The translations under genes and the position numbers were made by a program. The notes under the pieces were generated by a model. It saw nothing but the letters and a program-made list of their open reading frames with translations. It was not told where the DNA came from and searched no databases. Shown here in pieces: positions 1 through 64,000 of a stretch of DNA of 64,000 nt. Within the stretch, counting starts at the first letter, position 1, and every line of letters starts with the position of its first letter. The stretch is from contig VGVQ01000003.1 of the NCBI GenBank assembly GCA_016874005.1, positions 99,019 through 163,018 of the forward strand, read 5' to 3'. The DNA is from Gemmatimonadota bacterium (lineage in GTDB: Bacteria; Gemmatimonadota; Gemmatimonadetes; Gemmatimonadales; GWC2-71-9).

Positions 1-2
1 CG

Positions 3-581
3 GCCATCCGGGCTCTCGACCTCCGCTTTGGGCAGGATGTCACCGACGTGCTGCGGCAGCTGTACGCGGTTCAGGAGATGACGGGTCAGAGCCAGCGACA
101 GCTCTCCATTCTGAAAGCCCAACTCGATGCCCGGGCCGAGGCGATGGATGCCCGACCAATTGCGACGCAGCCGGATTCGGCTGGGGTCACCCGCCCGGTG
201 GGGGGGCCATCGGCCGACCAGATGTTTCAGGGGGCCTTGGAGTTGCATCGTCGAGGGAGCCCGGCCACCGCTCGGCGGGCCTTCCAGGATTTTCTCCAGC
301 AGTACCCGGCTCACCCGTACGTGGCCGACGCCCTCCACTTTCTCGGCGAGACGTTCGAAGCAGCCACTCCGGACTCCGCGGTCGTCAGTTGGAACGCGGT
401 CGTGACCAGGTTTCCCCAGTCGCCACGGGCACCGGAATCGCTCTTCAAGATTGGCGTTCTCGCCTCGAAGCAGGGTGACAAGGCCGCCGCGAAGGCTGCC
501 TTCGACCGATTGATCAAGACCTACCCGAGGTCTGAGGCTGCCGAGCTGGCCCGGGAACGGCTCAAGGACCTGAACCCGTAG
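3..581 (+). CDS. Tol-Pal system protein YbgF/CpoB-like, TPR C-terminal domain (5' end cut by window)
   Basis: Frame is open to the window edge; C-terminal TPR pattern (MFQGALELHRRGSPATARRAFQDFLQQYPAHPYVADALHFLGETF) typical of YbgF. Confidence 0.75.
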   Translation, partial: AIRALDLRFGQDVTDVLRQLYAVQEMTGQSQRQLSILKAQLDARAEAMDARPIATQPDSAGVTRPVGGPSADQMFQGALELHRRGSPATARRAFQDFLQQYPAHPYVADALHFLGETFEAATPDSAVVSWNAVVTRFPQSPRAPESLFKIGVLASKQGDKAAAKAAFDRLIKTYPRSEAAELARERLKDLNP

Positions 582-588
582 CCGCGGC

Positions 589-3500
589 ATGGCGCGGTCC
601 ACTGGCGAGATGCCGTTCCTCGACCATCTCGAGGAACTTCGATCGAGGATCATCAAGGCACTCGTCGCCCTGATCGTTGGAATCGCGCTCGGCCTGTTTC
701 TGGTCGAACAATTCCGGCTGGTCGACATTTTGCAGGCGCCCATCCTCCCGCTCCTGGGCGGAAGGAAGCTCGCCATCCTGGCGCCCACCGATGCCTTCAT
801 GATCTTCCTGAAGCTGGGGTTCATCGGAGGGGTCGTCCTCGCGTCACCGGTCCTCATCTGGCAAGCCTGGGCGTTCCTGTCGCCGGCACTCTACGATCGA
901 GAGCGGAAGACCCTGGTCCCGGCCCTCTTCGTTGGGATGGCACTCTTTCTGGCCGGATCGATCGCCAGCTTCGTGTACATCGTTCCGCCGGCCCTGAAGG
1001 TGCTGCTCAGCTTCCAGTCAGGGTCGTTCGAGATGGCGATCACCTTCGAGAAGTACTTCAGTTTCGTGCTGCAGGTCGTCCTCGCGATGGGGCTGTCCGC
1101 CGAGCTGCCGCTCCTGATTGTGCTGCTGGCGATCCTCGGGATCGTCAACCCTCAGATGCTGAGTCGGTTCCGCCGCTACGCGGTGCTGGGGGCCTTCTTC
1201 GCGGGGGCGATGTTGTCGCCTGGCGGTGACGTCCTGACCATGCTGCTGATGACGGCGCCCCTCTTGGTGCTCTACGAGATCGGCTACCTCGGCGCCGTCG
1301 TGGTCCACCGCCGCCGGCTCCGGGCCTCGGCGGCGACCACAGCCCTGTTACTGCTGCTCGCCGCCATCCCGGTCCAGGGCCAGCGGCCCCCACCGCGGCC
1401 TCCTGGGCAGCCCGCCCGCCCGGCTCCGCAGGCGCAGCAGCCCGATACCGGCAGGGTGACCCTCGACGCCGCCAGCGCCAAACGGCTCGGAATCCCCACC
1501 GCCCCAAAACTGAGTTTCCCCGCCAACGACTCCATCATCGATCAACTGCTCGAGCTCGAAGGGTTCGAGATCACCCGGTACCGGTCCGATACGGCTCGGG
1601 TGGCCGCGATCGACCGGCAGGTGCAGCTCGATGGCAACGCGATGACCGAACGGGCGGGGTCGACGCTGGAGGCCCGGGCGATTTTCTACCGAGAAGGCGA
1701 CTGTCGGTTCGAGGCCGAGGGCGATCCCCGGCTGTTCCAGGGCGAAAACATCGTGGTTGGTCGGACCGTCAAGTTCGACACCTGCATCGAGCGTGGCTTG
1801 GTTCGCGAGGGTCGGACCACCTTCCCGCAGCAGGGCGCCAATTGGATCATCAGCGGTCAACTGGCGGTGGATTCCGCCGCCCGCCGGGTCTACGCCAGCG
1901 CCCGCGAGGTGACTAGCTGCGACCTGCCCGAGTCGCACTACCATTTCAGCGCCAAAGAACTGAAGTGGGTCTCCCAGTCGACCATGGTGGCGCGGCCGGC
2001 GGTGCTCTACATCCGGGATGTCCCGATCGCGTGGATTCCGTTTCTGTTCCAGGATACCAAGCGAGGCCGACGCTCGGGGATCCTGATACCCGAGTTTGGG
2101 TTCAACGACATCGTCCGGCCCTCAAGGTCGTTCAACCGAACGATTCGAAACCTCGGGTACTACTGGGCGCCAAACGACTACATCGACGTGCTCGGCCGGT
2201 TCGACTGGTTCTCGAACCGCTACCTGGAGTTCGGGCTGGAAGGGCAATATCGGTTCATCGACCGGTTCGCCCGGGGAGCCGTGAGTCTGTCGCGCAGCAA
2301 AGAGGTCAGTGGCGGGTCCAGCATGCGGCTGGTCTGGAATCACAGTCAGACCTTCGATGTCACTACCAAGCTGAACTGGAGCATCGATTACTCGACCAAC
2401 TCGTCGATCGTCCGTCGCAACGCCATCGATCCCCGGTTGACGACGCAGCAGATCCGCAGCTCCGGGACCTACTCCAAGCAGTTCGCCTGGGGCAATTTGT
2501 CGCTCGGCTTCAATCGGTCGCAGAACGTCAACGACGGGAGCGTGACTCAGACGCTGCCCTCACTCTCGATTTCGCCGAAGCCGTTCGACTTCGGGCCCAA
2601 CTTCACCTGGTCGCCCGACCTCAATTACAGCCGAGACCAATCCCTCAAGCAGCCAGCCGGTACGATCTTGATCCCCCGAGGTCCCGGCCAGTTCGACTCG
2701 CTCAAACTCACCGAGGCGCGCCAGACCCAGCGATTCTCGATGAATACCCCGCTTCGGCTCTGGGGCCTGCAATGGCAGAACTCGATCTCGCTCATCGACG
2801 TCGATTCGTCCGGGGTCCGATCGGAGCGAGTCCGGATCCCCGACGAAAGCACCCCGGACCCCACCGATTCGATTACGGTCGTGCGGACTCGGACCAGCGG
2901 CTTCGGGTCGGAGTTCGACTGGCAAACGAGCTTCAACCTGCCAATCCTGTTTCGGACCTCGTGGAAGCTGACCCCGTCCGTCGGGGTGACCAACACCACC
3001 TCCGGAGCCTTCGCGGTCCGAAACGAGCGGACCAACGGCCAGTTCGTCCGTCAGAGTAAGCGCCTTCAGTTCGGTCTTTCCCTCAACCCGACCTTCTACG
3101 GGTTCTTCGGGGGACTCGGGCCGTTGTCTCGGATCCGTCATACCATCCAGCCGAGCCTGACCTACTCCTACAGCCCCGCCAGGGCGGTGCCGCTCGAATA
3201 CGCCCGTGCCGTTGCCCGCCCCGGCGAACAGCTTCGGCTGACCAGTTTGCCGACCCAGTCGGTGTCGCTCACCTTGAACCAGAATTTCGAGGCGAAAACC
3301 CGTCGGCCGGCCGGCGACACCACCGACCTGCAGGTCCGGAAGATCAGGCTCCTCAGCATTTCGACGAGCCCGCTCAGTTACGACTTCGAGCAAGCCAAGG
3401 AGGTGGGCCGGACCGGCTGGACCACGAGTTCGATCAGCAACAGCGTGCTGAGCGACCTGGTGCCCGGCTTGAACCTCGCCTTCACCCATGACCTGTGGAT

Positions 3501-4077
3501 CGGGGCAGTCGGGTCCGACACGGCGCGGTTCAGTCCGTTTCTTTCGGGCGTCACGGCGAGCTTTTCCTTGACGGAGGGAACCTTCAGGTCGATCGGCCGA
3601 CTGCTGGGGCTCGCGAGCGCCGCACCGGCGGATGGACGTCCCCCGACCCAGCCGACCGCCCAGCCGCCGATACCGGGGCCGTTTGGCGACCTGCGCCGTG
3701 GCTCCGCATTCACCGCGAACCAGACCTTCAGTCGCGGGCAGCGCGGCTTCAACGCCAGCGTCAACCTCACGATCAATAGAAACCGACCGGTGCCGGGCCA
3801 GGTGGTCTCCCCGAACCGGAGCAACATCTCACTCAACACGAGCTTCGCGCCGACTCCGTTCTGGCAGGTCAATTGGACCACGCAGTACGACGCGGCCAAC
3901 AAGCAGTTCGAGGCCCAGCAGCTCAACCTCACCCGCGACCTTCACGACTGGCGGGCCACCTTCACCTTCCTGCGAAATCCCAACGGGAACTTCTCGTTTT
4001 CCTTCCTGATCAGCTTGATCGACCTGCCCGATCTCAAGTTCGACTACCGCCAGAGTACCATCCAGGATCGACGCTAG
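589..4077 (+). CDS. TatC (aa ~1-240) continuous in frame with LptD/OstA-like outer-membrane protein
   Basis: N-terminus PFLDHLEELRSRI plus six hydrophobic segments = TatC; after HRRRLRASAATTALLLLLAAIPVQGQ an OstA/LptD-like beta-barrel follows (CDLPESHYHFSAKELKW..., FWSN, aromatic alternating strands to C-terminus); no stop in between. Confidence 0.85.
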   Translation: MARSTGEMPFLDHLEELRSRIIKALVALIVGIALGLFLVEQFRLVDILQAPILPLLGGRKLAILAPTDAFMIFLKLGFIGGVVLASPVLIWQAWAFLSPALYDRERKTLVPALFVGMALFLAGSIASFVYIVPPALKVLLSFQSGSFEMAITFEKYFSFVLQVVLAMGLSAELPLLIVLLAILGIVNPQMLSRFRRYAVLGAFFAGAMLSPGGDVLTMLLMTAPLLVLYEIGYLGAVVVHRRRLRASAATTALLLLLAAIPVQGQRPPPRPPGQPARPAPQAQQPDTGRVTLDAASAKRLGIPTAPKLSFPANDSIIDQLLELEGFEITRYRSDTARVAAIDRQVQLDGNAMTERAGSTLEARAIFYREGDCRFEAEGDPRLFQGENIVVGRTVKFDTCIERGLVREGRTTFPQQGANWIISGQLAVDSAARRVYASAREVTSCDLPESHYHFSAKELKWVSQSTMVARPAVLYIRDVPIAWIPFLFQDTKRGRRSGILIPEFGFNDIVRPSRSFNRTIRNLGYYWAPNDYIDVLGRFDWFSNRYLEFGLEGQYRFIDRFARGAVSLSRSKEVSGGSSMRLVWNHSQTFDVTTKLNWSIDYSTNSSIVRRNAIDPRLTTQQIRSSGTYSKQFAWGNLSLGFNRSQNVNDGSVTQTLPSLSISPKPFDFGPNFTWSPDLNYSRDQSLKQPAGTILIPRGPGQFDSLKLTEARQTQRFSMNTPLRLWGLQWQNSISLIDVDSSGVRSERVRIPDESTPDPTDSITVVRTRTSGFGSEFDWQTSFNLPILFRTSWKLTPSVGVTNTTSGAFAVRNERTNGQFVRQSKRLQFGLSLNPTFYGFFGGLGPLSRIRHTIQPSLTYSYSPARAVPLEYARAVARPGEQLRLTSLPTQSVSLTLNQNFEAKTRRPAGDTTDLQVRKIRLLSISTSPLSYDFEQAKEVGRTGWTTSSISNSVLSDLVPGLNLAFTHDLWIGAVGSDTARFSPFLSGVTASFSLTEGTFRSIGRLLGLASAAPADGRPPTQPTAQPPIPGPFGDLRRGSAFTANQTFSRGQRGFNASVNLTINRNRPVPGQVVSPNRSNISLNTSFAPTPFWQVNWTTQYDAANKQFEAQQLNLTRDLHDWRATFTFLRNPNGNFSFSFLISLIDLPDLKFDYRQSTIQDRR

Positions 4078-4232
4078 CATCAGGAAGTGTCCTCGCCCGG
4101 GGACACACGAGCCTCCCGATCCGGGCGCGTTCTGGATCGGTAACTCATTACGAGGTAAGTAGTTGCGGTTGGCCGAGCCGGTGGCATGCCGCCTGCCATT
4201 CCGGCGAACGACCTCCGCGCTCGGATGTACCA

Positions 4233-5354
4233 ATGCGAAGACTGATCATCACGGCTGGTCTCGTCGTCGGTGGCTGCCAGGGTGACGACCTCATTGGAGT
4301 AGGCGGCTTTCTCGATCCGCCGACCGGGTTGAGCTACCAAGTCGAGGCGAGCGGAACGCCGGGACGACCGTCGGGTGTCGTGCTCCGCTGGTCCGGCGAC
4401 GACGATCCCGATCTCGAAGGCTGGAATGTCTACGGTCGAGACGGGACCAGCGCCCCCTGGACCCTCCGCGCCGCGACGACATCGAATAGCTATCACGACA
4501 ACGGCGAGCCGCAGCTGCAGTACTACGTTACGGCCTATGGCGCGGGGGCGCTCGAGAGCGCGCCGAGCCAGACCGTGACGGTCGACGAGCGGCTGGTTCT
4601 CGACAAACCGGCGACCTTGGCGAGCGTCACCTTGAACCGCGCCATTGCCCTGGTCTGGTCGGACAACTCCTACCGTGGGGACCCGGATGGATTCGGGCAC
4701 TACCGGGTGTACTCCACGAGCTACGACCTCGATCGCGATCTCTGCGGCAATACCTGGCACCTCGAAGGCACCACCGTGGCTCCGGAATTCAGGGTTGGGG
4801 CCCTCGTCAACGGCGTCTCGCGGTGTTTCGGTGTGTCGGCCGTGGCCGTCGAAGGGTTCGAGAGCCTCTGGTCGCCGCTGGTGGCCGACACGCCGAGACC
4901 CGACGCCCGGAACGTCGCGTTGACGGCTCGGGCGGTGTCAGATCAGACCGCCGGGTTCCGATTCTGGCGAGACCTCAACGGCAACGGCAGAGCGGAACCA
5001 GCGGAACTTGGCCTGGTCGGGTCGGGGTCGGCTTTGGACCTCGACTTCCGGCTGGAGCGGGACGGGGCGGGCCGGCTGCTCCTGGTCCCAGTCCGAACCG
5101 GCACGGCGGTTGTCGTCTATGGCAACCGGCCCGTCGGCGATTTGACCGACATCGACGTGGCGCCCCTGGGTGGTTACTCCCGTGCCCCGGTCGAGCCCGT
5201 CCCGGGCTGGGGCTACGTCTTCGAAATGGATGGGCCAGACCGGTTTGCCCGATACGGGGCCGTGCGGGTGAGTCACGTGGGGCGCGATCTGATCATCTTC
5301 GACTGGGCCTATCAAACCGACCCCGGGAACCCTGAGTTGATCACGATCCGGTAG
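4233..5354 (+). CDS. Lipoprotein with fibronectin type III-like region
   Basis: ATG at 4233, MRRLIITAGLVVGGC lipobox; FnIII-like WSGDDDPDLEGWNVYGRDG. Confidence 0.65.
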   Translation: MRRLIITAGLVVGGCQGDDLIGVGGFLDPPTGLSYQVEASGTPGRPSGVVLRWSGDDDPDLEGWNVYGRDGTSAPWTLRAATTSNSYHDNGEPQLQYYVTAYGAGALESAPSQTVTVDERLVLDKPATLASVTLNRAIALVWSDNSYRGDPDGFGHYRVYSTSYDLDRDLCGNTWHLEGTTVAPEFRVGALVNGVSRCFGVSAVAVEGFESLWSPLVADTPRPDARNVALTARAVSDQTAGFRFWRDLNGNGRAEPAELGLVGSGSALDLDFRLERDGAGRLLLVPVRTGTAVVVYGNRPVGDLTDIDVAPLGGYSRAPVEPVPGWGYVFEMDGPDRFARYGAVRVSHVGRDLIIFDWAYQTDPGNPELITIR

Positions 5355-5369
5355 CGACCGCACCAGCAG

Positions 5370-5397
5370 GGCAGGGGGCCGCCCGGACGCCCCTGCC
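5370..5397. terminator. Candidate hairpin downstream of the lipoprotein gene
   Basis: GGCAGGGG-N12-CCCCTGCC perfect 8-bp stem 16 nt after the stop; no U tract. Confidence 0.4.
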
Positions 5398-5477
5398 TTG
5401 CCTGGCTCGTCGGCGGGGGCCTATCTTACGTCCTGTCAATCTCTTGACGACGTTCCCAGCGCTGACGAACTGGCCGA

Positions 5478-7433
5478 ATGAACCTCGACAAACTCAAAGA
5501 GTCGGCGCGGAAGTTCGAGCAGGGCAGCCAATGGCGCCAAGCCATTGACGTCTACAAGCAGGCACTGAAGGAGTTCGAGGAACGGGGCGAGGGCGTCCTG
5601 GACCCCTCCTTGTACAACCGCATCGGCGATCTTGAAATCAAGGACGGGGACTCCGGCGCGGCAATTCGTGCCTACGAGCAGGCCGCCGACCTGTACACCG
5701 AGCAAGGCTTCTTCAACAACGCCATCGCGCTGTGCAGCAAGATCCTCCGCATCAATTCGGGGCGAAGCCCGACCTACCTCCGCCTCGCCCAGCTCAATGC
5801 CCGAAAGAACTTCATCGGCGAAGCCAAGCGCAATCTGGTCGAGTACATCGAGCGGATGGAGGCGCTGTCTCACCGTGAAGACGCTTTCAAAGCCATCGAG
5901 GTCTTCGCCAATCAGTTCGCCTCCAACCCCGAAATCCGGCTCATGCTGGTCGAGCTGCTGAGGTCGAGTTCGCGGGAGAACGAGGCCCGCCGCCAGCTCG
6001 AGCGCCTGGCCGATGACCTCGACGCCGCCGGCGACGCGAGTGGTGCTCAGGAAACTCGGGATCGAATAGCCGCGATGACGGACGGGGCGGCTCCGACCGC
6101 GCCGCCACCTGCTCCTCGTCCGCCACGGAGCTCTCACTCGGGATTGGTCTTCCTCGACGTTGGCGTCCCCACCGCCGTCCCGGGGCAAGGCGCCGCGGTC
6201 GACGGCCTCGACATCGAGCGCGACCCCGAGGCCGTCACCGAAGAGTGGCGGACCGACACCGACGACCTGGAGGACGGGATTATCCCGGCCCTCTCGGTCG
6301 ACTCGGCCGACGATCGGGTTCCCGACCTCCTCAAGGATGATCCGCTCGACGAAGGCGAGGTGATGCTCGCCGATTCCGAGTCAGGGCCAGTCGACATCGA
6401 TGCCTACCCCGTAGTCCAACGGGGCGCCAGGCCGGCCCCGGGGACGTCGGCCGACCTCGTGTTCCTCCCGGTCTCGGGACGCGGGACGGATTCCGATGAC
6501 ACCGACGCGATCGACGATGTCGCGGTCTTCTCCAGGGATCGGGCCCGAGTGCTCTTCGAAATCGGCGACCGGGCCGGCGGGGTCGCGGCCCTGGAGGAAG
6601 CGGTCCGCCAGTTCGAAGGCACCAACCGGTTCGAGGAAGCAATTCAGGCGGTCGACGACCTGGTGCGGGTCGAGCCGGACGCGATCTATCGCTATCAGAA
6701 ACGGGTGGAACTGGCCTATCGACTCGGCGATCGGGCCGCCATGCTTCAATCGTACCTCGGCCTGGCCGACGCCCTGCTCCGGGGCGGGGGACTCGAGCAC
6801 GCGGTGACGGTCTACCGCCGCATTCTCGAGCACGACCCCGAGAACGCTCAGGCGAAGGCCGCGCTCAACATGCTGGCACCGCCGCCCCCGCTCCCGGAGG
6901 CCAGTTCCTTTGTCGACCTTGGCGCGCTGATTCTCGAAACACCGCAAAATCGCGACACCAGAATGCGGATCGATCAACAGGCGCCGATCGAAGACGAGGA
7001 CGAAGCGTTTCACGAGGCGCTGGCCCAGTTCAAACGAGGAATCGACGAGAACATCGACGCCGAGGATTTCCAGGCCCACTACGATCTCGGGATCGCCTTC
7101 AAGGAGATGGGCCTCCTCGACGAAGCCATTGCCCAGTTCCAGAAAGCGCTCCGCGCGCCAGAGGGGCGGCTCAAGACCTCGGAGCAACTGGGGATCGCTT
7201 TCTTCGACAAATCCCGGTTCGCGATCGCCGAAGCGGTGCTGCGACGCGCCGCCGAAAGCCTTCCAGGCGGCGACGAGGAGAAGATCGGGTTGATCTACTG
7301 GTTGGCTCGAGCCCTCGAGGCGCAGCGACGCTTCGAGGAGTCGCTCAAGTACTATGAACGGGTCCTCGCCGTCGACATTCGGTTCCTCGACGTCGGGGAA
7401 CGAGTGCACCGATTGACCTCCGGCGCCTCATGA
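5478..7433 (+). CDS. TPR-repeat protein
   Basis: Multiple TPR motifs at both ends of a 651 aa ORF. Confidence 0.75.
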   Translation: MNLDKLKESARKFEQGSQWRQAIDVYKQALKEFEERGEGVLDPSLYNRIGDLEIKDGDSGAAIRAYEQAADLYTEQGFFNNAIALCSKILRINSGRSPTYLRLAQLNARKNFIGEAKRNLVEYIERMEALSHREDAFKAIEVFANQFASNPEIRLMLVELLRSSSRENEARRQLERLADDLDAAGDASGAQETRDRIAAMTDGAAPTAPPPAPRPPRSSHSGLVFLDVGVPTAVPGQGAAVDGLDIERDPEAVTEEWRTDTDDLEDGIIPALSVDSADDRVPDLLKDDPLDEGEVMLADSESGPVDIDAYPVVQRGARPAPGTSADLVFLPVSGRGTDSDDTDAIDDVAVFSRDRARVLFEIGDRAGGVAALEEAVRQFEGTNRFEEAIQAVDDLVRVEPDAIYRYQKRVELAYRLGDRAAMLQSYLGLADALLRGGGLEHAVTVYRRILEHDPENAQAKAALNMLAPPPPLPEASSFVDLGALILETPQNRDTRMRIDQQAPIEDEDEAFHEALAQFKRGIDENIDAEDFQAHYDLGIAFKEMGLLDEAIAQFQKALRAPEGRLKTSEQLGIAFFDKSRFAIAEAVLRRAAESLPGGDEEKIGLIYWLARALEAQRRFEESLKYYERVLAVDIRFLDVGERVHRLTSGAS

Positions 7434-8419
7434 GCTCCGCAGCGGTCGGGGTAACGCTGGCGGATCTCCAGGCCGGAGTCGAGGCCGACCTCGAGTTGGT
7501 GCGCGACCAGATTCGCCACCTCATCGCCGCTGATTTCGGGCTCATCGCCGAGGTCAATGCCCACCTCCTGCGAATGCAGGGGAAGATGTTTCGGCCCACC
7601 TTGCTACTGCTGGTCAATCGGGCCGTCCAGGCTCCGGACCCCCGGGCGGTTCGACTCGCGGCGGTCGTCGAGCTGATTCACCTTGCCACCCTGGTGCACG
7701 ACGACTCGGTCGACCACTCGGTGCTTCGGCGGGGAATGCCGACCATCAACAGTTTGTTCAGTCACCAGGTCTCGGTCATCATGGGGGATTATCTCTACTC
7801 CCGGGCGGTGATCGAACTCGTCGATTTGTCGGATCTGGCCCCCCTCAGGGTCATGAGCCGGGTAACCAACGAGATGACCATCGGCGAAATGCGCCAGCTC
7901 TTGGCCCATGACCCGCTGACCTTCTCGGAAGAAAGTTACGACCTGTTGATCCGGGCCAAGACGGCATCGCTGATTTCGGGCGCGTGCGAGTGCGGGGCCC
8001 TGGAAGCGTCTCCGGAAGTGCGCGCCGCGATGGCCCGGTTCGGCAACGCCCTCGGAATGGCGTTTCAGATCGTCGACGATCTTCTCGACTTGACGGAAGT
8101 CGAGGCCGTAACCGGTAAGCCTTCGGGGCATGACCTGCGGGAGCACAAGGTGACGCTACCACTGATCCACGCCCTGCCTCGGTTGACGACGGAGCAGCGC
8201 GGCGAAATCGCCGCCCTGATGGCGGCACCGGCGCCGGCCGACGACCGAGTTACCCGGGTGATCAAGCTCGTCGCCGATGCTGGCGGTATCGACTATGCCA
8301 GGCGCCGGGCCCAGTCGCTGGCGGAGCAGGCCCTGGCGGAGCTCGAATGCCTCCCCGCCGGTCCGGGGCGCGAACGGCTCGCCCAATGCGTGGCGTTCGT
8401 CACCGAACGGCGGCGGTGA
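7430..8419 (+). CDS. Polyprenyl (trans-prenyl) diphosphate synthase
   Basis: GKMFRP, HDDSVD and second Asp-rich DDLLD motifs. Confidence 0.9.
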   Translation: MSSAAVGVTLADLQAGVEADLELVRDQIRHLIAADFGLIAEVNAHLLRMQGKMFRPTLLLLVNRAVQAPDPRAVRLAAVVELIHLATLVHDDSVDHSVLRRGMPTINSLFSHQVSVIMGDYLYSRAVIELVDLSDLAPLRVMSRVTNEMTIGEMRQLLAHDPLTFSEESYDLLIRAKTASLISGACECGALEASPEVRAAMARFGNALGMAFQIVDDLLDLTEVEAVTGKPSGHDLREHKVTLPLIHALPRLTTEQRGEIAALMAAPAPADDRVTRVIKLVADAGGIDYARRRAQSLAEQALAELECLPAGPGRERLAQCVAFVTERRR

Positions 8420-8422
8420 ACC

Positions 8423-8695
8423 ATGGCTGGCGGACCCCGTCGACCGGCGTTCTACCTCTCGGTTCTGATCACCGGTTTCCTGTTGGGCGGGTTCCTCGCG
8501 GTGCTGCTGCGTCAGGTGCTCCCTGACAGCCCGGCCAAAGCGTTTTTTACCAGCGCGGCACGGTCCGATTGGGGCCCTGTCACAATCAATTTGCTGGTGG
8601 TACACTTCACTCTGGGGCCGATGGGGATCGACATTACCCTTCTTAGCGTCCTCGGGGTCGCGATCGCGTACTTCGTCGCTAAGTCGCTATTCTAG
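8423..8695 (+). CDS. DUF4321-like small membrane protein
   Basis: 90 aa, two hydrophobic helices, pattern resembles DUF4321. Confidence 0.6.
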   Translation: MAGGPRRPAFYLSVLITGFLLGGFLAVLLRQVLPDSPAKAFFTSAARSDWGPVTINLLVVHFTLGPMGIDITLLSVLGVAIAYFVAKSLF

Positions 8696-8708
8696 CAGGA
8701 GTTAGCGT

Positions 8709-8954
8709 ATGTTAGGCAACTTCGGGTTCTGGGAGATCATGGTCCTCGGCTTGGTCGTGCTGTTGGTGTTCGGGGCCAAGCGTTTGCCGGAAATCGGGTC
8801 GTCGTTGGGCAAGGGCATCCGGGAGTTCAAGAAGAGCTTCACCGAGACGCAGGACGCCATCACCAGCCCGCTCAACGATTCGACCACCCGGCAACTGGAC
8901 GCCTCGACCAGCCAACAGCCGACGACGACCGAACCGAAGCGGCTTTCGCAGTAG
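8709..8954 (+). CDS. tatA: Twin-arginine translocase TatA/TatE
   Basis: GFWEIMVLGLVVLLVFGAKRLPEIGSSLGKGIREFKKS; strong SD AGGAG upstream. Confidence 0.93.
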   Translation: MLGNFGFWEIMVLGLVVLLVFGAKRLPEIGSSLGKGIREFKKSFTETQDAITSPLNDSTTRQLDASTSQQPTTTEPKRLSQ

Positions 8955-8976
8955 CGGTCACCGCCACCGTAAGATC

Positions 8977-9012
8977 AAGGGGGCAGCCCGGACCTCGGGA
9001 CTCCCCCCTTTT
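8977..9012. terminator. Bidirectional intrinsic terminator between tatA and the convergent PPIase gene
   Basis: AAGGGGG cag CCCG gacct CGGG act CCCCCCTTTT. Confidence 0.75.
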
Positions 9013-9036
9013 GTCTGGCCAGGACCTCCAACGGGG

Positions 9037-10920
9037 TCAGCGGCTCACCGGTATACCCGCCTGAGCCTGAAGGGCGGCGTTCTGGGCGGCGGTCTTGTAG
9101 ATCTCGCCCCGGTTGTCGACCAGCTTTGCCGATTCGCGGAGCGCGGTCATGTAGGCCTGGACTCGGCTCCGTCGCGCCGCTTGAATCGCCTGCTGGCGGA
9201 TCGAGTTGAGGTTGGCGGCGAACTCGGTGGAATCGGCCGCCGTCCTGCTCAGTAACTCGAACAGGTACACTCCGCGATCGCTTTGGCCCAGAGCCTCGGG
9301 GTCCGGCTGAGCTTCGACGGGCCCGACCAATTTGCCGGCGGTCGCCCCGAACGCCGCGCCGATCAGGCTCGGCGAGCCTAACGGCGCCGACAGCCTGGCG
9401 AAGGGCCCCATTTCGCGGTACTCGAACCCCATCGAGGCGGCCGCCGCCTTGAGCGGGTTGCTGGCCGACACCTGTTTGACCAGGGTTTCCGCCAGTTGCC
9501 GAGCTTCGGCGACCTTCTTGTCGAACCGAATCCGGTTCTCCACCTCGGTCTTGATCGCGGCCAGGGGCGGAATGCCCTCCTCCTGCAAGCTGTCGAGCCG
9601 GAAGACGAAGAACGAGGTGGGCGCCTCGATCACCGTGCTGTGCTCTCCCTCCTCCGCCTGAAAGGCCCAGACGGCGGCATCCGGGACCACGCCACCTTCG
9701 GGCACCACGACCCGGCTGCCCTGCGCCACCGGGCCGGTGGCCTTGATCTCGAGGTTCAGGGCCTTGGCCGCGGTTTCGATGGCATCGGCTTCGAGCTTCT
9801 CGGCGGCAAGTGACTCGAGCGAGTCGGCGATGGCGTCGAGTTGGTCTCGGTGGTTGCCGGTCACCTCGATCGGCACGAGCAAATGTCTGGCTTTGAAGGT
9901 CTCGCCTCGCCGCGATTCGACCTTGATGAGGTGGTAGCCGAAGGGCGACAGGACCGGCTCTGAGACCGTATTCAGGGGCAGGGTCATTGCGGCGTCGGAG
10001 AAGGCCGGAACGAAGTCGGATCGCTTGGCCTCGCCAAGGTCGCCTCCTTTGGCCCCGCTGACGGTGTCCGACGATTCGCGCTGGGCAACCTCTTCGAATG
10101 GCGCGCCCTTGACGATCTCCTCGCGGAGCAGCCGAGCTCGCTCCAGCGCCGCAGCCGTATCCGACGCGTCCGGGGATCTCGGAATCGTGAGATAGCTCAG
10201 GAATGCCGTTCGCTTCCGCTTGAACTCGTCTCGGTGGGCCCGGTAGTACGCCTCCGCTTCCTTCTCGTCGACTGGGGTGGCGGGGTCGTTCACCGCGGTC
10301 GCGGGGTCGATCCGAACCATGCCGACCCTGACCTGCTCTCGTTCGTCGCGATAGCGCTCCCACAAGGTCGCGTCGGACAGGAAGACGTCCGCCACGACCG
10401 ATCGAAACAGCTTGGCCTGGAGGAGCTGGTCGCGGTATTGCGACTCGAGGGCTGGCACGAAGGCCTGGCCCTCGGCCGATCGAAGCCAGCGGTGGTACTT
10501 GTCGAGATCGAATTGACCGTTGGTCTGGAACTGGGCCAGCCCTTGGGCCTCGGGAGGCGGGACGTTGCGAATGGCTTCCGCCACCTCGTCGTCCGAGATT
10601 CGAAGCCCCAGTCGGCGGTATTCTTCCTGAAGCAGGTATTCCTGGACCACGTCGTCCCACACCTGGCTACGAATCTGGTCGATTTCGTCGAGCCCGACGT
10701 TCCGCCCCCCTTGTTGCTGCTGGGTAATCACGTTCTGAACCCGCTGGTCGAACACCCGTACGTCCACCTTCCGGCCGTTGATCTTGCCGACCGTGGTCCG
10801 GGTGAACACGCTGCCGGTTCCCGAACCGAGCCCGCTCAGGTCCCAGACCAGCCAGATCAAGAAGGTGATGGCCAAGACGGCGAGGACTGGTTTGGCCGCG
10901 CTACGAAATGCTTGCATCAT
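9037..10920 (-). CDS. Peptidyl-prolyl isomerase, PpiD/SurA-like (parvulin domain, N-terminal TM anchor)
   Basis: N-terminal TM (VLAVLAITFLIWLVWDLSG), SurA_N-like region, parvulin motif (GGDLGEAKRSDFVPAFSDAAMTL...SPFGYHLIKVESRR). Confidence 0.88.
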   Translation of the reverse strand: MMQAFRSAAKPVLAVLAITFLIWLVWDLSGLGSGTGSVFTRTTVGKINGRKVDVRVFDQRVQNVITQQQQGGRNVGLDEIDQIRSQVWDDVVQEYLLQEEYRRLGLRISDDEVAEAIRNVPPPEAQGLAQFQTNGQFDLDKYHRWLRSAEGQAFVPALESQYRDQLLQAKLFRSVVADVFLSDATLWERYRDEREQVRVGMVRIDPATAVNDPATPVDEKEAEAYYRAHRDEFKRKRTAFLSYLTIPRSPDASDTAAALERARLLREEIVKGAPFEEVAQRESSDTVSGAKGGDLGEAKRSDFVPAFSDAAMTLPLNTVSEPVLSPFGYHLIKVESRRGETFKARHLLVPIEVTGNHRDQLDAIADSLESLAAEKLEADAIETAAKALNLEIKATGPVAQGSRVVVPEGGVVPDAAVWAFQAEEGEHSTVIEAPTSFFVFRLDSLQEEGIPPLAAIKTEVENRIRFDKKVAEARQLAETLVKQVSASNPLKAAAASMGFEYREMGPFARLSAPLGSPSLIGAAFGATAGKLVGPVEAQPDPEALGQSDRGVYLFELLSRTAADSTEFAANLNSIRQQAIQAARRSRVQAYMTALRESAKLVDNRGEIYKTAAQNAALQAQAGIPVSR

Positions 10921-11081
10921 GGGGTGTTACGCTCCGCGAGCCGCGCGATAAAGAGCCGGAAAAACTAACCGCCAATGCCGGTTCCCTCAAGGCGGCGAGG
11001 GGAGGACCCGATTGACAGGGTTCCTCGATCGCCCTAATCTTTCCTCAAACCCGACAACAACTTAGCGCAAAGGGCAGGGCC

Positions 11082-12689
11082 ATGGTGCCCTCGCGGGAAA
11101 TCGAGAAGTTGCAGCGGCGCTGGCAGGAGAATCCGCTCGGCCTCACCTTCGCGCCGCTCGCCGAGGCATACCGGAAGGAGGGCATGCTCTCCGACGCCCT
11201 CGACCTGCTCGAAATCGGCCTGGCGCAACACCCGGCCTACGTCCCGGCCCACATCGTCAAGGGTCGCTGCCTTCTCGACGCCAAAGCCGAAGCCGAAGCG
11301 GAACAGACCTTCCGGAAGGTCGTCGAACTAGACCCCGAGAACGTGATCGCTCTCCAGGGCCTCGCTGACATCAGCGAGCGGGCCGGCCGTTATCGCGAGG
11401 CGATGGCCCATCTGGAGCGGCTGCTCGCCTTCGACCGTTCCAACGATGAAGCAAGGGAACAGCTCGATCGTTTGGTCGCTCACCAGCACATTCCGATGAC
11501 CGGCGGGGTGGTGATCCCGGAAGACCCGATTCCGGTGGCCCCCCACTCGCCAGAGCCGGCGGCGTTGCCGGAGCCCGCTCGAGCGGCCGAGGAACCCTGG
11601 TCCGCGACTTCGCCTGCGGTCGCGGCGCCCGACACCGGGGAGCCGACCCTGGCCTCGGCCGATTCCCTCGGCCTTCCCGATCCGACCGACGCCGCCCCAC
11701 CGTCGGCCCAACCGAAGGACCCGCCACAAGACACCGAAATCCCGGTCGCGGCGATCGTGGAGCCGGAAACCGGCTCCCTCGAGATCGAGGTCTATCAACC
11801 GGTGGACTTGGTTGCTGCCGGTGTCTCGGAATTCCACGAGTTCAGGGCGGCCGATACCTTGGTCTCGCCCGCGGAAACGCCGACGCCGAACGAGGGAGCG
11901 TCGGCCGGCGAGCCAGAAGCGCCTCCGAGCGACCGCTCGGGGCCACCGCCCGCGGAGTCATCCGTCGGACCCGCGGTCGCCGAAGCGAACTCGGATTTGG
12001 ATGGACTACTCGCCGTCCCGGCCAACTCCTCCCCCGAAACAGGACCAGGGGACCGGCTGGCGCCAGTGGATCCGCCGCCTGGGGCGGAGGAGTCTGTCGC
12101 CGTGCCGCCGCCCGGCGAACCGGCGGGGACCCCGGCTGCCCTGGAGGCCGCCCCCGAGGAGCAAATCGCCAGCCTGACGACCGATGTCGTCGAGCCCGAG
12201 GTGGAACTCGAGCCGGAGCTGATCGTCACCGAGACCATGGCGGAGATCTTCCTTCGTCAGGGGCACCGGCAGTTGGCACTCGCGGTGTACTCCCAATTGG
12301 CGGAGCGGGAGCCTCGAAACGAGCGAATTGCCACCGCGGTCGCGGCCCTCCAGGAAGAGCTCCGGCCGGCGCCATCCGGGCTTCCCGCTTTCGCAGCCGT
12401 GCTGACCGGCGGGCAATCCGTTCGGGGCTTTTTCGAGCAGCTGCTCGCCGCCCGAAGACCGGCCTCCCAACCTGCCGGTGACCTGTCCCTCGGGGCGATT
12501 TTCGGCGACGAGGCGCCGGCGGCCGGCTCGCTTCCCACGCCGCCGGCGGCCGATCCGAGCTACGACGAGTTCTTCGCCGACGCCACCGTGGCCGATCCCA
12601 GTCCTGCCCCGGGACCGGCCGACCCGGCCGAGGCGGCTTCCGAGGACCTGGAGCAGTTCACCGATTGGCTCAAGGGCCTCCGGCGATAG
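11082..12689 (+). CDS. TPR-repeat protein with Pro/Ala/Glu-rich central linker
   Basis: TPR motifs at N-terminus and near 12200-12350; low-complexity middle. Confidence 0.65.
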   Translation: MVPSREIEKLQRRWQENPLGLTFAPLAEAYRKEGMLSDALDLLEIGLAQHPAYVPAHIVKGRCLLDAKAEAEAEQTFRKVVELDPENVIALQGLADISERAGRYREAMAHLERLLAFDRSNDEAREQLDRLVAHQHIPMTGGVVIPEDPIPVAPHSPEPAALPEPARAAEEPWSATSPAVAAPDTGEPTLASADSLGLPDPTDAAPPSAQPKDPPQDTEIPVAAIVEPETGSLEIEVYQPVDLVAAGVSEFHEFRAADTLVSPAETPTPNEGASAGEPEAPPSDRSGPPPAESSVGPAVAEANSDLDGLLAVPANSSPETGPGDRLAPVDPPPGAEESVAVPPPGEPAGTPAALEAAPEEQIASLTTDVVEPEVELEPELIVTETMAEIFLRQGHRQLALAVYSQLAEREPRNERIATAVAALQEELRPAPSGLPAFAAVLTGGQSVRGFFEQLLAARRPASQPAGDLSLGAIFGDEAPAAGSLPTPPAADPSYDEFFADATVADPSPAPGPADPAEAASEDLEQFTDWLKGLRR

Positions 12690-12690
12690 C

Positions 12691-13128
12691 ATGCGGGTCG
12701 GTGTCATCAACGGACCCAACCTGAACCTGCTTGGCACCCGCGAGCCTTCGCTTTACGGTGGCGTGACGCTCGATCAGGTCGAGACCCTGGTTCGAGCCGA
12801 GGGCCGGTCACTCGGCGTCGACATCGAGTGGGCTCAGTCGAACGTCGAGGGCGAACTGGTCAACGCCATCCAACGACTCGGCCAGTCCTGCGAGGGCCTG
12901 ATTCTGAACGCTGGTGCTTATACCCACACCAGCCTGGCGATCCGCGACGCGGTGGCCGCCGTCGCGGTGCCGACCGTCGAGGTTCACCTCAGCAACATCT
13001 TCGGTCGCGAGGCGGCCCGGCGCCAGACGGTGCTCGCCGATGCCGTGATCGGGGTCATCGCCGGATTCGGCTCGACCAGCTACCTGCTCGGACTTCGAGC
13101 GCTGTACTCTCGCTTGGCCCGTGCCTAG
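12691..13128 (+). CDS. aroQ: 3-dehydroquinate dehydratase type II
   Basis: MRVGVINGPNLNLLGTREPSLYG; NAGAYTHTS; EVHLSNIFGRE. Confidence 0.95.
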   Translation: MRVGVINGPNLNLLGTREPSLYGGVTLDQVETLVRAEGRSLGVDIEWAQSNVEGELVNAIQRLGQSCEGLILNAGAYTHTSLAIRDAVAAVAVPTVEVHLSNIFGREAARRQTVLADAVIGVIAGFGSTSYLLGLRALYSRLARA

Positions 13129-14206
13129 CCCGTATCTGGAGCGGCAAGCGAGGTTGCGGGCCCGCCTCGGCAGTGAGCCAGCCCAGGCGGTCGTGGTCTC
13201 CGGCCCCGCCAACATCCGGTACCTGACCGGGTTCACTGGATCCTCCGGGCAGCTGCTCCTCACCCCGAGCGCCACGGTCCTGGTGACGGACTTCCGTTAC
13301 GCGGCGCAGGCAGCGGCCGAGCTGGCGGGGGTGGCCGAGATTCGGGTCGAGCGGACCAACCTCTGGGTCGGGATTCGAGCGGCGGTTGCGGACCTCGGCT
13401 TGACCCGGGTCGCCTTCGACAAGGAGCGACTCAGCGTCGCCGACCGCGAGCAGCTAGAGCAGGGGGCCCCGACCGATTGGGTCGCCGCCAAGGGCGCGGT
13501 CGGGGAGCTTCGGATCGTCAAAGACCCCGGCGAGGTTTCCGCGATCCGGGCGGCCGCGCAGGTAGCGGCGGAAGCCCTGAAGGCCAGCCTGGTTGCGATC
13601 CGCCCTGGTGCAACCGAGATCGACGTGGCGGCCAAACTCGAGTTCGAGCTCCGTAGACTCGGAAGTCAATGGCATCCATTCCAGCCAATCGTTGCCGCCG
13701 GTGCTCGGAGCGCCTTGCCCCACGCCAGGCCCACCGATCGACCGATCGCGGCCGGTGATTTCCTGCTGGTGGATTTCGGCGCATCCGTCGCCGGATACTG
13801 CTCTGACATCACCAGGACATTCGTTGTTGGCGCCAAAGCGACCGGACGCCAGCGGCAGGTGTACCAGGTTGTCCGGCAAGCGCAGGCCCGGGCCATCGGA
13901 CAGATCCGAGCCGGCATGACGGGCAAAGCGGCCGACAGCGTGGCACGCGAGGCGATCGCCCGCGAGGGTCTCGGCGAGGGTTTCGGGCATTCGCTGGGTC
14001 ACGGCATCGGCCTCGAAGTGCATGAGGCGCCGAGACTTTCGCAGCTCAATCCGGGGCCGCTGGCGGCCGGGGCGGTGGTCACGATTGAGCCGGGAGTCTA
14101 TCTTGAAGGGTGGGGGGGCGTCCGGATCGAAGACGATGTCTTGGTCCTCGAGGCCGGCGCCGAGTTGCTGTCCGACGGTCAAACCGACCTGATAGAACTG
14201 ACCTGA
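13121..14206 (+). CDS. Xaa-Pro aminopeptidase (M24 family)
   Basis: NIRYLTGFTGSSG; LLVDFGA...YCSDITRTF; GHSLGHGIGLEVHE; IEPGVYLEGWGGVRIEDD. Confidence 0.93.
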   Translation: MPSPYLERQARLRARLGSEPAQAVVVSGPANIRYLTGFTGSSGQLLLTPSATVLVTDFRYAAQAAAELAGVAEIRVERTNLWVGIRAAVADLGLTRVAFDKERLSVADREQLEQGAPTDWVAAKGAVGELRIVKDPGEVSAIRAAAQVAAEALKASLVAIRPGATEIDVAAKLEFELRRLGSQWHPFQPIVAAGARSALPHARPTDRPIAAGDFLLVDFGASVAGYCSDITRTFVVGAKATGRQRQVYQVVRQAQARAIGQIRAGMTGKAADSVAREAIAREGLGEGFGHSLGHGIGLEVHEAPRLSQLNPGPLAAGAVVTIEPGVYLEGWGGVRIEDDVLVLEAGAELLSDGQTDLIELT

Positions 14207-14233
14207 AACCCGTCTCTTAGGCGAACCACGGCT

Positions 14234-14779
14234 ATGAGTCCGGAAGAGATCAAAGCACTGGCGCAGCTTCTCCAGAAGGTCCCGAGCGTCAAGGCGGTCG
14301 GGGTCGAGGATGTCCGCCGGCTGGCCGAACTGTTGCGCGACACCCCCGAGGTCGGGAGCATCGAGGTCCAGGGGTGGTTCGGCACCGGGGTGGTATTGAC
14401 TCGGACCGGGATGTCACCGGCTGGGACGTTCGGGATGCCGTTGCCTCCGATGATCGTCTCGCCCCCAGGCCCCCCAGCGGCGGCCCCGACGCCTCCAGCC
14501 ACCCCGTCGGCGGAGCAGGCGAAACCGGCCGTCTCCCTCAAAGAGATCAAGTCCCCGATGGTTGGCACGTTCTACGCAGCGCCAGAACCCGGGGCCGAAG
14601 CTTACGTCAAGGTCGGTGCCCGAGTCTCGCCGGGGCGGACGGTCTGCATCATCGAGGCGATGAAGATCATGAATGAAATCGAGGCTGAGTTCGGCGGCGT
14701 CATCCGCGAGGTGTGCGTCGAGGATTCCCAGCCGGTCGAGTTCGGCCAAGTCCTTTTCCGGGTGGATCCCAATGGGTGA
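14234..14779 (+). CDS. accB: Acetyl-CoA carboxylase biotin carboxyl carrier protein
   Basis: C-terminal biotinyl domain with [12 protein letters not shown]. Confidence 0.95.
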
Positions 14780-15966
14780 GCCGAGCGGCGCCGAAGGGAT
14801 CACCGGTCCCGCGCCATTCAATTTCAAGCAGGCCATCTCGCAAATGGTGCAGCGGCAGGCCTCCGACTTGTTGCTCAAGGTGGGGCGCCCGCCCACGGTA
14901 CGGGTCAACGGCGATCTCCAGGCGCTGCCGATGCAGCCGATTCGTCCCGAAGAACTCAAGCACCTCGCCGAGCAGATCATGACGCCGCGCCAGGTCAAGG
15001 AGTTCGCCGAAAAGAAAGAGGCGGACTTCGCGATCGGCGTTCCCGGGGTCGGGCGGTTCCGGACCAACATCTATCAGCAGCGGGGGACGCTCGCCTTCGC
15101 GTTCCGGGCCATCCCCTACGAAGTCCGAACGCTCCGGGAACTCTTCCTGCCCGAGGTGCTCGAGCAGATCGCCCTGAAGCCGCGGGGCTTGGTGTTGGTT
15201 ACCGGGATCACCGGATCTGGCAAGTCGACCTGTCTCGCGGCCCTGATTCATCACATCAATCGGCATCGGCGGGTCAACGTCATCACGGTCGAAGACCCGA
15301 TCGAGTTCCTCCACCGCGATCAGATGTCGAACATCTCTCAGCGTGAGGTGGGTTCGGACACCCTCTCGTTCGGGAGCGCGCTCCGTCATGTGCTGCGGCA
15401 AGATCCGGACGTCATTCTGATCGGCGAAATCCGCGACCAGGAGACCTTAGACACCGCCTTGAAGGCGGCCGACACGGGCCACTTGGTCTTTTCGACCTTG
15501 CACACCACCGACGCCACCCAATCGATCAGCCGAATTCTCTCGATTCTATCCACCCCACGAGCAGCAAGCGATTCGGTCGCTCCTTTCAACGGCGTTGGCC
15601 GCGATCGTCTGTCTCCGATTGGTGCCTCGAGCCGACGGTCGAGGGCGGGTGGCGGCCGCCGAGGTGCTGATCAACTCCGCGGCGGTGGCCGACAACATCC
15701 GAAGCCTGGAGAAATCCCTGAATATTCCGGACTTGATCTCGGAGGGCTCGATCAGCTACGGAATGCAGTCGTTCGACCAGTCGCTGATGCAGTGGTACAA
15801 GAAGGGCGTCATCAGCTACGAAAGTGCCCTGTTCTACGCCAGCAACCCGAGCGAGTTCGCGCTCCGAGCGGCCGGCGTCACCGCCGCTTCCGACCGGACC
15901 TTCGCGGAAATCCCTGGCGTTGCGACGGCCCCGGTCGACCTGACTCGCGACGTGTCGCCTACCTGA
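14772..15966 (+). pseudogene. pilT: Twitching motility ATPase PilT, reading frame interrupted by a single-base frameshift near 15543
   Basis: Frame 1: DLLLKVGRPP...GITGSGKST...VEDPIEFLH...IRDQETLDTALKAADTGHLVFSTLHTTDA; shifted frame: FYPPHEQQAIRSLLSTALAAIVCLRLVPRADGRGR...YGMQSFDQSLM...YASNPSEFALR. Confidence 0.85.
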
Positions 15967-15985
15967 CCTAGCGGGTCCAGCGAAC

Positions 15986-17344
15986 ATGTTCACCAAGGTA
16001 CTCGTTGCGAATCGGGGCGAGATCGCGTTGCGGGTCATTCGGGCCTGCCGCGAGCTTGGCGTGCATACCGTGGCGGTGTACAGTGAGGCCGACCGGGAGT
16101 CGCTCCACGTCCGGTTCGCCGATGACGACGTCTGCATCGGCCCGGCGGCCAGCCGGAGCTCGTATCTCAACATTCCCCGCTTGATCGCGGCGGCGGAGAT
16201 CACCGGGGCCGACGCGATTCATCCAGGATACGGATTCCTGGCCGAGAACGCCGAGTTCGCCGAGATCTGCAAGGCGTCGAACATCACTTTCATCGGGCCC
16301 ACCCCTGAACAGATCCGCCAGATGGGGGACAAGGCTTCGGCCCGCCGCCTGGCCAAGGAAGCCGCGGTTCCCACGGTACCGGGTTCGGAGGGAATCCTCG
16401 AGGATCCCGAGGCCGCGGCTGAGGTCGCCGAGGCAATCGGATTCCCGGTCATCATCAAGGCGACGGCTGGTGGCGGCGGCAAGGGAATGCGGATCGCCCA
16501 CGACGCCGACCAATTCGCCCAGTTGTTCAGTTTGGCACAGAACGAAGCGCTCTCGGCGTTCGGCAACGGCGATGTGTATGTGGAGAAATACCTCGCTCAG
16601 CCGCGCCACGTCGAGATCCAGGTGATCGGCGATCAACACGGAACCGTGATCCACCTCGGGGAACGTGACTGCTCGGTCCAGCGGCGCCACCAGAAGCTGA
16701 TCGAGGAAAGCCCCAGCCCGGCCCTGACCCCGGAGCTGCGGGAGCGGATGGGCGCGGCGGCCGTATCGCTCGCGGCCGCGATCGGGTACGTGGGGGCCGG
16801 CACCATCGAGTTCCTCCTCGACAGCGACGGCCAATTCTACTTCATGGAGATGAACACCAGGATTCAGGTCGAACACCCCGTCACCGAGATGGTCACCGGG
16901 TTCGATCTGGTCAAGGAACAGATCCTGGTGGCCGCGGGTGAGCGGCTGAGTTTTCCGGGCACCCTCAACGGCCTGCGGGGTCATGCCATCGAGTGTCGGG
17001 TCAACGCCGAGGATCCCTACCGCAACTTCCAGCCGTCGCCGGGTCTGATCACGGCGTACCACCCCCCTGGCGGCCCCGGCGTTCGGGTCGACACCCACGT
17101 GTACGCCGGATATCGAGTCCCACCGCACTACGATTCGCTCCTCGCCAAGGTCATCGTCCACGGCCGCAACCGAGACGAGGCATTGCGGCGGATGGGCCAG
17201 GCGCTCGACAGTTTCATCCTCGAAGGGGTCACCACCACGATCCCGTTCTTGGCCCGGGTCATCCGTCATCCCGAATTCGCGGCCGGTCGCGTCGATACCA
17301 AGTTCCTCGAGCGCCAAAGCCAACTGCTGCGTCCGGAAACATGA
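15986..17344 (+). CDS. accC: Acetyl-CoA carboxylase biotin carboxylase subunit
   Basis: [52 protein letters not shown]. Confidence 0.97.
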
Positions 17345-18084
17345 CCATCGACGTCGCCTTCACCCCCGCAGGCCTCGGCAAGGACGAGGTCGCGGGTCGG
17401 GCAGTATTCGTGATCGACATCCTCCGGGCGACCACGGTCGTCTGCGCCGCGCTCCACCACGGAGCGAAGGGCGTCATCCCGGTCGGGTCCGTCGAAGACG
17501 CCATCAAGATGGCCCAGGTTCTCGGGCCTGCTCAGGTCGTGCTCGCTGGCGAGCGGCAGGGACTACCGATCGCGGGGTTCGGTCTCGGGAATAGTCCGTT
17601 GGAGATGGTCCCGCCCGCCGTCGACGGAAAGACCATCGTGATGACCACGACCAATGGGACCGGCGCCCTCCTGGCGACCTCGGGCGCCGCGGCCGTCTAC
17701 CTCGCGGCGGCCGTCAATCTGACGGTAGCCGGGGCGCAGCTGCGTCAGGCGGTTGCGGCCGGCCTGCCGGTGGTCATCGTCTGCGCCGGTCGAGAGGGTC
17801 GGTTTGGAATCGACGATGCCTACGCGGCCGGCCGGCTCGCCCTGGAGGGCTTGGGCGACCCACGGCGGGTCCCCGGGGATCTTCCGGACGCCACGGTCGC
17901 GGCGATCGACCTGGCCCGGCGGTACGGCTCGAGCTGGCGACGACCGTTGCGGCAGTCGGCCGCCGGCCGCCATCTCAAGGCGCTCGGGATGGCGGGGGAC
18001 GTCGACCGTTCGGCGGAACAGGATCGTTACCCGGTACTACCCCAGTTCGTCGACCGCCGCGTCGTGGCGGCACCGGTGCCGTGA
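17341..18084 (+). CDS. comB: 2-phosphosulfolactate phosphatase (ComB family)
   Basis: [43 protein letters not shown]. Confidence 0.85.
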
Positions 18085-20339
18085 GCGGCGAAGACCGACG
18101 TCGCCTCGGCGCCATCGCGGCGCTGGTGCTCGGGGTCTTCTTGGGCCTCTGCCTCTGGCCCACGGTCCCAACCGGCGCCGTCGGGCGAACGTTAGGCAAC
18201 CTCCTCTGGCGAGGCTTCGGGGCCGGCGCTCTCGGCGTCCCCTTGCTTGGCGTGGCGCTCGCCTTGGCCGGCTTCGACCGGCTCCCCCGGCTGAACATGA
18301 AACGAACGGCCATCCTGGTCGGCGGCCTGGCGATCATCGTGCCGTTCGCGGCGGGGGTACTCACCGGAAGTCGCGCCGCTGATTTCGATCCGCCGCTCGA
18401 GGAATGGAGCCTGGCCGCTCGGGCCGCCGGGTTCGTCCCGGGGATGCTCGCGTCGGCCGTCGCCGGATTGATCGGCAAACCCGGCGGATTGCTGCTGGCC
18501 TTTCTCGGATTGTCGGCCGTCACGATCCCGACCTTGGCTTGGCACCCGCTCCGGCGGTTGGAAAAACAGCCGGAGGCCGCGGCCCAACCCGTGGTCAAGC
18601 CGAAGCGAACCCGGCCTGGGACCGTGGTGGACGACGACGGTCCGGTGATCGAGCCGCCGGCGCCAGCCCCGGCGACCAGTCCGCCGACGCCCGACACCGA
18701 GGCTACCCGGAAGCGCCAGCCCAAGCCACCGAGGCCGCCGAAGGAAGCCCGGGGCCCGCTCTCGGCGCGCAGCGGCGACGAAGACGAACTGCCCCCGGTG
18801 GAGTTGCTCCGAGCGCCGCCGCCCCAAGACGCCGTCGCGGACGAGGCCCAGTTGGATCGGCTCGGCCAGTCCTTGATGGACACCCTCCGGACTTTCAAGG
18901 TCGACGGCTCGATTGCTGGCCGTACCAGCGGGCCGGTAGTGACCCAGTTCGAGGTCGTCCCCGCTCCCGGGGTCAAAGCCGGGCGAATCGTCGCCCTGGC
19001 CGACGACCTCGCCATCACCATGCGGGCAACCAGCATCAGGGTGGCTCCGATTCCGGGACGAGGAGCCGTGGGAGTCGAGGTGCCCAACCCAACCCCGCGG
19101 ATGGTGACGCTGCGAGAACTCCTCGAGGCGAGCGAGTGGGAGCGGTCCCGGGCGGTGCTCCCGGTGGCCTTGGGTCGCGACCTCGAGGGCAAGCCGGTCA
19201 TCGCCGACCTCGCCAAGATGCCGCATTTGTTGATCGCTGGCGCGACCGGTACCGGCAAGTCGGTCGGCATCAACAGCATCATCAGTTGCTTGGTGTATCG
19301 ATATACCGCGAAGGAACTCCGCTTCCTGATGGTGGACCCGAAGATGGTGGAGCTCTCGATGTACAACGAGCTTCCCCATCTGCGGCACAAAGTGGTCACC
19401 AACAACAACGACGCCGCCCGGGTCCTCAAGTGGGCCGTCTACGAGATGAACCGCCGTTACGAGCTGCTCCATGCGAACGGGGCCCGGAACGTCGCCGACT
19501 TCAATCGGAAGATCGAGGAAGGGAAGTCGCTCCGGAACCCGACCCGGGCGTCGGAGACCCTCAAGTTCATCAGCGGGCAAGAGCAGACCACGCCGCCCGA
19601 GCCGCCTCCACCGGCGATCTACTCCGAGGGAGCGCTGCCATACATCGTTATCGTGGTTGACGAGCTGGCCGATCTGATGATGACCGTGGCCGGGGAGGTC
19701 GAGACGCCCTTGGCCATGCTGGCCCAGAAAGCCCGGGCCATCGGGATCCACCTGATCCTCGCGACCCAACGTCCCAGCGTCAACGTGCTCACCGGGTTGA
19801 TCAAGGCCAATTTCCCGAGCCGAATCGGCTTTCGGGTGGCCTCCAAGGTCGACAGCCGGACCATCCTCGATCAGAACGGAGCCGAGGCGCTGCTGGGCAA
19901 CGGCGACATGTTGTTCCTGCCGCCCGGGAGGAGTGAGCCGATGCGGATTCAAGGCGCCTACATCGGCACCGAGGAAACCGAGGCCGTGATGGACTGGTTC
20001 AAGGCCCGGCGCCAGGCCCGGGCCGCGAGTCAAGCGACCGACCGAGCCGAGGCGGACATCCTCGAGTTCATCCGAGCCCACGAGGCGGACGAAGCTGGCG
20101 AGGAGGTCGAGGGGTTCGAAGGCGAGCGCGATGCGTTGTTCCGCGAGGCCGCCGAAGCGTGCCTTCAGAATCAGGGTGGATCGACCTCCCTCCTCCAGCG
20201 CAAGCTCCGAATCGGCTATGGCCGGGCGGCTCGGATCATCGACCAGCTCCACGCCGCCGGGATCCTAGGCCCCCCGGACGGGAGTAAGCCTCGCGAGGTG
20301 CTGATCGGCTTCGATCAGCTGGACGAGTACTGCAACTGA
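18081..20339 (+). CDS. ftsK: DNA translocase FtsK/SpoIIIE
   Basis: N-terminal TM segments, Pro-rich linker, HLLIAGATGTGKSVGINSI Walker A, FRVASKVDSRTILDQNGAEALLGNGDML, C-terminal gamma winged helix. Confidence 0.95.
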   Translation: MSGEDRRRLGAIAALVLGVFLGLCLWPTVPTGAVGRTLGNLLWRGFGAGALGVPLLGVALALAGFDRLPRLNMKRTAILVGGLAIIVPFAAGVLTGSRAADFDPPLEEWSLAARAAGFVPGMLASAVAGLIGKPGGLLLAFLGLSAVTIPTLAWHPLRRLEKQPEAAAQPVVKPKRTRPGTVVDDDGPVIEPPAPAPATSPPTPDTEATRKRQPKPPRPPKEARGPLSARSGDEDELPPVELLRAPPPQDAVADEAQLDRLGQSLMDTLRTFKVDGSIAGRTSGPVVTQFEVVPAPGVKAGRIVALADDLAITMRATSIRVAPIPGRGAVGVEVPNPTPRMVTLRELLEASEWERSRAVLPVALGRDLEGKPVIADLAKMPHLLIAGATGTGKSVGINSIISCLVYRYTAKELRFLMVDPKMVELSMYNELPHLRHKVVTNNNDAARVLKWAVYEMNRRYELLHANGARNVADFNRKIEEGKSLRNPTRASETLKFISGQEQTTPPEPPPPAIYSEGALPYIVIVVDELADLMMTVAGEVETPLAMLAQKARAIGIHLILATQRPSVNVLTGLIKANFPSRIGFRVASKVDSRTILDQNGAEALLGNGDMLFLPPGRSEPMRIQGAYIGTEETEAVMDWFKARRQARAASQATDRAEADILEFIRAHEADEAGEEVEGFEGERDALFREAAEACLQNQGGSTSLLQRKLRIGYGRAARIIDQLHAAGILGPPDGSKPREVLIGFDQLDEYCN

Positions 20340-20428
20340 GGCCGGCCCCCCCGGACCCCCTGACTGGCCCTCGTTTTGCCCCCTGGGGAGCCCGGAGCGG
20401 TTCGGACTTGGCCCGGGGGGGCCAGGCC
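20340..20428. repeat. Long-range inverted repeat flanking a ~58-nt loop after ftsK
   Basis: GGCCGGCCCCCCCGG (20340-20354) pairs with CCGGGGGGGCCaGGCC (20413-20428), one bulge. Confidence 0.6.
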
Positions 20429-20500
20429 AGGCGTTTGGCAACCTTTCCGGGCGGCCCGCGCCAGCGCTCCAGTGTGCACGCCCTTGCACTGGGGGTCGGG

Positions 20501-21415
20501 ATGATCCGCAAGAAACGACTGGTCAATCGCTTGGCAACGGCGGCCTTGCTGGGCTCGATCGCCGGCTGTGAGGGGGAGCCGACGGGCTTCTCGGATCCGG
20601 TGTCGGTCCGGAGGTTCTTCGCGTCGCTCTACGCCGTGGTGCCGGACGCGGGGGCTCTCAGCGGGAGCAAGGCGGCCGGAACCGCCGCGGCCGCTCCGGC
20701 GGCCCCGCTGATCGTCAACGCGGTTCTCCGCAACGGTCCGGTTCCCCGCGGTACCGGCGCCCCGAGCGCCGTCCTCGCCCTCGAGAGTTCGATCATCACC
20801 GGAACGCCGGGGAAACTGCGAGTTGGCGGCGATGCGCCGTTCAGCCGGATCGCAGTGACCGTCCCGGGGACGGTCGATTACTGGGAAATCACCCTGCCTG
20901 GGCCGGTACTCGACATCCAGGTCATTGCGACCGGGTCGAGTTCGCTTCCCAACGCCAACTTCCTGATCGACGCGTCGGTCGGCAACGCGAACGGCTTTGG
21001 CGGATCGGTCCAGCAGCAGGTCCGGGCAGTGGATCTGGCGGCCAGCGACCTTGCCGTCCTCGTTCGGTGGAACGCGCTGGCCGACGTTGACCTCCACGTC
21101 ACGGATCCCAAGGGCGTCGAGGTCTATTTCGGGCGGACCTCGAGCCCCGAGGGTGGCCGCCTCGACCTCGATTCGAACCCGGCCTGCAATTTCGACGGGG
21201 TCAACCAAGAGGTGATCACTTGGCCGCTGGGTCGGGCGCCGACAGGGGAGTACAAGGTATCCGTCTACTACTGGTCGGACTGTGGGGTGCCGCGCACCGA
21301 CTACTCGGTCACCCTGATGAGCCGAGGTCGTACTATCCAGGTGCTCGACGGCACCTTTACCGGCGATGGTTCACCGACCACCGGGGTGGATGTGGCGCGA
21401 CTCAGCTTCCTCTAG
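20501..21415 (+). CDS. Lipoprotein with DUF2135/YfaP-like C-terminal domain
   Basis: LLGSIAGC lipobox; VRWNALADVDLHVTDPKGVEVYF... GEYKVSVYYWSDCG pattern of YfaP/DUF2135. Confidence 0.7.
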   Translation: MIRKKRLVNRLATAALLGSIAGCEGEPTGFSDPVSVRRFFASLYAVVPDAGALSGSKAAGTAAAAPAAPLIVNAVLRNGPVPRGTGAPSAVLALESSIITGTPGKLRVGGDAPFSRIAVTVPGTVDYWEITLPGPVLDIQVIATGSSSLPNANFLIDASVGNANGFGGSVQQQVRAVDLAASDLAVLVRWNALADVDLHVTDPKGVEVYFGRTSSPEGGRLDLDSNPACNFDGVNQEVITWPLGRAPTGEYKVSVYYWSDCGVPRTDYSVTLMSRGRTIQVLDGTFTGDGSPTTGVDVARLSFL

Positions 21416-21439
21416 TTTCAGCCGCAGTGCGTGATTGAG

Positions 21440-21473
21440 CGAGCGGGTTCGCTGCCGGCAGCGAACCCGCTCG
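21440..21473. terminator. Perfect 34-bp palindrome, probable terminator
   Basis: CGAGCGGGTTCGCTGCC|GGCAGCGAACCCGCTCG, 25 nt after lipoprotein stop; T6 tract further downstream (gcgttttttcg). Confidence 0.7.
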
Positions 21474-21559
21474 TGCTTTGAGGAGGGGTGCGTTTTTTCG
21501 CGCCCCGTCGACGATCTTTTGGTTACCGCGACTCCGGTCCAGGGCCTATCGTTGGGCCC

Positions 21560-21967
21560 ATGCTTCGACTGAACGTCTCGTGCCCGCCTGGCGAATGGCG
21601 GGACCCGCGCCATCGCCAGGGCCTCGCTGGTGAACTTGCCGCAGCCCACCATCTGGCGAGCCATGGATGGCGGATCTTGGCCCACCGGTATCGGTTGGGC
21701 CACCACGATATCGATCTGATCGCCCGCCAGGGCGACCTCGTCGCGTTCGTCGAGGTGAAGGCGCGCCGCTCCCACGCCTTTGGGTCGGGACTCGAGGCGG
21801 TGGGCTGGCAGAAGCAGCTGGCAATCGGCACCGTCGCGCGGGCCTGGGTGGCTCGGCACGGACGCCCGACCGAGCGCTTCCGGTTCGACCTGGTCGTGGT
21901 GCGCTGGCCGTCCGGCGGGTCTTTTCCACAGATTGTCCACATCGAGGATGCGTGGCGGGCAGGATAG
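21560..21967 (+). CDS. YraN/UPF0102 family putative endonuclease
   Basis: GLAGELAAAHHLASHGWRILAHRYRLGHHDIDLIARQGDLVAFVEVKARR. Confidence 0.88.
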   Translation: MLRLNVSCPPGEWRDPRHRQGLAGELAAAHHLASHGWRILAHRYRLGHHDIDLIARQGDLVAFVEVKARRSHAFGSGLEAVGWQKQLAIGTVARAWVARHGRPTERFRFDLVVVRWPSGGSFPQIVHIEDAWRAG

Positions 21968-22110
21968 GTGGTTTTGGAGAGCCACTTGTCTTCGGCTGAT
22001 CTTCGGCAGTATATTGCCTGTGATGGTTAAGTGAAGCAAAATGCGTCATTTTTGTAACACCAGATCCACCGAAATCCTCATGTTGTCAACAACCAGAAAG
22101 GCACTGCACC

Positions 22111-23172
22111 ATGCCATCCGTCGAAGAAACTCGTCAGGACGCCGACCGGCGAAAGGCCCTCAACGTCGCGATCGCTCAGATCGAGAAGCAGCTCGGCAAA
22201 GGTTCCATCATGCGGATGGGTACCGATGCCCCGAAAGAGCGAATCGGGGTCATCTCGACCGGCGCCATCAACCTCGATGCCGCCATCGGCATTGGCGGGG
22301 CGCCGCGGGGCCGAATCACCGAGATCTACGGCCCTGAGTCGTCCGGGAAGACGACTCTATGCCTGCACCTGGCGGCCAACGTCCAGCGGGCCGGCGGCGT
22401 CGCCGCGTATGTCGATGCCGAGCACGCCCTCGACGTCGAGTACGCTCGGCGATTGGGGGTGGACGTCGACAACCTCTTGGTGTCGCAGCCCGACACCGGG
22501 GAGCAAGCCCTCGAGATCGTCGAGATCCTGGTTCGGTCTGGCGCGGTCGATCTGGTCATCATCGACTCGGTCGCGGCCCTGGTGCCCAAGGCCGAAATCG
22601 AAGGCGAAATGGGCGACAGCCACGTCGGGCTCCAGGCGCGACTGATGAGCCAGGCGCTCAGGAAACTGGCTGGAGCCATCAACCGGTCCAACGCCGCCGT
22701 GGTGTTCATCAACCAGTTGCGCGAGAAGATCGGGGTGATGTTTGGCAACCCCGAGACCACCACCGGTGGTAAGGCGCTCAAGTTCTACGCCTCGTTGCGG
22801 CTCGACATCCGGCGGATCGGCCCGGTGAAGGAGCGCGAGAACGTCATCGGTAACCGGGTTCGAGTCAAAGTAGTCAAGAACAAGGTCGCGCCGCCGTTCA
22901 AGCAGGCGGAATTCGACGTGCTCTTCGACGAAGGCATCAGTCACAGCGGATTGCTGGTGGACCTTGCCTCGGAGGCGAACATCATCCAGAAGTCGGGAGC
23001 CTGGTACTCGTATGGCGATCAACGGATCGGTCAAGGCCGCGAGAACGCCAAGCTGTTCCTGAAAGACAACCCGAGCCTGATGGGCGAGGTCGAGCAGCGG
23101 GTCAAGGATTGGCTCGGGGTCAAGCAGGTCCAGGGCGGCGCGGCTGGCGCTGACGATGGTGACGGCGAGTAG
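22111..23172 (+). CDS. recA: Recombinase A
   Basis: [61 protein letters not shown]. Confidence 0.98.
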
Positions 23173-23794
23173 CCCGATCGAGGCGATCCTCCCCGACGCG
23201 AGGCGGGAGGGTGCCGTCCGGCTGGTTGCCGACGGTCGCACCCTCCTGTCGGTACCGGTGGAGGCGGTGGATCAGGAGGGCGTCGTGGTCGGCGCCGTCC
23301 TCAGTGCGGCCCAAATGGATCGTCTCATTACGGCCGCCGACCGAGCCGCGACCTACCGCACCGTACTGGCGATGCTCGGTCGCCGGCCGTACCCTCGCCG
23401 CGAACTCGGTAGGCGGCTCCTCCTCAAAGGCCACGCGCCAGATTCGGTCGAGGCCGCCCTCGCCAAAGCCCAGGCGGCCGGCTATCTCGACGACGCGAAG
23501 TTCGCCGTGCAATTCGTCGAGACTCGGTCGGCTCGAGGGCTTGGACCGGCCCGGCTCCGCCGGGAGCTGGTGCAGCTCGGCGTGGCACCCGTGGAGGTCG
23601 AGGCAGCCCTGCAGGCGGAGGCCGCCAACGGTCCAGACGCGGTTTCCAGAATCGAACAACTCATCGCCAAGAGGAGCAAACAGCTGGCCGGACTGGCCGG
23701 GCCCGACCTCCGCCGCCGAGTGATTGCCTATTTGGCCCGGCGCGGATTCCGAGGGCACGAGACCGTTCGATTGGTGCGCCAACGGCTGCCCTAG
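23156..23794 (+). CDS. recX: Regulatory protein RecX
   Basis: Overlaps recA end; [44 protein letters not shown]. Confidence 0.9.
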
Positions 23795-23809
23795 TCCTAT
23801 ATTTCCGGG

Positions 23810-26440
23810 ATGCACGCGCACCAGATCCGCCGCCTTTTCCTCGATTTCTTCATTCGGCGCCAGCACCGCGAGGTGCCGTCGTCGTCGCTGATTCCAGCCG
23901 ATGACCCGACCCTTCTGTTCACCAACGCCGGGATGGTGCAGTTCAAGCGGACCTTCCTGGGCCAGGAGCGCAGGGACTACACCCGGGCCGTCACCTGTCA
24001 GAAGTGCGTCCGAGCCGGCGGCAAGCACAATGACCTTGAGCAGGTCGGGCTGACCAAGCGGCATCACACCTTCTTCGAGATGCTGGGGAACTTCTCCTTC
24101 GGCGACTATTTCAAGAAGGAGGCAATCGAGTTCGCCTGGGAATTCGTGACCTCGTCGCAGTATCTCGGCCTGCATCCCGATCGGCTTCGGATGACGGTCC
24201 ACAACACCGACGACGAGGCTCGCCGCCTGTGGCTCGCGGCTACCGGTCAGCCGGTCGACAGCGTCTACCTCCTGGGCGACAAGGACAATTTCTGGCAGAT
24301 GGGCGATACCGGCCCCTGCGGACCCTGCTCGGAGATCTACGTCGACCTCGATTGGAGGCCCGGCCAAAACCGCCGGGTCTGGTCGCAGGCGGAATTCGAG
24401 GACCGCGCCGAATCGGGTCGCTTGCTCGAGATCTGGAACTTGGTCTTCATGCAGTTCGACCGGGCGGTGGACGGGACGTTGACCCCACTGCCCAAGCCCT
24501 CGGTCGATACCGGCGCGGGGCTCGAGCGGATCGCGGCCGTCCTTCAAGGGTCGGACGACAACTTCCACACCGACCTGTTCGCCCCACTGCTCGAGCACGC
24601 CGGGCGACTGGTCGGCACACCGTATCCGGGATCGATGGAGGGGACGGGGGCATCGTATCGGGTGCTCGCGGATCATGCCCGGGCTGTCGCGTTCTTGCTG
24701 GCCGATGGCCTCTATCCGAGCAACGATGGGCGCGGCTACGTCCTCCGGCGGATTCTCCGCCGGGCGGTTCGCCATGGCTGGCTGTTGGGGCGGCGGGAGC
24801 CAACCCTCGCCCCGATGATCGAAACGGTGATCGAGCTGATGGGCGACGCCTATCCGGTCTTGCGGCAGAAACAGACCGCGATCGCCGAAACGACCGCTCA
24901 GGAGGAAACCCGGTTCCTCGAGACCGTCGAGGGCGGTCTGGCGAGGCTGGACACCGTGTTCTCGGGTGGGGCGCGGGTCGTCGGTGGCGACGAGGCGTTC
25001 CGGCTCTACGACACCTTCGGGTTTCCGATCGATCTCACCGAATTGATCGCCCGGGAACGCGGGGCAACCGTCGACGTGGTCGGGTTCGAAGCCGCACTCG
25101 AGGCTCAACGGGCTCGGTCGCGGAGCGCTCATCAGGCGGCTCACCTTCAGCGAGGAGCGGCCCGGGCCCACGATGAACAGGGCTGGCGGGAACTCCGCAG
25201 TGAAGCGTCACGGTTCGTCGGGTACCAGACGACGAGGGCCGAGACCCGAGTGCTGGCCTTTCGTGCCGAGAATGGGCGGGTCGAGGTCATCCTCGCGGAC
25301 AATCCGTTCTACGTCGAGTCGGGCGGCCAGGTATCGGACATGGGTTGGCTCGAGGGCGTTGGCTGGCGGATCGCGGTCGACCAGGTTCGGAAACACCCGC
25401 GAGGAACGGTCCTGTCGGGCCCCTGGACCGACGGAGCCCCGTTCGAACCGACCGATCTCGTGGCCGTGGTCGATGCCGGGCGCCGAAGCAACGTGGAGCG
25501 AAACCACAGCGCCACGCACTTGGTCCATTGGGCCCTTCGCAAACACCTCGGCGAGCACGTCCGGCAACAGGGGTCGCTGGTCGAGCCAGAACGGCTCAGG
25601 TTCGACTTCTCGCATCACGGGCCGATCGAGGCCGGACTGCTCGCGGCGATCGAGTTCGACGTCAACGAAGCGATCTGGGCGAACAACCCGGTCGAAACGC
25701 GGGAAATGCCTTTTCAGGAGGCACTCGCGCTTGGCGCCATGGCGTTTTTCGCGGACAAATACGGCGATCGGGTCCGGGTGGTGTCGATGGGGCCGAGTAT
25801 CGAGCTATGCGGGGGCACCCACGTCGGGAGCACCGGGGCGCTTGGGCTGTTCCGGTTTGCGGGCCAAGGCGGCGTGGCGGCCGGGGTTCGGCGGATCGAG
25901 GCGGTGACCGGTCCGGGGGCCTATCGCGAGGTCGAGACCGTGATTTCGCGATTGGGGGCCGTTGCCCAGTTGCTCAAGTCGCAGCCGGACCAGGTGGCGA
26001 AGCGGGTGGAACACCTCCTGGGGGAACGGACCAAGTTGGAGGATCGCCTGGCTGCCGCGCTGAAGGGCGGAAGCAGCGCCGAGGCCGGCACCAGCCAGCG
26101 GCTCGAGGTCAGCGGGGTCGCGGTCACGGTGACCAGCTCCACGTTGGAGGCCCGCGACGAGATTGCCGCGGTGGCCGATCAATTCAGGGAGCGATCGACG
26201 AACGCCGTCTTGGTGCTGGTGACGGCCGCAGGCCGGGGCGGGATCCATGTGGCGGTGTCCGAGGACCTCGTGGCCCGGGGCAAGAAAGCGGGCGACTTGG
26301 TCAACCGGCTGGCGGCGTTGAGCGGCGGCAAGGGCGGTGGGCGCCCAGCCTTTGCCTCAGCCAGCGCGGGCGACCTCGCGAAGCTCGACCTCGTCACGGC
26401 AGGCGTTCCGGCGGTGGTCGGCCAATGGCTGGGTGGATGA
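23810..26440 (+). CDS. alaS: Alanyl-tRNA synthetase
   Basis: LFLDFFIRRQHREVPSSSLIPADDPTLLFTNAGMVQFK; NHSATHL; CGGTHV. Confidence 0.97.
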   Translation: MHAHQIRRLFLDFFIRRQHREVPSSSLIPADDPTLLFTNAGMVQFKRTFLGQERRDYTRAVTCQKCVRAGGKHNDLEQVGLTKRHHTFFEMLGNFSFGDYFKKEAIEFAWEFVTSSQYLGLHPDRLRMTVHNTDDEARRLWLAATGQPVDSVYLLGDKDNFWQMGDTGPCGPCSEIYVDLDWRPGQNRRVWSQAEFEDRAESGRLLEIWNLVFMQFDRAVDGTLTPLPKPSVDTGAGLERIAAVLQGSDDNFHTDLFAPLLEHAGRLVGTPYPGSMEGTGASYRVLADHARAVAFLLADGLYPSNDGRGYVLRRILRRAVRHGWLLGRREPTLAPMIETVIELMGDAYPVLRQKQTAIAETTAQEETRFLETVEGGLARLDTVFSGGARVVGGDEAFRLYDTFGFPIDLTELIARERGATVDVVGFEAALEAQRARSRSAHQAAHLQRGAARAHDEQGWRELRSEASRFVGYQTTRAETRVLAFRAENGRVEVILADNPFYVESGGQVSDMGWLEGVGWRIAVDQVRKHPRGTVLSGPWTDGAPFEPTDLVAVVDAGRRSNVERNHSATHLVHWALRKHLGEHVRQQGSLVEPERLRFDFSHHGPIEAGLLAAIEFDVNEAIWANNPVETREMPFQEALALGAMAFFADKYGDRVRVVSMGPSIELCGGTHVGSTGALGLFRFAGQGGVAAGVRRIEAVTGPGAYREVETVISRLGAVAQLLKSQPDQVAKRVEHLLGERTKLEDRLAAALKGGSSAEAGTSQRLEVSGVAVTVTSSTLEARDEIAAVADQFRERSTNAVLVLVTAAGRGGIHVAVSEDLVARGKKAGDLVNRLAALSGGKGGGRPAFASASAGDLAKLDLVTAGVPAVVGQWLGG

Positions 26441-26724
26441 CCGCCGAGTGGCTTGACGGCCAATTGGCCGGGGCGCCGGAGGCATTGGTGGCGCGGACCC
26501 GAGCGTTCGCGGGGCAGAGCCCCTGCAACGCCGAGGGGCTTTCCGTGGCGGCCGCGGAGGCTCTCGGCGCCGCGATCGCGGCCGGCAACGAACGCCGGGG
26601 CGCGCTCGATCTCTTGGCTGCCGACGCCTTGGTGACCCTGGCTCTGGCCGCGCGCAACGAGGTCGACCCGGCCGGCTTGTCGCAGCTTGCCCGTTCCCTG
26701 CTGGATTCCCCGACTCGAGTGTGA
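26437..26724 (+). CDS. Small conserved/hypothetical protein between alaS and cpsB-like gene
   Basis: 4-nt overlap with alaS and with the next gene; 95 aa, no recognised domain. Confidence 0.55.
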   Translation: MTAEWLDGQLAGAPEALVARTRAFAGQSPCNAEGLSVAAAEALGAAIAAGNERRGALDLLAADALVTLALAARNEVDPAGLSQLARSLLDSPTRV

Positions 26725-27485
26725 TCGACCTTCACTGCCACCTGTTGCCCGGGGTCGACGACGGCGCCAAGTCGGTCGACCAGGCCGTGGCGGTGCTGCA
26801 GCGGATGGCGGACCAAGGCATCCGTGAGATCGCCTTGACGCCTCATCTCGACGCCAGTCGGATCAGCGAAGGCCCGCCGCCCGAGCACGACGAGGCGTTT
26901 GCGATCCTCTCGCGGCAGGCACCCACCGAGATCCGGCTGGTGCGGGGCGCGGAGGTCATGTTGGACCGGCCGATGACCCCTCGGGCCCTAGCGACCCGTC
27001 GCGTCACGTTAGGCGGAACCCGCTTCATCCTGGTAGAATTCACCCGAATGGTCGCGGTTCCGGCGGCCACGGCCGCACTGGGTCAGCTGCTCAAGGCCGG
27101 CCTGGTGCCCGTGGTGGCCCACCCGGAGCGGTATCCCGCCTGCACCCCGACCGTGATCGAACGGTGGCGCGGCCAGGGCGTCAGGACTCAGGTCGATGCC
27201 AACACGCTGTTCGTCCCGACCGGGCGGGGCGCCCGGGCCCGGTCGCTGCTGGCCGCTGGCTTGGCAGATATCCTGGCGGCAGACAATCACGGCGACGACC
27301 GCTCCTTGGCGGAGCCGTACCAGCGGCTGGCGGACAGCGGGGGCGCTGCCCAAGCGGCGCTGTTGATGGTGGACAACCCGGCCGCCATCCTGGCTGACGA
27401 GGAGCCGATCGATGTGGCACCATTCGACGTGAAGATCTCATTGCTGACGAGGTTCAAAGGATGGATGGGCCAGGTCGGGGAATGA
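26721..27485 (+). CDS. CpsB/YwqE-type PHP-family tyrosine phosphatase
   Basis: MIDLHCHLLPGVDDGAKSVDQAVAVLQRMADQGIREIALTPH. Confidence 0.88.
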   Translation: MIDLHCHLLPGVDDGAKSVDQAVAVLQRMADQGIREIALTPHLDASRISEGPPPEHDEAFAILSRQAPTEIRLVRGAEVMLDRPMTPRALATRRVTLGGTRFILVEFTRMVAVPAATAALGQLLKAGLVPVVAHPERYPACTPTVIERWRGQGVRTQVDANTLFVPTGRGARARSLLAAGLADILAADNHGDDRSLAEPYQRLADSGGAAQAALLMVDNPAAILADEEPIDVAPFDVKISLLTRFKGWMGQVGE

Positions 27486-28051
27486 TTGCCGAAATCGTGC
27501 GCCGCCGCTGTCGGGAAGCCGCCGATCTGATCGCGGGTCTCGATGGGCAAGCGGATCGGATCGCGGCGATCGCCGAGCAATACCGCCGAGCGTTTGTCGG
27601 GGGCGGGACGGTGTTCTTCGCGGGCAATGGCGGGAGCGCCGCCCATGCCCAGCACATCGCGGCGGAATACTCGGTTCGCTTCCGGGCCGAGCGACCGCCG
27701 TACCGGGCGATGGCGCTCACCCCGGACGCACCGGGCCTGACGGCGGCCGGCAACGACCTCGGGTTCGATCAGATCTACGCCCGGCAAATCGAGGCCCTGG
27801 CTCGGCCCGGCGACCTGCTCGTGGTGGTGAGCACTAGCGGCCAGAGCCCCAACTTGCTGGAGGCCGCCCGGGCCGCCCGCCGACGCGGGATCGCGGTCGT
27901 GGGGCTCCTCGGACGCGATGGCGGACTCCTGGCTGGTTTGGTGGACGATGCCCTGGTAGTTCAGAGTGGTGACACGGCCCGGATCCAGGAGGCTCACTTG
28001 GTCATCGATCACATCATCGTCGAAATGATCGAGCGGGGTGGCGCGTCATGA
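27482..28051 (+). CDS. gmhA: Phosphoheptose isomerase / SIS domain protein (GmhA/DiaA-like)
   Basis: FFAGNGGSAAHAQHIAAEYSVRF; STSGQSPN; EAHLVIDHIIVEMIE. Confidence 0.88.
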   Translation: MIAEIVRRRCREAADLIAGLDGQADRIAAIAEQYRRAFVGGGTVFFAGNGGSAAHAQHIAAEYSVRFRAERPPYRAMALTPDAPGLTAAGNDLGFDQIYARQIEALARPGDLLVVVSTSGQSPNLLEAARAARRRGIAVVGLLGRDGGLLAGLVDDALVVQSGDTARIQEAHLVIDHIIVEMIERGGAS

Positions 28052-28800
28052 TCACCCTAGCCGGTCGGTCGGTGCTGGTCACCGGAGGCTCGCGGGGGAT
28101 CGGCAAAGCGGTCGCCCTGCTCGCGGCCAAGGCCGGGGCCGACGTCGCGATCACCTATCGGTCGCGGGCTGGTGACGCCGAGGCGGTGGCCAGACAGATA
28201 CGCGACCTGGGCCGCCGGGCGTACATCGGCGGTGGCGACCACGCCGATCCCGCAGTCGTCGGTCGGATCTTTCGGGAGGTCAAGGCCGTCTTTGGTGGTC
28301 TCGATGGCTTCGTTGCGAACGCCGGCGTTTGGCCGCCGGCCGAGGTAGCGCTGCGGGACATGGCCGAGCGCCAGTGGCGAGGCACCATGATGCAAAACGT
28401 GGACGGGGTCTTCCACACCACGAAGGCGTCACTCGAATTGCTGCGGCCGGGCGGCGCCATTGTTCTCGTGTCGAGTACCGCGGGCCAGCGGGGCGAACCA
28501 TTCCACGCCGACTACGCCGCGTCGAAGGGGGCCCTGATCTCGCTCACCAAAGCCTTGTGCGTCGAGTGTGCTCCGGGCATCAGGGTCAATTGTGTCGCGC
28601 CGGGCTGGGTCGACACCGAGATGGTTGCCAGTGCCCTCGAGGGCTCCGAGCGCGATCGGGTCACGGCGGGCATTCCGCTCGGGCGGATTCCGCCTCCGGA
28701 GGACATCGCCGGACCGATCGTCTTCCTGCTGAGCGCCTGGGCGCGACACATCACGGGTGAGGTCCTCAACGTCAACGGGGGAAGCGTGTTGTGCGGGTAA
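28048..28800 (+). CDS. SDR-family oxidoreductase (FabG-like)
   Basis: VTGGSRGIG; VANAG; DYAASKGALISLTKAL. Confidence 0.9.
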   Translation: MITLAGRSVLVTGGSRGIGKAVALLAAKAGADVAITYRSRAGDAEAVARQIRDLGRRAYIGGGDHADPAVVGRIFREVKAVFGGLDGFVANAGVWPPAEVALRDMAERQWRGTMMQNVDGVFHTTKASLELLRPGGAIVLVSSTAGQRGEPFHADYAASKGALISLTKALCVECAPGIRVNCVAPGWVDTEMVASALEGSERDRVTAGIPLGRIPPPEDIAGPIVFLLSAWARHITGEVLNVNGGSVLCG

Positions 28801-28822
28801 GCCCGGCCAAGGTCCGGCGGGC

Positions 28823-30001
28823 GTGACGGCCCGGGCCAGGCTCGACCTTCCCGCCGAAGTGGTCGAGATCGCCACGACGCTCGAGGCGGCGGGGCACGAG
28901 ACGTGGTGCGTCGGCGGGGCGCTTCGGGACGCTCACTTCGGCACGGTGCCCGATGACGTCGACCTCGCCACCAGCGCCACGCCGGATCAGGTTCAGTCGC
29001 TGTTCCGGCACACCGTGCCGGTGGGAATCAAGTTCGGCACCGTCGGGGTGTTGGATCGCCACCGCCGGCTCCACGAAGTCACCACCTTTCGACACGACGT
29101 CCAAACGGATGGCCGCCACGCCGTGGTGGCGTATGGGGCCTCGCTCGAGGACGACCTGGCTCGCCGGGATTTCACCATCAACGCCATGGCGTATCACCCG
29201 CTGCGCGGCGAGTGGCGCGATCCGTTCGGAGGAGCGGCCGACCTCGAACGGCGGGTGATTCGGGCGGTCGGGAACCCCGCCGACCGGTTCCGCGAGGACT
29301 ACCTCCGGATTCTCCGGGCCATCCGTTTCGCCGCGCGGCTCGATTTCTCGATCGACCCGGCCACCTGGTCGGCCGCGATGGCCGAGGCCGGCGGGCTGGA
29401 CCGGCTCTCGGCCGAACGGGTCCGGGATGAATGGTTCCGGAGCCTCGAGACGGCCCAGTCGCTGGAGCGGATGATCCGGCTCTGGCACGACGTTGGGGCC
29501 GCCCGCCAATGGATGGCCGGTCTGGTGACCCACTCGCCGTTCCCACCGGGGCCGATCGAGCCGCGCGACCCGGTGGCGCTCACGGCGGCGCTGGTCGCCG
29601 ACCCGGTTGGCACCTTGGGCCGACTCAAGGCATCGGGGGCGGAGATCGAGCGGGTCGGACGGATCGTGGCGGGCCCGCGGATTCCCGAGAGCGGGGATGA
29701 GCGGGTGGTCCGCAGGTGGCTCGCGGCGGTCGGTCCGGCCGCCGACGACCTGATCCTGCTCGACCGGTGGCGGACGGGCCGGCCGGGGTGGGTGACGCCG
29801 ATCGTCTCGGTCATCCGATCTCGGCGAGACCCGCTGACCCGGTCGGACCTCGCGGTGAGCGGGGCCGATCTGATCGCGGCCGGGATCGGTCCGGGGCCAC
29901 ACCTCGGCCGAGTCCTGGCCGAGCTGCTCGACGCGGTGCTCGACGACCCGGGCAGCAACCGTCGCGAGGTATTGTTGGCTCGCGCGCGCCGGGTGCCGTG
30001 A
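28823..30001 (+). CDS. CCA tRNA nucleotidyltransferase / poly(A) polymerase family
   Basis: GHETWCVGGALRDAHFGTVPDDVDLATSATPDQV; DFTINAMAYHP; DRFREDYLRILRAIRFAARL. Confidence 0.93.
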   Translation: MTARARLDLPAEVVEIATTLEAAGHETWCVGGALRDAHFGTVPDDVDLATSATPDQVQSLFRHTVPVGIKFGTVGVLDRHRRLHEVTTFRHDVQTDGRHAVVAYGASLEDDLARRDFTINAMAYHPLRGEWRDPFGGAADLERRVIRAVGNPADRFREDYLRILRAIRFAARLDFSIDPATWSAAMAEAGGLDRLSAERVRDEWFRSLETAQSLERMIRLWHDVGAARQWMAGLVTHSPFPPGPIEPRDPVALTAALVADPVGTLGRLKASGAEIERVGRIVAGPRIPESGDERVVRRWLAAVGPAADDLILLDRWRTGRPGWVTPIVSVIRSRRDPLTRSDLAVSGADLIAAGIGPGPHLGRVLAELLDAVLDDPGSNRREVLLARARRVP

Positions 30002-31314
30002 CGGACGGAGGGCTGTTCGCGCCGGCGGGACCGCTCGCCGATCGGATCCGGCCGCGGTCACTCGAGGAGTTCGTCGGCCAGCGTCATCTCCTGGCTCCGG
30101 GGAAGGCGTTAGGCGACGCCATCCGCCGAGGCGACCTCACCTCGACCATCTTCTGGGGGCCGCCCGGCGTCGGGAAGACCACCCTGGCCCGACTGGTCGC
30201 CCAGCACACCGGCCGCGAGTTCGTGGGGTTCAGCGCGGTGACCGAGGGCGTGCCCAGGGTCCGCGAGATCATCAAGGAAGCGGAAGCCCGCCTCGTCCTC
30301 GGGCGGGGCACCATTCTCTTCTGCGATGAGATCCACCGATTCAACCGGGCCCAGCAGGATGCGTTCCTGCCGCACGTCGAGCGGGGCACCATCACCCTGA
30401 TCGGCGCCACGACGGAGAACCCCAGCTTCAGCCTCAATGGGGCACTGTTGTCGCGGGCCAGGGTCTTCGTGCTCGAGTCGCTAGCGGCGGCGGATCTGAT
30501 GGCCTTGCTCCGGCGGGCGTTGTCCGACGACGATCGCGGGCTCGGGGCCCAGGGTGTCACGGCCGACGACGCGGCGCTCGCCGCGATCGCGGTTCAAGCG
30601 GACGGAGATGCCCGGCTCGCCTTGACCACTCTCGAGGCGGCGGCACTTCACGTCGGACTGCGCGGTCATCTGACCGAGGCGGTGTTGAGCGAGGTGCTGG
30701 CGCGACGGGTCCCCCGGTACGACGCGACGGGGGAGGAGCATTACAACCTGCTCTCGGCGTATCACAAGGCACTCCGGGGGAGCGACCCTGACGGGGCCTT
30801 GTATTGGGCCGCCCGGATGATCGAGGGCGGGGAAGATCCCCGCACCCTGTTCCGGCGGGCGATCGCGATGGCGGCCGAGGATATCGGCTTGGCCGATCCC
30901 AACGCCTTGCTCATGGCGGTGGCGGCGCAGTCCGCCTACCAGGTGCTCGGGCCGCCGGAGGGGTATCTACCACTGGCCGAAATGACCATCTACCTCGCGA
31001 CCGCGCCGAAATCCAATAGCACGGTCGTGGCACTCGGGGCGGCGTTCGACGCGGCCCGGACGACCCCGGCAGAACCGGTGCCCCTGCACCTTCGAAACGC
31101 CCCGACGAGCCTGATGAAGGACCTGGGATACGGCACGGGGTACCGATATGCTCACGATGGGCCGGGTCATTACCTTCCCCAGGACTACCTTCCAGCCGCG
31201 CTCAAGGGGACTGCTTTCTACTCGCCGGGGACCATCGGCTTCGAGACGAAGGTGGCGGAGCGGCTCCGGTGGTGGCGGGAACGGTCCAGGGACTCGGAAC
31301 CCAAGGGAGACTGA
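29998..31314 (+). CDS. rarA: Replication-associated recombination protein A (RarA/MgsA AAA ATPase)
   Basis: GTG start; LADRIRPRSLEEFVGQRHLL; FWGPPGVGKTTLAR; FCDEIHRFNRAQQDAFLP. Confidence 0.95.
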   Translation: MTDGGLFAPAGPLADRIRPRSLEEFVGQRHLLAPGKALGDAIRRGDLTSTIFWGPPGVGKTTLARLVAQHTGREFVGFSAVTEGVPRVREIIKEAEARLVLGRGTILFCDEIHRFNRAQQDAFLPHVERGTITLIGATTENPSFSLNGALLSRARVFVLESLAAADLMALLRRALSDDDRGLGAQGVTADDAALAAIAVQADGDARLALTTLEAAALHVGLRGHLTEAVLSEVLARRVPRYDATGEEHYNLLSAYHKALRGSDPDGALYWAARMIEGGEDPRTLFRRAIAMAAEDIGLADPNALLMAVAAQSAYQVLGPPEGYLPLAEMTIYLATAPKSNSTVVALGAAFDAARTTPAEPVPLHLRNAPTSLMKDLGYGTGYRYAHDGPGHYLPQDYLPAALKGTAFYSPGTIGFETKVAERLRWWRERSRDSEPKGD

Positions 31315-31328
31315 CAATTTCAAGGACC

Positions 31329-32606
31329 ATGATCGACGTGGCGCCGCCGGTCGAACGAGCCGTGCTGGTCGGGGCGCCGCGGAAGGGCAGTGACGACGCA
31401 GCGCATCTGACAGAGCACCTCGACGAGTTGGCTCGATTGGTGGACACGGCTGGGGCGCTCGTCGTCGGCCGGTTGTCGCAGCAGGTCGCGACCCCGAATC
31501 CCGCAACCCTGATCGGAGAAGGAAAGGTCGTCGAGCTCGAGGCGTTGATCGCCGAGCTCGGGGCGACCCTGGTGATCTTCGACGAGGAACTGGCCCCGGT
31601 GCAGGGCGCCAACCTCGAAAAGCAGCTCGGGGTTCGGGTCATGGATCGGGCGGAAGTCATTCTCGACATCTTCTCCACTCGGGCCCGGACCGCCGAGGCC
31701 AAGCTGCAGGTGGAGCTGGCGCAGCTCGAGTATCTGTTGCCGCGGTTGGCCCGAATGTGGACGCACTTGTCCCGAATCCGGGGCGGTATCGGTCTGCGAG
31801 GGCCCGGCGAAACCCAGCTCGAGACCGACCGCCGGATGATCCGCAAGAAGATCCAGCACCACCGGGCCAAGCTCCGCGACGTGGCGCGGCATCGAGAAGT
31901 GCTGCGATCGGGCCGCCAGGCGATGCTCTGCGCCGCGCTGGTTGGCTACACCAACGCTGGCAAATCGAGCATTCTCCGAGGGCTGACGGGCGAGCGAGAG
32001 ATCGTCGTGGAGGACCGGCTTTTCGCGACGCTGGATACGCTGACCCGGGAGGTCGATCTCGGCGGCGGGCAGAAAGCGCGGGTTACCGATACGGTGGGCT
32101 TCATCCGGAAACTTCCCCATCACTTGGTGGCCAGCTTCCGGGCGACCCTCGAAGAAGCGCGCGGCGCCGATGTGCTCCTTCACGTGGTCGACGCGAGCCA
32201 TCTGGAATGGGAGGAGCACATTCGGGTCGTCGACCAAGTCCTGGCCGAGCTCGAGCTGTCGGACAAAGCAGTGATCATGGTGTTCAACAAGGCGGATCGG
32301 CTGGCGGATCCGGCCGGATTCGCCATCCGGGCGACCTCGCTGTTTGGCGACGCGGTCGTGGTGAGCGCCGTCGCGGCCGAGGGGCTTACCGCTCTGAAGG
32401 CGCTCCTCGCGGCGAAGAGCCGGGCCCTCCGGCCGCCGGTGCGGGTCGTGGTGCCTGCGACCGATGGGAAGCGGATTGCCGAGGTGTATCGGTCTGGGGA
32501 GGTGGTTTCGCGGGAGGACACCCCGGAAGGCGTAGCGTTTCTGGTGAGGCTGGAGGACTGGAAGGCCAAGCGGTTGGGGGAAGCGGCCAGGGGAACCACC
32601 GAGTGA
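31329..32606 (+). CDS. hflX: GTPase HflX
   Basis: SRIRGGIGLRGPGETQLETDRR; ALVGYTNAGKSSILRGLTG; DTVGFIRKLPHHLVASFRATLEE. Confidence 0.96.
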   Translation: MIDVAPPVERAVLVGAPRKGSDDAAHLTEHLDELARLVDTAGALVVGRLSQQVATPNPATLIGEGKVVELEALIAELGATLVIFDEELAPVQGANLEKQLGVRVMDRAEVILDIFSTRARTAEAKLQVELAQLEYLLPRLARMWTHLSRIRGGIGLRGPGETQLETDRRMIRKKIQHHRAKLRDVARHREVLRSGRQAMLCAALVGYTNAGKSSILRGLTGEREIVVEDRLFATLDTLTREVDLGGGQKARVTDTVGFIRKLPHHLVASFRATLEEARGADVLLHVVDASHLEWEEHIRVVDQVLAELELSDKAVIMVFNKADRLADPAGFAIRATSLFGDAVVVSAVAAEGLTALKALLAAKSRALRPPVRVVVPATDGKRIAEVYRSGEVVSREDTPEGVAFLVRLEDWKAKRLGEAARGTTE

Positions 32607-32613
32607 CCGCCTG

Positions 32614-34065
32614 ATGCTAGTCTCGAACGCCTTTCGCTACAGCCTGGCACGCGGTCTTCCTGGGTTGGCCAATTTCTTCGCTTTGGCGCTCTTCACCCGG
32701 CTGCTCGGGCCGACCGGGTATGGCTCGTATGCGTTGGTGATCGCGACGGTTGGGTTAGCCTACGCGGTATTGTTCCAGTGGCTCAGCCTGGCGACGCTGC
32801 GATTCGCGCAGTCGCAGTTGGCCGATCGGGCGACCGTGCTCGTGTCGGTCCGGCGGTGGTATTGGCGGATCGCGGCAGTGGTGGTGGTGCTGGTCGCCGG
32901 GGTCGCGATCGTCGGGGTTCCCGACTTGCCGCGTCCGACGATCGTGCTGGCGGGGGTGCTGCTGCTGGCGCACGCCTGGGTCGAGATCAACCTGATGTTG
33001 GCGAGCGCCGATCGGCGCCCGGGGCGCTACGGTTGGCTCGCGGGGGTCAAGGCGGGTGGGGTGCTGCTGTTCGGCGCGATCGGGGCGTGGAGTGGTTACG
33101 GGTTTGGCGGAGTCGTGGCGGGGGCCTGCGTCGGGTTGGTATTGCCGGCGATTTGGGCGGCGGCGCGCGACTGGCGGGGCCTCGCGGCTGGAGGGGTAGC
33201 GGCGACCGAGGTGGCGCTAGGTCGATACGGGGCCCCTCTGGCGGTGACCTACCTGCTCGATTTCATCATCAGCACATCCGACCGGTTGCTGATCGGGGCG
33301 ATGCTGGGGGCCGCCGCCGCGGGGACCTACGCGGCGGCCTACGATTTGACCCAGCAGTCGATGTGGACGCTGATGATGATCGTCAACCTGTCGGCGTATC
33401 CCTTAATGATGACCGCGGTAGAGCGAAGCGATGCGGTGGCGTTAGGGGCGCTGGGCCGCCGCCACATCGGTCTCCTGCTCGGAATCGGCCTGCCCGTCGC
33501 GGCTGGGCTGGCGGTGCTGGCGCCAGGGATCAGCACCGCGGCCTTCGGCTCGGCTTTCGCTCGCGAGGCAGCCACGGTGCTTCCGATCGTCGCCGTCGCG
33601 ATTCTCCTCGGTGGCCTCAAATCCTATTACTTCGACTTAGCGTTCCAGGCTGGACGATCGACAAAGGGCCAGCTCATTGTCGCGGCCGTGGCCGGGGTGG
33701 CCAACCTGGTGCTCAATATCCTCTGGATTCCGCGGTTCGGGCCGACCGGCGCGGCCGCCGCGACCCTGGCCGCGTACGGCCTCGGGTTGGGCTTGAGCGT
33801 CGTGGCCGGGCGGCGAGTCGTTCCGTTGCCGTTCGGCGGCGCGGACGCCGGCAAACTCCTGTTGGCCGCCACCGCGATGCTGCTGGTGCTCTATCCCTTC
33901 CGGGCGGGTGATGGGTTGCCAGCGCTCGCCGCCAAGATCGTCGTGGGCGCGGCCGTCTACGCCACGATTTGTTGGTTGACCAACCCCGCGGGTGTTCGAG
34001 ATGGGATCCGAGCCTGGTGGCATTCGCGAGCCGCGGGGCCGCCGGCCACCGGGTGGTCGTCGTAG
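32614..34065 (+). CDS. Polysaccharide flippase (Wzx/MATE-like, multi-TM)
   Basis: ~12 hydrophobic helices; FFALALFTRLLGPTGYGSYALVIATVGL; LNILWIPRFGPTGAAAATLAAYG. Confidence 0.85.
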   Translation: MLVSNAFRYSLARGLPGLANFFALALFTRLLGPTGYGSYALVIATVGLAYAVLFQWLSLATLRFAQSQLADRATVLVSVRRWYWRIAAVVVVLVAGVAIVGVPDLPRPTIVLAGVLLLAHAWVEINLMLASADRRPGRYGWLAGVKAGGVLLFGAIGAWSGYGFGGVVAGACVGLVLPAIWAAARDWRGLAAGGVAATEVALGRYGAPLAVTYLLDFIISTSDRLLIGAMLGAAAAGTYAAAYDLTQQSMWTLMMIVNLSAYPLMMTAVERSDAVALGALGRRHIGLLLGIGLPVAAGLAVLAPGISTAAFGSAFAREAATVLPIVAVAILLGGLKSYYFDLAFQAGRSTKGQLIVAAVAGVANLVLNILWIPRFGPTGAAAATLAAYGLGLGLSVVAGRRVVPLPFGGADAGKLLLAATAMLLVLYPFRAGDGLPALAAKIVVGAAVYATICWLTNPAGVRDGIRAWWHSRAAGPPATGWSS

Positions 34066-34081
34066 TCAGGGCGGTCGAGCC

Positions 34082-34877
34082 ATGTGCGGAATAGCCGGGT
34101 TCTTCGGCCCTCCATTCGACTCGGCCGAAGGCGACCGGATCGTCTCCCGGATGAGTACCGCACTTCGGCACCGGGGCCCGGACGACGCCGGAACCTGGAT
34201 CGACGGATCGGCCGGGATCGCGCTGGGCCATCGCCGGCTGGCGGTCCTCGATACTTCGGACCGGGGCCGCCAACCGATGGTGTCACCGAGCGGCCGGTTC
34301 GTCATCACGTACAACGGTGAGATCTACAATTTCGTAGCCTTGCGGCGCGAGGAGGAGCGCCGCGGCACCAGGTTCCGGGGCACTTCGGACACCGAGGTAC
34401 TCGTTGCACTGATCGATCGCCTGGGTGTACGAGAAGCGACCTGTCAGCTGGCAGGGATGTTTGCGTTCGCGGTCTGGGACCGTCGAGAACGATCCGTTTA
34501 CCTAGTTCGAGATCGGATCGGCGAGAAGCCGCTCTACTACGGGGCGGTGGCAGGCACATGGCTGTTTGGCTCGGAACTCAAGAGCCTGGCGTGTCACCCG
34601 GTCTGGACGGGTCGGATCGATCCGGTCGCCGTCAGCCTTTACCTTCGCTACAACTACGTCCCGACGCCTCACTCGATCTTCGAGGGAATTCGGAAGGTCG
34701 ACCCCGGCACGATCGTCACGGTGTCGGAGGGTGGGCGGTTCGCGAGGGAGACGTACTGGGACCTTCAGGCAGCGGTGGCCGATGGACTGAGCAATCCGGT
34801 GGCTGATGGCACCGATGGAATCTCCCTTCTCGAGGAACGGCTGTTGGCAACGATCGGCGAAAGATGCTGGCGGATGT
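34082..34877 (+). pseudogene. asnB: Asparagine synthetase (glutamine-hydrolysing), C-terminal synthetase domain missing
   Basis: MCGIAGFFGP, RGPDDAGTW, NGEIYNF, LVRDRIGEKPLYYG; homology runs through RMLADV only with a frame change near 34862 and stops at ~34877. Confidence 0.85.
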
Positions 34878-35558
34878 GCGCCGCACCCCGCTATAGACCC
34901 GGCCCAGGCGCGGATACAGCGCGGTTTCCAACTGCCCGAGGGTGAGACTGCCGACGTAGACCTGGCCTACTTGGGGGATGACGACGAACCCTTCTCGGGT
35001 CACTTCCAGGGTGTGGGCCACCTCGACATCCCCAGTGAGAATGAGGACCAGGACATCACCGGGCCCGAGGCGATAGGACGGGTCGACCGGACCAGTCGTC
35101 GGCGGCTGGAACTGGGTGCTAACCCGCCGGAACACATCGAGACCGAAAACCCGGAGTCGTTTCGCGCCGGTATCCGGTTGGGGAAGGTCGCGTCGGAGCA
35201 GGCCCGGCTCGCCGGGAACGCTATCCGTCGCCAGCGGGTCGAATTCGCCCACGGTGGCCAAACCCAGGGCCCGGACGGCCTCGAGCACGCGGCTGACCGG
35301 CTCAGCACCCTCGATCCCCGCTCCATCGGCCGTCAGATAGGCGTCGAGCAAATTCCCGGCATAGCCCGAGGCGATCAGGCGACTCCTGATCTGCTCGGCG
35401 GAGAGGCCCGAGGTGGCGATTCGCTGGCGCAACTGGGCGGTGAGATCCGGCTGGGTTTGGAGCAGCGCCCTGACTTGATCGTTGCCCGGCCGCTGAGCCG
35501 GGGCCACGGTCGCCAGGGTGGCGGTCAGGAGAACCGCCGTGAGCAGGATGGCTCGCAT
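34878..35558 (-). pseudogene. Polysaccharide biosynthesis/export protein (Wza-like), C-terminal part missing
   Basis: Signal peptide MRAILLTAVLLTATLATVAPAQ; YRLGPGDVLVLILTGDVEVAHTLEVTREGFVVIPQVGQVYVGSLTLGQLETALYPRLGRVYSGVRR then non-homologous antisense asnB. Confidence 0.8.
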
Positions 35559-36659
35559 CTAGACTCCTTTGCCCTCCGGGGCTCCGGCCGCCACGAACGC
35601 GACCGTCGCCCGCCAGAAATCGAGTGTCGCCGCGGCGACGGCGCTGGGAACGAACCGAGTGAGGACCCGGTCGCGGGCCCGGGCACCTAACGCTCGACAC
35701 GAGGCTGGATCGGCCACCCACCCTTGAATGGTGGCCGCCATCGCCTCGGTGTCGTCCGCGATCACCCCCGCCTCGCCAACGAGGTCCGGCAGGCAGCCGG
35801 CTCTGGTGACGAGCGGCGTGACGCCGTGACCCATCGCGTCGAGTACGGTCGGTGAATGATACTCAACCCAATGGGCGGTATCCCGCGAAGGCGCCACCAG
35901 ACAGTCGATTTCGCGCCAGAGCGCCTCCGTCGTGTCCCGCCGAATTCCACCGCGCCACTCGACCCGGGACGCCAGTCCGCGCTGCTGGATCTCCCGCTCG
36001 AGGAGCTCCTGTTCCGGTCCCGTGCCCACCACGATCAACCGCCAGCGGCCGAAGGTTCGACCCAGGGCCGCGATGAGGTCGAGGGCGCCGCGTTCCGGAA
36101 CCAATCGACCGACGAACCCCACCGTCAGATCCGGGCCGCGCCCTTCGCTCGCGAGCGGCGGCGGCACCGGCACCCCGGCGAGCGGGATGACCGCCGCGAT
36201 GGCGCGCGGGGCGACCGATCGCAGCTGTCCCATGGTCACCGTGCTCTCGCCGGCCACGCCGGCGGCGTATTCGAGGGTCGCAGTCTGCCGGCGCCGACTG
36301 AGCCACCCCATTTCGCGGTCGACGGGCTGACGGGCAAAGAGAACGTAGGGGATTCCAGCCGCCCGCGCCGCGGCCGCCGCACTGGCGGCCAGGCGACTCT
36401 CCGGATCCAACTCGAGGTGGACGAGATCGGGGCGCTCCGTCGTGATGAGCTGACGAAGGGCCTTGGCGGTGAGGGACACGGCGGTTCGCTCTGGGTCAGT
36501 CGTCTCGGTGATCGCGAGTCCGCTGACTCGTTGCCCCCGGCCTTCGGGGTCGGCGCCATCGGTGGCGACAACCAAATCCGCGCCCAGGGCGGCGATCGCC
36601 CGGTATTTCTCCCACATCGCCGGAACTCTGATGTACTTGGAGAGGACGAGGATCCGCAC
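35559..36659 (-). CDS. Glycosyltransferase family 1/4 (GT-B fold)
   Basis: VGFVGRLVPERGALDLIAALGRTFGRWRLIVVGTGPEQELLE; VLDAMGHGVTPLVT. Confidence 0.88.
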   Translation of the reverse strand: MRILVLSKYIRVPAMWEKYRAIAALGADLVVATDGADPEGRGQRVSGLAITETTDPERTAVSLTAKALRQLITTERPDLVHLELDPESRLAASAAAAARAAGIPYVLFARQPVDREMGWLSRRRQTATLEYAAGVAGESTVTMGQLRSVAPRAIAAVIPLAGVPVPPPLASEGRGPDLTVGFVGRLVPERGALDLIAALGRTFGRWRLIVVGTGPEQELLEREIQQRGLASRVEWRGGIRRDTTEALWREIDCLVAPSRDTAHWVEYHSPTVLDAMGHGVTPLVTRAGCLPDLVGEAGVIADDTEAMAATIQGWVADPASCRALGARARDRVLTRFVPSAVAAATLDFWRATVAFVAAGAPEGKGV

Positions 36660-36751
36660 GGTCCGGTATTATGGCCGGTGTCAACCCGACAGCCAAGGTC
36701 CCGCCCGCCCGGTGCATCGCGAGGCGGAGCGGCCTTATCTTGCGTGGCGAC

Positions 36752-36825
36752 GGGCCCTTAGCTCAGGCGGTTAGAGCAGCGGACTCATAATCCGTAGGTC
36801 CTGGGTTCGAATCCCAGAGGGCCCA
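36752..36825 (+). tRNA. tRNA with CAU anticodon; probably tRNA-Ile2 (k2CAU), elongator tRNA-Met possible
   Basis: Acceptor GGGCCCT/AGGGCCC, anticodon loop CTCATAA, T-loop GGTTCGAATCC; no encoded CCA. Confidence 0.9.
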
Positions 36826-37041
36826 TGAGTCGGAAGCGGCGCTGTCGAGCATGTTGACGCTCTTGCGGCAGGAAGCAGGTCTCCGACCCCACCGGGTGCA
36901 GCTTCCCGCGCGCCCACCTTTTGGCACGCTGGCACATTGCGGCGGGGGTTCGCTCCCGCCAGCCGACGCCGTATCGATCGCCCCTTATCCAAACATGTGT
37001 CGTTGCGAGTTTTGACAGTTGTTGCAGTCCCAAGTGGTTTG

Positions 37042-37057
37042 CTGGCAAGGATTTCGC
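37042..37057 (+). promoter_or_regulatory. Candidate sigma-54 (-24/-12) promoter upstream of the PEP-CTERM gene
   Basis: TGGCAAGGATTTCGCA: GG-N10-GC spacing, two mismatches to TGGCACNNNNNTTGCW. Confidence 0.45.
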
Positions 37058-37159
37058 ATAGAGAGGGTGTGCCTGAACTGGCCGGAGCGGAGGATGCAAC
37101 CTTCGGCACAGGGAAAGCAGACGTGCGAGATCAACGCGGCCAATCATTTGGGGGGGGAG

Positions 37160-37801
37160 ATGAAGTTCTCGAGACTGTCGGCAGTACTCGCGGCGGCGCT
37201 GGTCCCGGCAACACTGGCGGCTCAACCGGTCCAAGTCGATATCAATACGACTTATTCGCTGGCCGGTGGATTCTATCGGTACGCCTCCTCAGTAGGGTGG
37301 TATTTCACACCGTCTTCGACGTTTTTTCTGACGGCGATTCAGACCCGATTCAATCCTGCTGCAGGTCCTAACGTCGACCGCAGCGTATCGGTCGAGCTCT
37401 GGAACGATCGCCCCGCGGTTGGTGGATCGATCCTGGCTAGCGGGAGCTTCCAGTCGAATTCGGCTTTGGGCGTATTCGGCGGCGCAGGGTTCGCACCGGT
37501 TCTACTGCAAGCTGGAATCCAGTATTTCATAGGATTTAGGAACGTGCAGGGGCTTGGTTACAACTACACTCGGGATCCAGGCGCGCAAAGCTTGGGGCCG
37601 CAGTACTATTCGCTTGGGCCGATTTTCACCGACGATAACTACGGTTCGGGTGGGGTCAGTGGTCCGGAGCAAGGGAGCCCGAACCTCATCTTGACGGGAT
37701 ACGACGTCTCGACCGTACCCGAGCCGATGACCATGGTGCTTCTGGCCACGGGTCTCGCGGCCATGGGCGGGGTCGGGCTGATCAAACGCCGCCGGCAGTA
37801 G
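37160..37801 (+). CDS. Secreted PEP-CTERM sorting domain protein
   Basis: Signal peptide MKFSRLSAVLAAALVPATLAAQ; C-terminus VPEPMTMVLLATGLAAMGGVGLIKRRRQ. Confidence 0.88.
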   Translation: MKFSRLSAVLAAALVPATLAAQPVQVDINTTYSLAGGFYRYASSVGWYFTPSSTFFLTAIQTRFNPAAGPNVDRSVSVELWNDRPAVGGSILASGSFQSNSALGVFGGAGFAPVLLQAGIQYFIGFRNVQGLGYNYTRDPGAQSLGPQYYSLGPIFTDDNYGSGGVSGPEQGSPNLILTGYDVSTVPEPMTMVLLATGLAAMGGVGLIKRRRQ

Positions 37802-37833
37802 TTGTAGCACTCGCAGCGCTGCTGTATCCGAGT

Positions 37834-37866
37834 CGACGCGCCGGTCCCGTTGGGGCCGGCGCGTCG
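37834..37866 (+). terminator. Strong hairpin downstream of the PEP-CTERM gene
   Basis: CGACGCGCCGGtCCC gtt GGGgCCGGCGCGTCG. Confidence 0.6.
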
Positions 37867-37918
37867 TTCGTTTGAGCGCTTGCTCGGGGCAGCAGCGGCC
37901 ATTAGACTTGCCCGCCCG

Positions 37919-37992
37919 GGGCGGTTAGCTCAGCTGGTTAGAGCGCTGGTCTCACATACCAGAGGTCGGGGGTTCGATCCCCTCACCGCCCA
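37919..37992 (+). tRNA. tRNA-Val (CAC)
   Basis: Acceptor GGGCGGT/ACCGCCC, anticodon stem CTGGT/ACCAG with loop CTCACAT, T-loop GGTTCGATCCC. Confidence 0.93.
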
Positions 37993-38011
37993 CTCGCGAT
38001 CCCGATCCCGC

Positions 38012-39049
38012 TCAGATCGCTCCGCCTCGCCGCCACCGCCCAATCGCGTCGAACTGCTCCTCGTAGGCCGCCAGCACTTCCTCCGGGAGCACGGTGGCCA
38101 CACCGGCCTTGCCGACCTCGATTCCGGCCGCGTAGTTGGCCAGAAAGGCCGCTTCGGCGATCGTGGCACCCGCCGCCAGGCCGTTCGCCATCCACGCTGT
38201 CACCGTGTCGCCCGCGCCCGAGACGTCGAAGACCTCCCGCGCCTTGCTTGGAATTCGCCACCGCGTGCCCTCCGCCGTGACCAGCGCCATCCCCTCGGCG
38301 CCCAGGGTGACCAGCAGGTTGTCGACCGCGAGGCGTTCCCGGGCTCGGGCCAGCGCGCTCGGGTCTCCATCGAGGTCGAAAGCAGCTCCCAGCGCGGCCT
38401 CGAGTTCCCGCCGATTGGGCTTGAACACCGTCGCGCCGGAGTAATCGAAGAAATGGAGGAATTTGGGGTCGACCACCACGGGAATGGCGCGCCGGCGGGC
38501 CGCGGCGATGACGTCGCGGATGAGCGCGGGGCCCAGGACGCCCTTGTTATAGTCCTCGAGGACCACGGCGTCGGCGGAGGCGAGGGTCGCCTGGACCGCG
38601 GCCCACAGTCGAGCCAGGTCGTTGGTTTCCAGCGGGGCGTCGTCTTCCTCGTCGATCCGGACCACCTGCTGGCCCCGAGCGATAACCCGGGTCTTGGTGG
38701 TGGTCGGCCGGGCGACGACCGGGACCAGGTAGCGGTCGTCGATCCCTTTTTGGGCCAACTCCCGCCGGATCAGCAAGCCATTTTCATCCTCGCCGATGAC
38801 ACCGCTCAACATCGCGACGCCACCCAAAACCGCGACATTGGCCGCGACGTTGGCGGCACCGCCGAGACTTTGACGAGCCTTCCGGACCGCGACGACCGGC
38901 ACCGGCGCCTCGGGCGAGAGCCGGTCGGTATCGCCAACCAGGTACCGGTCGAGCATCACATCCCCAATGATCATGACCCGGCGGCCGCGCACGGCGGCGA
39001 GGAGCTGCTCCACCCGTTCTCTTGGGGGTGGCGCCAAGATGTCAGTCAC
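38012..39049 (-). CDS. rfaE1: ADP-heptose synthase kinase domain (RfaE1/HldE N-terminal domain)
   Basis: VMIIGDVMLDRYLVGDTDRLSPEAPVPVV; GGAANVAANVAVLGG; DVSGAGDTVTAW. Confidence 0.92.
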   Translation of the reverse strand: MTDILAPPPRERVEQLLAAVRGRRVMIIGDVMLDRYLVGDTDRLSPEAPVPVVAVRKARQSLGGAANVAANVAVLGGVAMLSGVIGEDENGLLIRRELAQKGIDDRYLVPVVARPTTTKTRVIARGQQVVRIDEEDDAPLETNDLARLWAAVQATLASADAVVLEDYNKGVLGPALIRDVIAAARRRAIPVVVDPKFLHFFDYSGATVFKPNRRELEAALGAAFDLDGDPSALARARERLAVDNLLVTLGAEGMALVTAEGTRWRIPSKAREVFDVSGAGDTVTAWMANGLAAGATIAEAAFLANYAAGIEVGKAGVATVLPEEVLAAYEEQFDAIGRWRRGGAI

Positions 39050-40554
39050 CGAAGTACTCCTCCGAAAGACGTCCCGATGGTCGCCTGGATCCGGGCCTCG
39101 ATTCCGGATCGCTGCCGCCCGGCCAAATGGCTCGCGTTGGTGGTCTGCTGCCATCCCGCGGCAGCTTGCACCCCAAGTCCTCGCTCGGCGCCCGCCACGG
39201 AAAGGCCCAAGCGCCAGGTTCGCTCGACCGTGCCGATGAGCAGCTCCGGTGTGTTCCGCAATTCCGGCCCCACCGGGAAGGGCCGATCGATCCGGCCCTG
39301 ACCCTGGAACGCCACCGCCAGCTCCGGCGCCACCAGCCATTGGTCGCGGACCGGCAGCTCGACCCGGGCGTCGAATCGGACCAGGTCGGTGAAATGGGGG
39401 CCGATGCCGATGCCCCGATCGAGGAAGCTCTGCGCCGAATCGGTGGTCCGATAGGCCAGGGCATTGACGACACTTGCAGCTGCCCGCCAGGCCAGCCGTT
39501 GGCCTAGCGGGCCGGATCCGGCGAGGGTGACGGCCCATCGACCGGGGTGCCGGTCTTCGCCCGTGACGGAATCCGGTTTGGTTCGCCACCGGTCGTCGAC
39601 CATGGCTTGCCCTTGGAGGCGAAGTCCCGATCCGACCCGCCAGGTGAGGTCGCCGCCGATGATGGTGTTGCGTTGATCCGGGAGCCCGAGCTGAATCGGG
39701 AACGAAAACAATACCAAGGGATTGAAGGTACCGGCCGTCGGCGACGACCCGCCCGATCCACTCACGATCATGGTTTCCCAGAGCGCGACGTCGAGACGGC
39801 TGCTCAGGCGGGCGCTCAGGCGATGGGCCAGAAAATAACGCCGATGATCGGTGCCATCGCTCGATCGCATCGCCGGCAACGAAGCGCCCAACAGCTGCAC
39901 CTGGATGTCTCGAAGCGGGATCTCCAGCGCGAGGTCGGTCCGCGGGTAACCGTAGTTGGCGATCGACAAGCCGAGCGAACCGGTGGGGCCCCAGTTGCGG
40001 TCCATCTGACCGAACCACAGCCTGACATGCTTGAACTGAGCCGACAGGTAACCCTCGGCGAACCGGTAGGCCTGGCTCTTGGTGCGCTGGATCCCGCCCC
40101 CAGCCCAATCTGGATCGAGCTTGAGCCGGTTCTCCGCCATCGGGCGGGAGGCGACCACCAGGTTGCCGAACACCCCCTCGAGTCCCACTTCACCATAGCC
40201 TCGAACGCCACCGTCTCCTCCGGGGTGGATCGGGTCCCGGCGCGCCGCCGTGAACGCTTGCGCGCCGGCTGCGGGCGCGACCCGAAACCAGGCATCGGAC
40301 CTGGGTCGCTCGAGCACGCTCCGAAGGGCAGTCGTGATCGATCCTCCCTTTGGCGAAGCCTCCTGTCGATCGAGAGCCGCGAGGATGTCGGCGACGCGAA
40401 GCGGCCGGATCTGCGGCGACGGATCACGCAGTTCGCCCCGAGCGATCAGCCATTCGACCAGGGGCATGGCGGGGTGGTCGAGCGGCAGATACGGCGACGC
40501 CTGGGAAAGCGCCGTCGAGGCGGAGGCGACGAGGAGGACGAGCCCGAGGCGCAC
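39046..40554 (-). CDS. Capsule assembly Wzi-family outer-membrane protein
   Basis: Signal peptide; VRLWFGQMDRNWGPTGSLGLSIANYGYPRTDLALEI; beta-barrel-like C-terminus; 4-nt overlap with the kinase gene. Confidence 0.72.
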   Translation of the reverse strand: MRLGLVLLVASASTALSQASPYLPLDHPAMPLVEWLIARGELRDPSPQIRPLRVADILAALDRQEASPKGGSITTALRSVLERPRSDAWFRVAPAAGAQAFTAARRDPIHPGGDGGVRGYGEVGLEGVFGNLVVASRPMAENRLKLDPDWAGGGIQRTKSQAYRFAEGYLSAQFKHVRLWFGQMDRNWGPTGSLGLSIANYGYPRTDLALEIPLRDIQVQLLGASLPAMRSSDGTDHRRYFLAHRLSARLSSRLDVALWETMIVSGSGGSSPTAGTFNPLVLFSFPIQLGLPDQRNTIIGGDLTWRVGSGLRLQGQAMVDDRWRTKPDSVTGEDRHPGRWAVTLAGSGPLGQRLAWRAAASVVNALAYRTTDSAQSFLDRGIGIGPHFTDLVRFDARVELPVRDQWLVAPELAVAFQGQGRIDRPFPVGPELRNTPELLIGTVERTWRLGLSVAGAERGLGVQAAAGWQQTTNASHLAGRQRSGIEARIQATIGTSFGGVLR

Positions 40555-40592
40555 GCTCGGAATGTAACCCGGGGGCCAGCTATGTTTCGCCG

Positions 40593-41597
40593 ATGCAACC
40601 CTTGCGCGTCGAGGCCAGCCGGGGGCCGTTGGTCGAGTCGATCCATCCGGTCTCCGTGGCCGTCGTCGATGCCGAGGGACGTCTCACCGCCCAGGCCGGC
40701 GACCCAACGCTGGTCACCTTCTGGCGGTCGGCCGCCAAGCCCTTTCAGTCGATGCCCCTGGTTGCCGACGGTGCCGCCAGCCGTTTCGGCCTCGACGACG
40801 AGGAACTGGCCTTGACGTGCGCCTCCCACTCCTCCGAGCCGGCCCACTTGGCCGTGGTCGATCGGATGCTCCAGAAGATCGGGGAACCCGAAACGGCCCT
40901 GGCGTGCGGCCCCCATCCGCCACTGTCGCCGGAGGTGGCAACCGCGGTCGTTCGGGAGAGGGCGGTGATGTCGCCGCGGTGGAGCAACTGCTCCGGGAAG
41001 CACGCCGGCATGCTGGCGTTGGCCAAGCACCACGGCTGGCCGACCGCCGGATACCAGCGGGCGGGTCACCCGCTCCAGGATCGGTTGCTGGTCGAGGTGA
41101 GCCGCTGGACCGAGGTCGACCCGGAGCGGATTCACCGCGCGGTCGATGGCTGCACCACGGTCTGTTACGGCTTGCCCCTCGCCGGAATGGCGCTTGGCTA
41201 CGCCCGGTTCGGGGTCTCGGCCGACCCTGCGGCGCGCCGTCTCTGGACCGCGATGACCTCGCGGCCGTTCATGATTGCGGGCACCGGACGAACCTGCACC
41301 GAGGTCATGACCACGATGCCTGGCGAAATCGTCGCCAAGATCGGAGCCGACGGGATCTACTGCGCCGCCTTGCCGCGCCACCGCCTCGGTCTGGCGCTCA
41401 AGGTTCACGATGGCGACATGTCGGCGTCGAGCGTCGCCCTGATCGCGGTGCTCGATCAACTCTTCGGCCATTTGGGCGATGATGCCTCGGCGAGCGCACT
41501 GCTGGCTCGCGGGTTGGGGGGCGACAAGCCGATCGTCTCGACCCGGGGGGAACCGGTCGGGGCCGTTCGGGTGGCCGGCCGCCTCGCGTTTTCCTGA
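40593..41597 (+). CDS. L-asparaginase II (Rhizobium etli AnsA/COG4448 type)
   Basis: VEASRGPLVESIHPVSVAVVDAEG; SAAKPFQSMPLV; CASHSSEPAHL; NCSGKHAGML; DGCTTVCYGLPLAGMA. Confidence 0.88.
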   Translation: MQPLRVEASRGPLVESIHPVSVAVVDAEGRLTAQAGDPTLVTFWRSAAKPFQSMPLVADGAASRFGLDDEELALTCASHSSEPAHLAVVDRMLQKIGEPETALACGPHPPLSPEVATAVVRERAVMSPRWSNCSGKHAGMLALAKHHGWPTAGYQRAGHPLQDRLLVEVSRWTEVDPERIHRAVDGCTTVCYGLPLAGMALGYARFGVSADPAARRLWTAMTSRPFMIAGTGRTCTEVMTTMPGEIVAKIGADGIYCAALPRHRLGLALKVHDGDMSASSVALIAVLDQLFGHLGDDASASALLARGLGGDKPIVSTRGEPVGAVRVAGRLAFS

Positions 41598-41647
41598 ACC
41601 GCGGCGGCGGCAAAACGGTTACCAGGGAACCCCGGAACGAGCCTATC

Positions 41648-42262
41648 ATGGAGCGACTGGACGAACCCACCGAGGCCCTGGTTCGGCTCGCGGCCGCCAT
41701 CGCGGCTGGCGACGAGGGGTTGATTGCCCAGCGAGCCCAAGTAGCGCTGGCAGCCGCCGTTCCCGCCATCTGGGTCGACGAGCTGCTGCTCCAGTCCATC
41801 CTGATGGTCGGGTATCCGCGGGCGCTCGTCGCCGGCCATTGCTGGCGTCAAACCGTGGGGCGGCCCGCCGAGTGGCTCGAGGATGGCACCGATTACTCAC
41901 AGCTGGCCGTGTGGGAACAACGCGGTAACGCGACTTGTGGCGTCGTGTATGGGAGCAACTTCGAAAAGCTGCGCGACAACGTGGCGGCGTTGCACCCGGC
42001 GATGGCCGCCTGGATGGTCCGCGAGGGCTACGGCCGGACCCTCTCTCGTCCAGGCCTCGATCTCGGTCGTCGGGAGCTGTGCGTGATCGCCCAGACCACG
42101 GCACTCAGAGCGTCGCGCCAACTGCACTCGCATTTGCGGGGGGCCCTGCACGCCGGGGTGAGCCCCGAGGTGATCCGTTCGGCCCTCGCCGCCATCACGC
42201 CTGAGGTGGGGCCGGACGGCGTGGCGTTCGCTCAAGCGTTGTGGGGACGGGTAAAGGGATGA
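41648..42262 (+). CDS. Carboxymuconolactone decarboxylase/AhpD-like protein
   Basis: ELCVIAQTTALRASRQLHSHLRGALHAGVSPEVIRSAL. Confidence 0.75.
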   Translation: MERLDEPTEALVRLAAAIAAGDEGLIAQRAQVALAAAVPAIWVDELLLQSILMVGYPRALVAGHCWRQTVGRPAEWLEDGTDYSQLAVWEQRGNATCGVVYGSNFEKLRDNVAALHPAMAAWMVREGYGRTLSRPGLDLGRRELCVIAQTTALRASRQLHSHLRGALHAGVSPEVIRSALAAITPEVGPDGVAFAQALWGRVKG

Positions 42263-43263
42263 GCTTCGTCGATACCGTGCAAGTCCGAGTCGCGGCCGGC
42301 ACCGGAGGGTCGGGTGCTTCGTCGTTCGCTCGGTTCAAGTTCGTGCCCAAGGGCGGCCCGGACGGTGGGGACGGCGGTCACGGTGGCAGCGTCTTCGTGG
42401 TAGCGGACGGCAACCTCACCACGCTGCTGGATTATCGGTACCGGAACCAGTGGAAGGCCGAACGGGGCCAGCACGGCAAGGGGAAGACCCAGACCGGTGC
42501 TTCGGGAGACGACATCGAGCTGCCGGTGCCGCCAGGCACGATCGTTCGCGATGCCGATTCGGGTGAGCAGCTCGGGGAGCTGCTGGTGACCGGTGAACGG
42601 CTCCTCGTCGCGCGGGGAGGGCGCGGTGGCCGGGGGAACGCTCGGTTCGCCACCGCGACCCACCGGGCCCCGCGAGAGTGGGAGCCTGGGGAGGCCGGGC
42701 AAGAGCGGACCCTCGAGTTCGAGCTCAAGTTGATCGCCGACGTTGGCTTGGTGGGCGAGCCGAACGCGGGCAAGAGCACCTTGCTGTCGGTGATCTCCGC
42801 GGCCCGTCCGAAAATCGCCGACTATCCTTTTACCACCCTGGAGCCGAACCTCGGGGTGGTGGCGATGGGAGACCATCGGACCTTCGTCGTGGCCGACATC
42901 CCGGGGATCATCGAAGGCGCGCACCGGGGTCGGGGTCTCGGCCTGCAGTTCCTTCGCCACGTCGAGCGGACCCGGGTGTTGGCATTCCTGGTGCCCGCCG
43001 ACGATCCGGACCCGGCGGCCAGCTACCATCGGCTCCGTCACGAGGTCCGCCAGTACAGCGCGGTCCTGGCCGACAAGCCGCACATCGTGGTCGTTTCGAA
43101 GGGCGACCTCCTGGGGCCCGACGGGGTGCCGCCCCTCCTGGAGGGGGCCACCGGGCCGTCGATCGTGTTGTCGGCGGCGACCGGTGCCGGGGTCGAAGAG
43201 TTCAAGCGGCTCTGCTGGCGATCGATTCAGGACGCCAAGGCCATCGATGCTGCCGCGAGCTGA
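42259..43263 (+). CDS. obg: GTPase Obg/CgtA
   Basis: SFVDTVQVRVAAGTGGSGASSFARFKFVPKGGPDGGDGGHGG; VGLVGEPNAGKSTLLSVISAARPKIADYPFTTLEPNLG. Confidence 0.97.
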   Translation: MSFVDTVQVRVAAGTGGSGASSFARFKFVPKGGPDGGDGGHGGSVFVVADGNLTTLLDYRYRNQWKAERGQHGKGKTQTGASGDDIELPVPPGTIVRDADSGEQLGELLVTGERLLVARGGRGGRGNARFATATHRAPREWEPGEAGQERTLEFELKLIADVGLVGEPNAGKSTLLSVISAARPKIADYPFTTLEPNLGVVAMGDHRTFVVADIPGIIEGAHRGRGLGLQFLRHVERTRVLAFLVPADDPDPAASYHRLRHEVRQYSAVLADKPHIVVVSKGDLLGPDGVPPLLEGATGPSIVLSAATGAGVEEFKRLCWRSIQDAKAIDAAAS

Positions 43264-44335
43264 GCTCGACGCGTACCTCTGCCTCGCCCTGACGCCAGGT
43301 CTCGGACCCGTTCGGCTCGCGGCGCTTCGCCGGGCCTTCGGGTCGTACGCGACTGCGCTCCTGGCTCCCCGGCGGGAGCTTCGCGCGGTCGACTCGATGA
43401 ACGCCGAGGCGGCCGCGGCAGTCGCCGGCGCCGATCCGGTGGTCGCGGCTGCCGCGATCGAATCGACGCAACGGATCGGGGCGGTGACTCTCACCCCGTT
43501 CGACCGCCAGTATCCCGAATCGCTCCGGCTGATCGCCGACCCGCCGCCGGTGCTGTTCTGTCTGGGGCGCCTGGAGTTACTCGATCGGCCGGCCGTCGCC
43601 ATCGTCGGGACCCGGCGGCCGACCCCCTATGGCGTCCAGGTGACCCGGGACGTCGCCGCCGCGGCGGCTGGCGGGGGACTCGCGGTGGTGAGCGGGATGG
43701 CCCGCGGGCTCGACGCGGTCGCCCACTGGGCGGCGGTCGGTCACCCCGGATCGACGGTTGGAGTGCTGGGGAACGGCCTCGCCGTCGTCTACCCGGCTTC
43801 TAACCAGTCTTTGTACCAACGGATCGCTCGCGATGGTCTCCTGGTGAGCGAGTATCCGCCCAACCAGCGGCCCCACCGAGGCTCGTTCCTGGCCCGCAAC
43901 CGGGTGATCAGTGGTCTCGCCCGGGTGACGGTGGTCACCGAAGCGCCGCACAAATCGGGGGCGCTCGATACCATCGACAAGGCCAACGAGCAAAGTCGCG
44001 AGGTGCTGGTCGTTCCGGGTCCGATCACCAGCGACCGGGCGGCCGGCTCCAACGAGCTGCTCCGCTTCGCGTTGCCTTATCTCGGCCCGGCCGATCTCTT
44101 TGCCCACTATCCTGGCTTCGGGGCGACCGGGCCGGCCGCCCCCCGCGGCGGCCCCGCGTTGCCGCCACGGCTCAAGACGGTCTTTGCCCAAGTCGACGAG
44201 ACGCCGCGATCGGTCGACGAACTGGCCCGGTCGCTGCAACTCGAATCGGCGGCGGTCGCGGCGGTCCTGACCGAGCTCGAGGTTGCCGGTCTCGTTGCGA
44301 CCGGGCCTGGCGGTGGGTTTACCCGGTCGAGCTAG
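43247..44335 (+). CDS. dprA: DNA processing protein DprA
   Basis: VAIVGTRRPTPYG; VVSGMARGLDAVAHWAA; FLARNRVISGLARVTVVTEA; VVPGPI. Confidence 0.95.
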   Translation: MLPRAELDAYLCLALTPGLGPVRLAALRRAFGSYATALLAPRRELRAVDSMNAEAAAAVAGADPVVAAAAIESTQRIGAVTLTPFDRQYPESLRLIADPPPVLFCLGRLELLDRPAVAIVGTRRPTPYGVQVTRDVAAAAAGGGLAVVSGMARGLDAVAHWAAVGHPGSTVGVLGNGLAVVYPASNQSLYQRIARDGLLVSEYPPNQRPHRGSFLARNRVISGLARVTVVTEAPHKSGALDTIDKANEQSREVLVVPGPITSDRAAGSNELLRFALPYLGPADLFAHYPGFGATGPAAPRGGPALPPRLKTVFAQVDETPRSVDELARSLQLESAAVAAVLTELEVAGLVATGPGGGFTRSS

Positions 44336-44350
44336 CCAGGCCCGATCCCG

Positions 44351-45454
44351 ATGCACCTCTACGTCCACGTCCCCTTCTGCGCTCGGCGCTGCTCCTACTG
44401 CGACTTCGCCATCGCGGTGAGACGCCGTGACCCGTCGGCGGCGTTTCGCGACGCCGTCAGAGCCGAGCTCGGCCAGCTCTTCGCGGCGACCGTGCCGTTC
44501 GAGGGCCGGATCGAAACGGTCTACTACGGCGGCGGGACGCCCTCGCGCCTCGATCCCGGCGTGTTGGCCGAGATCCACCGCGACCTCGCCGATCGCTTCG
44601 ACCTGGCACCCGACGCCGAAGTGACGCTCGAAGCCAACCCCGAGGACGTCGACCACACCCGGGCCGCGGCCTGGCGTTCGGCGGGGATCAACCGGGTGTC
44701 GCTCGGAGTGCAGAGCTTTTCTCGGGAGGTTCTCCGCTGGATGCATCGGTCCGACGATCCCGAGCAGGTCGATCGGGCGGTCTCGTCCCTTCGAGGTGCC
44801 GGCATCGCCAACATCTCATTCGATCTCATCTACGGACTGCCGAGCCAGCTGGCCCGGCACTGGACCTCGGAACTCGACCGGGCCTTTGCGCTCGGGATTG
44901 ACCACCTGTCGCTCTACGCCCTCACGGTCGAGTCCGGGACTCCGCTCGGCCGATGGACCGAGCGGGGAACCGTGGTACCCGCCGCCGACACCGTGGCGGA
45001 ATCCGAGTACCTCGCCGCTTGCGCCGCGATTCGGCAACGGGGATGGCACCACTACGAGGTGTCGAACGCCGCCCGACCGGGGTTCGAGTCGCGCCACAAT
45101 TTGGGGTACTGGCGTCGCCGGCCCTACCTCGGGCTGGGCCCCTCGGCCCACAGCGCGGCCGGTGATCGCCGCTGGTGGAATATTCGGGAATGGGAGGCAT
45201 ATCGGCGGGCGGCCGGGCGGGGGGATCTCCTGGTGGCGGGCGAGGAGCGGTTGACCGCCACTCAGGTCAGGCTCGAGGAAGCCTACCTCGGTCTTCGGTG
45301 CGTTGATGGCGTCGCGGCATCATCCCTGCCTGAAGCAATTGTTTCGCAGTGGCTGGCTGCCGGTTGGGCCGGCCTTGTTGGCAGCCAAGTGGTGCTGACG
45401 GCCCGGGGGTGGCTTCGGCTCGACGGGTTGGTTCGCCAGGCAGGAGTGGCCTAA
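44351..45454 (+). CDS. hemW: Radical SAM heme chaperone HemW
   Basis: LYVHVPFCARRCSYCDFAIAV; YYGGGTPSRL; GVQSFSREVLRWMHR. Confidence 0.93.
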   Translation: MHLYVHVPFCARRCSYCDFAIAVRRRDPSAAFRDAVRAELGQLFAATVPFEGRIETVYYGGGTPSRLDPGVLAEIHRDLADRFDLAPDAEVTLEANPEDVDHTRAAAWRSAGINRVSLGVQSFSREVLRWMHRSDDPEQVDRAVSSLRGAGIANISFDLIYGLPSQLARHWTSELDRAFALGIDHLSLYALTVESGTPLGRWTERGTVVPAADTVAESEYLAACAAIRQRGWHHYEVSNAARPGFESRHNLGYWRRRPYLGLGPSAHSAAGDRRWWNIREWEAYRRAAGRGDLLVAGEERLTATQVRLEEAYLGLRCVDGVAASSLPEAIVSQWLAAGWAGLVGSQVVLTARGWLRLDGLVRQAGVA

Positions 45455-45460
45455 ATTACT

Positions 45461-46504
45461 GTGATGCAGAGAGTTGACGGATTGACCGAGCGCCAGGTTC
45501 GAGTCCTGGACGCGATCGTGAAACTCTATGTGGAAACGGCCGAACCGGCGGCAAGCCAGGCCGTGGCCCGGCGGTGCCGTCTCGGGATTTCCTCGGCCTC
45601 GGTCCGGAATACCATGAGCGAGCTCGAGGAGGCCGGATTTCTCCGCCACCCCCATACCTCGAGTGGCCGGGTTCCGACCGACCGGGCATATCGGGCCTAT
45701 GTCGACGGTCTTTTGGGCCGAACCCAGCCCTCGGATCGGGACCTGGTGAGGCTCGAGGCGGAGGTGGCGATGGTCGGGGCCGGCGGACCGATCGAGGAAA
45801 TCCTCCGCCGGGCGGCTCAGGTACTCGGGATCCTGGCCCAGGAACTTGGCGTGGCGGTTACTCCGGCGCTCGACCAAACGGTACTCGAGCGGTTGCAGCT
45901 CGTTCCGGTCAGCTCCGAGCGGCTACTGGTGGTGCTCAATCTCGACAGCCGGCTGGCGCGGACGCTGTACCTGGAAATCCCCAACGCGGTTGCCGCGGAG
46001 GTGGTCGAACAAGTCGGCCGGATTCTCAACGAACGGCTCGCCGGCCTCGCCCTCGCCGAAATCCGGGTCACCCTGGCGGATCGGCTTCGCGACGTCGCCC
46101 GGCCAGACGGCGGTCAGCAGCTGCTCAACATCTTCATCGAACGAGGCGAGGACGTATTCGAGGCTCGGCTCGAGGGAGGGATCATGTTAGGCAGCGCCAA
46201 GCCGTTGGCCGACCAGCCGGAGTTCGCCTCCAACGGCCGGATGCGCGATCTGCTCGAGCTGACCGAGCGACGCGACGTGCTGGAGGGCGCCTTCGCGGCC
46301 CACCGGCGTCGGGGCCTGACGATCAGCATCGGCTCGGAGAACCGGGATCCGTCGCTCAACGACTTCACCTTGGTGACCGCCTCGTACCGATGGGGCGATC
46401 TGAGTGGCGTGGTGGGGGTCCTGGGCCCAACCCGGATGCCCTATGAAAAAGTGATTGGCTTGGTCGAACACACCAGCCGCCTGGTGGAAGGACTGCTGAC
46501 GTGA
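45461..46504 (+). CDS. hrcA: Heat-inducible transcriptional repressor HrcA
   Basis: [64 protein letters not shown]. Confidence 0.95.
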
Positions 46505-47628
46505 GTGAGTACTACGAGTTGCTCGGGGTTGCCCGGGACGCCTCCGACGACGACATCAAGAAGGCCTATCGCCGGGCGGCGATGCAGTACCATCCCGACC
46601 GGAACTCCGACCCGGGGGCGGAGGGGAGATTCAAGGAGATCGCCGAAGCCTACGAGGTGCTCCGCGATCCCAACAAACGAGCCGCCTACGACCGCTACGG
46701 CAAGGCTGGCGTCAATGGGAGCGCCGGGAGCGGGGCCGGCGGATTCGGACATGTCGATCTGAGCGAGGCGCTCAACATCTTCATGCGGGATTTCGGCGGC
46801 TTCGAATCGATGTTCGGCGGCGGCCGCGATCCCACCGAGGCCCGCCGAGGCCAGGACATCCGGGTCACGGTCCGCCTGACGCTGGGCGACGTCGCGGTCG
46901 GGGCCAAGCGCACCGTCAAGCTCAAGACCCAGATCCAATGCAAGGCATGCACCGGGTCCGGCGGCGCTCGGGGTGCCCGCCCCGCTCGGTGCTCTTCCTG
47001 CGGGGGCAGCGGCGAGGTCCGTCGGGCCACCCGCAGCGTCTTCGGACAGTTCGTATCGGTCGCCCCCTGTACCGTGTGCCAGGGGGAGGGTGTCGTCATC
47101 ACCCAGCCCTGCGAGGTGTGTCGCGGCGAGGGCCGGGTCAAGGGTGAGCGGACCGTTCAGGTCGAGATTCCGCCGGGGGTGTCGAGCAACAACTACATCA
47201 CCATGCGGGGGCAGGGGGCCGTCGGGCGGCGGAACGCCCCCGCCGGCGACTTGCTGGTGATGATCGAGGTCAAGGACGACGAGCGGTTCGAGCGGCAAGG
47301 CGACGACCTCTACTACGACCTGGTGCTCTCGTTTTCACAGGCCGCGTTAGGCGCTCAGGTCGTGGTCCCCACGCCCACGGGTGAGGAGCCGGTCGCGGTT
47401 CCCGGGGGGGTCCAGCCCGGGACGGTGCTGCGGATCAAGGGGAAGGGGCTGCCGCGCCTCGGTCAAACCACCCCAGGCGACCTCAACGTCCGGGTCAGCC
47501 TGTGGACCCCGGACTCGCTCACCGACGAACAGCGCCGCCTCTTCGAGGCGCTCGCCAAGGTCGAAGGCAGCCCGCCCAAGGAATCCGGCAGCTTCTGGAG
47601 TCGGCTCAAAGAAGCGCTCGGCGCATGA
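46501..47628 (+). CDS. dnaJ: Chaperone DnaJ
   Basis: J domain with HPD; four CxxCxGxG zinc repeats; C-terminal peptide-binding domain. Confidence 0.97.
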
Positions 47629-48458
47629 ACTGGTGGACCATCGAGGTGGCGCCGGCGGGCGCGGATCCCGCCGAGGTTGCCGCCCTCTTGGTCCGGCTCA
47701 CGGGGCAGACGGTGGAGGAACGGTCGGATGCGGTGGTCGGGTTCGCGGGCTCGGAGGACGCCGCGATCCGCGCCGCCGATGGGCTCCGGCGACACTTCGC
47801 CGGTGGGGTGAGTGCCGAGGTCCGGCCGATCGCGGATCTGGATTGGACCGTCCGCTGGCAAGAAGGCCTCGAGGTCCGGCAAGTCGGCCGGCTGCGACTA
47901 GGCCCATCCTGGCTGCTCGAGCCTGGCCCGACCGATCTCGTCGTCGATCCGGAAATGGCATTCGGCAGCGGCGAACACGGTTCGACTCGCGGGGCCCTCA
48001 CCCTCCTCGATCGCCACCTGAAGCCGGGGGGAACCGTCCTCGACTTGGGCAGCGGGAGCGGGATCCTCGCGATCGCGGCCGTCAAGCTCGGGGCCGAACG
48101 GGCGTTAGGTATCGAGATCGACGACGAAGCGATACCCGTGGCCGAGGGGAACGCCCGAAGGAATCAGGTGGCGGAGCGAACTCATTTCGTGGTCGGCGAC
48201 GCCGCGATTCTCGCCCCCTTGGCGGGGCCCGCCGCGCTGGTGGTCTCCAACATCCTCCGCACCGTCAACGAAACCCTGCTCGAGCCGATCGCCCGCTCCT
48301 TGGCCCCTGGTGGGGTGGCGATCTACGCCGGAATGGAAGAGTCCGAGGCCGCGATGTTCCGGCCGCTGCTCAGCGCCGCCGGCTGGCGCCCGTTCGACGA
48401 GATCGTCGACGCCGGCTGGTGGGCCGTCGCCGCGCGGCGCGACGGAGCGGACCGGTGA
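47625..48458 (+). CDS. prmA: Ribosomal protein L11 methyltransferase
   Basis: [45 protein letters not shown]. Confidence 0.92.
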
Positions 48459-49147
48459 TTCGGGCCCTGGTGGAGCAACCGCTCGCCGCGGGCCCCCAGC
48501 GAATCCAATTGACGGCCGACGAACGGCACCACCTCCGAGTCCGTCGGGTCGAACCGGGCACCGCGGTCGAGCTGCTCGATGGGATGGGAGGCGTGGGGCG
48601 GGGGGTACTGGCTGCGGACGGCGTCGTCGAGGTCGGGCAGGTGGTGTCCCACCAACCACTGGATCCCGTGGTCCTCATGGTCGGCGCCGGGGACAAGGAT
48701 CGCTTCGCCTGGCTGGTCGAGAAAGCGGTCGAGCTTGGCGTCACCGAGATCGTGCCGCTGGACACCGAGCGGAGTCTCCAAGTGGCTGGTCGGCTCCGAG
48801 GGAATCACCTCGAGAAGCTGCTGCGGCGCGCCGACGAAGCCCTGAAGCAGTGCGGGGGGGCCTGGCGCACCGTCATCCGGCCTCCCGTTCCGATTCGAGA
48901 TGCGCTGTCTTCGTGTGCCGCCCGGGAGCGTTGGCTCGCCGACCCGGCGGGACGGCGCCCTCCGTCCGATCCCCGCCCGCCGTCGGTGGCCATCGTGGTT
49001 GGACCGGAAGGCGGCCTGACCGATGCCGAACGACGCGCGGCCGAGGCGGCCGAGTTTGTTTCGACCGCCTTGGGAACCCGAACCATGCGATTCGAGACCG
49101 CGGCGCTGGCCGCGGCCGTCATCGCCAGAACCCGAGGTCTTCCATGA
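48455..49147 (+). CDS. rsmE: 16S rRNA m3U1498 methyltransferase
   Basis: HHLRVRRVEPGTAVELLDG; AVELGVTEIVPLDTERS; VGPEGGLTDAE; LGTRTMRFETAALAA. Confidence 0.93.
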   Translation: MIRALVEQPLAAGPQRIQLTADERHHLRVRRVEPGTAVELLDGMGGVGRGVLAADGVVEVGQVVSHQPLDPVVLMVGAGDKDRFAWLVEKAVELGVTEIVPLDTERSLQVAGRLRGNHLEKLLRRADEALKQCGGAWRTVIRPPVPIRDALSSCAARERWLADPAGRRPPSDPRPPSVAIVVGPEGGLTDAERRAAEAAEFVSTALGTRTMRFETAALAAAVIARTRGLP

Positions 49148-49491
49148 CCGACTGCATCTTCTGCAAGATCGCCGACGGGCGGATTCCGGCCAACATCGTC
49201 GGACGCAACGACGCGGCCGTTGCGTTCCGCGACCTCAATCCGCAAGCGCCCACTCACGTCTTGGTCATTCCCACGATGCACCTGAGCGGGATGGCCGAGA
49301 TGACGACCGACGAGTCCGAGCGAGCGGTCGCGAGGACCCTCCGGCTCGCCCGCGACATCGCCGCGGAACTCGGTCTTGCCGAGAACGGCTACCGGCTGGT
49401 GATCAACACGGGACGCGATGGCGGGCAGTCGGTCTTCCACCTCCATGTCCATTTGCTCGCGGGTCGCCGCCTGGCCTGGCCTCCAGGCTGA
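49144..49491 (+). CDS. HIT-family hydrolase (HinT-like)
   Basis: CIFCKIADGRIPANIVG; SVFHLHVHLLAGR. Confidence 0.95.
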   Translation: MTDCIFCKIADGRIPANIVGRNDAAVAFRDLNPQAPTHVLVIPTMHLSGMAEMTTDESERAVARTLRLARDIAAELGLAENGYRLVINTGRDGGQSVFHLHVHLLAGRRLAWPPG

Positions 49492-49661
49492 AGGTGCAGT
49501 CGCGGTACCGAGGCCCACCGGGAGCGACCGCGGGCGCGCCGGGGCGAGGGGGGCATCGCTGCCGACCGCATCGGCAATTGACCGAGTCGCGCCGGGCCGG
49601 TAACTTGTGATGGCTATGTCGTTTTCGCCCTACCCGGGCTGGAGAGGGGTGACCAACACGC

Positions 49662-49859
49662 ATGTCGGAAGTCATCATCCACGATGACGAGAGTTTCGAG
49701 CGGGCCCTGAAGCGGTTCAAGAAGAAGTGCGAGAAGTCGGGCATCCTCTCGGACCTGCGGAAACACCGGCATTACGAAAAGCCGAGCGAGAAGCGAAAGC
49801 GGAAGATGAACGCCGCGATTCGGAAGACCCGCCGGAACGCCAGACTCTCACGTGATTGA
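49662..49859 (+). CDS. rpsU: 30S ribosomal protein S21
   Basis: [38 protein letters not shown]. Confidence 0.96.
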
Positions 49860-52305
49860 GTCGGTTTCCGGGCGGGCGGCGGACGGGGTGCGGGCGCGAC
49901 AGGGCGCCGGCACCCCGTCCCCATTTCGGGAACCGGCCGAACTTCAGGCACTGGGACCGCTGCAGTTCGTCGAGGCGCTCGCGGTAGTGGCCGATTGGGC
50001 CCGGGGGCCGTTGGGTAAAGAGCGAGTGCTGGCCCGACGGCCCCTGACCGACGCCGAAGCCATCCGCCATGAACTCGCCCCCGTTGGCCAGCTCCTCGCC
50101 CTGGTGGGGCGCGGCGAATCGGTCGACGTGGCGCCGGTCCCACCGCTCGATTCCATCCTCGGCCGGCTTCGGGTCGAGGGGAGCGTGCTGTCGGGGGCCG
50201 AGTTGGTCGCCGTTCGCCAGACCCTTCTCGCCGGCCGAATCGTCGCCGGGGAGTTGAAGCGTCTGGTGCCCGAGGCACCCGCCATCGAGCCGCTCCTCCG
50301 GACCCCGCTCGACCGAACCATCGAACAGCGGCTCCAGCTGGCACTCGACGACGACGGCGAATTGCTCGACACCGCGAGTCCTCGGCTCGCCCACGCCCGC
50401 CGGGCCATTCACGAGGCTCGCGATCGCCTGCTCAAGAAGCTCGACACCGTGTTGCGGGGACTCGATGCCCATACCGTACCGGCGGGCGCCCAAGTCACCG
50501 TGCGCGGCGATCGGTATGTGATCCCGGTGCGACGCGACTCCCGGAAACGGCCGGACGGGATCATCCACGACGAATCGGGGAGTCAAGGTACCTTGTTCGT
50601 GGAGCCGCTGGCCGCGCTCGAAAGCGGCAACGCGCTCCGGAGCGCGGTGGCCGACGCCGAGCGGGAGGCGCTCAAGGTTCTCCGGGACCTGACCGAGTTG
50701 CTCCGGCCCGCGGCGGTCCAAATCGCGGAGTTGCACGAGATGGCGGTGGTGGCCGACGATCTCGTGGCGCGGGTTCGCTATGCCCACGCGGTTGGTGGGG
50801 CGGTGCCAGTCGTTGGCGGGGACCGCTTGACGCTGCTCGGCGCTCGTCACCCGCTGCTGTTGGCTCGCGGGCTTACCGTGGTGCCCTTCGACCTCCGGTT
50901 CCTGCCGGAGGAGAGGACCCTGCTCATCAGTGGGCCCAACGCCGGCGGGAAGACGGTGCTCCTCAAAACCGTCGGACTCGCCATCCTGTTGACCCAGGCG
51001 GGCGTGGTGCCGCCCCTTGGCGCGGGTTCGGCGTTCCCGGTCGTGACCAACGCCTTTGCCGACATTGGCGATCATCAGTCGATCGCGGCCGACCTGTCGA
51101 CGTTCAGCGCTCATCTGGTGCTGCTCCGCGAGGTGCTGGCGGCCGCGGGGGGCACGACCCTGGTCCTCATCGACGAAATCGGGAGTGGCACCGATCCGGC
51201 CGAGGGTGGAGCGCTGGCCGGCGCGGCCTTGCGTCACCTGACCGACCGTGGGGCGCTCGCCGTGGCCACCACCCACATCGGGGTGCTCAAGACGTTGGCG
51301 AGCGAGGTGCCCGGGGTGGTCAACGGGTCGCTCGAGTTCGATGCCGAACGGCTCCAGCCCACCTTTCGGTTCCGCCAAGGGGTCCCAGGCCGCTCCTACG
51401 GATTGGCGATCGCCAGGCGCCTCGGTGTCGACTCCACCGTGGTTCGGCAGGCGGAGGGCGCGGTGCCCGACCGAGAACGGGCCCTCGATGAGCTGTTGGC
51501 CCACGTCGAGGAGCGCTCCCGGGCCGTCGAGGCCGAGGCCATCGCGCTGGGTACCCGAGCGGCCGATCTCGAAAACCGCGAAGCCAGGGCTTCGGTTACG
51601 GAAGAGAGCCAGCACGCCCGCCATCAGGAACTCACCCGCCGGGAGCGCGAGCTGGAGCGGGCCGGACGGAAAGAAGCCCGGCGCTACCTGCTCGATGCTC
51701 GCGAACGGGTCGAAGCGGTGCTGAGCCGGGCCAAGGACGTCGCCGACCACGCCGCGGCGCGCGAGGTCCGGCGGGAATTGGAGGAGGCGGCCCAGGCCGA
51801 GTCCGCGGCCCTCGAACGGCTCGAGACCGGTGAGCGGGTGGCCGGCGGCGGTGGCGGCGCGCTCGACCCGGGTCAGCGGGTTCGGCTGAGCACCGGCGGG
51901 GTCGGCACCGTCCACGAGATCCGAAGCGACGGTCGGCTGGTCGTTGCGTTAGGCGCCGTCAAGCTGGTGGTCGAGTCGAGCGCGGTGGTGCCGGTCGCGG
52001 GCCCGGCGCCCAAGCCGAAAGCGCCGGTAGCGGTGGATATCGGGGACCGTTCCGCGCCGACCGAGATCGACCTCCGCGGGATGCGGGCCGACGAGGCCGC
52101 TCAGGTCACCCTGGCCGCGCTCGATGCCGCGATCCTGGCGGAGCACCCCTGGATCCGGCTCATCCACGGGATGGGGACCGGGGCGGTGCGCGAGTCGGTG
52201 CGATCGGTCCTCAAGCGAGATCGGCGGGTTGCCAAGTTCGACTTCGCCCCGCGAAATCAGGGCGGGACCGGGGTGACCGTGGTTGAGTTCGAGGACGCCT
52301 CGTGA
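49852..52305 (+). CDS. mutS2: Endonuclease MutS2
   Basis: [33 protein letters not shown]-terminal Smr domain [12 protein letters not shown]...[11 protein letters not shown]. Confidence 0.95.
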
Positions 52306-54089
52306 TTCCCGACGACGTGATCGAGCAGGTCCGCGACGCGGCCGACTTGGTCGAGCTGATCGGCGAGTCGGTCCAGCTCAAACGAACCGGCGCGGACTGG
52401 CGCGGTCCCTGCCCGTTTCACGGCGGGACGCACCGAAACTTCGCGGTGGTCCCGAAAAAGGGGCTCTATTACTGCTATGTCTGTCACGCGGCCGGCGATG
52501 CCTTCACCTATTTGATGAAGCGGTACGGAATGGATTATCCCACCGCCGTCCGCGAAGTAGCTCGCCGGGTGGGCATTACCATCCCGGACCGAGCGGCCGC
52601 CCGCGAGAGCCCCGACCCGCGGGAGCACCTGTTCTCGGCCATGGCGGTGGCGCAGGAGTGGTTCGCGACCCGTCTCCGCGAGGCGCCCGACGCGAACCAA
52701 GCCAGAGCTTATCTCGAGTCGCGTGAGTTGCCGCTCCCGGTTGCGGCCGAACTGGGCTTGGGGTTCGCGCCGATCGACAAGAGTTTCCCGGTCGCCATGG
52801 CCGCGTTGGGCCTCGAAGAGAGCGTTCTCATTGATGTCGGACTGCTGGTCGTCCGCGAGGACGGTACCGTGGCACCCCGATTCCGGGGAAGATTACTGTT
52901 CCCGATTCGCGATCTTCGAGGCCGGGTCGTAGCCTTCGGGGGCCGCAGCCTCGGGCGCGCCGAGCCGAAATACCTCAACTCGCCGGAGTCGCCGATTTTC
53001 CACAAAGGGAGCACGCTCTACAACCTCCACCAGGCCAAGAACGCCATTCGCAAGGAAGGGTACGCGGTCGTGGTCGAGGGGTACTTCGATGTTCTCCGAC
53101 CGGTATTGGCCGGGATCGAGAACGTGGTCGCCCCTCTGGGTACCGCGCTGACACCGGAACAGGCAGCGCTGCTCAAACGATTCGGGCCTGCCGTCGTGTT
53201 GCTCTACGACTCCGACAGCGCGGGTCTCAAGGCCACCTTTCGGGCAGGCGACGAGTGTCTCCGGCACGGTCTCCGGGTCAAGGTGGCGACGCTGCCGTCC
53301 GGCGATGACCCCGACTCGCTAGTGCGCTCGGGCGGGGCCGACGCCCTTCGGCGAATCCTCGATGACGCGGTCGATCTCATCGAACGGAAGATTCAGCTGC
53401 TCGACCGCAAGGGGTGGTTTCAGGGGGTCGAACGTCGCCGCGACGCCCTCGATCGGCTCCTGCCGACGATTCGAGCCGCCGCGGATCCGATCGCGAAGGA
53501 CCTGTACCTCTCGGTGGTCGCGGAGCGGGTCGGGGTCTCCAAGGCCGTTCTGGAGGCCGACCTCGCTGCCCCGGCGAAGACCGGACCGAGCCCAGGGGCG
53601 CCGTCGCCCCGCGACCCGGGACCGGCCGAACGACGCCCGCTTCGGGGCGACCGCCGGCGCCCGGGGGCGAAGACCGAGGCGCGGTTGCTCCGGTTGGTGT
53701 TGCACCGACCCGAATGGCTGTCGCGAGCCCGGCAAGAGGTGTCGCCTTCGCTCTTCGAAGTGCCGGTGTATCGCGAGATCTACGCCGCGCTGGCGGGGTT
53801 GCCCGTTGGCGCCCCGATCGGCGACGCCTGCGCCCAACTGCAGCCGGGCTCGCTCGACGCGTGGCAGAGACTCGCGGCCGCGACCGGTGGCCTCGCCGAT
53901 CTCGAAGAAGACGCCGAATACGCCACGGCCGTCGAACATCTCGAACTGCGCCAGCGACTGCGCGCCGCGCCAGATGGTGCCGACGTGGCTGCTCGTCGCG
54001 AGTGGCTGGCTACATTGTCCCCAGAGGCGGGCCGGCGGATGACCTGGCAACGCCAAGCACGCAAACCACCCAAGGGTACCTCGGAATGA
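52302..54089 (+). CDS. dnaG: DNA primase DnaG
   Basis: Zinc-binding CPFHGGTHRNFAVVPKKGLYYCYVC; Toprim VVVEGYFDVL. Confidence 0.95.
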   Translation: MIPDDVIEQVRDAADLVELIGESVQLKRTGADWRGPCPFHGGTHRNFAVVPKKGLYYCYVCHAAGDAFTYLMKRYGMDYPTAVREVARRVGITIPDRAAARESPDPREHLFSAMAVAQEWFATRLREAPDANQARAYLESRELPLPVAAELGLGFAPIDKSFPVAMAALGLEESVLIDVGLLVVREDGTVAPRFRGRLLFPIRDLRGRVVAFGGRSLGRAEPKYLNSPESPIFHKGSTLYNLHQAKNAIRKEGYAVVVEGYFDVLRPVLAGIENVVAPLGTALTPEQAALLKRFGPAVVLLYDSDSAGLKATFRAGDECLRHGLRVKVATLPSGDDPDSLVRSGGADALRRILDDAVDLIERKIQLLDRKGWFQGVERRRDALDRLLPTIRAAADPIAKDLYLSVVAERVGVSKAVLEADLAAPAKTGPSPGAPSPRDPGPAERRPLRGDRRRPGAKTEARLLRLVLHRPEWLSRARQEVSPSLFEVPVYREIYAALAGLPVGAPIGDACAQLQPGSLDAWQRLAAATGGLADLEEDAEYATAVEHLELRQRLRAAPDGADVAARREWLATLSPEAGRRMTWQRQARKPPKGTSE

Positions 54090-54799
54090 CCGACGCACTG
54101 AGCCGACTCCTCGACCTCCAGACCAAAGACCTCGCCCTCCTCGAAACCGATGTTCGGCTCAAGGCCATCGCCGACGAACTGGCCGGCCTCGACGCCCAAA
54201 TCGACTCGGCTCGCCGGGACCTCGCCGTCTCGACCAAGCGGCACGAGGACGCCGTGAAACGCCGTCAAGATCTCGAGCTGCGGATCGATGGCTACCGCGC
54301 CATCCAGGACAAACGCCGTCAACGGCTCGAGACCGTCAAGGGGGCGCGGGAAGCCCAGGCGGTGGTGACCGAGGTCGAAATGGCCCGGGCGGTGCTCGTT
54401 CGCGAGGAGGCTGAGTGGGTCAAGGTGGCCGAAGGGGTGCACGATTGCGAGCGAGCCATCAAGGCCGTCGAGGATCGGATCGCGGCGCTGCAGGCCGGAC
54501 AATCGGCCCAGCGGGAGACGCTCCAGGCGGAAATTGCCGAACTCGAAGCCGCTCGGAGCGCCGCGATGGCGGCCCGGGATGCCGCGGCGGTCGAGGTCGA
54601 CCGAGCCATTCGGGCGCGGTATGACCGGCTCCGGTCGGCCCGGTCGAACGCGGTGGTCGTGGCGCTCCGGGGCGACGCCTGCGGCGCCTGCTTCACCGCG
54701 GTGCCGCGGAACCGGCGGACTCAGATCCGGGCTGGGGTGCTGCTCGATAACTGCGAGGCATGCGGCGTCATCCTCTATGCCGAGGTCACCGACGAGTGA
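54086..54799 (+). CDS. Coiled-coil C4-type zinc ribbon protein
   Basis: Long coiled coil followed by CGACFTAVPRNRRTQIR...CEACGVILY. Confidence 0.82.
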   Translation: MTDALSRLLDLQTKDLALLETDVRLKAIADELAGLDAQIDSARRDLAVSTKRHEDAVKRRQDLELRIDGYRAIQDKRRQRLETVKGAREAQAVVTEVEMARAVLVREEAEWVKVAEGVHDCERAIKAVEDRIAALQAGQSAQRETLQAEIAELEAARSAAMAARDAAAVEVDRAIRARYDRLRSARSNAVVVALRGDACGACFTAVPRNRRTQIRAGVLLDNCEACGVILYAEVTDE

Positions 54800-56562
54800 G
54801 GCAGTTGCCACCGCGGTGGGTGTTGGAGGCGCCGCCAGATCCGACTGAGGCCGCCGCACTCGCGGCCGCCCTCAACGTGCCGCCCGCGCTGGCCAGGCTC
54901 CTCGTTCAACGCGGGCTTGGTGAACCGGGGGCGGCCCGGGCCTTCCTCAGACCCCAGCTCGAGGCACTGTCGGATCCGATGGCGCTCCAGGGCATGGGCG
55001 ACGCGGTCGAGGTCATCGTCGGCGCCGTCAGGCGGGGCGAGACGATTCTGGTCCACGGGGACTATGACGTCGACGGCCAGTGCGCTTCGGCGGTGCTGAC
55101 TCGGGTCTTGCGGCAGGCCGGTGCCGACGCCCGGGCCTTCGTGCCGCACCGGATCCGAGATGGCTATGACTTCGGCCCCGCGGGTCTCGCCGAGGCCCAG
55201 GCGATCGGGGCCAAGCTCATCGTCACCTGCGACTGCGGCATCACCGCGGTCGACCCGGTGGCCGCGGCTCGGGCCGCGGGTATCTCGGTCGTGATCACCG
55301 ATCACCATCTCTTGGGGCCGGCCTGGCCGGCCGCGAACGCGATCATCAATCCCCAACGGCCCGACGATACTTCCGGGCTCGGGTCCCTCTGCGGCACCGG
55401 GATCGTCTTCAAGCTGGTCCAAGCGCTGGCGGCTCCCTTGGGCCTGCCAGCGACGTTGCCTTGGCATTTCCTCGACTTGGTGGCCCTGGCCACCGTGGCG
55501 GACGTGGTGCCCTTGGTGGGGGAGAACCGGATCTTGGTCCGGCATGGACTGAAGTTGATGCCGCGATCGCGGTGGCCCGGGCTCCAGGCCCTGCTCGCCA
55601 CCGCGGGGCTCACCGCCGCCGAGGTGCGGGCCTCCCACCTCGGGTTCATCGTGGGACCGCGGCTCAACGCGGCCGGTCGGATCGACGACGCCAACGAAGG
55701 CCTCAAGCTGCTCCTGACCGATTCCGTCGACGAGGCGGTGGCCCTGGCCCAGCGCCTGGACGGTCTCAACACCGCCAGGCAGGAACTCGATCAACGGATC
55801 CTGGCCGACGCGCTCCATCAGATCGAGGGTTCGGTCGACCTGGACCGGACCGCCGGGCTGGTGCTCGCCTCGGACGACTGGCACGCTGGCGTGGTGGGAA
55901 TCGTCGCCAGCCGGGTCGTGGAACGGTTTGGCCGGCCGACTTTCCTGATCGGGATGGACGGGGACGTTGGCAAGGGCTCCGGGCGCAGCGTCTCGAGGTT
56001 CGACCTGCACGCCGCTTTGAGCGAGTGCGCCGACCTGCTCGACCGCTACGGCGGGCACAAGATGGCGGCGGGCCTGACCGTGCGGCGGGACCGGCTCGAC
56101 GAGTTCCGGGAGCGATTTGCCACGGTTTGCGCCCGGTCGCTCGACCCGCGGGAACTCGGCCCCGAGCAGCGGGTCGACCTCGAGATCCAGCTCGGCGACG
56201 TTTCGGAGGACCTCGAGCGGATGAGTCGCCACCTCGAGCCCTGCGGGATGGGCAATCCGGGACCGGTTTATCTCGTCCGAGGGGCCGCCCTGGTCAACCC
56301 GAGTTACATTGGCCAAAACGGGGAGCACCTTCGCGGCTTCCTCAAGGACGCCCACGGGGGCGTCGCGGCAATCGGGTTCCAGTTCGCCGACCGGGTCGGC
56401 CTGCTCGAGGCCGAATCCGTCGATGCGGCGTTCCGGCTGGACCGGCACGACTTTCGGGGGCAGAGCTACCTCCAGGCCCGATTGGTGGCGATGACGCCGT
56501 CGTCGGCCAGCCGACAGCGGACCAAGTCGGATCGCGGGACTCCGGGGCCGAAGGCGGCGTGA
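54796..56562 (+). CDS. recJ: Single-stranded-DNA exonuclease RecJ
   Basis: VHGDYDVDGQCASAVLTR; CDCGITA; ITDHHLLG; DLVALATVADVVPLVGENR; GGHKMAAGLTV. Confidence 0.95.
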   Translation: MRQLPPRWVLEAPPDPTEAAALAAALNVPPALARLLVQRGLGEPGAARAFLRPQLEALSDPMALQGMGDAVEVIVGAVRRGETILVHGDYDVDGQCASAVLTRVLRQAGADARAFVPHRIRDGYDFGPAGLAEAQAIGAKLIVTCDCGITAVDPVAAARAAGISVVITDHHLLGPAWPAANAIINPQRPDDTSGLGSLCGTGIVFKLVQALAAPLGLPATLPWHFLDLVALATVADVVPLVGENRILVRHGLKLMPRSRWPGLQALLATAGLTAAEVRASHLGFIVGPRLNAAGRIDDANEGLKLLLTDSVDEAVALAQRLDGLNTARQELDQRILADALHQIEGSVDLDRTAGLVLASDDWHAGVVGIVASRVVERFGRPTFLIGMDGDVGKGSGRSVSRFDLHAALSECADLLDRYGGHKMAAGLTVRRDRLDEFRERFATVCARSLDPRELGPEQRVDLEIQLGDVSEDLERMSRHLEPCGMGNPGPVYLVRGAALVNPSYIGQNGEHLRGFLKDAHGGVAAIGFQFADRVGLLEAESVDAAFRLDRHDFRGQSYLQARLVAMTPSSASRQRTKSDRGTPGPKAA

Positions 56563-57086
56563 GCCGGGTGATCGCCGGCCGGTTCGGCGGCCGTCGACTG
56601 GTGATGCCCCGCGACCCGCGAGTCCGGCCCACCGCCGATCGAGTCCGGGAAGCGTGGTTCAGCATCTTGGGGGACCGGATCGTCGGGGCCTCGGTGGTCG
56701 ATCTGTACGCGGGGAGCGGTGCCCTCGGCTTGGAGGCCTTGTCCCGGGGGGCGGGGACGGTCACCTTCGTCGAGTTGAATCCGGCCTCGTTGGCGGCCAT
56801 CGAGGCGAACGTCGCCGCGCTGGGCGTTGCCGACCAAGTCACGATTCGGCGCCGCGACGTGTCTCGGTTCGTTTCGAAGCTCGAGCCCGGTGCCTTCGAC
56901 ATCGCCTTGGCCGATCCGCCCTACGGCCACGACGGGGCCACGGCGCTGGTGGAACGCTTCCGGTCGGTGCCCTTCGCGGGCATCTTGGCGGTCGAGCACC
57001 CATCCGACTGCCCACTACCTGGTGGCGATAGCCGCCGATACGGCGATACCATGGTCACTCTCTTTCACGCGGCACGAGGCGTATGA
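56559..57086 (+). CDS. rsmD: 16S rRNA (guanine966-N2)-methyltransferase RsmD
   Basis: GTG start; RVIAGRFGGRRL; RPTADRVREAWFSIL; DLYAGSGALGLEALSRGA; LADPPYGHDGA. Confidence 0.93.
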   Translation: MSRVIAGRFGGRRLVMPRDPRVRPTADRVREAWFSILGDRIVGASVVDLYAGSGALGLEALSRGAGTVTFVELNPASLAAIEANVAALGVADQVTIRRRDVSRFVSKLEPGAFDIALADPPYGHDGATALVERFRSVPFAGILAVEHPSDCPLPGGDSRRYGDTMVTLFHAARGV

Positions 57087-57565
57087 CGCGGATCGCGCTG
57101 TACCCGGGCTCGTTCGACCCGACGACGTTAGGTCACCTCGACCTGATCCGTCGGGCCACCCGGTTCGCCGATCGCCTGGTGGTGGCGGTCGCGACCAACC
57201 CCAACAAGGCGCCGATGTTCACCGCGGCCGAACGGCTCGACTTGCTCCGGCGCTCCGTGGGGCCGTCGCCAGGGGTGGAGTTCGGGGTGCTGACCGGCCT
57301 GCTGGCCCACCACGCCAAGGAGATCGGGGCCACCATCCTGATTCGGGGGCTCCGGGGCAGCGGCGACTTCGAGTACGAGGCCCAGATGGCATTGATGAAT
57401 CGGCGGCTCAATCCGGATCTGGAGACCGTGTTCCTCGCGCCTGACTCCGGCTTGACCTTCGTCAGCGCCAGCTTGGTTCGGGAGGTGGCCCGCTTCGGTG
57501 GCGAGGTATCGAGTCTGGTGCCGCCGGTGGTGGCCGAGGCCCTGAAAGCGAGGTTCGCCCGATGA
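57083..57565 (+). CDS. coaD: Phosphopantetheine adenylyltransferase
   Basis: RIALYPGSFDPTTLGHLDLIRRA; ILIRGLRGSGDFEYEAQMALMNRRL. Confidence 0.97.
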   Translation: MTRIALYPGSFDPTTLGHLDLIRRATRFADRLVVAVATNPNKAPMFTAAERLDLLRRSVGPSPGVEFGVLTGLLAHHAKEIGATILIRGLRGSGDFEYEAQMALMNRRLNPDLETVFLAPDSGLTFVSASLVREVARFGGEVSSLVPPVVAEALKARFAR

Positions 57566-58455
57566 CCGCCATCGAGAGCGCCTTCGAGCGAGCCCGGGTC
57601 CGGCAACCCCGGATCGCGTTGGTCGGCCAGGGCGACGGGCTGATCGAGCAGGCTGGCGAGCTGCTCAGCGCCAGGGGCCTCGGTCGGGTGACCATCGTCG
57701 GTCCGGGCGGGTCCGATCCGGTGTCGGATCGACGCCTTCCGGCGGTAGCCAACGTCCTCCGGGAGCGCTGGCCCGAGCGGGTTCGCGACGGGATTCACGC
57801 GCTCGACCTCGCGGCCAACCCCCTCCTCTTCGCGGCCGGCCTGACGGCCGCGGGCGAGGTCGACATCTGTTTGGGGGGGACGGCGGTGCCGACCGACGCC
57901 TTGGAGGAGGCGGCTCGGTGGCTGACGGGAAAACAGCGAGCGACCCAGGGTCGTGGCCACATGGCATACGTCGCCACCGTCGATGGCCGGCTTCTCACGG
58001 TGGCCATGCCCGATTCGGCTGGTCCGCTCGATGCCAGGGGGATCGCCCAGGTGGCGGTGACCGCCGCCACCCATCGGCAGCGGGCGGTCGGCGAAACGCC
58101 GTGGGTCGGCTTTCTGGTGGCGCCGCCGAGTCAAGACGCGAGCCATGCCGATGCCGAGTTGGCGCTCGCCGAGTTCCGAGCGATTGCCCCGGGCATCCAG
58201 GCGACCGTCGAATGGGATTGGTCCAGCGACCCGGCCGACGAAGGCCGGTACCGATCCCGGCCGAACGTTCTCATATTTCCAGATCCGGTGGCGGCTCACC
58301 TTGCCCTCTTGCTGCTCCGGGAGGCGGCCGGCCTCCAGGCATGGGGGCCGATGTTCCCCAGCGATCGGTGGGTTCTGGCCGGCGTCGCCAGGGGGCAAGC
58401 AGAAGATGTCATGACGGCCGCGGCGCTCGCCGCGGCCGGGTTGGCCGGTTCCTAA
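57562..58455 (+). CDS. Divergent phosphate acetyl/butyryl-transferase-like (PTA_PTB) protein
   Basis: Overall layout and AGEVDICLGGTAVPTDALEEAARWLTG / NVLIFPDPVAAHLALLLLREAAG resemble Pta family; weak similarity. Confidence 0.5.
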   Translation: MTAIESAFERARVRQPRIALVGQGDGLIEQAGELLSARGLGRVTIVGPGGSDPVSDRRLPAVANVLRERWPERVRDGIHALDLAANPLLFAAGLTAAGEVDICLGGTAVPTDALEEAARWLTGKQRATQGRGHMAYVATVDGRLLTVAMPDSAGPLDARGIAQVAVTAATHRQRAVGETPWVGFLVAPPSQDASHADAELALAEFRAIAPGIQATVEWDWSSDPADEGRYRSRPNVLIFPDPVAAHLALLLLREAAGLQAWGPMFPSDRWVLAGVARGQAEDVMTAAALAAAGLAGS

Positions 58456-58468
58456 CGGGAGGTCCACC

Positions 58469-58801
58469 ATGGGCTTCAGCAGGAGCGCCGCTGGGCAGGT
58501 CACGGTCATCAAGGTGGATGGCCAGCTGATCGTCGGTAACCGCCAGGAACTCAAAGCACTGGTGCAGGAGGCACTCGAGGCCGGGAGTCGGAAGTTCCTG
58601 ATCGACTGTACTCAGACCGGCTACATCGATTCCTCCGGCCTCGGAGCGCTGGTCACCATCTCGAAGAAGGTGCGGGAGGCGGGCGGCGAGCTTCGGTTGG
58701 CCGGGCTCAACGACGACCTCCGGTCGTTGTTTGAGTTGACCAAACTGGACAGCCTGTTCCATATCGCCGCCAGCGTCGACGACGCCCTGAAGGGCTTCTG
58801 A
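58469..58801 (+). CDS. STAS-domain anti-sigma factor antagonist (SpoIIAA/RsbV type)
   Basis: FLIDCTQTGYIDSSGLGALVTISKKVREAGGELRLAGLNDDLRSLFELTKLDSLF. Confidence 0.93.
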   Translation: MGFSRSAAGQVTVIKVDGQLIVGNRQELKALVQEALEAGSRKFLIDCTQTGYIDSSGLGALVTISKKVREAGGELRLAGLNDDLRSLFELTKLDSLFHIAASVDDALKGF

Positions 58802-58803
58802 CC

Positions 58804-59256
58804 GTGACCGGCTCCCGCTCCCCCCGCATCGAGCGCACCGAGGCGGAGGACGGTCTCGCGTCGGTGGTCCTGCGGATCCCGAGCGACATTCGTGAGGTCG
58901 AGCCCGTTGTCGAGCTGATGGCTCATCATTGCTTCGATGGGCTGTCGCCTTGCCAGCGGACGACGTTCCGCCTTCGGGTCGCGCTCACCGAGGCGTTGGC
59001 CAACGCCATCCTCCGCGGCAACCGCGAGGACCCGGCCAAGTCCGTTTCGGTGAGGGCCGAGTTGGGCTCCGACTCCATCCGGATCGAGGTTGCCGACGAG
59101 GGCGACGGCTTTGGCTGGCCGACAACCACCCCCGTGTTACCCGAGTCGCTCGAGGACGAACGGGGGCGAGGTTTGTTCATCATCAGTCGCTTGGCCGATC
59201 GGGTCGAGTTCAACGACCAGGGGAACGTCATCTGGATGACGCTGCCGCGCTGCTGA
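58804..59256 (+). CDS. Anti-sigma regulatory factor, HATPase_c_2 (RsbW/SpoIIAB type)
   Basis: LRVALTEALANAILRGNR; IEVADEGDGFGWP; DERGRGLFIISRLADRVEFNDQGNVIWM. Confidence 0.93.
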   Translation: MTGSRSPRIERTEAEDGLASVVLRIPSDIREVEPVVELMAHHCFDGLSPCQRTTFRLRVALTEALANAILRGNREDPAKSVSVRAELGSDSIRIEVADEGDGFGWPTTTPVLPESLEDERGRGLFIISRLADRVEFNDQGNVIWMTLPRC

Positions 59257-59270
59257 AGCGGCTGGGGCCC

Positions 59271-60827
59271 GTGGTCGAGTCGCTCGAGGGCACCCTGGTG
59301 GCTCCCGAGCGCCTCTGGCATCTGGTCGACGGCCGGCCGGAGCAGGTCTTCGGCGCCCCGGTCGATTGGACTCCGGCGATTCCCCGCCACGCCGGCCTGG
59401 TGCTCACCCCCGATGGCCCCCGCTGGTTCGCGCCGATCGACGCCGAGCCGGGCCTGTGGCTCGAGGGGCCGGCTCACGATGGCGGTGCGGCGCCCGCGCC
59501 CGCCGCGGCAATCGTGGTCATCGCCCAGTCGCTCCGGGCCGAACGAGAGATCGTTCGGCTCTGTCAGGAACTGGCCACTCGCTACGAAGAAGTCGACCTG
59601 CTCTACACCATCAGCGAGATCCTGGGTCAGACCGTGCAGCTCGACGAGTCGGCCCGGGTCATCATCCGCGCGGTCAGCAGCGTCGTGGGAGCTCGCCGGG
59701 CGTCGATCGTGGTGTTCGACGAAAGGGCCAAGGCCCTGCGAACCGTGGCGGCCCAGGGGATCCCGCCGGGTCGCGCCGGGGTGATCCAACTCGACGATCC
59801 GGATTCGATCGCCGCTCGGGTCTTCCGGGAGCAGAAACCGCTGATCGGCGACCCCGTCGATGGGGTGATCCTGTCGCCCGGGCGGGAAGAGCGCGGATAC
59901 CAGGGAACCGCTTTCATGAGCGTGCCGATCACCTACGCTGCCCCTGGGGGGCGAGCGCGGTGCATCGGAGTGATCAATCTCACCGACCGAATCGGCGGTG
60001 ACCGGTTCGGGCCCACCGACCGAAAGCTGATCTCCGCGATCGCGAGCCAGATCGGGGCCGCGCTCGAGAACGCTCGATTGGTGGCCCGCGATCGGGAGCA
60101 GCAACGACTGGAACGCGAGCTGGAGCTCGCCAAACATCTCCAGCAGAGCCTGCTCCCGTCGCCGGCGGTGCTGGCGGGCGATGCCCAGGTCGGAGTGCGG
60201 TGCCTGTCTCTCGAGTCGGTGGGTGGCGACTTCTACACCTTCAACCGGCTCGGCGGGGGCCGGGTCGGGGTGATGGTGGGCGATGTCAGCTCTCACGGAT
60301 TCTCGGCCGCGCTGCTGATGGCCTCCGCCGTGTCGGCCGCCGGCATCCACGCCTCGGCCGTCAGCGCGCCTGACCAGGTTCTTGCGGCCCTCGCGGGGAG
60401 CTTGGCCGATGAACTGGCCGCCTCGGAGAGCCATATCACCGCCTTCTATGCCATGGTCGATCCCGCGATCGGGCGGCTGGTTTACGCCAACGCGGGCCAC
60501 CCCCACGCCTTTCGGATCGGGCCCGCCGGTGAGGTGACCCGGCTCGAGGCGACCACGCCACCGCTGGGCCTCGGCCCCCAGGACGACCGCGGGTCGCGGG
60601 CGATTCCCTGGGCCCCAGGCGACGATCTCCTCTGCGTCTGGACCGATGGTCTCACCGACGCGGTCAACAAGGCCGGGGAGCGATACGGTGAAGAGCGGAT
60701 CGTCGAAGCCCTGGCGGCCCGCCGGCGTGATCACCCCGAAGCGATCGTGGCGGCGGTGCTGAGCGCGGTCGACCGGTTCGCGCCGACGGCTACCGACGAT
60801 CGGACCTTGCTGGTTCTTCGAGTGTGA
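59271..60827 (+). CDS. GAF domain + PP2C SpoIIE/RsbU-type serine phosphatase
   Basis: GAF region, LELAKHLQQSLLPS linker, GGDFYTFNRL...VGDVSSHGFSAALLMA, VYANAGHPHAFRI, WTDGLTDAVN; start GTG inferred. Confidence 0.9.
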   Translation: MVESLEGTLVAPERLWHLVDGRPEQVFGAPVDWTPAIPRHAGLVLTPDGPRWFAPIDAEPGLWLEGPAHDGGAAPAPAAAIVVIAQSLRAEREIVRLCQELATRYEEVDLLYTISEILGQTVQLDESARVIIRAVSSVVGARRASIVVFDERAKALRTVAAQGIPPGRAGVIQLDDPDSIAARVFREQKPLIGDPVDGVILSPGREERGYQGTAFMSVPITYAAPGGRARCIGVINLTDRIGGDRFGPTDRKLISAIASQIGAALENARLVARDREQQRLERELELAKHLQQSLLPSPAVLAGDAQVGVRCLSLESVGGDFYTFNRLGGGRVGVMVGDVSSHGFSAALLMASAVSAAGIHASAVSAPDQVLAALAGSLADELAASESHITAFYAMVDPAIGRLVYANAGHPHAFRIGPAGEVTRLEATTPPLGLGPQDDRGSRAIPWAPGDDLLCVWTDGLTDAVNKAGERYGEERIVEALAARRRDHPEAIVAAVLSAVDRFAPTATDDRTLLVLRV

Positions 60828-61627
60828 TCTCGAGACCGAAGAAGGCCCTCGGCCAACATTTCCTGACCGACCCCCGGATCCTCGCCCGGATCGCCGATCA
60901 ACTCGAGGCGGCTCCGGGTGAGGTGGTGCTCGAGATTGGTCCGGGGCGGGGGGCGCTGACCGGAGAATTGGCTCGTCGAGGCCTGGCCGTCATCGCGATC
61001 GAGCGCGATACCACTCTGGTGCCCGCCTTGGTCGGGAGGTGGCCCAACGTCCGAGTGGTGGAGGGAGACGCCCTCGCGCTGGACTGGCGAGCGACGGCGG
61101 GCGTCGTCTCCGGCCAGCGCTGGTTCGTCATCGGCAACATTCCCTATAACATCACCTCGCCCCTGATCGAACGGGCGATCGACGCCGCGCCGGCTTCGAT
61201 CGTCCTCCTGATCCAGAAGGAAGTCGCCCAACGGCTCGGGGCGCTGCCCGGGACAGCGCAGTATGGGGCGCTCACGGTCGGGGTCGGGGCCCGAGCCAAG
61301 ATCGAGGTGGCCTTCAGCGTGCCGGCCGGAGCCTTCCATCCGCGCCCCAAGGTCGACAGCGCCGTGGTCCGCCTGCGGCCGATTTCCGAGGCAGTGACCG
61401 ATCCCCGTTTCCGACGGCTGGTCGTCGGCCTCTTCGGGGCCCGCCGCAAGCAGTTGGGCCGAGCGCTTCGGACTGTGCTCGGTGTCGAGCCGCCGGTGGC
61501 CGCCCGCCTCCTCGACCGGGCCGGGCTCGACGCGACTGAGCGACCGGAGACCTTGGATGTCGCGGCGTTCCGCCGGCTGTTTGCCGCGATCGTTGACGAG
61601 GGGAGGGCCGCACCACTAACTTTGTGA
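60824..61627 (+). CDS. rsmA: 16S rRNA dimethyladenosine transferase RsmA/KsgA
   Basis: KKALGQHFLTDPRILARI; LEIGPGRGALT; IGNIPYNITSPLI. Confidence 0.95.
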   Translation: MISRPKKALGQHFLTDPRILARIADQLEAAPGEVVLEIGPGRGALTGELARRGLAVIAIERDTTLVPALVGRWPNVRVVEGDALALDWRATAGVVSGQRWFVIGNIPYNITSPLIERAIDAAPASIVLLIQKEVAQRLGALPGTAQYGALTVGVGARAKIEVAFSVPAGAFHPRPKVDSAVVRLRPISEAVTDPRFRRLVVGLFGARRKQLGRALRTVLGVEPPVAARLLDRAGLDATERPETLDVAAFRRLFAAIVDEGRAAPLTL

Positions 61628-61639
61628 AAACTTTCACAA
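61622..61639. promoter_or_regulatory. Rex operator (redox-responsive)
   Basis: TTGTGAAAACTTTCACAA, matches TTGTGAnnnnnnTCACAA Rex consensus, immediately upstream of rex ATG. Confidence 0.85.
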
Positions 61640-61641
61640 TA

Positions 61642-62262
61642 ATGAAGACCATCGCCGATGCCACGGTGCGACGCCTGTCGCTGTACCTCCGTTTCCTGGA
61701 GGACTTTCGGCATGAGGGCGCTTCGACGGTCAGCTCGGGGGCGTTGGCCGCCAAGGGTGGGACGACGTCAGCCCAGGTACGGAAGGACCTCTCGTTCTTC
61801 GGCTCGTTCGGAAAGCGGGGTCTCGGTTACCCAGTCAACCAACTGATCAAACGACTTCGCGATATCCTGGGCCTCGGGCGCCGATACCGCGTGGTGGTCG
61901 TCGGCGCCGGCAAGATCGGGAACGCCTTGATTCAGTATCCGGGGTTCGGTGAGCGAGGGTTCGATATCGTCGCGATCTTCGACAACGACCCGGCCAAGAT
62001 CGGGCAGCAGTGGAACGACCTGACGGTTCGAGACGCCGCCCACCTGGAACGCGATTGCGGGCAGCTCGAGCCGGACATTGGCGTCATCGTGACCCCGGGG
62101 GAGGTGGCCCAACAGATCGCCGACCGGCTGGTGAAGGCCGGTCTCACGGCGATCCTCAACTTCACTCCGGTGCAGCTGACGGTTCCCGCTCGGGTGACTG
62201 TCAAAGGCGTCAACCTGGTGCTCGAGCTCGAGGCCCTCTCCTTCGCTCTCGCCAGCAAGTAA
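61642..62262 (+). CDS. rex: Redox-sensing transcriptional repressor Rex
   Basis: RRLSLYLRFLEDF; TSAQVRKDLSFFGSFGKRGLGYPVNQLIKRL; VVVVGAGKIGNALIQYPGF; ATG 61642 preferred over GTG 61624. Confidence 0.95.
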   Translation: MKTIADATVRRLSLYLRFLEDFRHEGASTVSSGALAAKGGTTSAQVRKDLSFFGSFGKRGLGYPVNQLIKRLRDILGLGRRYRVVVVGAGKIGNALIQYPGFGERGFDIVAIFDNDPAKIGQQWNDLTVRDAAHLERDCGQLEPDIGVIVTPGEVAQQIADRLVKAGLTAILNFTPVQLTVPARVTVKGVNLVLELEALSFALASK

Positions 62263-62275
62263 TTAGCTTCATCCC

Positions 62276-63508
62276 ATGCCGGCCGTTCGCGTGACATCTG
62301 AGCTCGGGTCGTTGGACGCGGTCTTGGTCCATACTCCCGGCAAGGAGCTCGAGGCCGTCACCCCCGGGACACGAGAAGACTTCCTCTACGACGACCTCAT
62401 CGGGCTCGAAGTCTCGGCGAGAGAACATGCCCGGTTGAAGGCCGTTCTCCAGCGATTTGCGAAGGTGTACGAGATCGGGGACCTCTTGGTCGAGGTGCTC
62501 AAGAAGCCGGAGGCCCGGGAGTTCGTGATCTCGCGGACCATGGACGTGGTGCCATCCGAGCCGCTCGCCAAACAACTGGCGACCTTGAGTCCCAGAGCGC
62601 TGGTGCAGATGGTGGTCCATGGGCTGGAGGAAACCCCCGGCCCGATCGCCTCGGCGCTCAACGAATCCGGTTTCACGCTGCCGCCGCTGCCGAACCTGTT
62701 CTTTCCCCGGGACATCGGGATGGTCATCGGCGACCATGCGGTCGTCGGGTCGATGCGATTCGGGGTGCGCTGGACCGAAGAGCTGCTCATCAAGGCCCTC
62801 TTCCTGTTCCACCCCGAGCTCGGCAACGCGGGGCTGCTCTACGACGGCTCCGAGGAACGGCGCTACAACTACACCCTCGAGGGTGGTGATGTCCACGTGC
62901 TCCGCGAAGACCTCGTGGTCATGGGGTTCAGCGAGCGAAGCAGCCCGGCCGCGCTCGACCAGTTGACCGACGTGCTGTTCAGGACCACCCGGGTCACCGA
63001 CGCCGTGGTGGTGGTGATGCCGCGTCTCGAGACCGCGATTCACCTCGACATGCTGTTCACCCATGTCGACCGCGATCTGTGCGTCGTCCATTCTCCGGCC
63101 TTCATCGGGCCCGAGCGCCTCACGGTGCTGCACCGGCGGAAAGGGCAGGCGAAGGTGCGCGAGATGCCGGACCTGTTCGCGGCCCTCAAGCGGGTTGGTC
63201 TTCCGGTGCTGCCGATCTTGGCGGGCGGCTCGCGGCGGCTTAGCCAGGAGCGAGAGCAGTGGGCCTCGGGCTGTAACTTTTTCGCAGTCGAGCCTGGTGT
63301 CATCCTCAGCTACGCGCGCAACGTCAAGACCCTCGCGGAGTTGGAGCGAGCCGGATTCCGAGCGATCAGTGCCGGCGATTTCCTCAAGATGGAACGGACG
63401 CGGCTCACCGGGCGGACCGTAATCACCATCCCCGGGGGCGAGTTGGTCCGTGGCGGCGGCGGTCCCCGCTGTATGACTCTCCCGATTCGGCGGCGAGACA
63501 TTTGGTGA
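62276..63508 (+). CDS. arcA: Arginine deiminase
   Basis: NLFFPRDIG; EGGDVHVL; C-terminal catalytic Cys motif GGGGPRCMTLPIRR. Confidence 0.93.
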   Translation: MPAVRVTSELGSLDAVLVHTPGKELEAVTPGTREDFLYDDLIGLEVSAREHARLKAVLQRFAKVYEIGDLLVEVLKKPEAREFVISRTMDVVPSEPLAKQLATLSPRALVQMVVHGLEETPGPIASALNESGFTLPPLPNLFFPRDIGMVIGDHAVVGSMRFGVRWTEELLIKALFLFHPELGNAGLLYDGSEERRYNYTLEGGDVHVLREDLVVMGFSERSSPAALDQLTDVLFRTTRVTDAVVVVMPRLETAIHLDMLFTHVDRDLCVVHSPAFIGPERLTVLHRRKGQAKVREMPDLFAALKRVGLPVLPILAGGSRRLSQEREQWASGCNFFAVEPGVILSYARNVKTLAELERAGFRAISAGDFLKMERTRLTGRTVITIPGGELVRGGGGPRCMTLPIRRRDIW

Positions 63509-64000
63509 GCGGGTTGGCCGCGGTACCCGTCGGAACCCTCGCGGACCGGGCCATCGAACTGCTCACTGCCGGGCCGCAGGCGGCGCCGGTATTGACCAGG
63601 CAGGTGTTCGGGATGCCGCGCGCCCCCGATGCCGTCGCGGAGCGGCTGACCCTGGCCCTGCTCGGGGCGGACCCGAGGGTTCGCCGGCTCCACGACGGTC
63701 GCTGGGGGATCGTCGCGCAGGCGGCCGGATCGCCGCTGATCGACGACGCGGCCTTCGCGGTCGTCGACGTGGAGACGACCGGCAGCCATGCCGGCGGGCG
63801 AGATCGGATTACCGAGGTGGCGGTCGCGGTAGTGCAGGGTCCCCGGGCCGAGCTGGTGTACCAGTCGCTCGTCAACCCGGAGCGGCCGATCCCTTCGGTG
63901 GTGACGGCGGTCACCCGGATCAGCGACGCCATGGTTCGCGACGCGCCGGTGTTCGGGGACATCGCCGACGGGCTGCTCGAGGTGTTGGCCGGCAGGGTGT
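63505..64000 (+). CDS. DnaQ-like exonuclease / DNA polymerase III epsilon-type protein (3' end cut by window)
   Basis: FAVVDVETTGSHAGGRDRITEVAVAVVQG exonuclease motif I; GTG start overlapping arcA stop. Confidence 0.85.
   Translation, partial: MSGLAAVPVGTLADRAIELLTAGPQAAPVLTRQVFGMPRAPDAVAERLTLALLGADPRVRRLHDGRWGIVAQAAGSPLIDDAAFAVVDVETTGSHAGGRDRITEVAVAVVQGPRAELVYQSLVNPERPIPSVVTAVTRISDAMVRDAPVFGDIADGLLEVLAGRV

Follow-up and report, generated by a model that had tools for sequence, protein, structure and literature searches.

How can the products of one reading frame end up in two different membranes? The 64,000-nucleotide stretch of DNA analysed here (the window) holds a single frame, running from ATG to TAG over 1162 codons (Table 1), in which, as an earlier note on this DNA had claimed, TatC runs without a stop into an LptD-like protein. 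We asked whether both halves are what they appear to be, whether the fusion is real, and how the frame is likely to be expressed.

One frame, two envelope proteins

Both domains were matched. The Pfam TatC family (PF00902) covers residues 12-224 (E 3e-58, 197 bits against a cut-off of 25.1), and the TIGR00945 tatC match (187 against a cut-off of 132.7) indicates a full-length TatC domain; LptD_2 (PF19838) covers residues 467-664 (E 1.5e-44, 152.9 bits against a cut-off of 22.5). A profile built from relatives in the same family matched PDB chains of TatC as well as the LptD structures 7omm and 8h1r. The AlphaFold (AF2) model of the fused chain (mean pLDDT 76, pTM 0.53) begins with the TatC helical bundle, passes through a low-confidence stretch at 257-290, where pLDDT is lowest, and continues into a jelly roll, with its first strand at 329, and a barrel. 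When this model was used in Foldseek, LptDE structures came out on top (8h1s, E 1.3e-24; 4q35, E 2.8e-23), with moderate TM-scores, and the TatC half showed the six-helix fold of solved TatC (4hts, TMt 0.81; 4b4a, TMt 0.80). The LptD half, as modelled, has the fold of a jelly roll plus a large beta-barrel. Sequence and fold agree on the identities of the two halves, which are confirmed.

Table 1. Features of the tatC-lptD locus, in window coordinates.
Feature	Position	Strand	Basis or remark
Fused tatC-lptD ORF	589..4077	+	1162 aa plus stop TAG; frame opens with ATG; conserved ORF
TatC part, residues 1-235, TM1-TM6	589..1293	+	Pfam TatC 12-224; PDB 4hts/4b4a
Internal signal-peptide-like segment, residues 238-264, VVHRRRLRASAATTALLLLLAAIPVQG	1300..1380	+	Hydropathy; n/h/c layout kept in 78 fused genes
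In-frame GTG (V238), poor SD	1300..1302	+	Candidate internal start; position not conserved
Predicted signal peptidase I site between G264 and Q265	1378..1383	+	Site pattern in relatives
Pro/Gln-rich, mostly low-confidence linker, residues 265-328, before the LptD jelly roll	1381..1572	+	pLDDT
LptD: N-terminal jelly roll and beta-barrel, residues 329-1162	1573..4074	+	Domain, profile and structure matches

Compared with the TatC family (PF00902/TIGR00945), the protein has a complete six-helix TatC; this half, however, lacks a stop codon of its own and bears a C-terminal signal-peptide helix and LptD. Like the LptD family (PF19838; 7omm, 8h1r/8h1s), it has jelly roll and barrel, but many fused members have no lptD start codon of their own, and the signal peptide lies within a longer chain.

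The two halves are the sole TatC and the sole LptD detected in the genome, which also contains LptF/G genes and one signal peptidase I of the LepB type (PF10502). Beyond DUF4321 and polyprenyl synthetase genes, 4.6 kb downstream of tatC-lptD, comes a gene of the TatA/B family (window 8709-8954). Upstream, a TPR protein, CpoB/YbgF-like by appearance (window 48-581), ends 7 bases short of the tatC start; this spacing, together with the lack of a clear SD at tatC, suggests translational coupling. Downstream, an ORF at window 4233-5354 starts like a lipoprotein (MRRLIITAGLVVGGC) and matched nothing in Pfam.

Conservation and history of the fusion

The earlier note had proposed looking for the same architecture in related genomes, and had allowed that a stop might have been lost by sequencing error. 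Our sample of the family (f1, order Gemmatimonadales), whose members are bacteria of soil and water, comprised 103 genomes, 82 of them with both parts readable on one contig. The frame is uninterrupted in 76 of these 82, spanning 32 genera; the fused records include MAGs of many independent projects, and also CP070716, titled chromosome. Single-base indels can fuse neighbouring frames, and one relative (L075) does have a frame change inside a GGGGGC repeat. Recurrence of the fusion in 76 independent genomes, however, rules out both chance and sequencing error, and an assembly or sequencing error, or a recent chance stop loss, retains a negligible probability. Stops flagged inside some matches (G008, G028, G093 and others) lay outside the joint, and the ORFs there are fused.

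When matches were listed for 399 genomes of the class, those outside f1 included a stop-free fusion only in family f2, in a pair of related genomes (L087/L088). In other Gemmatimonadota families tatC and lptD are adjacent but separate, often with a GTGA/ATGA overlap or with one stop between them; in L030, L086, L089 and L092, a TAG directly precedes the GTG or ATG of lptD. Gene order in the overlapping pairs is identical to that of the fused gene, but here the two genes are distinct, TatC has a longer tail and lptD has a start codon; this arrangement is probably the ancestral one. A search of a plasmid collection returned nothing beyond distant TatC or LptD pieces.

In a tree of TatC and LptD, family f1 is monophyletic. 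A fused f1 ancestor needs 4 changes within the family, a split ancestor 6, and a model free of fission 12 gains. On this tree the f1 ancestor was fused; four fissions followed, one of which may be an artefact of a frameshift, and the neighbouring family gained a second fusion. The split members (L005, L029, L074/L077 and L075/L076) are nested in the tree: L005, with an ATGA overlap, sits inside the window's own genus, and L029 has a short overlap. The count of four fissions includes one less secure case, because L075 is possibly a fused gene whose frame is shifted by one base, either truly or as an artefact. In this genome (G087; about 1340-1400, reverse complement of the locus), and also in L148, the change falls in the GGGGGC repeat at the joint; it is possibly an assembly artefact or a slippage-prone on/off switch of lptD. 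In another genome (G009, contigs C20/C47; L193, L194) lptD has an ATG and a signal peptide of its own and stands by itself a short way behind another gene; tatC there is unlinked to lptD, looks different and resembles the tatC of family f2, possibly reflecting tatC replacement or contamination.

The fissions restore separate proteins, with a normal signal peptide on LptD. The covalent link, gained about once in f1 and lost several times, is thus tolerated rather than indispensable, and its history argues for two separately working products. The suggestion in the earlier note that a polyprotein ties Tat to LPS assembly found no support, as several relatives have re-separated the two genes and the link is dispensable.

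The joint between TatC and LptD

The joint (residues 238-265) contains HRRRLR, a hydrophobic peak of 17 residues (246-262, KD 2.04) and V-Q-G followed by Q at 262-265, in agreement with the basic n-region, hydrophobic core and plausible V-Q-G site described earlier. In all 78 fused genes TM6 gives way to a stretch rich in arginine, then to a hydrophobic core and a site resembling those of signal peptidase. Position -1 of this site is Ala in 71/78 and position -3 is Leu, Ala or Val in 72/78; a Q follows in 78/78, a count that is partly circular, since the search pattern for the site itself included the +1 Gln. In an alignment that was not guided by the site pattern (A2), Q265 was invariant and position 264, Ala in the relatives, nearly so. 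Substitutions at the joint between close pairs numbered 30, 25 and 95 at codon positions 1, 2 and 3, and the joint occurs in 24 different lengths with the frame kept in all, while the other frames often contain stops. The joint evolves as in-frame coding DNA.

These features point to an internal signal peptide of n/h/c layout with a signal peptidase I motif. Separate relatives have a longer TatC tail and an LptD with its own n-region; in the fused genes, the arginine-rich TatC tail has taken over the n-region role. TatC has six helices and both of its ends in the cytoplasm (PMC10197872), as the earlier note had held for the C-terminus, so the tail is correctly placed for this role.

Whether LptD has its own start codon could be judged from the span 16-34 codons before the cleavage site. 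Across the 78 fused genes this span contained 84 ATG, GTG or TTG codons, where the amino acids together with the codon usage of each gene predict 85.1. Such codons were absent from 25 of the genes (23.3 expected), including L002 and L003 of the window's own genus, and 18 lacked even CTG. By contrast, a signal peptide could be recognised in 47 separate lptD genes, and 45 of these had a start codon in the span; the two exceptions mean that longer signal peptides are slightly undercounted. Start codons at chance frequency, with none in 25/78, indicate that internal initiation is not under selection, and it is not a conserved mechanism in the fused genes. Scoring SDs of internal starts was dropped in favour of this test, as even the tatC starts in these genomes have weak SDs, which makes such scores uninformative.

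Expression of the fused gene

We consider it very likely that tatC-lptD is one gene for one polyprotein, in which an internal signal peptide exports LptD and a signal peptidase I cut frees it. Ribosomes would translate TatC, whose C-terminus lies in the cytoplasm after six helices, and the arginine-rich tail would double as the n-region of a signal peptide at residues about 240-264. The core of this peptide would insert as a seventh helix and thread the LptD part into the periplasm co-translationally; signal peptidase I would then cut between G264 and Q265. Mature LptD (Q265-1162) would thereby become available for assembly in the outer membrane, and TatC would keep a short additional helix at its C-terminus. 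Co-translational export, the cleavage itself and the fate of the leftover helix are the inferred parts of this scheme. The earlier note had imagined a self-processing polyprotein; the polyprotein with its internal signal peptide is well supported, but self-processing is unnecessary, since the genome encodes an ordinary signal peptidase I.

Alternatively, the frame could yield two proteins, TatC (or a TatC-LptD read-through) and an LptD begun at an internal codon. The earlier note had named the GTG at 1300 (V238), with no clear SD; the GTG is indeed present and its SD is poor (-1.7 kcal/mol). It is the only candidate start of this genome in the span, and its distance of 27 codons from the cleavage site corresponds to a normal signal-peptide length. 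Many fused relatives also have GTG or ATG in that region, and separate homologues initiate at an overlapping GTG or ATG. However, the position is not conserved, the joint has no more start codons than chance would give, and the SD scores of the candidates equal the background; besides, with no stop between the parts, TatC alone would never be released. We therefore regard independent initiation as an unlikely general explanation, although this GTG may serve as an extra LptD start in this one genome. Less likely still is an uncut fusion, one chain with its TatC part held in the inner membrane and its LptD barrel in the outer, forming a covalent trans-envelope tether. Between the signal-peptide core and the jelly roll lie about 65 residues, mostly of low confidence, which if extended would perhaps just span the periplasm, but a linker of like kind also occurs in separate LptDs, the cleavage-site pattern is conserved though no tether would require one, and the secondary fissions show that the link is dispensable. 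It is just as improbable that a chain left partly or wholly uncut provides a regulated pool of TatC with a covalent bridge over the periplasm to LptD, by which Tat export would be coupled to the assembly of LPS.

The proposed cleaved polyprotein resembles FbcH, the cytochrome b/c1 precursor of Bradyrhizobium japonicum and relatives, in which a polytopic inner-membrane protein is reportedly fused in frame to an exported protein via an internal signal sequence; this precursor is said to be processed into two proteins. Likewise, tatC-lptD joins a polytopic membrane protein in frame to an exported one with no conserved separate start. Cytochromes b and c1, however, are subunits of one complex, whereas TatC and LptD belong to different pathways and different membranes, and processing into two proteins belongs to FbcH, while for TatC-LptD it is predicted from the site pattern. 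The fbcH gene is listed as 'cytochrome b/c1 subunit' (PMC12456017). The literature searched contained no paper combining TatC, LptD, fusion and Gemmatimonad* and no report of a TatC-LptD pairing; in a survey of TatC diversity (PMC3827258) the words 'fusion' and 'fused' appear nowhere.

In these genomes, automatic annotation may label the fused gene tatC and so conceal lptD, in which case surveys can wrongly score LptD as absent. The fusion also poses the question of why the genes of two unrelated envelope machines stay joined. If the reading as an old polyprotein shared by the family is correct, TatC and LptD, each the only copy found, would be made in a fixed one-to-one ratio, and LptD export would depend on correct insertion of TatC; nature would then offer, in this gene, a case for testing how a membrane protein of several helices hands over to a cleavable signal peptide within one chain.

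Follow-up and report, generated by a model that had tools for sequence, protein, structure and literature searches.

The window analysed here is a 64,000-nucleotide stretch of the genome of an uncultured Gemmatimonadota bacterium, in which two cut exopolysaccharide genes meet tail to tail at position 34878, namely an asnB-like gene on the plus strand and a gene for a Wza-like exporter on the minus strand. On the left, the pair is preceded by a rarA-like AAA ATPase gene (29998..31314, +), a conserved flank with a 76–81% identical protein beside hflX in all five same-genus genomes, and by an hflX-like GTPase gene (31269..32606, +), the conserved left anchor of the island, with 73–81% identity in the same five genomes. 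The first island gene encodes an intact Wzx-type flippase (32614..34065, +), which matched PF01943 and PF13440 above their cut-offs and the NCBIfam model HfsF below its cut-off. On the right, directly upstream of the wza-like gene and on the same strand, an intact GT4 glycosyltransferase gene (35559..36659, −; PF13692, PF00534) serves as the right anchor, with 49–51% identity in G001, G003 and G004. It is followed by tRNA-Met (CAT; 36752..36825, +), a conserved flank adjoining the GT4 gene in G001, G003, G004 and G007, and by tRNA-Val (CAC; 37919..37993, +), a right flank common to the window and G004.

The two gene remnants and their junction

The plus-strand remnant (34082..34878) is the 5′ part of an asnB-like glutamine amidotransferase/asparagine synthase gene. 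Its product starts with MCGIAGF and carries a complete GATase_6/7 domain by profile match, a class II glutaminase domain that starts at Cys2 as in TIGR01536-type asparagine synthases. The C-terminal ATP-binding synthetase domain with its SGGxDS loop (PF00733) gave no match in this ORF, and TIGR01536 was matched solely over positions 1–225 of 517; what stands here is a gene remnant only, cut just upstream of the PP-loop (SGGxDS). Homology reaches ...MLADV, whose final codon GTG occupies 34876–34878 in a frame different from that of the remainder, one base being absent at about 34859–34863, beside a run of A and some 14 bp short of the join. In this region homologues read ...M(V/L)ADVPLGAFLSGG, with an identical MLADV in L036, and carry PLGAFLSGG, the beginning of the ATP-binding loop, after ADV. 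The asnB genes of relatives are intact, at about 630–700 aa.

The minus-strand remnant (34878..35558) is the 5′ part of a wza-like export gene that has lost all SLBB domains. Poly_export (PF02563), the family expected of a Wza-type exporter, was matched over positions 2–66 of 77, and intact wza homologues are likewise matched only to 66; SLBB domains and the C-terminal part, which such an exporter should also have, are both missing from the ORF. Homology reaches ...RVYSGVRR, with the last codon at 34880–34878, while homologues extend hundreds of residues further. Nearly all strong matches in relatives stop at query residue 225–228, and the open frames of the same relatives run beyond the end of the match, mostly to 780–1060 aa. 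The nearest named relatives of the fragment are Gemmatimonadota MAGs, and a DNA alignment to L119, the closest public relative (70% over 240 bp), stops exactly at 34878.

Protein alignments, the DNA alignment and motif comparison thus place the junction (34878..34879, no strand assigned) at 34878 ± 1, where the two homologies share one base at most and nothing is inserted. Downstream of the join, the plus-strand ORF continues into the antisense of the wza-like gene until a chance stop at 34945, and the minus-strand ORF runs into the antisense of the asnB-like gene until a chance stop at 34716. Apart from the one-base loss, both remnant frames are open. No long repeat, and none of assembler-crossover length, was found around the join, nor was a promoter or terminator found at it. 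The preliminary description of this DNA had read the locus as two polysaccharide genes truncated tail to tail between a flippase and a glycosyltransferase, each losing its C-terminal domains and running into the antisense of the other, with a frame change at about 34862 in asnB; domain matches and homologue alignments bear this out. Its breakpoint of about 34877 lies within one base of the position found here.

The island site in related genomes

Two relatives are compared first, G004 from the same genus and G018 from the same family only. In G004, hflX and the GT4 gene lie about 1.1 kb apart and the island is absent (an empty site, L077); its right flank (tRNA-Met, tRNA-Val, a kinase gene) matches that of the window, and rarA–hflX stands on the left. 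G018 has a full island. Next to hflX it opens with sugar-nucleotide genes, then a flippase, a GT4 gene, a whole asnB and a gene for a GNVR-type chain-length protein. After these come a CapD/WbpM-type dehydratase, Bac_transf, a DegT aminotransferase, a GT2 gene and a methyltransferase, and then wza and a GT4 gene on the opposite strand, so that asnB and wza are convergent already. Between the counterparts of the window's two breakpoints G018 has about 9.9 kb (computed from coordinates), an interval that contains the C-termini of both asnB and wza. Order and orientation in the window are therefore those left by a simple interior deletion, as judged from the island genes of G018 and the flanks of G004. 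Because of these G004 flanks and the collinearity with G018, both sides of the junction come from the same place in the chromosome and are correctly ordered and oriented.

Other genomes add to this picture. About 20 kb lies between hflX and wza in G009, and hflX and wza matches occur on one contig in a number of relatives. In the same-genus genome G003, one contig carries asnB close to hflX, and another carries wza together with the GT4 gene. Contigs end within the island or a short way past hflX in four of the five same-genus genomes (G001, G002, G003 and G005; L082–L085, L087, L089), so assembly of the island seems to be poor across the genus.

As an observation in its own right, the interval from hflX to GT4–tRNA-Met (31269–36825 in the window) is a recurrent exopolysaccharide island site in relatives. 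It is empty in G004 (L077), holds 20–25 kb in G009 and G018 (L078–L081), and has mixed content elsewhere.

Search for the lost halves in the assembly

The preliminary description had asked whether the missing C-termini lie elsewhere in the assembly. A search by protein family of its 3.88 Mb (49 contigs, 97% complete), which was also how the contig ends were covered, found neither a synthetase domain (Asn_synthase) fitting the truncated asnB nor an exporter-type SLBB protein, SLBB matches being confined to NuoF-like proteins; both halves are absent. The PF00733 matches were considered and set aside. Those on C16 and C1 were read as QueC and NAD synthetase, respectively, and that on C11 belongs to a second, complete asparagine-synthase-like protein (L003, G000:C11:57435-58544; open frame 753 aa), which does not supply the missing half of the truncated asnB.

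The same search found no second Poly_export protein, and neither Wzz nor Bac_transf. The absence of Bac_transf and Wzz was given little weight as proof of pathway loss, as four of the other five genomes in the genus also lack Bac_transf, including G003 with its intact wza. The genome encodes a Ku homologue (L180, G000:C15:61203-61700), and non-homologous end joining is therefore possible in this organism.

Origin and meaning of the junction

We favour a genuine, non-homologous interior deletion of the exopolysaccharide island, to which we assign a probability of roughly 0.6. According to this reading, a Wzx/Wza-type exopolysaccharide island would have been located between hflX and the GT4–tRNA-Met block, and its interior would have been lost when a point within asnB was joined to an unrelated one within wza, either in the organism at large or in some of its population. 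The asnB synthetase domain and most of the wza exporter would have been removed, together, probably, with the GNVR/Wzz-type chain-length protein, the CapD/WbpM-type dehydratase and other genes, judging by G018. The deleted length would be roughly 10 kb, a proxy estimate given that G018 belongs only to the same family. DNA with this join would then have existed in cells, and end joining, for which Ku is encoded, probably made it. As the lost domains suggest, this Wza would no longer serve the organism for polymer export, and the flippase and the asnB fragment would survive as leftovers. The preliminary description had suggested a deletion in an exopolysaccharide locus, which is supported by the intact, collinear island of G018 and by an assembly that contains neither of the missing halves.

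The most serious alternative, less probable but deserving real weight, is an artefact within the locus, in which the true island is intact and strain-variable, its interior was skipped by the assembler or by a chimeric read, and the remainder was left unbinned. MAGs often lack genomic islands and horizontally transferred sequences because of misassembly and binning errors, as stated in PMC9723686 (citing Maguire et al. 2020), and a near-complete draft without its variable island resembles the present case. Unlike in such losses, the window contig does not end at the gap but is continuous through it; it goes on for tens of kb on both sides with its genes open. The contig breaks in or just before the island in four same-genus genomes also speak for an artefact, and the one-base loss of frame 14 bp short of the join may point to weak support for the sequence there, which counts against a deletion. 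The otherwise open remnant frames are as compatible with an artefact as with a recent event. On the other hand, a repeat-driven assembler error is expected to leave sequence of k-mer length common to both sides, and the lack of such a repeat at the join therefore counts for a real deletion over an error of this kind; nor does the bin contain any of the missing pieces.

The wrong join of contigs raised in the preliminary description keeps its standing only in this form, as a false join within the locus. Two unrelated contigs could explain why both genes end at one point without a natural stop, but rarA–hflX occurs together with GT4, tRNA-Met, tRNA-Val and the kinase in G004, and the flippase, asnB, wza and GT4 genes follow the order and orientation of G018, which makes such a join very improbable. 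An inversion of the asnB–wza segment, also proposed earlier, is still harder to credit. Tail-to-tail cut genes would form one end of an inversion if both had once been on the same strand; their convergence in G018 makes this step unnecessary, and the protein-family searches found no reciprocal head-to-head junction or C-terminal halves elsewhere in the genome. That the products are functional short forms, a stand-alone amidotransferase and a short exporter with N-terminal frames open over 227–265 codons, is the least credible reading, as each ORF terminates in the antisense of the other gene, the PP-loop and all SLBB domains are lost, and in relatives the open frames are short only close to the end of a contig.

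For a surface-polysaccharide island to lose its interior is an ordinary event of a known kind. As in deletions of Wzx/Wzy-dependent exopolysaccharide or capsule clusters, flippase, glycosyltransferase, amidotransferase and Wza exporter genes lie in a variable island flanked by conserved genes, and interior loss leaves the edge genes truncated; unlike those deletions, the present case is known from the assembly of one uncultured genome alone. The wider point lies only in the recurrence of hflX-linked islands in this group, of which a literature search found no description. A tentative and rather doubtful proposal is that Gemmatimonadota conserve the hflX/GT4–tRNA-Met interval as a site at which exopolysaccharide islands are exchanged, with repeated end-joined losses in different lineages, the window genome being freshly deleted and export-negative.

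If the deletion is real, the junction captures an uncultured lineage that has lost surface-polymer export but whose remnants have not yet decayed, and it points to a place where polysaccharide islands recur. Should the junction be an artefact, near-complete drafts may silently cross a missing island without a contig break, and claims about gene content at the hflX/GT4 site are untrustworthy.

A minor observation concerns the right flank, where a 217-aa protein with a terminal PEP-CTERM-like sorting signal (VPEPMTMVLLATGLAAMGGVGLIKRRR) is encoded at 37148–37801, between tRNA-Met and tRNA-Val.
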